A DNA stretch of 27,422 nucleotides from a virus. The stretch spans positions 1 to 27,422 of the IMG/VR virus record IMGVR_UViG_3300044645_000302; one strand, 5' to 3'. Position numbers and translations under genes: made by a program. Below the pieces are notes generated by a model. That model saw only the letters and a list, made by a program, of their open reading frames with translations. It ran no database searches and was not told the origin of the DNA. Each line of letters begins with the position of its first letter. The first letter of the stretch is position 1. This document shows, in pieces, positions 1 through 27,422 of the stretch.

Positions 1-180
1 CCACTTGGTCCAAGCCTCATAGGGATCCATAAACAACCCCTTGTACTTTGCTAGTTCGTTCTTGGCTTTAGATACAACGCGAGAGTTATCTTGTTTTTCG
101 ATTTCTTTGATTTGGTTTTCTTTTGTCTGCTTACCAGTAGCCAAGGCATATAGTTTGTTTAGTTGTTCTGCTTTAAGCAT
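1..180 (-). CDS. 5' part of an unrecognised gene (possible internal virion protein), cut by the left edge
   Basis: An open frame of 60 codons starts with ATG at 180 and runs off the left edge without a stop. It begins MLKAEQLNKLYALATG and is rich in Lys, Glu and Gln with alternating charge, so it is probably helical. The start follows the stop of the gp14-like gene by two bases, and a strong ribosome binding site, GGAGGAAGATAAAA, sits just before the ATG and overlaps the end of that gene. In T7 the gene after gp14 is gp15, another internal core protein, so a gp15-like role is a positional guess. The visible part has no motif that proves it. Confidence 0.75.
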   Translation of the reverse strand, partial: MLKAEQLNKLYALATGKQTKENQIKEIEKQDNSRVVSKAKNELAKYKGLFMDPYEAWTKW

Positions 181-182
181 TT

Positions 183-899
183 TTATCTTCCTCCAACCGC
201 ACCGCCTGATGTCCTGTTGGTGTATGCGTTATTACTGGGATTAAATCCCGATGACGATCCACCGCCTGATGACATTCCAAACTGCCTATAGGCTCCATAT
301 CCAGCCGCAGCTCCACCAAGTACACCGCTAGCTACGCCGCTCAGCAACATAGCCGATGACGAATCTGCGATTGGTCCGCGCTGTTCCATGAATGTAACTT
401 GCTCTGGTGCATTGGTGTTTCTCTGTGCCAACATGTTCTGATACTGGGTTTCAATATCCCGTTGCTGATTCATAAAGTTTACCTTTAGGTTCTTCTGATT
501 CAGTCTGGCATCTTCGGTAGCCTGACGCATCAACGCCCTTGCGGATGCGGAGTCTAGGCTAATTCCCTTCGAGGACACGCTGCCGAGAAAGGCTTGAGTA
601 GCCTGTCGTGTCTGCTTGGACATTGCCGAGGAGTTGTTGTTGAACATCATCCTCGCGTAATAGTTCTGACCAACAAATGTCTTGTTTGCTTCTTCTTCGA
701 TCTGTCTATTTAGGTGGTACTGTGCTTCCCACTGTCTAAGAATGTTTCTGTTCTGTGCTTCGTTCTGCCACTTTCCCTGAAAGTTGGCTTGATCCTGCTG
801 CATCTTTTGGGCAATGGCTTGTGCTTTTGCTGAAGAGGCCCCACCAATGGCAGAGACAATGCTGCCAGCTGCCGCCAATCCGCCTATGATAAAAGGCAT
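183..899 (-). CDS. Internal virion protein, T7 gp14-like
   Basis: A 238-residue protein with a small hydrophobic, glycine-rich N-terminus (about residues 4-22, IIGGLAAAGSIVSAIGG) and a long Gln/Asn/Ala-rich helical middle (25-175). A second Ala/Gly hydrophobic stretch lies at about 183-201, followed by a Ser/Gly-rich tail. This layout fits the T7 gp14 class of internal core proteins (196 residues in T7), which are ejected and insert in the outer membrane during infection. The start is ATG at 899 with AGGAG overlapping the end of the large terminase gene, so translation is probably coupled. The position after the large terminase is unlike T7. The gp14 assignment rests on composition, length and the following reading frame rather than on a sharp motif. 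Confidence 0.65.
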   Translation of the reverse strand: MPFIIGGLAAAGSIVSAIGGASSAKAQAIAQKMQQDQANFQGKWQNEAQNRNILRQWEAQYHLNRQIEEEANKTFVGQNYYARMMFNNNSSAMSKQTRQATQAFLGSVSSKGISLDSASARALMRQATEDARLNQKNLKVNFMNQQRDIETQYQNMLAQRNTNAPEQVTFMEQRGPIADSSSAMLLSGVASGVLGGAAAGYGAYRQFGMSSGGGSSSGFNPSNNAYTNRTSGGAVGGR

Positions 900-900
900 G

Positions 901-2568
901 TCATCTCCTGTAGAATCTATCTAACACGCTTGGTGTTCTTGTTGTTTCGATACCATTGACCTTCTGGCCATAGTATCTATCTCCAAGCAATACGGACATT
1001 CTCTTGTTGCCCAGCCACTGCTTGATTGTTTCTTTGTGTTCTTTTTCCTTGTTCCGTTCAATGACGGTGTCTGGGTTTACGACAACCTCGCTAGACCATC
1101 TGCTTACAGCGGACGCAAGGATATCAATTCTGTCGTCGTGCTTCATGGCACCACGCTTGTCCTGCATTCTGGTTATCTGCAGCTGGTTGTCCTTGTCCCG
1201 TATGGCTCGGTGATCGAAGATGAGTCGATGTGTTGCCATGATTGGCTCAAGCACATCCAGTATTCTCTTCTCCTTGTTTCCCTTTACCTTGAACTCTTCT
1301 ATTGCAACCCTGTTGCACATCTGGGATACGACTGGCCTCAACAACGAAGAGAACATACCATCACCATAGTTTGATTCGATGTTGATTATGGATGCATCGT
1401 ACTTGTTTGCTGTCTTGGCTATGGCAGATAGAACCGAATGATCGTATCCACCCTGTAGGCCAAAAAGGTCATGAATGACAATGTATCCATTGACAAAGGA
1501 CGCAACGCATATTGCCGTTTCGTCTGCTCCTCTGCCCGAAGGATCCACAAAGACCTCCGTGCTTTGATACTGCGTGACGCTGTCGGCCTTCCATAGAGGG
1601 CCGTACAGATAGTCACCATTCAATCCAAAGGATGGAATCTTCAATGGTGTTCCTCTTGCCCAGACTACCTTCTCTGGAAATACATCCAGAGGACAGTCCA
1701 TGACAATCAGATCCTCTAACCTAAGCGGATACTTGTTTGCATCGCTTAGGGTTGGATCCAGCTTATAGTGCAGGGCATAGTTTCTTGGGCCAAGCTTTGC
1801 TTTCTTTTCCTCAAGTGTTTTTCTCGGGAACCTAACGGGATCAACCGAGTCTCCAGCTTCGACATCCAGCTGCAGGATGTATTCATCTACATGCTGTATC
1901 TCGTCATCGTTGTCCTTGTTTGGCATCTCTGCTGGGAACTTAACGATCTCATAAGGCAACCGCAGATAGATTGAGTCAGTTGACTGGTAGGTACCCAATA
2001 GGATTACCCGACCGTGGTCTACTGGGTTTCTGACATTCTCGATTTCCTTGAGTCTGTCCAACAGCTTCTGTCTAGCTGGGGGCGTATCCGAGTTCTTTTC
2101 GATCTCTATGTCATCACCCAGCACATAGTCTGCGTGACTGCCTGTGATCTGTCCCGTGATGCCCTTGGCAAAGCAGGATAGATCCTGACCCTTGCGGGTC
2201 TTGCAACCGACATTGAATCCAAAGGCGTTGTCCTTGTCCCAGTCTCGGGGCAACAGGTGTACCATGTACGGCACCAGCGAGATGATCTGCCGTACCTGAG
2301 AGATGAACGAGATTGCCTTGTCCTGTCCCGCAGAGATTACCATGATCGTTGTGTTTGGATCCTGCAGCAACAACCAGCTTGCGAATACCGCAACGATGGT
2401 TGACTTGCCAGCACCACGGCCAGCCTGTAGCTGAAAGTCCCGTGGTCCGTATTGAATTCTGTGGGCCATTGCATACTGTAGTGGAGATGGTTCTCCAAGA
2501 CCTAGGTACTTGAAAGAGAAAAACAGATGGTTTCTGAAATCCTCTAGTACTTCTTCTGGTACTTTCAT
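901..2568 (-). CDS. terL: Terminase large subunit (T7 gp19-like)
   Basis: A 555-residue ATP-driven DNA packaging motor and nuclease that acts at the portal of the prohead. Walker A is AGRGAGKST at residues 49-57. Walker B is ADYVLGDDIE at 146-155, with the Asp pair followed by EKNSDT much as in T7 gp19. The coupling motif LLGTYQS lies at about 191-197. The C-terminal RNase H-like nuclease shows FVDPSGRGADET near 340-351, an acidic IESNYGDG near 397-404 and KHDDRIDILASAV towards the end. Length is close to T7 gp19 (586). The start is ATG at 2568, chosen because AAAGGAGG lies five bases upstream (spacer TACT plus A). The gene is preceded by one of only two sizeable spacers in the window. Confidence 0.96.
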   Translation of the reverse strand: MKVPEEVLEDFRNHLFFSFKYLGLGEPSPLQYAMAHRIQYGPRDFQLQAGRGAGKSTIVAVFASWLLLQDPNTTIMVISAGQDKAISFISQVRQIISLVPYMVHLLPRDWDKDNAFGFNVGCKTRKGQDLSCFAKGITGQITGSHADYVLGDDIEIEKNSDTPPARQKLLDRLKEIENVRNPVDHGRVILLGTYQSTDSIYLRLPYEIVKFPAEMPNKDNDDEIQHVDEYILQLDVEAGDSVDPVRFPRKTLEEKKAKLGPRNYALHYKLDPTLSDANKYPLRLEDLIVMDCPLDVFPEKVVWARGTPLKIPSFGLNGDYLYGPLWKADSVTQYQSTEVFVDPSGRGADETAICVASFVNGYIVIHDLFGLQGGYDHSVLSAIAKTANKYDASIINIESNYGDGMFSSLLRPVVSQMCNRVAIEEFKVKGNKEKRILDVLEPIMATHRLIFDHRAIRDKDNQLQITRMQDKRGAMKHDDRIDILASAVSRWSSEVVVNPDTVIERNKEKEHKETIKQWLGNKRMSVLLGDRYYGQKVNGIETTRTPSVLDRFYRR

Positions 2569-2587
2569 AGTACCTCCTTTCTAAAGA

Positions 2588-2615
2588 CTTCCTAGGATCC
2601 ATCGACCCTAGGAAG
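2588..2615 (-). repeat. Perfect 9-bp inverted repeat just upstream of terL
   Basis: The arms CTTCCTAGG and CCTAGGAAG match perfectly around a 10-base loop. In the transcript the hairpin ends about 20 bases before the terL start, just ahead of AAAGGAGG. No run of T follows directly (only TCTTT), so it is a poor intrinsic terminator and more like an RNA processing or translation-modulating element. Confidence 0.7.
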
Positions 2616-2666
2616 CGTAGCGAAATTCCACCGCATGATTGCCCGATGGATGGCAGCCGTAATGGT

Positions 2667-2682
2667 ACTCCCTGTCGGGAAT
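2667..2682 (-). repeat. Short hairpin in the terS-terL spacer
   Basis: On the transcribed strand this reads ATTCCC-GACA-GGGAGT: a 6-bp stem with one G-T pair and a four-base loop. It lies upstream of the larger 2588-2615 hairpin. The stem is short, so its role is uncertain. Confidence 0.4.
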
Positions 2683-2712
2683 ACACGGCATAGCGTAATT
2701 ACTTCCCTAAGA

Positions 2713-2913
2713 CTATGAGGAAGCTTTTCGCATGATCTTGAAAGGAACAATGTCCTCAAGATCGGCACTTGGGAGTGCCTCTTTGGTTGGCTTATTCTCT
2801 GCAACTACTCGGGCAACGACTTGATAGAGAGACGGGGATCTCTTCTCTTCGTCCATTAGATCCTGAATAAGGCAGTCGATAAGCAAATCCTTAAGTGTGT
2901 TGATGTCGTTCAC
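2713..2913 (-). CDS. terS: Terminase small subunit (probable)
   Basis: A 66-residue protein, MNDINTLKDLLIDCLIQ at the start. It has the layout of the short small terminases of T7-like marine phages: a helical N-terminal half, a Pro-Ser turn (RSPSLYQVVARVV), then a second helix and a closing hydrophobic ending like LPF (here IVPFK). It would recognise the concatemer DNA and recruit the large subunit. ATG at 2913 overlaps the stop of the preceding basic protein by four bases (ATGA), so the two are translationally coupled. It is shorter than T7 gp18 (89 residues). The assignment combines pattern and position beside the large terminase. Confidence 0.65.
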   Translation of the reverse strand: MNDINTLKDLLIDCLIQDLMDEEKRSPSLYQVVARVVAENKPTKEALPSADLEDIVPFKIMRKASS

Positions 2914-3245
2914 TTCTTTTTCTTCGCATTCTGGTAACGCTGTAACAAGCGTCTACCCTTGGCAACCGCACTTGGCTTATCGCCATAGTGGTTCCAAGCC
3001 TCTAAGCTAAGCTTAAGGCGGGTCTTTTCACCCTTTGAATCCTTAAGCGGTCCAGCCGCAGAACCCATTCGCACCAAGAACGAACCTTGACGGCGCATTT
3101 GTTCTGGTGTCTTTGGTGCTCCCCCGACTGGGGCCTTTAGCTTAGAACCAGTTGCTCTGTTGTATTTGTCTCGACCAGCTTGGGTAAGACCTCCCTTGGG
3201 ATTCTTATCCTTCTTGGTCATTGATACGGATGGCTTCTTTGGCAT
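2910..3245 (-). CDS. Small basic protein, DUF6321-like
   Basis: A 111-residue, strongly basic protein. The recognisable core runs through KNPKGGLTQAGRDKYNR, KAPVGG, TPEQMRRQGSFLVR, a GPLKD segment, TRLKLSLEAW and finally AKGRRLLQRYQNAKKKK. This order (GGLT-x-GR, PExMRRxGSFL, GP, TRL-L-A-W, KGR-LL-RY) is what I know from the DUF6321 family, seen in many phages with no known function. The basic charge suggests nucleic acid binding; that is inference. ATG at 3245 overlaps the stop of the preceding 32-codon gene (TAATG), and its stop overlaps the start of the small terminase, so it belongs to a coupled packaging-gene cluster. Confidence 0.8.
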   Translation of the reverse strand: MPKKPSVSMTKKDKNPKGGLTQAGRDKYNRATGSKLKAPVGGAPKTPEQMRRQGSFLVRMGSAAGPLKDSKGEKTRLKLSLEAWNHYGDKPSAVAKGRRLLQRYQNAKKKK

Positions 3246-3343
3246 TACTTCTTCTTCTTGACTGGCTTCTTCTTGGCTTCAGCCTTTGCCATCTTCATAC
3301 CCTCTGCGGTGTATGGAAACTTCTTCTTTCCTACTTTTGGCAT
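3245..3343 (-). CDS. 32-residue Lys-rich micro-protein
   Basis: A small gene reading MPKVGKKKFPYTAEGMKMAK and ending in a run of Lys with a single Pro and Val. Start ATG at 3343 is preceded by AAGGGAAAGTAAC, a good ribosome binding site. Its stop shares a base with the next ATG (TAATG). I recall similar MPKVGKxKFPYTxxGM micro-proteins in other marine podoviruses, which supports it being real. The function is unknown. The high charge (about 13 Lys in 32 residues) suggests contact with DNA or RNA. The Lys-rich tail is coded by a run of AAG triplets. Confidence 0.8.
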   Translation of the reverse strand: MPKVGKKKFPYTAEGMKMAKAEAKKKPVKKKK

Positions 3344-3344
3344 G

Positions 3345-3473
3345 TTACTTTCCCTTCTTGAAAAGCTTGGTGATTGGGAATGGGTGGGCGATCAAATAGC
3401 CAGCGAGGAAGGTTAGTCCTGCAAACCAGATTGATCCCAATAGTGACTCGATAGTAGCGATAGTAGTAATCAT
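3345..3473 (-). CDS. 42-residue single-span membrane micro-protein
   Basis: ATG at 3473 follows AAGGAAAACAA, a clear ribosome binding site. The product starts MITTIATIESLLGSIWFAGL, has one hydrophobic span at about residues 10-31 and a basic C-terminal tail (KLFKKGK). By the positive-inside rule the C-terminus would stay in the cytoplasm. The gene lies one base before the next micro-gene. A small holin or a virion membrane peptide are both possible. T7 has its 67-residue holin gp17.5 between fibre and terminase genes, the same place as here, so holin is a reasonable but unproven guess. Confidence 0.75.
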   Translation of the reverse strand: MITTIATIESLLGSIWFAGLTFLAGYLIAHPFPITKLFKKGK

Positions 3474-3490
3474 TTGTTTTCCTTTGCAGC

Positions 3491-3667
3491 TTATGCTGCG
3501 TTTAAAGACGAAGAGTTCAAGAGAAGCAAGGTTGCTTCGGTAGACAAGATGTCTTCGTCAATTTTTAGAATTTGTTCAAGTTGACCACAACGAACAGCAA
3601 TATCTCTCTGCATGTTCAGGTAGCTTAGTCTGTTGTTGAAGATCTGTATTGTTTCTTCTGGTGTCAT
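3491..3667 (-). CDS. 58-residue helical micro-protein, unrecognised
   Basis: ATG at 3667 begins four bases after the stop of the large virion protein gene, and the frame ends TAA at 3491-3493. The product starts MTPEETIQIFNNRLSYL, has heptad-like hydrophobic spacing over residues 8-52 (a likely helix or coiled coil) and contains one Cys. No strong ribosome binding site precedes it; a 7-bp inverted repeat overlaps the preceding stop, so expression may depend on coupling. I do not recognise a family. Support comes from the tight fit between two other genes and from filling a stretch that otherwise has none. Confidence 0.65.
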   Translation of the reverse strand: MTPEETIQIFNNRLSYLNMQRDIAVRCGQLEQILKIDEDILSTEATLLLLNSSSLNAA

Positions 3668-3671
3668 GCTG

Positions 3672-3688
3672 TTATACCAGCGGTATAA
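3672..3688 (-). repeat. 7-bp inverted repeat at a stop codon
   Basis: TTATACC and GGTATAA flank a three-base loop, covering the last codons and stop of the 539-residue virion protein and lying just before the start of the 58-codon gene. No T run follows, so it is not an intrinsic terminator. Confidence 0.5.
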
Positions 3689-5291
3689 GTTCTTGCGCTC
3701 TAGCGACTAGGTGTGATTGCAGTAGAACGACATCATAGATATCCGTTCCATCCAGAGCTACATATGCTGCAAGTCGGTTTCCAACCGCAGCAGTACCAGC
3801 CTGTAGATCATCCGTTGGGACGTATGGACTGAGAACCCTGTTCTGGACATCAAATCTAAAGATCTGGCTAATACCAGACGCAACATAGGAATTGACATAC
3901 CCCATTCTACCTTCCGAACCAAATGGAGCATAGGCAGCACACGAACCAGTGTTCATTGCTACAGCACCGTCAATTACGATGTTTGCAGTCCACGCTCCAG
4001 TTGTACCACCAGCAATATCGAATAGATCGACGGTAGCCGTGTTACCTCCACGGAAGTAATAGCAGAACGAGTGTCTTGAGTTTTTCGCTATGTCTGGTCT
4101 AATTCCAAAAGATGGAATCCAGAAACCACCAGCCGCGTTTGCAGCAGAGCCAACAGCAAAATATGCTGTTGACCATGAGTTTGTCGCAATGCTGTTGGTG
4201 CCGTTGTTGATCGTGGCATCCATGTAGTTGTAGGTATAGGTGGTTGTGGTAGCCGTGCTACGAACCACAATGAGGTTTGGATACTCAATGACGAACTTCG
4301 CGCTGGAAGACGGGGTTACCGTCCAGTTACCACCACCAAGTGTATACACTGGCGATGGACCAGCAGTATGCGAAGCGATGATTCTCCGTTGACCAACCGC
4401 AGTTGGAGTAACGGTATCTTCCACGATTCTGATCTGGAAGTTTCTAAACTCGTTTGCAGCAACCACCGCATCGCCAGCAGATGCTTGACCTGTCAAGGTA
4501 CCAGCAGCGGACGCAGTTGCGGTAAGAGCGAATCTCTGTACAACACCTGTGTCATAGTTGTATGTACCCTTGATGAAGCCATCGCCAGGATTGCAATCAA
4601 ACGGCGTATACTGCTCATCTAGTACAAGGATATGAGAATCCGTGCCGATGGTTGCTGGAAGGTTGGTTGTGGAAAGACCGCTAGACAGGGTATTTGTTGC
4701 TACCTCTAGGGATCTCCAGATGTTTGATGCCGTAGCAGCAGCACCAAGCATGAATACACGACCAGCTACAATCTCGTAGCGAGCACCAGTAGCTGGAGTA
4801 AAACCAAAAGATGACTCGACGGTAATAGTCGGGGTTGTTCCACCAGTGTTTGCAACGATGTAACGCTCGGCTGTCTTGCCAGCAACGGTGTCGATGATTC
4901 GTAGTTTGAAACCACGATCACCAGAACCACCACGGTTGGCCAGCATGTTTACACCGACAGCTGTTGCAAGCGCGGTACTTAGGACTACCGAAGTAGTCGT
5001 GGCACCAGCTGCGATTGTACCCACAACACCAAATGACGGAGCAAACGCCACCGCAGCACCAGCACCGAATGTACCAGCCAATGCTGGAGACTGCACAAAG
5101 TTTGATCCCTTTGTCACGATGTTGTATCTGTTGAGAACAGTGTTGCTTGCCAGTTGATAGACAAACGGGTTTCTTGAAATATCCGATCTTAAATCGGAAC
5201 ACACAGCTACAGCTGCGGAGTGTGCTGTGGGCAGGGGAGGAACCGATACCCACATCATTCTGTCGATTACTTTTTTAAATGTATTGGCCAT
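3672..5291 (-). CDS. Virion structural protein, marine-phage type (539 residues)
   Basis: The product starts MANTFKKVIDRMMWVSVPP and continues with an Ala/Gly/Thr-rich segment (about 60-115: VQSPALAGTFGAGA, SFGVVGTIAAGA) and repeated beta-rich blocks. It resembles large conserved virion proteins common in marine phage data sets. There is no recognisable enzyme motif, so a tail-associated beta-structured role is inferred from composition and its place in the fibre cluster. The start is ATG at 5291, not the further upstream start in the same frame at 5324. AAGGATAACCTG lies directly before the ATG, and the ATG overlaps the stop of the preceding gene (ATGA). Confidence 0.8.
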   Translation of the reverse strand: MANTFKKVIDRMMWVSVPPLPTAHSAAVAVCSDLRSDISRNPFVYQLASNTVLNRYNIVTKGSNFVQSPALAGTFGAGAAVAFAPSFGVVGTIAAGATTTSVVLSTALATAVGVNMLANRGGSGDRGFKLRIIDTVAGKTAERYIVANTGGTTPTITVESSFGFTPATGARYEIVAGRVFMLGAAATASNIWRSLEVATNTLSSGLSTTNLPATIGTDSHILVLDEQYTPFDCNPGDGFIKGTYNYDTGVVQRFALTATASAAGTLTGQASAGDAVVAANEFRNFQIRIVEDTVTPTAVGQRRIIASHTAGPSPVYTLGGGNWTVTPSSSAKFVIEYPNLIVVRSTATTTTYTYNYMDATINNGTNSIATNSWSTAYFAVGSAANAAGGFWIPSFGIRPDIAKNSRHSFCYYFRGGNTATVDLFDIAGGTTGAWTANIVIDGAVAMNTGSCAAYAPFGSEGRMGYVNSYVASGISQIFRFDVQNRVLSPYVPTDDLQAGTAAVGNRLAAYVALDGTDIYDVVLLQSHLVARAQELIPLV

Positions 5292-5803
5292 CAGGTTATC
5301 CTTGCTCTGTTTGTTGCAGCCCAAGCTGCGAAATTCTGACCGAAGATTATACGATCAGCTGGCAAACCGTTTAGGTTCACCAAGTTTGAAGCCGTAGAAC
5401 AGGTTGTAACTGTAGAACAGGTTGTAAGTGTTCCAGACTCTAGTATCGCGGTATTTCTAAACCGCTGAATCAACTTATCATACCCAAGTGGAGCAAGCAA
5501 TGCAGCTAGAATTCTTCTTAGCAGCGAGTTTCCTTCGTGCTTGACATCAAGATAGATCTGAAGCTGATCGTTGGCATTCATGCTGGATGTGTTGTAATCC
5601 AGCACTAGTTCCGTTCCGTTGAACGAGACTGCACCCTTTGTGGAGGATGCAAAGTTGTAGATCACGGTGTTTGCCGTGACATTTGTAATTACCAGAATGC
5701 TGCTTAGTGAAATAGCATCATCTAGGTTTCTAAATATTACCTTGTTGTTTGCTGGGTCGAAGGTATAAGACCCATTGAAATCAATTCCTAACAGTGCTTT
5801 CAT
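5291..5803 (-). CDS. Virion-associated beta-rich protein (170 residues)
   Basis: The N-terminal half is a beta-rich domain: DFNGSYTFDPANNKVIF, then ITNVTANTVIYNF, GTELVLDYNTSSMNANDQL and QIYLDV. The block 'ITNVT-IYNF ... L-L-YNTSSMN--D-L-I-LD' recurs in virion proteins of marine phages. The C-terminal half is helical, then carries an imperfect duplicated TTCSTVTTCSTAS element with two cysteines (see the tandem repeat entry). ATG at 5803 follows AGGATAAAAC and lies three bases after the stop of the long fibre gene. The function is unknown; a fibre or baseplate accessory is inferred from position. Confidence 0.75.
   Translation of the reverse strand: MKALLGIDFNGSYTFDPANNKVIFRNLDDAISLSSILVITNVTANTVIYNFASSTKGAVSFNGTELVLDYNTSSMNANDQLQIYLDVKHEGNSLLRRILAALLAPLGYDKLIQRFRNTAILESGTLTTCSTVTTCSTASNLVNLNGLPADRIIFGQNFAAWAATNRARIT
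5394..5427 (-). repeat. 18-bp tandem duplication inside a virion gene
   Basis: The 16-base unit GTAGAACAGGTTGTAA (as written on the plus strand) occurs at 5394-5409 and again at 5412-5427, a period of 18 bases or six codons. It encodes two near-identical Thr-Cys-Ser-Thr turns. Two copies with a whole-codon period point to a recent in-frame duplication. Confidence 0.85.
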
Positions 5804-5806
5804 GTT

Positions 5807-7873
5807 TTATCCTAGGGCAATAGCCATAGCTATTACAAAATCCTCATCAACGCCACCGCCACCACCAGTTGAATTGATAGTGACAGCATCTGATCCAGCA
5901 TTTGTTGTTATTGTAATGTTTGTACCAGCAACAAGAGTCAGTGTATCTGATGTAGAATCTGCAACAACATCTGATTGTCCTGCCACCGCAATGGTAGTAA
6001 ATACATTCTGATCACCAGTGTTTGTGTTAGATGATGTACCACTAAATGTTCCTGACTGAGTGGCAAGCGATCCTAGTCCAAGACCTGTTCTTGCATCTGC
6101 TGGAGACACATTTTCCCATCTTGTATTTGTTGCATTTCTCTTTAAGAAATGATCTGCCGCTATACCAGAAATAAAGACATCAGACAGTTCTTCAAGTTCC
6201 TGGTAGTTCTGGATGTGAACATCCATTTCACCAGCATTGCCGTTGTTTGCCTTGACAACAAACCCAATGAATACTCCATGATTTGGCGCAGTTGGTATTG
6301 TTGTTCTAAAGTCACCAGCGGTTGACTCTGATAGATATATGGGATCTCCATCTGTGAAGGTAGATGTTGGGAGATTATTTAACCCAGTAAGTCTACCCTT
6401 CAACATGATAAATCCATCTGCTCCGTTTGTAATATCGGTAGCAGCGACACCTATTGTGTATGCTGATGTTGCTTCGGTGTTTGCCTGTGCAAGCTCAACA
6501 GTAAGATGACTTCCTGTAGACCCAACAATGTATACTGGTCTACCCTTGGAGATTGTTCCTGCTGTACTCTTTCGTACCGCATACAGAAGTCCTTGATTCA
6601 CGGGAGATGAATATGTTCCCGTGGTTACGGTCACACCCTGTAGTGTTCCGCCAGTAACAGCAATATTATTTGCAGCTTGTGTAGCAATAGTTCCAAGACC
6701 AAGAGTTGTTCTTGCAGCCGCAGCATCAGCATCATCAATCAAAGTCAAACCAAATGCAGATGCCTGAGAGTCATCTAGTTTATTATCAAGCGCAGTCTGA
6801 AGTAAATTGACATCTGATATTGCATGAGTATGGGCAAGTGGAGTACGAGCATCAGAAAGACGAGCATCGTCCCCGACACACGCTGTAGTTGAAGTAGAAC
6901 CAAAGTTTACTGAAATAGTTCCACTAGTTGTAATAGTTCCACCACCAAGACCAGTACCAGCGGTAATAGATGTTACTGTTCCAGAACCAGCAGAAGCTGA
7001 TAGAACACTTCCAGAAATACTTAAACCAGAACCAAGTGTAAGCTCTTCTACTGTTCCTTTAGAGCCAATACCAGTTCCAACACCAAGAATGGTTTGTCGG
7101 TTTCTTGTTTCTAGCTTACCTAATGTTACTGCATTTGTTTTTATTGTTGGGTTGGGAAATGTTCCACTCAAGTCTCCACCAGCTGAACCAGTTGGTGTGA
7201 ACACTGGGTTTGTATTTACCCAGTTTGTTCCATTGAACTGAAGAACCTGTGTGTTTGTCGGACTGGAAAGAGAAACGTTGCTTAGATCGTTTAGACCAAG
7301 TGGTTCAGGTCCAGGAAGTTCGTCAGAAGTCCACGCTGAACCGCTCCATGTCAACACGTCGCCAACAGCGGGTGTTCCAGTGATAGTAACATCCCCAAGA
7401 TCTGTAAGGTTGAACGAACTAATCTTGGGTAATCCAATCGGGCTTAGTCCATCCCATGTGGTTGATCCATCACCTATTCTAATTTCATTAATGGATGTAT
7501 CATATCCAACTTCACCAGCGTTGAGAACAACGCCAGTCCAGCTAGTTCCTCTTCGTAGTTGAATTACCTGATCTGCCGATGATGGGGTTCCGCCATCTAT
7601 TGGACCACTATCAAGTTTACCATTTATGGTGGACATCAATGTAGAACTAAGTGACCAAGTGGATCCTCCACCTGATACCACGATGTCTCCATACGAACCG
7701 TTGGTTATACCAGCAGTAACATATGGAAGTATAGTCCAAGCATCGCTTCCATTTCCAACCTTTAGTTTCTTATTGGTTGTGTTGTAACCAATCTCACCAA
7801 CACCAAGTGTTGGATCTTCGTTATCCCAGTTAGTTTCGTTATCTCGTCTTATCCTAATAATGTCGTCAGCCAT
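5807..7873 (-). CDS. Large tail fibre protein (688 residues)
   Basis: A modular fibre. Two N-terminal repeats of about 45 residues (6-50 and 103-147) share the pattern I-LRR....W......GE-GY......-GDGSTTW, the small domain seen at the head of many phage fibres and tropism determinants. Next come Gly/Thr/Ser-rich shaft segments. A middle domain at about 428-570 (LLYAVRKSTAGTISKGRPVY, AYTIGVAATDI, GDPIYLSES, PNHGVFIGFVV, ELEELSDVFI) is common in tailed-phage fibres. Paired LGLGTIATQ (391-399) and LGLGSLATQ (598-606) mark repeat joints. The protein ends in a Gly run and DEDFVIAMAIALG. It probably sets receptor binding. ATG at 7873 shares a base with the preceding stop (TAATG). Confidence 0.87.
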   Translation of the reverse strand: MADDIIRIRRDNETNWDNEDPTLGVGEIGYNTTNKKLKVGNGSDAWTILPYVTAGITNGSYGDIVVSGGGSTWSLSSTLMSTINGKLDSGPIDGGTPSSADQVIQLRRGTSWTGVVLNAGEVGYDTSINEIRIGDGSTTWDGLSPIGLPKISSFNLTDLGDVTITGTPAVGDVLTWSGSAWTSDELPGPEPLGLNDLSNVSLSSPTNTQVLQFNGTNWVNTNPVFTPTGSAGGDLSGTFPNPTIKTNAVTLGKLETRNRQTILGVGTGIGSKGTVEELTLGSGLSISGSVLSASAGSGTVTSITAGTGLGGGTITTSGTISVNFGSTSTTACVGDDARLSDARTPLAHTHAISDVNLLQTALDNKLDDSQASAFGLTLIDDADAAAARTTLGLGTIATQAANNIAVTGGTLQGVTVTTGTYSSPVNQGLLYAVRKSTAGTISKGRPVYIVGSTGSHLTVELAQANTEATSAYTIGVAATDITNGADGFIMLKGRLTGLNNLPTSTFTDGDPIYLSESTAGDFRTTIPTAPNHGVFIGFVVKANNGNAGEMDVHIQNYQELEELSDVFISGIAADHFLKRNATNTRWENVSPADARTGLGLGSLATQSGTFSGTSSNTNTGDQNVFTTIAVAGQSDVVADSTSDTLTLVAGTNITITTNAGSDAVTINSTGGGGGVDEDFVIAMAIALG

Positions 7874-8127
7874 TATGCTTCCCCACCGTTTATATCGTTG
7901 GTGTTAACAGATGAAGCATTGCCACCATCCCAGTCATTAACCTGGGTTTGTGGGGCAAATTCTCCATCTAGAATTGTTTGCGTGGGTGTTGTATTAAGAT
8001 CAAGAGTTTGAATAAGACCAGAAGCATACTCGGCAACAAGCTCTCCATCTTGGTTGATAAACAGCCGAATAATTCCAGCCGTTATCTCTGTTGGAGTTCT
8101 TTCTATTGTTCGTTTATAGTTTGGCAT
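7873..8127 (-). CDS. Small protein before the large fibre gene, unrecognised (84 residues)
   Basis: The product starts MPNYKRTIERTPTEITAGII and has a short beta-rich core (IRLFINQDGELVAEYASG) followed by an acidic, Asn/Asp/Gly-rich tail. No family is recognised. ATG at 8127 lies inside the 3' end of the spanin-like gene (14-base overlap), and its stop overlaps the start of the large fibre gene as TAATG, so it is translated as part of that chain. It could be a fibre chaperone or adaptor, which is a guess from position and size. Confidence 0.65.
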   Translation of the reverse strand: MPNYKRTIERTPTEITAGIIRLFINQDGELVAEYASGLIQTLDLNTTPTQTILDGEFAPQTQVNDWDGGNASSVNTNDINGGEA

Positions 8128-8653
8128 TTTTCTTTTTCTTTTTAAACGCCTTGTTAAGCTCTGGGTCCATAGCTCTTAAAGCAGCAACGGCCTCTCTAAT
8201 TGCAGTGTTGCTATTGTCATCCAAGGCTTCTGAAAGAAGTTTTGCTTCTTCAATCTTGGCCGATGGTATATATCCAACCATCTTTTTAACAAGCAAACCT
8301 AACCCAGAATACCACAGAAACAAAAGACAACCAAGTATTGAAAGACCAATTACAACTACCTGTAGGGCGCTGGCCCACCAAGGAACTATGTCCTTTACCC
8401 CCGAAGTCGCTTCGATGACAACTTGGGTTTTCTCAATAATCTCGGTCTGTTTAGAAATCCCTTGATTGGATCTTTCCTTGATTTCTTTTGTTCTTGGTGG
8501 CTCTGCTGCAGCTGCTTCATGGATCTTTACAAACTCCTGCTTTGATTCCTCCGCGAGTGTCCGTATTTCATTTGCGTTGGTTTGTATCTTGCCTACGGCA
8601 GAACAAGACATTGTAAACAATAGCGAACTAATGATGATCGTTTTTATCAACAT
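8114..8653 (-). CDS. Lipoprotein with an inner-membrane span; unimolecular-spanin-like
   Basis: From ATG at 8653 the product is 179 residues. It opens with a lipoprotein-type signal, MLIKTIIISSLLFTMSC, with Cys17 as the likely lipidated residue after a weak lipobox (T-M-S-C). A charged helical stretch follows (18-88), then a long hydrophobic span at about 91-121 (PWWASALQVVVIGLSILG and on), a helical tail and a Lys run near the end. A lipid anchor at one end plus one later transmembrane span is the layout of unimolecular spanins, which join outer and inner membranes at lysis. The chosen start gives the best signal peptide; the frame is open to 8716 but that extension would block it. The start overlaps the preceding membrane gene by 26 bases and has only a weak ribosome binding site, suggesting coupling. 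Confidence 0.7.
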   Translation of the reverse strand: MLIKTIIISSLLFTMSCSAVGKIQTNANEIRTLAEESKQEFVKIHEAAAAEPPRTKEIKERSNQGISKQTEIIEKTQVVIEATSGVKDIVPWWASALQVVVIGLSILGCLLFLWYSGLGLLVKKMVGYIPSAKIEEAKLLSEALDDNSNTAIREAVAALRAMDPELNKAFKKKKKNAKL

Positions 8654-8912
8654 TGATGCCGCTACGAACCATTGCAAGCGTAAGTGTCTGCAAAACATTT
8701 CGTATTTCGTGTACATGTTTCTCCAGTTGCTCTACTCTGTCTAAAACAGCATTGTGTTCAACTGTCTTGATGTCCTTGCCAGCTTTTATCTCTGCTTCTA
8801 AACTTGAAATCTTGCTAGCTATCCAATAGACGCAACCAGCTGCTGGTATAAATAGAACACTGATAACTAGCAGCAGTTGTTCTATTGTTAATGGTGTAAT
8901 AGTCTGTTCCAT
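8628..8912 (-). CDS. Small membrane protein with coiled coil, holin-like
   Basis: From ATG at 8912 the product is 94 residues. It has a short N-terminus, one hydrophobic span at about 11-33 (EQLLLVISVLFIPAAGCVYW) and a charged heptad-patterned helix at about 34-80 (KISSLEAEIKAG, VLDRVEQLEKHVHEI). One span plus coiled coil is seen in small phage holins and in inner-membrane spanin subunits. It overlaps the spanin-like gene downstream by 26 bases, so the pair looks like a lysis cassette. ATG at 8912 is preferred over the TTG at 8933, although the AGAGG upstream is far from it. No endolysin is adjacent. Confidence 0.65.
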   Translation of the reverse strand: MEQTITPLTIEQLLLVISVLFIPAAGCVYWIASKISSLEAEIKAGKDIKTVEHNAVLDRVEQLEKHVHEIRNVLQTLTLAMVRSGINVDKNDHH

Positions 8913-8913
8913 A

Positions 8914-10362
8914 TTAGTACAAAGAAATTGCAACCTCTATTGGCGCATTTCCAGAAGTGTATGAGAAGCTGATTGGGGTAGGAGATCCCCAACCATATGT
9001 TAGAATTGAATAACCGCTATACAGTGTTTGATAATCAGCAGTTAAAGCAACTTCCGTCGATGCTGGAATTGTATGCAACGATATTGACTTATAGTAATTA
9101 GAAATGTTGTGTTGCATTCTCCAGTACATAATGCGTACTGGAAATGTTGCGTTGTTTTTTACTGTAACGCGATTGTTGCTTGGAGTGCCTGTGTTTGTCA
9201 CATAGATTTCAAGCGGACCCAAAAACCACCTATCGGCAAACAAAGGTTTACTATTCCCTATGCCAACAACAGGAAGCTGACAGTAAACAGTGTTCTGTGC
9301 TGCCAATCCTGGAATAGTAGCGGAGCCGCTTGTTTTTAGAGTTCCCTGTATATCAACATCTCCAAGCACGGTAAGTTTTCCAATACCATCAGAGTTCCTT
9401 GCACTAATGGTAACTCCCTTATCAGAGCCAGTTCTTCCATTTCCATCTACCTTGATAAATCTTGAGTTAGTAGCTAGATTGGGGGAAAGAACAAGATTTT
9501 CCAGTCCTACGTTTCCAGTAGTAGAATCGTTTGCAAAGATATAGTTATTCGTAGGAGCATTCATTTGAATGTTTCCAGAGAATGTCTTAAGTGCTGTTAT
9601 TGTCTGAGCACTGCTAAGGGTACAAACTACACCTTGCGCGTTTGTTCCGAGCGCATAGAAGTCTAGGCTTACACCGCTTGCAAACAAAGCGTTTGTTGGG
9701 TTTAGTCTAAGTACTTCAACAGCCGTGGTTGCGTTTGTTGGCTTAAGGACTATGTCCTTGTTTGCCCCGCTACCAGCAATGCAGGAAGTAGAACCAGCCA
9801 ACTCAATTCCGTTTCCACTAGCCGATGGATTAAATGTCTTGGTTCCTGTGATTGTTTGGTTTAGATCGAGACTAACGCCACCAGATGTTTGGCTTACTGG
9901 AGTCCAGTTGGTTCCATCCCAAACACTTAAGGCATATGAGGCTGCTGGATTACACCAGAGTTGGCCAGTGTCAGCTGCGTTTACTGTTGGTTCTGTGTTT
10001 CCATAGTAGATCTTTCCAGCCTTATCCAAAATACCACGGGCATTGAATGAATTTAGGGTGGTTCCAACATTGTTCTTTAGCTCTACAGAGTTTGCAGTCT
10101 GTCCACTTGTCATGCTTAGCGTAAGTGTTCTAACCGCTGGATCATATTTAAGACCAACAGCAGCCACTGGCAGGTTTCTATTTGTCGATGGGTTGTGATC
10201 CAGAGTAACCAGTGTGTTATCGTGATCTGTTAGATTGGAAATCCCAGGATCTCCAAAAGTTGTCATTGTCCAGGAATTGTTGGCTAACGAATACTGCCAA
10301 GTAATTCCGTTGTCTGTGTATGTCTGTCCATTTGTCGGACTGTCAGGAAAGTTGATTGGCAT
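8914..10362 (-). CDS. Tail fibre / virion protein (482 residues)
   Basis: The N-terminus MPINFPDSPTNGQTYTDNGI, followed by TWQYSLANNSWTM, matches the 'P-NFP-SPTNGQ-Y----W-W' opening common to fibre proteins of marine phages. The middle is a repetitive beta-rich shaft (about 55-350: SLDLNQTITGTKTFNPSASG, ITALKTFSGNIQM, LTVLGDVDIQGTLKTSG). The last 125 residues look globular and aromatic-rich (FADRWFLGPLEIYV, YWRMQHNISNYYKSI) and may hold the receptor-binding tip. I see no C-terminal autocleaving chaperone motif. ATG at 10362 follows AAGGTACAAC. It directly follows the gp17-like adaptor gene and probably attaches through it. Confidence 0.85.
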   Translation of the reverse strand: MPINFPDSPTNGQTYTDNGITWQYSLANNSWTMTTFGDPGISNLTDHDNTLVTLDHNPSTNRNLPVAAVGLKYDPAVRTLTLSMTSGQTANSVELKNNVGTTLNSFNARGILDKAGKIYYGNTEPTVNAADTGQLWCNPAASYALSVWDGTNWTPVSQTSGGVSLDLNQTITGTKTFNPSASGNGIELAGSTSCIAGSGANKDIVLKPTNATTAVEVLRLNPTNALFASGVSLDFYALGTNAQGVVCTLSSAQTITALKTFSGNIQMNAPTNNYIFANDSTTGNVGLENLVLSPNLATNSRFIKVDGNGRTGSDKGVTISARNSDGIGKLTVLGDVDIQGTLKTSGSATIPGLAAQNTVYCQLPVVGIGNSKPLFADRWFLGPLEIYVTNTGTPSNNRVTVKNNATFPVRIMYWRMQHNISNYYKSISLHTIPASTEVALTADYQTLYSGYSILTYGWGSPTPISFSYTSGNAPIEVAISLY

Positions 10363-10370
10363 GTTGTACC

Positions 10371-11288
10371 TTATACTGCTGGGGAAGCCACATCAACCCA
10401 ATAACCGATTTCTCCGTTGTGGGTTTCATCTAGACTTCCATATCTATTGTCTGGCGTGTAGACATATAGTCTACCGTTTGTTGTGTTGTACCACAGCGAA
10501 CCCCACTTGAACAGGCCGTTACCACCTGTTGATCTGGTTGGTGCTGATGGAGATGAGAAGAACGAACCAGGAAGTGTACCCAAAGGAGCTGGGCTTTGTG
10601 TCACGGCTAGTTTACCAGTGGCATCTAGCGTTGCAATTCCATTTGGCTGTCCAAGCTTGTTCGTGAGTTGACTGGCAATAAGGCCGTCAACATATCCCTT
10701 GGTTGCTGCATCTACAGCGTTGTCTGGAGATGCGACATTTATAATCTTGTTTCCACCCATGTCAAAATCAATTGACATAGGATTGACAACAGCATCCCAA
10801 TCGTTTCTATTTATGGAATTGTAGATGCCATAGTACAACTCTTGCAATAGTGCCAATAGCTGTGATGTGTTTAGATTGAGTTGATCTGCGGTGATTCTAG
10901 AGCCAGTGACCCAAGTAACCAATGCTTCTGCAAGCATTGACTTACGCATGATCAGCAGGTTTTCATTTGGGGACCAAATAGCATAGGATGATGTCGAACC
11001 GTTGTCGTATACAAATTGATAGTTTCCTATTTCTTGGGCCGCAGTAATTTCTCTTGTCTGTTCGTTAAATGTAAAAATCGAGCCAGGAACTAAACCAATC
11101 TCTCTAAACTCTCTAAGCGATAGAGTTGGTGTTCCTTCCAAAAAGTAAATATCTTTTCTGAAGACAACTATTTGATCTTTATGTGGAATGCCTTCAGTTA
11201 AAGACAACTGGGCATAAGATATTGAGGTGGTTGGTAGGGTGTATTGCCTATCTACAGCCACCGTTACTTTACTTAGGTTTGTTGCCAT
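10371..11288 (-). CDS. Tail fibre N-terminal adaptor protein, T7 gp17-like
   Basis: A 305-residue protein whose N-terminal ~160 residues look like the T7 gp17 virion-binding domain: TVAVDRQYTLPTTSISY early, and TGSRITADQLNLNTSQLLAL at 128-147, the helix seen in this family. A typical linker at about 171-202 follows (DMGGNKIINVASP, DAATKGYVDG). The C-terminal 100 residues are short and end with GYWVDVASPAV, with no long shaft (T7 gp17 is 553). It therefore looks like an adaptor that docks on the tail and carries fibres encoded by separate genes. ATG at 11288 lies two bases after the gp12 stop, with a weak GAG ribosome binding site. Confidence 0.87.
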   Translation of the reverse strand: MATNLSKVTVAVDRQYTLPTTSISYAQLSLTEGIPHKDQIVVFRKDIYFLEGTPTLSLREFREIGLVPGSIFTFNEQTREITAAQEIGNYQFVYDNGSTSSYAIWSPNENLLIMRKSMLAEALVTWVTGSRITADQLNLNTSQLLALLQELYYGIYNSINRNDWDAVVNPMSIDFDMGGNKIINVASPDNAVDAATKGYVDGLIASQLTNKLGQPNGIATLDATGKLAVTQSPAPLGTLPGSFFSSPSAPTRSTGGNGLFKWGSLWYNTTNGRLYVYTPDNRYGSLDETHNGEIGYWVDVASPAV

Positions 11289-11290
11289 GT

Positions 11291-13969
11291 TTATCTCAAT
11301 GATGAGTTGTTCTTGTTGAACACAGTCTTGAATTCAAGCTGGGTTATGTTGCACGGGGTAACGGAATCGTTGATGATTTCAATCTGTGTTTCATCTGCGA
11401 ATCCAAATACTTTTGCGGTGAATGTACCATCTACTGCAAGTATTGGGTTTGTTTCAAGATTTGTCGCTGAAAATTCAGAAACAAGCTTATTTTGTCGCCC
11501 TCTTCTAGTTACCTGCACGCTGTAGTTTCCAGTCTTGTGGTGCCTTACCGTCAGTGTCTTAAGGTTTACGGTGCCTTCGATGATGTTGTTTCCTTCTCCT
11601 CTTAGATAAATAGGAGAGAGTTCAATGCTCATTCTATAGGCAGATCCAACGTATATGTTCTTAAGCAGATGATTGCTTAGGTTGATTCCACTTATGACAA
11701 AAGACGTGGTGTTACCTAGTCTGGTTGTTTCTAGAATCTTAAATACAGAATCTTTTATGTCTCCAAAATCATCTGTAAGAACAACATAAGCTTCGTCTTC
11801 TTGTGGAAGAAGATATGGAATAGTTACTGTAGTGGTAAGACCAGAGCTTGTGACATTGCTCGACATCAGCAGGAGTTTGGTCCTTGAATCCAGTTTTGGA
11901 ATGTTTGTTTCTTCCTGTTCAAGCAAGGAAGACATTAGATACCAAACTCCGCCTCTCTTTACGAAACCATATAGGTAGTTATCCCATACCTTTATGCTAA
12001 AGATTTCATCATCGTTTGATAGAATATATCTCCAGAATGCGGACTGAATCAACTGGCCCCCATCAAATCTATTGCAGTAGATGTATATTGTGTTCTTGTT
12101 GTCTTCATCTACAGCAAGGATATAGTTCTGTGCAACGGCAGTAGTTACATCTTTATAGTTCTTTGGCAAATAGCCACGAACTGTATTCGACAGCTCAATA
12201 GCCGTATTGAATTCTCGGCTATCTTGGTTAAGGTAGATGTACAATCTTTCCTTATCCAAGAAGTAGATTTGACTGCCAAGGGTCAGCGGGTCTACCAAAT
12301 CGGCTGTTGAGTAGAAGGTTGTGCTGCTTATCTCTGCCGTTAGCGGAGAGATTAGATTGCTGTCGCCTTTAAGTTCAAACTGAACCCCACCCTTTGTGTT
12401 GATGAATAGGTATTGATTGAACGGAACCATTGCCGTAATCTCGGCATAGCTATTGCTTGCTGCGCGAACGTCAATGGGATCTGATACAGTTACATTGCTT
12501 GGGTCTTTGATCCACAGGTCTTCTAGTACGCCCATCTGAGATGAGAACACTATGTCTCCAGACGCAAAGAACAGCCTGTCTCTGAAGTTGCAGAGGGCTG
12601 TTATTTGAACATGCCTTGCTTCTCCCTCTGGTGTGAGGAATGGAGATGGACCTGGGTTTGTTACTCTATCGCCGACCGTTCGTGGTGTCCAATTGATTGG
12701 CTCAAACTTAAAGACACCATTCAAGAAGGTAAGCTTTTGAGGCATTCTCTTCTTGTCTATGACCGACGAATGGTCTGGTGTTCTTACTTTTTGTGTGTAT
12801 GGCTTTCCCTTACCAGTTACTCCAGACTCGACCTGATCTTCTGGGAAAGAAACAATCCTGTAATACCCAGCATCCAATGATAGGTAAGGAGCATCACAGT
12901 AATATATCTTTCCTCTGCCGTCTGGAATTGGCGTTGGAGCAGCTGTTGGATTATAGTACGGTGTATCCGCATCATACAGCAATTTTAACATATCTCTTGC
13001 CGATGTGTCAGCAGGAATAGCAATAGGGGTTGTCTCGGCAAGTCTCTCGTTCAACACAATCCAGTCGTTGTTATCAGGTGGAAATCTTATTTCTCCAAAG
13101 TTTTCAACTGACTGACCAAGCCAAGGCTTTTCAAAGTCGCCATAGACATAATCTTCAACTGGAATAAACTGCTGAGGAAACCCAACATCCCAAGATTCAC
13201 CATCTCTGAGTGTGTGGTTGTTTGGATATAGTCTACCATCCGTTGTCTTTTTTACTCGAACTGCGGAGTAATACGTTACCTTGTTTCCAATTAGGTCAGT
13301 GGCCCCTGTTTCTTTTCCGTCCAAGCCAACAATCTTTCCACTGGTTCCTGATGTAAAACCAGCATATACCTTTGTGTTTAGGTATACAATATTTGTACCA
13401 AGTTGCAATGCCTTAAGGACTTCCTTTGGCTTGCCAGAACCGTGTGTTATATAGGTTCTTGTGTCTCTATTTATCAACCCAGTATTGAGAACGGTTGTAT
13501 ACTTTTGAAGCGGGGTTCCAGATAAAACGTTTAAAGACAAGGTGTAAATTGGATACCTAGCATCGGTATTTGTTATGCTGTCTAATCCGTTCCATGTCAG
13601 TTCTGGATCTTGTGGATCCCATTGAGCTTCTGGTGTTTGGTTTGTCCACCCGACATCGGTGATCTTCATCACATAGAACAAAGTGCTGGTTGCTTGTATT
13701 GCGTTTCTATCTATGATTATCAGGTATCTGTTGTCTCTATCGAGCTGATACCAAGTGAAGTGAGGATCTACGGTTGTTGGAAGAAACGATAGATCGTATG
13801 TTCCAACACCGCTTAGAATAGAAAATCCAGGTCTTTTTTCAACCGATCTTTCCAAGGATACCAGACAGTTGTCTAGGTTTTCAGCTTGGAATGGGGTTCT
13901 TTTGCTTGCTGGTTGTCTGCTTACTCCACCGCTTAAGGTTAGAATAGGAATGATTTGCTTTTCAGCCAT
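11291..13969 (-). CDS. Tail tubular protein B, T7 gp12-like (nozzle)
   Basis: From ATG at 13969 the product is 892 residues (T7 gp12 is 794). The N-terminal signature LSGGVSRQPASKRTPFQAEN followed by LDNCLVSLE and KRPGFSIL is the gp12 family pattern (GG-S-QP--R---Q-----N------G--KRP). The rest is beta-rich, as expected for the tail nozzle that continues the tube and holds the fibres. The start is chosen over the in-frame ATG at 13984 because AAAGGATTCTG sits directly before 13969 and the ATG overlaps the gp11 stop as ATGA. The extra ~100 residues over T7 may be an inserted domain, but I cannot place it. Confidence 0.93.
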   Translation of the reverse strand: MAEKQIIPILTLSGGVSRQPASKRTPFQAENLDNCLVSLERSVEKRPGFSILSGVGTYDLSFLPTTVDPHFTWYQLDRDNRYLIIIDRNAIQATSTLFYVMKITDVGWTNQTPEAQWDPQDPELTWNGLDSITNTDARYPIYTLSLNVLSGTPLQKYTTVLNTGLINRDTRTYITHGSGKPKEVLKALQLGTNIVYLNTKVYAGFTSGTSGKIVGLDGKETGATDLIGNKVTYYSAVRVKKTTDGRLYPNNHTLRDGESWDVGFPQQFIPVEDYVYGDFEKPWLGQSVENFGEIRFPPDNNDWIVLNERLAETTPIAIPADTSARDMLKLLYDADTPYYNPTAAPTPIPDGRGKIYYCDAPYLSLDAGYYRIVSFPEDQVESGVTGKGKPYTQKVRTPDHSSVIDKKRMPQKLTFLNGVFKFEPINWTPRTVGDRVTNPGPSPFLTPEGEARHVQITALCNFRDRLFFASGDIVFSSQMGVLEDLWIKDPSNVTVSDPIDVRAASNSYAEITAMVPFNQYLFINTKGGVQFELKGDSNLISPLTAEISSTTFYSTADLVDPLTLGSQIYFLDKERLYIYLNQDSREFNTAIELSNTVRGYLPKNYKDVTTAVAQNYILAVDEDNKNTIYIYCNRFDGGQLIQSAFWRYILSNDDEIFSIKVWDNYLYGFVKRGGVWYLMSSLLEQEETNIPKLDSRTKLLLMSSNVTSSGLTTTVTIPYLLPQEDEAYVVLTDDFGDIKDSVFKILETTRLGNTTSFVISGINLSNHLLKNIYVGSAYRMSIELSPIYLRGEGNNIIEGTVNLKTLTVRHHKTGNYSVQVTRRGRQNKLVSEFSATNLETNPILAVDGTFTAKVFGFADETQIEIINDSVTPCNITQLEFKTVFNKNNSSLR

Positions 13970-14613
13970 CAGAATCCTTTCCAAAATCTATTTGATCCAT
14001 AGTAATAAGGCAGTCTGTTTACTGCATTTTTGTCGTTTAGAATGTTTCGTCTCTTGTCTGAGACATCGTTTGCTCTGGCTTTGATACGGGAGATCTGCTC
14101 GTCTTGTGAGAGAACCTGATCAATCGTTCTATCTCCCTGTACAAGCATTTGATATCTACGCATTGCTCCGTTTAGTACGGCTCTCTGCGTGGTTGTATCA
14201 AGCTGCTCCCACCTCAATAACGCAATGATCGACACATAGTAATCCTCTTGAGTCCAGATATCCTTGTCCTCCGTCATGTTGTATAACCGAGGTGGTTCAT
14301 CTTGAGAAACCCTAGCTACGATTAGCTGGCGATCTTCCGTATAGTGAGATGACATAAGAGATGCTTCAATGATACCGAGATAATCCATGTTTGGATAGCC
14401 AAGGATAATCTTTCCGTTGGCACCTGGCTGAAGCTTCTTGATGAATTTGTTTTCTGCAATTCCTCTTGTCTGATGTTCCATTGACATCTGATCCAATAGG
14501 AACTCTGCAATACCTGTATCAATGCCTGATGCTTCTTGAAGGTCAGCTACCAAGCTTTCCCCCGCAGACAGCATCATCATGTTAACTGCATCTAGTTTTG
14601 ATAAATATCCCAT
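13969..14613 (-). CDS. Tail tubular protein A, T7 gp11-like (gatekeeper)
   Basis: A 214-residue protein, MGYLSKLDAVNMMMLSAGES, then the family-typical AVN-ML---GE opening and an internal 'LxxQMSMEHQTRGIAENKF' stretch comparable to T7 gp11 (RILNKINRQIQSRGW). Later parts show HYTEDRQLIVARV and LLRWEQLDTTTQRAVLNGA, a helical bundle typical of head-tail adaptor proteins. Length is close to T7 gp11 (196). It forms the ring between portal and gp12. The start is ATG at 14613, with AGAAAGGAAATCATCT before it; the in-frame GTG at 14661 lies inside the capsid-gene terminator and is rejected. Its stop overlaps the gp12 start. Confidence 0.9.
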   Translation of the reverse strand: MGYLSKLDAVNMMMLSAGESLVADLQEASGIDTGIAEFLLDQMSMEHQTRGIAENKFIKKLQPGANGKIILGYPNMDYLGIIEASLMSSHYTEDRQLIVARVSQDEPPRLYNMTEDKDIWTQEDYYVSIIALLRWEQLDTTTQRAVLNGAMRRYQMLVQGDRTIDQVLSQDEQISRIKARANDVSDKRRNILNDKNAVNRLPYYYGSNRFWKGF

Positions 14614-14643
14614 AGATGATTTCCTTTCTGTTTGGGGATAATG

Positions 14644-14676
14644 AAAAACCCACTCCCCCACTTAAGGGGGAATGGG
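14644..14676 (-). terminator. Strong rho-independent terminator after the capsid gene
   Basis: On the transcribed strand an 11-bp stem CCCATTCCCCC / GGGGGAGTGGG (one G-T pair) surrounds the loop TTAAGT and is followed at once by TTTTT. It lies about 96 bases after the capsid stop and before gp11. T7 has its late terminator at the same place, after gene 10, where it lowers transcription of tail genes relative to capsid. Confidence 0.93.
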
Positions 14677-14771
14677 CAAGTACAATCACACGCTGGGGCA
14701 TGTGAAGGAGATTTTGATCACCATACCTGCTAAGTGTCTAACTGAACAGAATAGTTCCCAACCTAAATCAA
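14662..14771 (-). other. Non-coding spacer between capsid and tail tube genes
   Basis: About 110 bases after the capsid stop hold no credible gene (only a 12-codon frame). They contain a GC-rich hairpin and lead into the terminator. No recognisable promoter is seen. Confidence 0.6.
14687..14704 (-). repeat. Hairpin immediately upstream of the capsid terminator
   Basis: CACATGC-CCCA-GCGTGTG on the transcribed strand makes a 7-bp stem with one G-T pair and a four-base loop. No T run follows, so it is not a terminator by itself. With the terminator it forms two hairpins in tandem, 10 bases apart, which could protect the 3' end of the capsid mRNA. Confidence 0.6.
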
Positions 14772-16148
14772 TTAGGCATATGGGAATGCGTCAGCAGCGG
14801 TGTTGACAACCTCGCGGGTCATGACCATGAGTGTACGCAAAGCCTGACGAGCCTTGGAGGCTGGTTCGCCGCCGCTACCCGCGCCGACAACTGCCGTGCA
14901 GATATTCACATTGTTTGCTGGAACGCCACCAGTAACGAAGAAAAGATCTACGGTTGCCTTTGTTGAACCAACAATCAGAGCTTCAGTCTGGGTTGTAGCA
15001 CTGGAAAGGGTGTTTGTGACGGTTGGCTTGACCAATACAGCGGCGCACTCTGGACGAAGAACGCCAGTACCAGCCATCATGCTTGCAACGGTGAAGGTTG
15101 TGTTGCGACGAATGTCATCAACGGTATCAACCTTTAGACCCTGAAGCTTGAGAGCAGCGACTGCGCTTCTCTGGAAGAGAAGACCGCAGATACCAGCATC
15201 ACCGAAGGTGAGATTATAGCGAGCCTCACCGATACCAGTTGTGTTTGCAAATGGGAGGTGGTTGCTCTTGATAATGCGAACACCCATGTACTCAAGTGAG
15301 TCTGTTAGGTTGTTCATACCCTGAGTCAACGCAGCGCCAAGACCGCCAGCGGCAGCAACACCACCAAAGAGTGGCTGACTATATACTGCGGTTGTGTCGG
15401 TTCTAGCAACACCAAGAGCGCGAATGTCTTGGAATGTTCTCGGGTCTACAGCAAGGTATACACCATCGGTTGGTGCGTTGATTTCCTGTAGGTAAACAAC
15501 GAAATCTTCGCAAGCCTTGAGTGCCTCAAGTGCTGCGGCTGATCTCTGAGCGTTAGTAGAAGCCGATCTACCGAGATCAAAGAAGAGTGGATTGATGAAG
15601 ACTGGACCCGAACGAAGAGCTCTTGGATCTGCACCAACATAGATTGCTGGAGTACCATCACCATCGTAATTGGAGTTGTAGTTTAGATCCTCAGCGGCAG
15701 CGCGAGCAATATAAGCAGCGATCTGCTTATCGCGGGCATTGCCAAGGGTCATACCAGCCTGACGGGCAAGCTCCGAGCGGAACTCCCATTGGGTCTGCAT
15801 GAGGTCAACATTGTCAATCTCAAAGTGAGCAGCGATTGGACGCTTGTCAAGCTTGATTGCAATGGTTGCTGATGCGCTGTCGGTAGTTGAACCAACAAGC
15901 TCAATACCCGCGTTCCAAGCAGCGTTCAACGCAACGGTACCCGTGACTGGGAACTCCATTGCAACGCCGCTTGAGATGGTCTTTGAGTCAACAAGAGACT
16001 CAAACATGTTGTACTCGTCGTAAGCATGGATGGTTTCACCACTCCAAATGCTTAGCCAAAGCTTGTTTGCACCCGCGATTGGGCCAGAAAGGCCAGCAGC
16101 TACATCTGTTCTATATGGGAGATTGTCTGCCAAAATATTATCGGGCAT
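14772..16148 (-). CDS. Major capsid protein, T7 gp10A-like
   Basis: A 458-residue HK97-fold capsid protein. The N-terminal part follows the T7 gp10 pattern: LWLSIWSGETIHAYDEYNMF, then DSKTISSGVAMEFPVTGTV, ELVGSTT, DKRPIAAHFEIDNVDLMQTQ and RSELARQAGMTLGNARDKQI. The middle has the SLEYMGVRIIKSNHLPF segment typical of gp10 (here near 285-301). It is longer than T7 gp10A (345), with roughly 80 extra residues at the C-terminus after RPECAAVLVKP, which may act as a built-in decoration. ATG at 16148 follows AAGGAATAAAAC. A terminator closes the unit. I see no signs of a gp10B-type frameshift site, though a slippage site cannot be excluded by eye. Confidence 0.94.
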   Translation of the reverse strand: MPDNILADNLPYRTDVAAGLSGPIAGANKLWLSIWSGETIHAYDEYNMFESLVDSKTISSGVAMEFPVTGTVALNAAWNAGIELVGSTTDSASATIAIKLDKRPIAAHFEIDNVDLMQTQWEFRSELARQAGMTLGNARDKQIAAYIARAAAEDLNYNSNYDGDGTPAIYVGADPRALRSGPVFINPLFFDLGRSASTNAQRSAAALEALKACEDFVVYLQEINAPTDGVYLAVDPRTFQDIRALGVARTDTTAVYSQPLFGGVAAAGGLGAALTQGMNNLTDSLEYMGVRIIKSNHLPFANTTGIGEARYNLTFGDAGICGLLFQRSAVAALKLQGLKVDTVDDIRRNTTFTVASMMAGTGVLRPECAAVLVKPTVTNTLSSATTQTEALIVGSTKATVDLFFVTGGVPANNVNICTAVVGAGSGGEPASKARQALRTLMVMTREVVNTAADAFPYA

Positions 16149-16158
16149 GTTTTATTCC

Positions 16159-17040
16159 TTATCGTAATGAATTGAAGTTTGTTCGTGACATCCGTAGTTC
16201 TACGGCCTGTCTGAATTTTGGATCGGACTTGAATCGTGGATCCGATCTCTCTGTGTAGAACTCAGCCTTGCTTGAGTACGGTAGGTTGTTGATTGCCGCA
16301 TTAGTAGCAGAAACCCCAACCTTTGTACCAGCCCTAGCTGGTTCGTTTGCTGTTACCTTGCTGGATTGAGCAGCGTCGTACTTGCTCTTAAGACCCAGTA
16401 AGGTAACTTCCCATGAAGGTGTTGCAAGCGATGCGTTGATCGTAGCCTGTTCCTGCTTGGACAAGTTCTTGCTAGCCCAGTCAAAGACCTTGGCTAGCGT
16501 ATCCTTGCCACCAACTCGGTTGGCTGCTTCTCCGTATGCTTGCTGTAGGCGGGCCTTCTGTCCCTGCATAAAATCATCAATCACAAAGTCTGGGACATTA
16601 AGCTTGGCCTTGATTGCGTTACGGGATTCTGGTGTCAGATCTCCGTTAACGGTAAACTCGGTCGCATACTTTGCCCACTCTTCTTGTGTCAATAGGTTTT
16701 GTGCTGCCTGTACAGGTTGCTCCTGCTGCTTATCGGGAATCCGAAGTTCCTCTGGAATCTGTGGAACAGGTTCCACGGGTTGCTCCTGAGCTTTGGTTTC
16801 CTGAGCAGGAATCTGCTTTTTTAGTTCTGAGATCTCTTGTCGTGCCTTGGTGTATTCGCTTTGAGCTGACTTGAGCGCGTTAAACCAGTCACCAGCTGAC
16901 TTGAAGTTTGCTGGGACTTGTACATTGTTTGCGTTTACATAAGTCTCGAAAGCCTTTGCCTCATTGGCAACGACAGGATCTTGTGCAACCGCTGATTGTT
17001 CAACCTGTGGTTGAGTCGTTGGTTCGTTTGTTTGTTCCAT
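16159..17040 (-). CDS. Capsid assembly scaffolding protein, T7 gp9-like
   Basis: A 293-residue acidic, Gln/Glu/Pro-rich protein without transmembrane spans, close to T7 gp9 (307) in length and place, directly before the capsid gene. The N-terminal half is disordered-looking with Gln-Pro repeats (EQPVEPVPQIPEEL). The C-terminal stretch, YSSKAEFYTERSDPRFKSDP followed by FRQAVELRM, matches the gp9-family C-terminal capsid-binding helix pattern (Y-S-AE-----DPR---D--FR--V--R). ATG at 17040 has only a weak ribosome binding site (AGAAACAGAAT), three bases after the stop of the preceding gene. Confidence 0.9.
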   Translation of the reverse strand: MEQTNEPTTQPQVEQSAVAQDPVVANEAKAFETYVNANNVQVPANFKSAGDWFNALKSAQSEYTKARQEISELKKQIPAQETKAQEQPVEPVPQIPEELRIPDKQQEQPVQAAQNLLTQEEWAKYATEFTVNGDLTPESRNAIKAKLNVPDFVIDDFMQGQKARLQQAYGEAANRVGGKDTLAKVFDWASKNLSKQEQATINASLATPSWEVTLLGLKSKYDAAQSSKVTANEPARAGTKVGVSATNAAINNLPYSSKAEFYTERSDPRFKSDPKFRQAVELRMSRTNFNSLR

Positions 17041-17043
17041 TTT

Positions 17044-18042
17044 TTATTCTGTTTCTAAAGATTGATTAAAAAGTCTAAGTTTGTATTGACTGGACCCAGC
17101 TGTTCTTCTTCTAACTTCAGCCCCCACATAGGCAGCAAAGCCAAAGCTTGGTGGTTCTCCAGGAATTTCGCCACTGTCTGTTGGCGCGGAGTATATGAGG
17201 TTTTTAATAACCTTTTGAACTCCATCATCCATGATGAACTGCGGGCTATCTGTATAGCTACACGAAAAGACAACGCTGTTGTTGATTAGCCAAATTGCTG
17301 TTTTTCCAAAATCTTCGATTCTTATTTCAAGGTTTGTTTTGGATTGTACTGGATAGTTTGTATCTTTAAACAACACTTCATTAAATGGTTTCGTGACACT
17401 GTCGGTCGTTGAGAACCAACGACAGCGCCAGTTTCCAAATGAGTTTGGTGTAAAGATACAACCCTTTTCGCAGTTATATGTAGTTGGGGAAGTACCAGCT
17501 GAGTGGTTTCCATGAAACCCAAGAATAAGAGCATTGCTGTTCCACAAAGAAAAATCAAAATTAGCGACTTCTGCTGTGGCTTTGTATATAGATGTTTTGT
17601 AGCTGTAAGAAGTCCAAACATCCGCAGCTAGTGTTCCAAACGTTTCGTTTTCGTTTATAACCCTAGCTCTAGAGTTGTTTGTTCCAGCCAAGTCTGTACT
17701 TATTTCGATATATTGTGGATTTGTGGTATCGACAATCCCGTTAGTGGCAGACTGACTGAACATTGTATTGACGTTGTTTCCAGTCTGGCTATTTTGAACT
17801 GTGTATGAAACGGTATCTACTATTGTTTCTTTAATCCGAAAGGACATATCATAAGGTTTATTAGACCCGTTTAGGGTTAACAACCCATTCAATGTTTCTC
17901 TTGCTGCTGAAAGAGTTGGATAGATACCAATCAGTTTTGTTTTGTTTGCTTTAAGCAGTACGCCGTTTTTAGTAATCAAATAATCAGCCGTATAAATACC
18001 TCTGATATCTGGCCTACATGTAGCTAGTCTTTCATAGGACAT
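17044..18042 (-). CDS. Unrecognised protein between portal and scaffold, jelly-roll/lectin-like C-terminal half
   Basis: A 332-residue protein that has no counterpart in T7 at this position. An N-terminal part of about 70 residues (YERLATCRPDIRGIYTADYL, then YPTLSAARETLNGLL) precedes a beta-rich region. The later part reads like a concanavalin A-type jelly roll: WTSYSYKTSIYKATAEVANF, NALILGFHGN, FGNWRCRWFS, then NLEIRIEDFGKTAIWLINNS (the 'strand - turn - W--N---V' pattern) and SFGFAAYVGAEVRRRTAG. Four Cys residues lie in its second half. ATG at 18042 follows AAGGAAATAGATC. A capsid decoration or glycan-binding role is inference from fold impression and place in the head operon. I do not recognise a family. 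Confidence 0.7.
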   Translation of the reverse strand: MSYERLATCRPDIRGIYTADYLITKNGVLLKANKTKLIGIYPTLSAARETLNGLLTLNGSNKPYDMSFRIKETIVDTVSYTVQNSQTGNNVNTMFSQSATNGIVDTTNPQYIEISTDLAGTNNSRARVINENETFGTLAADVWTSYSYKTSIYKATAEVANFDFSLWNSNALILGFHGNHSAGTSPTTYNCEKGCIFTPNSFGNWRCRWFSTTDSVTKPFNEVLFKDTNYPVQSKTNLEIRIEDFGKTAIWLINNSVVFSCSYTDSPQFIMDDGVQKVIKNLIYSAPTDSGEIPGEPPSFGFAAYVGAEVRRRTAGSSQYKLRLFNQSLETE

Positions 18043-18053
18043 GATCTATTTCC

Positions 18054-19619
18054 TTAAACGCCTAAAGCATTTGTAATTGTTTGCTGAGCCACTGGTGACT
18101 GTAGGGCCGTTTGAGTTGCTGAGCCAGCAGCCTGAGCCATAGACGAGCCAATGGCTCCAGCCGTGGTCTGTGCCGTTGCGTTTTGCATCTGTTGCATTTG
18201 CTGTGCGGCCTGTAACTCTGCTACTTCTTCTTCAGATTTAACCCACTTACGAGGATCAAACCCTAGAGACGTAATTAACTCTGACGCATAAGCATCCCAC
18301 CTAAAAGTTGAAATAGCTTCTGGTGGCAAATTTCGTACCATTTCACCAAGCTGCATCAGTTTCTGTAGATCTGAATCCCTGCTAAGGGCCTGTAGTCCAG
18401 TTAGTATGTGAACACTAAGGGTTCCGTCTTCATGAAAGAACTGCTCTTCAAGTTCTTCTTCCAACAAACCTTCTTGAAGCATTTGAACAATGCAACGTAA
18501 AACAATTGGTTCCATCATTGTTCTGGCTATGGCACTAAAAGCACCGCCAAGAACAGTCTCTAGTTCCGAACCAATCATTCTTACTGCTGTTGCGGTCACG
18601 CGATCCCCGCTTGGAATTGCCTGACCCGTCATCAGAAAAGCCTGACCTATTTCTCTTCGCATTGTCTCAACAGCGTTGGCTGATGCCGAAATCTGAGGAG
18701 ACATGGTAGCAGCTGGCGAGATCACGAAGACATCGGCCTGTCTTGCTGAAACAAACGATCCGTTTCTCATTGTCGCAATATCGTCTACTTCCGTTATTCC
18801 GCTGGGATCAATGGCAATCCAAAAAGCAGAAGCTGCTGCTAGACCTTCTATCTGAGATTTTGTATAGGATTCAAGAGAGATTAGATCTCCCATTATATCT
18901 TCGCAGTGAGATCGTGCATAGTTTTCTCCAGGAATAGAGAACCAGCGAAGAACCGCGAAAGGCGGAACAACAAATGTTCCATCTTCTACCAGCTCTCCCT
19001 TCGAGTTTTCTTTTGAGAAAGCCCAATTACCATCTTCTGTCTTTATGTACTGACAATAGAAAGTCTCAAACCCCTGACGGTACTCTATAGATGATTGATC
19101 ATACCGTATGTCGTCTGGATCTATCGGCTCATACTCAAGATGAATAACCTCAATAACTTCTCCCATTATGTCACGCTGAACCACATACTGATCTAGTCTG
19201 TAGTTTGTAAAGAAGTATCTATCGTCCACCATCATCAATACATCACCAGTGATTATTAGGTGCTGTAGTGCTTGAAATGTTGACTCTCTTAGATTTGTGG
19301 ATATCAGTTTCTTATAGACCTGATTTGCTGTACCTTCTAAGTAGGCGTTTACTTCATGCGGAGATTCTGACCCGTCCTTAAGCATGAACTTAAAGAACGG
19401 TGTATCGTTTAGAGGAATTAGCGCAGACAGAATACGAGAGGCTAGTGCAGTAACTCCTCTGCTTGCAACACTAGAGTATGGCTGTGGGAGGGATCTTCCC
19501 TCCTCCCACGACTCTGGTGGCAAGATTGTTGGAATGGTAATTTGAGAACACTGGCGCGCTCTATCTAGCTTTGATGTTCTATGAGAGTCTAACAGCCTAA
19601 AGCGTTCTCTTAGGTTCAT
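18054..19619 (-). CDS. Portal protein, T7 gp8-like
   Basis: A 521-residue head-to-tail connector (T7 gp8 is 536). N-terminal hallmarks are LRERFRLLDSHRTSKLDRAR, then CSQITIPTILPPES and SVASRGVTALASRILSALIP with LNDTPFFKF, the gp8 family pattern. The middle GDVLMMVDDRYFFTNYRLDQ and C-terminal MTGQAIPSGDRVTATAVRMI and LETVLGGAFS also match the family. The C-terminus is Gln/Ala-rich (QAAQQMQQMQNATAQTT). ATG at 19619 overlaps the stop of the preceding gene (ATGA), with GGAGAAGCCGCT before it. Confidence 0.95.
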   Translation of the reverse strand: MNLRERFRLLDSHRTSKLDRARQCSQITIPTILPPESWEEGRSLPQPYSSVASRGVTALASRILSALIPLNDTPFFKFMLKDGSESPHEVNAYLEGTANQVYKKLISTNLRESTFQALQHLIITGDVLMMVDDRYFFTNYRLDQYVVQRDIMGEVIEVIHLEYEPIDPDDIRYDQSSIEYRQGFETFYCQYIKTEDGNWAFSKENSKGELVEDGTFVVPPFAVLRWFSIPGENYARSHCEDIMGDLISLESYTKSQIEGLAAASAFWIAIDPSGITEVDDIATMRNGSFVSARQADVFVISPAATMSPQISASANAVETMRREIGQAFLMTGQAIPSGDRVTATAVRMIGSELETVLGGAFSAIARTMMEPIVLRCIVQMLQEGLLEEELEEQFFHEDGTLSVHILTGLQALSRDSDLQKLMQLGEMVRNLPPEAISTFRWDAYASELITSLGFDPRKWVKSEEEVAELQAAQQMQQMQNATAQTTAGAIGSSMAQAAGSATQTALQSPVAQQTITNALGV

Positions 19620-19945
19620 AGCGGCTTCTCCGCCTTAGCAGACATTCCCTTGCCCAAAGCCTCGTAGAAAGAAACCTTACCCATAGATGACTTTGGTTTC
19701 TTCTGCTGTTCTTCTTCCTCTTCCATTACTGCTTTCTCTGCTTTATCCACTGCCGCAATTCTAGCAGCTTCTTCAGCGGCGAGTCTTTCGCGCTCTGCTT
19801 CTGCTTCGCGCTTTCTTCTATCTTCTTCTTCAAGCGCGATTGCTCTGCGCTTGTCTTCTTGTTCCTGCTGAAACTGACGCTCTTCGGCAAGCAGTTTTCT
19901 CTGCTCCTCTGCGGTCATTCCACCAGATATTGATGGTGCTCCCAT
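19616..19945 (-). CDS. Charged coiled-coil protein before the portal, T7 gp7.3 position
   Basis: A 109-residue protein starting MGAPSISGGMTAEEQRKLLA. Residues 12-85 are a highly charged helix of Glu, Lys, Arg, Gln and Ala with an acidic patch (EEEEE near 76-80), followed by a conserved-looking tail MGKVSFYEALGKGM. T7 has the small tail-assembly protein gp7.3 in this place. The resemblance is positional and by size only. ATG at 19945 follows GGGAGACACA. Its last codons overlap the portal start, so the two are co-translated. Confidence 0.7.
   Translation of the reverse strand: MGAPSISGGMTAEEQRKLLAEERQFQQEQEDKRRAIALEEEDRRKREAEAERERLAAEEAARIAAVDKAEKAVMEEEEEQQKKPKSSMGKVSFYEALGKGMSAKAEKPL
19621..19633 (-). 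promoter_or_regulatory. Small hairpin over the portal ribosome binding site
   Basis: GCGG-AGAAG-CCGC on the transcribed strand can pair in a 4-bp GC stem that includes part of the GGAG site just before the portal ATG. Translating ribosomes from the preceding overlapping gene would open it. This is a suggestion; the stem is short. Confidence 0.3.
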
Positions 19946-19954
19946 TGTGTCTCC

Positions 19955-20521
19955 CTACAGAGGTTTCTCTGTGTAAGTAGCTTGTCTATAGGAACCCTGC
20001 TCAAGTTCCTCAAGCTGTTTCTTTTTGGTTAGCAAGAACTTTTGATTAGCTTCTTCATTTCTTTTTTGAAGAGCTGACAGTTCTTGTTGTAATTTGGTTT
20101 CATAAGATGTTGATGCCGTTTGATAGTCTTCAAAGCTATATTGTCTTTCTAGTATAGCTTTAGCCTCTTGACCAACAGCAAAGATGTTTCCACGCTTACT
20201 GGTGTCTTTCTTTAAGATATCTTCAAAAGACATTCTGTTTCCAAACCGATCCAACACTCTATAGACACCCATTGATTTGTTCGTAATGGGGTCTATAAAA
20301 GATGGAAGAAAGGCTTTATTGTTTTCTCTCTTTGCTTTTTCGGCTGCTTCAAATCTTTTTTCCCAGCTTTGTTTAAGCTTATCAAGTTCCTTGCTTTCTT
20401 GTAGCATTTTTGCTTGATATGCTGCTGCTGTGTCTCTATAGAAAATACCAAGATTTCCTAGTTGCTCTTCCTTAAAAAGAGATTCTCGTAGGATAGCAGC
20501 CTTTGCTTTATTGTTTTGCAT
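19955..20521 (-). CDS. Unrecognised helical protein (188 residues)
   Basis: The product starts MQNNKAKAAILRESLFKEEQ and is strongly charged and helical at both ends: 30-68 (YQAKMLQESKELDKLKQSW) and 135-175 (SYETKLQQELSALQKRNEE, LLTKKKQLEELEQGS). Both have coiled-coil spacing. Between them is a non-repetitive core (FLPSFIDPITNKSMGVYRVL, FGNRMSFEDILKKD). No family is recognised. ATG at 20521 has GGAGAAGGCGA before it and overlaps the preceding gene by 14 bases. Lying just ahead of the portal-gene cluster, it may be a minor virion or assembly factor; this is guesswork. Confidence 0.75.
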   Translation of the reverse strand: MQNNKAKAAILRESLFKEEQLGNLGIFYRDTAAAYQAKMLQESKELDKLKQSWEKRFEAAEKAKRENNKAFLPSFIDPITNKSMGVYRVLDRFGNRMSFEDILKKDTSKRGNIFAVGQEAKAILERQYSFEDYQTASTSYETKLQQELSALQKRNEEANQKFLLTKKKQLEELEQGSYRQATYTEKPL

Positions 20522-20705
20522 TCGCCTTCTCCTGTAGTCTAATCACAGACTCAAGTTTGGCGACAAGATCCAGCTTACCAGCTAAGTATGCCAACTCTCT
20601 AGCCAGCTGTTCACTGGTTTGATTTGGATCGTAGTTTGGATGCTGAACCCAGTCCTTCATTATCGGGATCCAGTCTGGGTCTAGATATGGAAACTTTGAG
20701 TTCAT
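20508..20705 (-). CDS. Small protein, unrecognised (65 residues)
   Basis: The product starts MNSKFPYLDPDWIPIMKDWV and contains TSEQLARELAYLAGKLDLVA, a helical stretch. ATG at 20705 follows AAAAGGAACTAA, a good ribosome binding site. The gene starts 95 bases inside the preceding 75-codon gene in another frame. Its helix resembles one in that upstream protein. The function is unknown. Confidence 0.65.
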   Translation of the reverse strand: MNSKFPYLDPDWIPIMKDWVQHPNYDPNQTSEQLARELAYLAGKLDLVAKLESVIRLQEKANAKQ

Positions 20706-20838
20706 TTAGTTCCTTTTCAATCTTCTGAGTATAGAGTGCAAGCTGTCTTGCCAGACGGCCAAACTCTGCTGGTGATAGGGGAAGTCCATTGTCTAGCTTT
20801 ACCTGTAGTGCTGGTTCAATTGGATTATTTGTATTCAT
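20611..20838 (-). CDS. Small protein after ribonucleotide reductase, unrecognised (75 residues)
   Basis: The ATG at 20838 overlaps the reductase stop as ATGA, and AGGAGG lies about 12 bases upstream, so this start is preferred over the in-frame ATG at 20865 inside the reductase gene. The product starts MNTNNPIEPALQVKLDNGLP, contains the helix SPAEFGRLARQLALYTQKIE and ends in a low-complexity basic tail. That tail is the out-of-frame reading of the next gene's start. It may once have been shorter, or its end may have been changed by a frameshift. Function is unknown. Confidence 0.6.
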   Translation of the reverse strand: MNTNNPIEPALQVKLDNGLPLSPAEFGRLARQLALYTQKIEKELNELKVSISRPRLDPDNEGLGSASKLRSKSNQ

Positions 20839-22754
20839 ATGATCTGACAACCTCCTGCTGTGCAAGCCATTCCGTGACTTGCGTTTGTGGTATCTTCTCT
20901 TTCGTAGTTTCTCAACAAGCTAAAGTCTACTACGACCTTTGGAAACTCAAGGTATTGTTCCTTGGTAATCTGCTCAAACGGAGCCTGTTGATATACGCTA
21001 TCGTCTTTCGGAAGGAAAGACACCCCAGAAATGCTGTCGAAGTGCTCATATACCGTGGCACCCAGACGAATGAATTCTTCGTTGGTATAGTTGATTGTTA
21101 CCGATGGCTTGTGCTCGCACCAGTAGTCGGCATAGATTCTCCACAAGATTAGGTGCGTCTCTGCATCCAGCTCATGCAATGTCTTTGCTCCTTCTGGAGC
21201 AGCCATAGCAAAGGAGAATACTGCTGTTGACTGAGGATTGGTTACGCAATCCTCACAAGGAACGCCCTGATCAACCATAAGGTTGTATAGAGGATCCTTC
21301 TTATCTAGTCTAACCCTACGAATATAGTAGGGATACTGATGTGGGTGTAGACCGCTGCTGCAGCCAGCCAAGCATGAGGTGGTTCCCTCTGGCTTGACAC
21401 AGGTGATTGCGGTTGATGGTGTCACACCAATCTTTGCAGACCACTCAAGGTTGGTGTCTCTAGCTAGCTGCTTGATCTCCTGTAGGAACTTGATAAGATC
21501 CATCGGGGATGTTCTGCCAGACATGAAGGCATTGTCAAAGATGCCAGTCATCGACACACCAAGCAGACGCTCTTCCTCGCTGTTGTCCTTCCAACTCTGT
21601 CGAAGGTAGGGGAAGTGAGTGAACTTGGACTGGATGGTACCAAGGATCGCCGCCTTTTCTATCTTTCGTGAGATGTCGACTGGGCTGTCATCCTCTTTGA
21701 TCACGATGGTTGACAAGTTGCAGAACTGGTTTGGTCTAAGAATGATCTCAGAACATGGGTTTGTACCAAGGAATGTATTCTCTGGTACATAACGACCAAC
21801 TCTAGCGCAGACATCATTCATCGCCTTTCGGTTCATGATGCCACGCTCTCCACTGTAGGACTGGAAGAGGGATGACCACTCGTCTAGGAACAAACCAAGA
21901 CTTGGCTTGCCATCGTAGACGGCCGAGTTGTTAGCCAAGGCTCTATGCGGGTTGTCCTTCCACCAAGATCCAGACTTAGCTTTTGCCATCTCGTTGGATG
22001 ATAGGTCGCTAAGGGAGATCATGGCTGATCTACGGACACCACCGACAATGACAGACTGTGCAATCATGCAGCAGATGTCGTGGCAGTCGATGTCCTGTAG
22101 CTTTTGCTGTTTGTTTTTGATGGCGTTCTTAAACACCCTAACAACAAACTCAAAGGTCTTGACCAGTGGCTCTGGGCCAGAGGCTCGACCACCAAAGGTC
22201 TTGAGTCTGGCTCCAGCTGGTCTTACCTTGCTAACATCCCAAACAGGGATGACACCGCTGTACAGGTATCTCATCAACTGGTCTAGTGCATTACACCAAC
22301 CCTCTCTTGAGTCTTCGACTACGATGGTTGGGTGTAATAGGATGCCCAAAGCCTTTAGCATCTTGTTTTGTTTCTTTAGCTGTGATGGTAGGTCTGGCAG
22401 TTGTGAGATGCATCGGTTCTCCACCGTGTATCCAACACCAGTTCCACACATCAGGATGTACATAAGCTCCTTGAATGATGTGATTGAATCAATCTCAAGA
22501 TAGCTGCAGTTGTACATTGCGGTATGATCCCTGTCTAGTGCTGGTCCTGCTGTCATGAGGGCGCGCATGGAGGGGAATACCTCTCTGTTCAAGACCGAGA
22601 GTTTGATGTCTGGTCTTTCGAGAAGAGCTGGTTCCTTGTGGGTCATGTAGTCCCACCATCGGTCAACAGTCTCTTCCCATGTTTCTCTACGACCCCAAGA
22701 TTCAATCCATCTTGAGTATCTGCTTAGTGCAATAAAGTTTTCAAATGTGTTCAT
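20835..22754 (-). CDS. nrdJ: Ribonucleotide reductase, class II (adenosylcobalamin-dependent), monomeric type
   Basis: A 639-residue enzyme that reduces ribonucleotides to deoxyribonucleotides with a B12-derived radical. Key residues visible by analogy to the Lactobacillus-type monomeric enzyme: Cys83 in YNCSYLEI (redox pair), LMCGTGVGYTVENR at 101-114, the active-site block TNPCSEIIL with Cys334 and Glu336, and Cys345 in FCNLSTI (second redox Cys). PEGTTSCLAG and the HPHQYPYYIRRVR stretch are also typical. The C-terminal CTAGGCQII carries the Cys pair (631, 636) that is re-reduced by thioredoxin. No small subunit gene is next to it, as expected for class II. ATG at 22754 follows AGGATAACTT and lies three bases after the dUTPase stop. 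It implies a host with access to B12. Confidence 0.94.
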   Translation of the reverse strand: MNTFENFIALSRYSRWIESWGRRETWEETVDRWWDYMTHKEPALLERPDIKLSVLNREVFPSMRALMTAGPALDRDHTAMYNCSYLEIDSITSFKELMYILMCGTGVGYTVENRCISQLPDLPSQLKKQNKMLKALGILLHPTIVVEDSREGWCNALDQLMRYLYSGVIPVWDVSKVRPAGARLKTFGGRASGPEPLVKTFEFVVRVFKNAIKNKQQKLQDIDCHDICCMIAQSVIVGGVRRSAMISLSDLSSNEMAKAKSGSWWKDNPHRALANNSAVYDGKPSLGLFLDEWSSLFQSYSGERGIMNRKAMNDVCARVGRYVPENTFLGTNPCSEIILRPNQFCNLSTIVIKEDDSPVDISRKIEKAAILGTIQSKFTHFPYLRQSWKDNSEEERLLGVSMTGIFDNAFMSGRTSPMDLIKFLQEIKQLARDTNLEWSAKIGVTPSTAITCVKPEGTTSCLAGCSSGLHPHQYPYYIRRVRLDKKDPLYNLMVDQGVPCEDCVTNPQSTAVFSFAMAAPEGAKTLHELDAETHLILWRIYADYWCEHKPSVTINYTNEEFIRLGATVYEHFDSISGVSFLPKDDSVYQQAPFEQITKEQYLEFPKVVVDFSLLRNYEREDTTNASHGMACTAGGCQII

Positions 22755-22757
22755 AAG

Positions 22758-23273
22758 TTATCCTGTGTTTGTAGAACCAAATCCACCAGAACCTCTGTCT
22801 GTATTCGACAGTTCTGGGGAGAAGACAAGCGGAGGTGACAGTAGGTTAACGAATACCAACTGTGCAATTCTGTCACCATCGTTTATCCTAAATGGTTGAT
22901 CACCATCGTTCTTAAGGATAACGCAGATATCACCACGATAGTCCGAGTCGATAAGACCTGGAGCGTTGGGGACTGTAATTCCATGCTTGAGTGCGAGTCC
23001 AGACCGTGGCAAGATAAACGCAGAGATAAACTCTGGCATTGCCATAGACAAACCTGTGTTGACTAGGAATGTCTCTTGTGGTCTGATGATTGTGGGTTGA
23101 TCTAGGTCAGCTCTTAGGTCATAGCCAGCTGATCCCTTGGTAGCTTTCTTAGGGATACCATGCTTACCCGTCTTAACGAAGACAGTTGCTGGATCTATCC
23201 ACCTAAAGCTGTTTGTTTCTTGAGTTACAACGTTATCGAAATGATATGTGTTTGTGTTGTATGTGTCTTCCAT
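22758..23273 (-). CDS. dut: dUTPase (deoxyuridine 5'-triphosphate nucleotidohydrolase)
   Basis: From ATG at 23273 the product is 171 residues. All five motifs of the trimeric family are present: I AGYDLRA (49-55), II PRSGLALKHGI (89-99), III NAPGLIDSDYRGDI (103-116), IV RIAQLVF (135-141), V DRGSGGFGSTNT (159-170). It hydrolyses dUTP to dUMP, lowering uracil in DNA and supplying dTMP synthesis. An N-terminal extension of about 30 residues precedes the core. The frame is open up to 23600, but that stretch is an out-of-frame shadow of the exonuclease gene; GAGAAGAAGC upstream of 23273 and the family length decide the start. It lies between the exonuclease and the reductase. Confidence 0.96.
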   Translation of the reverse strand: MEDTYNTNTYHFDNVVTQETNSFRWIDPATVFVKTGKHGIPKKATKGSAGYDLRADLDQPTIIRPQETFLVNTGLSMAMPEFISAFILPRSGLALKHGITVPNAPGLIDSDYRGDICVILKNDGDQPFRINDGDRIAQLVFVNLLSPPLVFSPELSNTDRGSGGFGSTNTG

Positions 23274-23298
23274 AGCTTGCTTCTTCTCAATACGTCTG

Positions 23299-24033
23299 TT
23301 AGTTGTCGTCCAGCAGGGACAGAGGATCCCAATCGACCCCCTCACCATCCCGCAGGATCCTGACCGCTTTGGCCATTTTAACCGCATCTTCGATGCAGTA
23401 CGCAGAACCTGTGCGATCTTTGCGCTTTTCGTATAGCGACAAAACCAAGGCGGCGTGGTTCCTTGGGTGGGTCGAATCCAGCAGGGCATCTGCCTTCTTT
23501 GGACCCATCTTCCACAGCCCGCCAATGTTATCTGTGCTGTCTCCTGTAATCCACTGTCGATAGAAAAATCTATCGGCGGTTGCAATGTCTGTGTAGACAA
23601 TCTCTTCGGCTGCTGGTTTGGTATCTGTTGGGGGTGTCCAACTATACCCAGGAACTTGACCTAGATCCTTGTCGATGGTGACACAGATAGCCCGCAGAGA
23701 TGACTTGTACTGGCCGATGATGTCATCAGCTTCTAGATGTGGCTCGGTCACAGCCCCCAGTTCTATCAGGAACTCTACGGCCTGTCCTAAGCAGTCTGGC
23801 CTAGGCGCTCCTGCTCGGTGTTCCTTGTATTCAGGAAGGTAACGCCGCCTGAAGTTGTCCTCTCTTCGACACGACAGGGCGATGATTGGTGGCTTATCTC
23901 TAGGATTCCACCTAACAATATCATCCATCAGTCTTTCTTCAAGCCACTCACTCCCTTCCATGTCAGCCCAAAAGGCTGCTCTATAGGCAAGAATGTCACC
24001 ATCAAGTATTGCAATGTCTGGTAGTAAGTCCAT
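23299..24033 (-). CDS. 5'-3' exonuclease, FEN/T7 gp6 type
   Basis: A 244-residue structure-dependent exonuclease that would remove RNA primers and degrade host DNA, as T7 gp6 does. Metal ligands are visible: Asp11/Asp13 (LDGDILAYRAA), Glu101/Asp103/Asp104 (HLEADDIIGQY), Asp121/Asp123 (TIDKDLGQVPG) and Asp165/Asp168 (ITGDSTDNIGG). The helix-3-turn-helix follows (GLWKMGPKKA). It is shorter than T7 gp6 (300). ATG at 24033 overlaps the kinase stop (TAATG). The C-terminal tail past about 220 is acidic. Confidence 0.94.
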   Translation of the reverse strand: MDLLPDIAILDGDILAYRAAFWADMEGSEWLEERLMDDIVRWNPRDKPPIIALSCRREDNFRRRYLPEYKEHRAGAPRPDCLGQAVEFLIELGAVTEPHLEADDIIGQYKSSLRAICVTIDKDLGQVPGYSWTPPTDTKPAAEEIVYTDIATADRFFYRQWITGDSTDNIGGLWKMGPKKADALLDSTHPRNHAALVLSLYEKRKDRTGSAYCIEDAVKMAKAVRILRDGEGVDWDPLSLLDDN

Positions 24034-24719
24034 TAGTCCTCGAATAGATCGGCAATGTCTGGTCCAGTATCAGAAAAGAAGTACTTGCATGGATCACACT
24101 GGCACCTATCGCAATAGGTTTTGGGATTGATATCAAGCAGGTAGTCGATTCTATTTTCTATCTTTACATTAAGCTTGGTCAATGTCTTGTTGTTGTGGAT
24201 AACGAAGTCGAAGATGTCCAAGAAATCTTTGTTTCCGTCTTCGTATTCGTTTGCCATGTATTCTGATTCATGGTTTCTCCACGATGCGTTGGCATCAGCA
24301 AGCTCCCTATTGCCACGGGAAATAAAGATCGACTTTGCACCGATTGATTTCCCAAAGTTAAGCTCATTAAGATAGCGACAGTCATCAACAATAATGACCG
24401 TCTCTTTCCACAGTTTGTCAAAGCACTGAGATGCTTTTCTATCGGCTGCGTCATATTCAAACCACTTTTCCTTGAATCGTTCTACCCAGTAGTCTGGGTT
24501 TTCTTTCCGCTTTCCTTCGCCAACCGATTGGCAAAAGGCACGGTACTCATCTGGGTTCTTATCCTTGCTTAAGCCTTGCTGCTCTGCTTGTTCCTTGATC
24601 GCAGAGGCGAAGGGCAGGATGACGGGATTAAAGTCTCGCTTCTTTGCGATAGCGTTAATGATTGTTGCCGTTGTGGTTTTTCCAACCCTTGCTTGTCCAG
24701 CAATCAGTAGTGTGATCAT
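24033..24719 (-). CDS. P-loop nucleoside monophosphate kinase-like protein
   Basis: A 228-residue protein with Walker A GQARVGKTT at 8-16 and a Walker-B-like segment ETVIIVDDCRYLNE (about 110-123). Its overall layout is that of phage dNMP kinases (T4 gp1-like): P-loop, a central helical lid region and IFISRGNREL near the end of the core. A C-terminal cysteine cluster, CDRCQCDPC (C203, C206, C208, C211), could bind zinc or an iron-sulfur cluster; I know of no such cluster in standard dNMP kinases. ATG at 24719 follows AAGGAAAAACA; the start lies 65 bases inside the preceding gene in another frame. Substrate specificity cannot be read from the sequence. Confidence 0.75.
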   Translation of the reverse strand: MITLLIAGQARVGKTTTATIINAIAKKRDFNPVILPFASAIKEQAEQQGLSKDKNPDEYRAFCQSVGEGKRKENPDYWVERFKEKWFEYDAADRKASQCFDKLWKETVIIVDDCRYLNELNFGKSIGAKSIFISRGNRELADANASWRNHESEYMANEYEDGNKDFLDIFDFVIHNNKTLTKLNVKIENRIDYLLDINPKTYCDRCQCDPCKYFFSDTGPDIADLFED

Positions 24720-25194
24720 TGTTTTTCCTTAGCATGTATCTGTATAAATTCGCTGGATGCCATATCTCAGGCAATCCAAACAACCAAGATACATAGGTAG
24801 TACACATTCTTGGTCGTGTAAGCCCTATGAATCTACCAATGAAGTGATGAAAGATTAGATCCCAAGAACTAGCGTCTGTATAGCTAGCCGCTTCAGAGTA
24901 GACAACATCAAAGTCAACAGATGCTTCTTTAAGATAAGTCATTGAAACTATGGTTGCACCTAGTTTTTGTAACGAGTCTTTATCGTGTATCTTGGAGTGT
25001 GGTTCAATGCCATTCTTTGTTTTTCTACCTTCGCATATCGTGATGCATTTGTATCCAATGCTGGGATGATAGAACATTGGACCAACATGGGTAATGTTAC
25101 TAAGGCCCAACAGCTTTACCAACCATCCACTGTAGCCTTGAATCTTGCTGAAGTCATAATAGACCAAGTAGCAGTCTACATTATTTAGTTTCAT
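24655..25194 (-). CDS. Probable permuted papain/NlpC-P60-like protein
   Basis: A 179-residue protein. The N-terminal part has YSGWLVKLLGLSNITHVGPM (about 21-40) with His36 in a 'SHVG'-like context. The C-terminal part has RPRMCTTYVSWLFGLPEIWH (128-147) with Cys131 at the head of a helix, then PANLYRYM. His first and Cys later is the circularly permuted order of YiiX/LRAT-like papain-fold proteins, where these two are the catalytic pair. Targets in the wider family are peptides, amide bonds of cell walls or acyl groups. The sequence is too divergent to name a substrate. ATG at 25194 overlaps the polymerase stop (ATGA); GGAG precedes it. Its last 22 codons overlap the kinase gene start. Confidence 0.6.
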   Translation of the reverse strand: MKLNNVDCYLVYYDFSKIQGYSGWLVKLLGLSNITHVGPMFYHPSIGYKCITICEGRKTKNGIEPHSKIHDKDSLQKLGATIVSMTYLKEASVDFDVVYSEAASYTDASSWDLIFHHFIGRFIGLTRPRMCTTYVSWLFGLPEIWHPANLYRYMLRKNNDHTTDCWTSKGWKNHNGNNH

Positions 25195-26903
25195 CAGTGT
25201 GTCTCCGACCAGTTACGGCCTATCTTGAACTCGGCGTTGATTGGCATGCAGATCTTAAGTCGATTGCCAGCCTCAATAGCGGAGTCGGTGATTATCTTGC
25301 CAGCTTCCTGTGCGATATCCGCAGGACAGGAGAACTGAAGTTCGTCGTGAACATAGGCAACTTGCTTTACTTGGTTGCCGAATCTTTTTCGTAGGTTGAA
25401 GTCTGCCAAGATCATCCAGTACTTGGAGACAACTGCACCACTTCCTTGTAGTAGTGTATTAAGTGCGGCGTGGGCGCTGCGTACTGGGACGGATCGACCA
25501 TCTACCAGCCTTAGTGCGTTGTCCTTGGCAACTTGAAACTCTACTGCTTTCTTGACACTGGCCAAGGCTGGTAGCTCCCGAAGGAAGCGTTCCTTGAGGG
25601 CAGCACCCTGCTTGGATGTGCCGCCTACGATCTTGCCTACCTTGGCATCTCCAGCCCCGTACAGGAAGCCGTAGATGAATGTCTTGGCGTTGTTGCGCGT
25701 TGGCAACCCAGCCTTGGTTTGATTGTGGGTGTGGATGTCACCGTTAAGTATGACATTGCCATACTCACCAGCATCATACGGGTACATGTAATGCGCCAGC
25801 ATTCTTAGCTCAAGGCCGCTTAAGTCTGATCCCAACAATACATGACCATCGTGTGGAATCCACAATTCTCTGATCCTGTGGTCGCTTGGAACCTGTGCAA
25901 GATTGGGCTGTGAGTGTGTGCATCTACCAGTAGCGGCACCCTGTACATTGACATCACCGTGTACCTTGCTGTCTCTGGAGTTACTGGAGCGAGTATACCA
26001 ATCCTCGACCATGCCCAGCAACTTGATGTTGTCAAAGTATTCCACCAGCTTCTTTGCCTCTGGATACTCAAGATCCTGTAGGACATCAGCATCTACATTG
26101 GGATTGCCAGCATCGGTCTTGGGTGCTTCCCAGCCATACTTATCGAACAAACGCTCGGCAATCTGACTGCGGGATGCGGGGTTGAACACCTCGACATCAT
26201 CCTTGAGTCGCTTGCCTGTCTTGTTGGAGAACCTGTGGGTTACCTTGTCAGGAAAGATGGTACGCATCTCGTCCTCGACCTGAGCCTTGAACTCGGTCAG
26301 CTCCCTAAGTAATTTACTTGCGCTGTCTTGACAGAATGCAAAGCCGTTGCTCTTCTGTCGCATGATCACGGCTGATGCCATGTGCTCAAGCTTGACAACC
26401 TTTTCGTACTTGTTCTTGGCGATCCAAGCAATCTGGTGCTTGTAGATTTCGTGAGCAACATGAACATCCTGAATGCAGTACACCAACATCTCGTTAGTCA
26501 GCTCCGACCAAGTACCAGTGTAGTTGATCTTCTCCTTGCCAAGATGCTTGCCCCATGCCTCAAGAGAGTTGCCACCAAGCGGGTGGTTCTTGAGATCGGG
26601 ATACATAAGCTTGGACACCACCAGTGAATCGTAGATCTCCGCGTTGCCTGTATAGCCAAGCATGCGCTGTAGACATGGTAGATCAAAGCCATAGATGTTG
26701 TGGCCGATCAGCTTGGTTGCCTTGTTCAGATACTGAAGCAGGGGCTTGCCCAACCTATCGTCTGTCCATGTCTGTAGTTCGTCGTTCTCTATGTTCTTGG
26801 TGACAACACAGTGAACCTTCGTGCATTCCTTGACTGGTCTTCCCTTGGAATCAAGGATCAACTCCATCAACGAATCCGACTCAATGTCAATTACTAGATC
26901 CAT
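25194..26903 (-). CDS. DNA polymerase, family A, T7 gp5-like with 3'-5' exonuclease
   Basis: A 569-residue replicative polymerase (T7 gp5 is 704). Exonuclease motifs: Exo I DIESD (Asp6, Glu8), Exo II IGHNIYGFDLPCL (Asp74), Exo III YCIQDVHVAH (Tyr142, Asp146). Polymerase motifs: A LLGSDLSGLELRMLAHY (Asp360), B RNNAKTFIYGFLYGAG (Arg403, Lys407, Tyr411, Tyr415), C VAYVHDELQFSCP (His519, Asp520). The residue equivalent to E. coli Pol I 762 is Tyr411, as in T7. The shorter length suggests a smaller or changed thioredoxin-binding insertion than T7. ATG at 26903 overlaps the preceding gene by 10 bases and has GAG-rich sequence before it. Confidence 0.96.
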   Translation of the reverse strand: MDLVIDIESDSLMELILDSKGRPVKECTKVHCVVTKNIENDELQTWTDDRLGKPLLQYLNKATKLIGHNIYGFDLPCLQRMLGYTGNAEIYDSLVVSKLMYPDLKNHPLGGNSLEAWGKHLGKEKINYTGTWSELTNEMLVYCIQDVHVAHEIYKHQIAWIAKNKYEKVVKLEHMASAVIMRQKSNGFAFCQDSASKLLRELTEFKAQVEDEMRTIFPDKVTHRFSNKTGKRLKDDVEVFNPASRSQIAERLFDKYGWEAPKTDAGNPNVDADVLQDLEYPEAKKLVEYFDNIKLLGMVEDWYTRSSNSRDSKVHGDVNVQGAATGRCTHSQPNLAQVPSDHRIRELWIPHDGHVLLGSDLSGLELRMLAHYMYPYDAGEYGNVILNGDIHTHNQTKAGLPTRNNAKTFIYGFLYGAGDAKVGKIVGGTSKQGAALKERFLRELPALASVKKAVEFQVAKDNALRLVDGRSVPVRSAHAALNTLLQGSGAVVSKYWMILADFNLRKRFGNQVKQVAYVHDELQFSCPADIAQEAGKIITDSAIEAGNRLKICMPINAEFKIGRNWSETH

Positions 26904-27088
26904 CCTCGTTTATCTCTTTCTGCCAGTAGCTGATCTGCAATCTCTGCAATCTGTTCTGGTGTTTTTGGAACCGCCTTGTCTCTGGTGGTTCCTGGATGTA
27001 GAGACATGCTTAGTGCAGCTGATGCATACATGTCCCAAGCAGATGCCCTAAGTAATACAAATTGCTGATAGAATTGTTCGTCTGTCAT
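26894..27088 (-). CDS. Small protein between helicase and polymerase, unrecognised (64 residues)
   Basis: The product starts MTDEQFYQQFVLLRASAWDM and contains AASALSMSLHPGT-like helices (actual ASAALSMSLHPGTT) followed by TPEQIAEIADQLLAERDKRG. The 'helix - loop - ADxLLxE' shape is common among small phage proteins in replication modules, but I cannot name a family. ATG at 27088 overlaps the helicase stop as ATGA, and the 3' end overlaps the polymerase start by 10 bases. No strong ribosome binding site, so coupling with the helicase is likely. Position between helicase and polymerase suggests a replication link, which is inference. Confidence 0.65.
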   Translation of the reverse strand: MTDEQFYQQFVLLRASAWDMYASAALSMSLHPGTTRDKAVPKTPEQIAEIADQLLAERDKRGWI

Positions 27089-27422
27089 GTTGGTATTGGC
27101 TCGAATACTGGATCGCCCTCGTCATTGAATGCGACATCAACCTCACGCATACGACCTGTGTTTCTATCGTAGAACAGGGCGGTTGCAACACCAGCTCGAC
27201 CCGTCAATCGGTTCTTGAGAACACGAACGATGGTTGTATTAGCCAGTGTCTGGTCTTGGTTTTGTCTGTCACGCTCAAGTGCGAGGACTGTGTTAGGTAC
27301 AGAAGACAACGAACCAGAACCACGAAGATCCTGTAGGGTAATTCTATCGCCTTCCTCGAATGCTTTCTCCGACTTCTTCAGCTGGGATACGATGTCGATG
27401 TGTACACCTGTACGCACAGCCA
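27085..27422 (-). CDS. C-terminal end of T7 gp4-like helicase (5' end off window)
   Basis: The last 112 or so codons of a DnaB/T7 gp4-type ring helicase; the frame is open to the right edge, with AVRTGVHIDIVSQLKKSEKA as its first visible residues. The stretch ITLQDLRGSGSLSSVPNTVL followed by ALERDRQ matches the T7 gp4 pattern [20 protein letters not shown]. This includes helicase motif 4 (DNA-binding loop) and, by T7 analogy, the Arg of LALER that reaches the neighbouring subunit's ATP site. VRVLKNRLTGRAGVATALFY is the closing conserved strand. A GTG at 27417 begins a frame only by chance; it is internal. Whether a primase domain is attached cannot be seen. Confidence 0.9.
   Translation of the reverse strand, partial: AVRTGVHIDIVSQLKKSEKAFEEGDRITLQDLRGSGSLSSVPNTVLALERDRQNQDQTLANTTIVRVLKNRLTGRAGVATALFYDRNTGRMREVDVAFNDEGDPVFEPIPT

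Follow-up and report, generated by a model that had tools for sequence, protein, structure and literature searches.

A candidate surface adhesin encoded at a variable locus between the portal and scaffold genes of uncultured T7-like phages

The gene between portal and scaffold

The analysed window was a stretch of 27,422 nucleotides (IMG/VR record IMGVR_UViG_3300044645_000302, positions 1 to 27,422), a contig of an uncultured T7-like phage with most of its genes on the minus strand. One gene, here called the slot gene, was located between the genes for the portal and the scaffold protein. The relevant features were as follows:

14772..16148, minus strand: major capsid protein with hypervariable patches, a possible partner of the slot protein's N-terminal domain (phrog_267, PF21703, conservation profile)
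16159..17040, minus strand: scaffold protein, the downstream border of the slot (phrog_1052, E 1e-21; PF05396, E 4e-7)
17044..18042, minus strand: slot gene, 332 amino acids, candidate surface adhesin (ORF preceded by a ribosome-binding site; homologues at the equivalent position of relatives)
17047..17811, minus strand: exchangeable C-terminal domain, residues ~78-332, predicted concanavalin-A-like jelly roll (AlphaFold2 and Foldseek; homologous only to the slot proteins of L013 and L024/L025)
17827..18042, minus strand: residues 1-72, forming the conserved N-terminal domain (seen in alignments A2 and A6; profile E 6e-16; two AlphaFold2 models)
18050..18055, minus strand: AAGGAA, the slot gene's ribosome-binding site, which overlaps the stop codon of the portal gene (sequence)
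18054..19619, minus strand: portal (head-tail connector), the upstream border of the slot (phrog_449, E 3e-101; PF12236)

The slot ORF, read on the minus strand from 18042 to 17044, began with ATG and had 332 codons. The preliminary description had given no strand, and many stops interrupted the opposite one here. The AAGGAA motif was separated from the ATG by 7 bases. Both borders were tight: the gene started 11 bases beyond the portal stop, and its own stop lay 3 bases ahead of the scaffold ATG. Shuffling the bases of the gene never kept the 332-codon frame open (0 of 2000 shuffles), and homologues of comparable length existed at 41% and 27-30% identity; therefore, we considered the ORF to be a real gene. 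All of this, together with the families of the neighbours, agreed with the preliminary description, in which a 332-residue protein with a good ribosome-binding site was placed between the portal and scaffold genes. A second contig, L001 (IMGVR_UViG_3300044619_000207), carried the same slot gene base for base and was 99.7-99.8% identical to the window across 13-17 kb.

It had also been stated that the portal gene adjoins the scaffold gene in T7-like phages. We compared this gap in eight reference T7-like records, and the statement held in T7, P-SSP7, Syn5, S-SBP1, HTVC168P, Lau218 and MedDCM-OCT-S45-C18; in LUZ100, there was at most a 52-codon ORF between the two genes.

The G+C content of the slot gene was 0.39, compared with 0.45-0.51 in its neighbours. 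Recent acquisition was considered as the cause and rejected, since the slot gene was lower in G+C than both of its neighbours at all 15 loci compared. Thus, low G+C was a property of the slot and not a sign of recent transfer.

Two other genes of the window are worth recording. The first, a 188-aa gene upstream of the portal (19955-20521, minus strand), was the second fast-changing gene: it belonged to no Pfam family and had 43% identity to its counterpart in L003, compared with 86-97% for nearby genes. The second encoded a 688-aa tail protein (5807-7873, minus strand) with two matches to the N-terminal domain of the major tropism determinant (PF18454, E 3e-24).

Two predicted domains of the slot protein

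The slot protein had been described as belonging to no recognised family. Accordingly, direct searches of Pfam, PHROGs, PDB sequences and INPHARED (tblastn, 50,697 phage records) returned no match, and tblastn of the L003, L013 and L024 slot proteins against INPHARED gave nothing meaningful. Used as profiles against PDB sequences, the alignments of the ConA-type proteins and of the N-terminal domain produced matches at chance level only, as did the latter against Pfam, where these were scattered; the ConA-type profile found nothing in genome contigs. The phage itself was also distant from isolates, the closest isolate portal among the 50,697 records being 32% identical. When genome contigs were searched with the portal alignment, the single match was weak (29%, in an Opitutaceae MAG) and gave no information on the host.

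The N-terminal ~70 residues had been proposed to form a separate part. They did so, and they proved to be the single conserved portion of the whole family of slot genes. In the nearer clade of relatives, the first gene past the portal always opened with this domain, ~75 residues in length (alignment A6). A profile built exclusively from members with Ig-like or tailspike-like C-terminal parts recovered the window protein (E 6e-16), L024 (E 1e-15) and L013 (E 6e-33), and no other ORF at the ~90 loci searched scored below E 6. The predicted domain (residues 3-67) consisted of a short helix, strands at residues 18-24, 27-32 and 36-41, and helices at 44-57 and 63-67, and its topology was alike in the AlphaFold2 models m7ee60b1a1889 and m9e2176cecb7e. 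Three strands followed by a helix may resemble the AP2/integrase-arm DNA-binding domains, a likeness on which we base no conclusion. We regard this part as a previously undescribed small domain that would serve as an anchor.

For the rest of the protein, a jelly-roll or concanavalin-A-like character had been suggested, partly from a W-L-INNS string that was indeed present at residues 251-256. The structure prediction and fold comparison supported this suggestion. The AlphaFold2 model (pTM 0.80, mean pLDDT 71) was computed from a shallow alignment (A7: 17 rows, four of them full-length, two of these nearly identical) and placed a large beta-sandwich across residues ~71-332. Over the five models pLDDT ranged from 50 to 71, and residues 285-302 and several loops were unreliable. 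The best Foldseek match in the PDB was the PL7 alginate lyase A1-II' (2z42; E 1.6e-7, probability 1.00), and GH16 glucanases and the VIP36 lectin were also matched; at E <= 0.001 the PDB yielded 229 matches, headed by ConA-like enzymes and lectins. In a viral library, ConA-like lectin/glucanase proteins of uncultured phages were matched at E 2e-8. The TM-scores were moderate (0.3-0.55), so that the comparison backed the fold class and not its details. Thus, the predicted structure was a two-sheet antiparallel jelly-roll sandwich of the concanavalin A-like lectin/glucanase fold, and no close homologue was annotated as an enzyme or as a head-tail protein; both outcomes that the preliminary description had named as refuting it were absent.

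A motif search of the three ConA-type homologues (the window protein, L013 and L024) recovered none of the catalytic signatures of PL7 (RxExR, Q[IVL]H, YxKxGxYxQ) and no GH16 signature (ExDxE); the C-terminal domain was likelier to be a binder than an enzyme. A sugar-binding site was not identified in the slot protein, which counts against the adhesin proposed below.

Exchange of the slot gene among relatives

We gathered ~90 uncultured relatives with alignments of the portal, the scaffold and the N-terminal domain. The portal-scaffold interval was between 439 and about 5,600 bases long, and it was occupied in all close relatives for which both borders were complete. Even among relatives with 89-99% identical portals, the slot proteins had only the first ~75 residues in common. 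Behind this shared domain, an Ig-like sandwich was assigned in L003, L004, L008, L012, L014, L016, L020, L026-L028, L031, L033 and L110, where L003 was modelled and the other members were assigned by alignment with it. In Foldseek, the AlphaFold2 model of L003 (pLDDT 79) matched pilins, chaperones, FimH and GH123 accessory domains. The ConA-type part was present in the window, L013 and L024/L025 and had no sequence similarity to the Ig-type part. A third variety was the 1,125-residue slot protein of L022, in which ~1,000 residues behind the N-terminal domain comprised a tailspike-like stretch (phrog_4577 'tail protein', E 1.5e-6) and an Ig-like end resembling L020.

Some intervals contained additional genes. 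A second slot gene of 566-578 aa (2852-4588 in L024, 3378-5078 in L014, with counterparts in L017 and L025-L032) had no match in Pfam, PHROG or PDB sequences; its strongly conserved acidic and aromatic motifs looked glycosidase-like by eye. In the wider group (L036-L096), the interval held basic cysteine-rich proteins of 99-101 aa and relatives of the phrog_5939 'tail protein'. L054 had an Mtd_N protein in this place, and SGNH-hydrolase-like motifs were noticed by eye in L054, L060 and L064. The slot may thus be a cargo site in a far larger group.

The distribution of the modules did not follow the portal tree. The ConA type appeared in three separate placements, each next to Ig-type neighbours, and three changes of module type were forced even when only well-supported branches were counted. 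At the DNA level, the similarity between the window and L003 broke off within the final ~40 bases of the portal gene, to resume at the scaffold start codon; the portals of these two phages were 92% and the scaffolds 96% identical, and the C-terminal parts of their slot proteins were unrelated. A sharper case was the pair L024 and L028, with ~99% identical portal and scaffold proteins. Their DNA was 96.4% identical up to base 1843, next to the portal stop at 1842, and 96.9% identical from base 2841, next to the slot-gene stop at 2840, with nothing alignable between these two points. Here, the slot gene had been exchanged almost gene-exactly.

Assembly chimeras were considered as the source of such swaps and were rejected, since L025 came from a different metagenome and carried the same 7.8 kb as L024 at 99.8%, and since L001 was a second contig with the slot gene of the window base for base.

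The N-terminal domain indicated what had been moved. That of the window was closest to the one in L024 (49% identity, compared with 35% to L003), yet the portals of the window and L024 were only 68% identical, so that whole alleles have moved between lineages. For L013, the most similar N-terminal domain came from within its own clade (L012, 62%), pointing to exchange of the C-terminal part alone. The slot gene of the window is thus one allele of an exchangeable slot, a point that the preliminary description had missed. It seems that this virus group swaps "sticky" domains of the surface at this locus in the way that other phages swap tail fibres.

Proposed function and comparison with known systems

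On balance, we favour the reading that the slot protein is a virion surface adhesin, with an N-terminal dock most likely on the head shell and an exchangeable C-terminal module of glycan-binding type. In this model, the adhesin would be produced from the late head operon and co-translated with the head genes. Its ~72-residue N-terminal domain would be the fixed part that docks it to the virion, with the head shell as the likeliest site, and the C-terminal ~255 residues, as a ConA-like jelly roll, would bind glycans of cells, slime or particles. In relatives, the type of N-terminal domain is retained and the module behind it is replaced, be it an Ig-like sandwich, a ConA-like jelly roll or a long part resembling a tailspike. 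The recombination responsible would have its borders where the portal gene ends and the scaffold gene starts. A head-mounted adhesin is favoured by the location of the gene within the head operon and by the short gaps to both neighbours. Homologues of the slot protein were absent from isolates, proteomes and virion structures, so that its location on the virion is what we infer.

The major capsid protein was ~95% conserved across the window, L003 and L004 outside the hypervariable patches (alignment columns 151-210, 241-270 and 391-475), which were probably surface loops and the C-terminus. Such patches would be expected if the outer surfaces were under diversifying pressure and are thus in favour of the adhesin. 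In L024 and L028, the capsid proteins were 92% identical and the N-terminal domains only 28%, which disfavoured a tight and specific capsid interface but was still compatible with an interface kept by the fold.

It is possible, if rather unlikely, that the same modular adhesin is carried on the collar, portal or tail instead of the capsid shell, in the manner of 936 neck-passage proteins or accessory tailspikes. The slot gene adjoins the portal, the long form in L022 is tailspike-like, and for the neck-passage protein of TP901-1, expression together with the capsid has been reported and attachment to the portal proposed (PMC6669499). The 936 proteins also combine a near-constant N-terminal part with exchangeable CBM, beta-helix or esterase-type C-terminal parts (PMC6669499). 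However, the slot protein had no T7 tail-fibre N-terminal domain by Pfam, the tail-fibre candidates of this phage lay downstream of the tail genes and lacked the N-terminal domain of the slot protein, and a BppU-like beta-sandwich was absent from that domain in both models. We find it quite unlikely that the protein is a non-virion or internal one, such as an assembly factor or neutral cargo located in the head operon by chance. In more distant relatives the slot does have other cargo, for example the small basic cysteine-rich proteins, and yet the folds were typical of adhesins, the slot was rapidly exchanged while the assembly genes stayed 96-99% identical, and the N-terminus had by eye no obvious secretion signal. 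A particle-borne polysaccharide-degrading lyase or glucanase is very improbable given the missing catalytic motifs, despite the PL7 and GH16 enzymes among the top structural matches and the long tailspike-like or tail-protein-like genes in other slots of the group.

Returning to the head-mounted adhesin, we propose, more tentatively, that the portal-scaffold interval is a dedicated slot for swapping whole glycan-directed modules (lectin-like, Ig-like or tailspike-like) on a common undescribed head anchor. Such swapping would be the equivalent, on the head, of the exchange of tail fibres, and the ConA-like proteins would form a new class of decoration protein. A 2020 review listed five structurally characterised folds of viral decoration proteins, namely beta-tulip, beta-tadpole, OB, Ig-like and knotted helix (PMC7602432), and the ConA-like fold was missing from that list. 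If confirmed, our proposal would thus add a decoration-protein fold and a small anchor domain, and provide a natural case of near base-exact exchange of head-surface modules with the capsid machinery otherwise ~99% identical. It would also allow one to test whether environmental sticking is tuned independently of the host-receptor choice made by the tail.

The plan of a constant anchor and a variable display domain is that of known decoration and collar proteins, which favours the adhesin, and the slot protein follows it if the N-terminal domain anchors as proposed. T5 pb10 has a conserved ~75-residue N-terminal domain of five alpha-helices and a less conserved Ig-like C-terminal display domain (PMC5292684). 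The slot protein has an N-terminal domain of similar size, and most relatives here share the Ig-like display; however, strands were predicted in both models of this domain (three strands and a helix) in place of an all-alpha bundle, the display part of the window protein is ConA-like, and there was no sequence match. T4 Hoc and Hoc-like proteins have a conserved capsid-binding domain, usually C-terminal, and strings of Ig domains for display, while in phage PG7 the binding domain is N-terminal, as proposed for the slot protein, and the C-terminal part is of GDSL-lipase type (PMC10385173). No sequence match to Hoc was found. The 936 neck-passage proteins draw their C-terminal part from several carbohydrate-binding or beta-helix folds, but belong to siphophages, sit at the collar, are 500-900 residues long and have a BppU-like N-terminal domain and a coiled coil (PMC6669499), neither of which was seen in the slot-protein model. 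Nearest in phage type is the T7-like Vibrio phage Peru-2, whose Ig-like P2_50 is located on capsid vertices and is thought to help adsorption (PMC13320782). Like the T3/T7 minor capsid proteins, P2_50 is an extra Ig-like head protein, showing that T7-type heads can bear such proteins; it is not ConA-like and, judging from the protein numbers (portal P2_33, capsid P2_35), it is encoded far from the portal-scaffold border. The slot protein would work like pb10, Hoc and the lactococcal neck-passage proteins but is a member of none of these by the features tested. The anchor-plus-display plan is already known; the combination of ConA display, an undescribed anchor and a portal-scaffold exchange slot in T7-like phages was not found in the open-licence literature searched.
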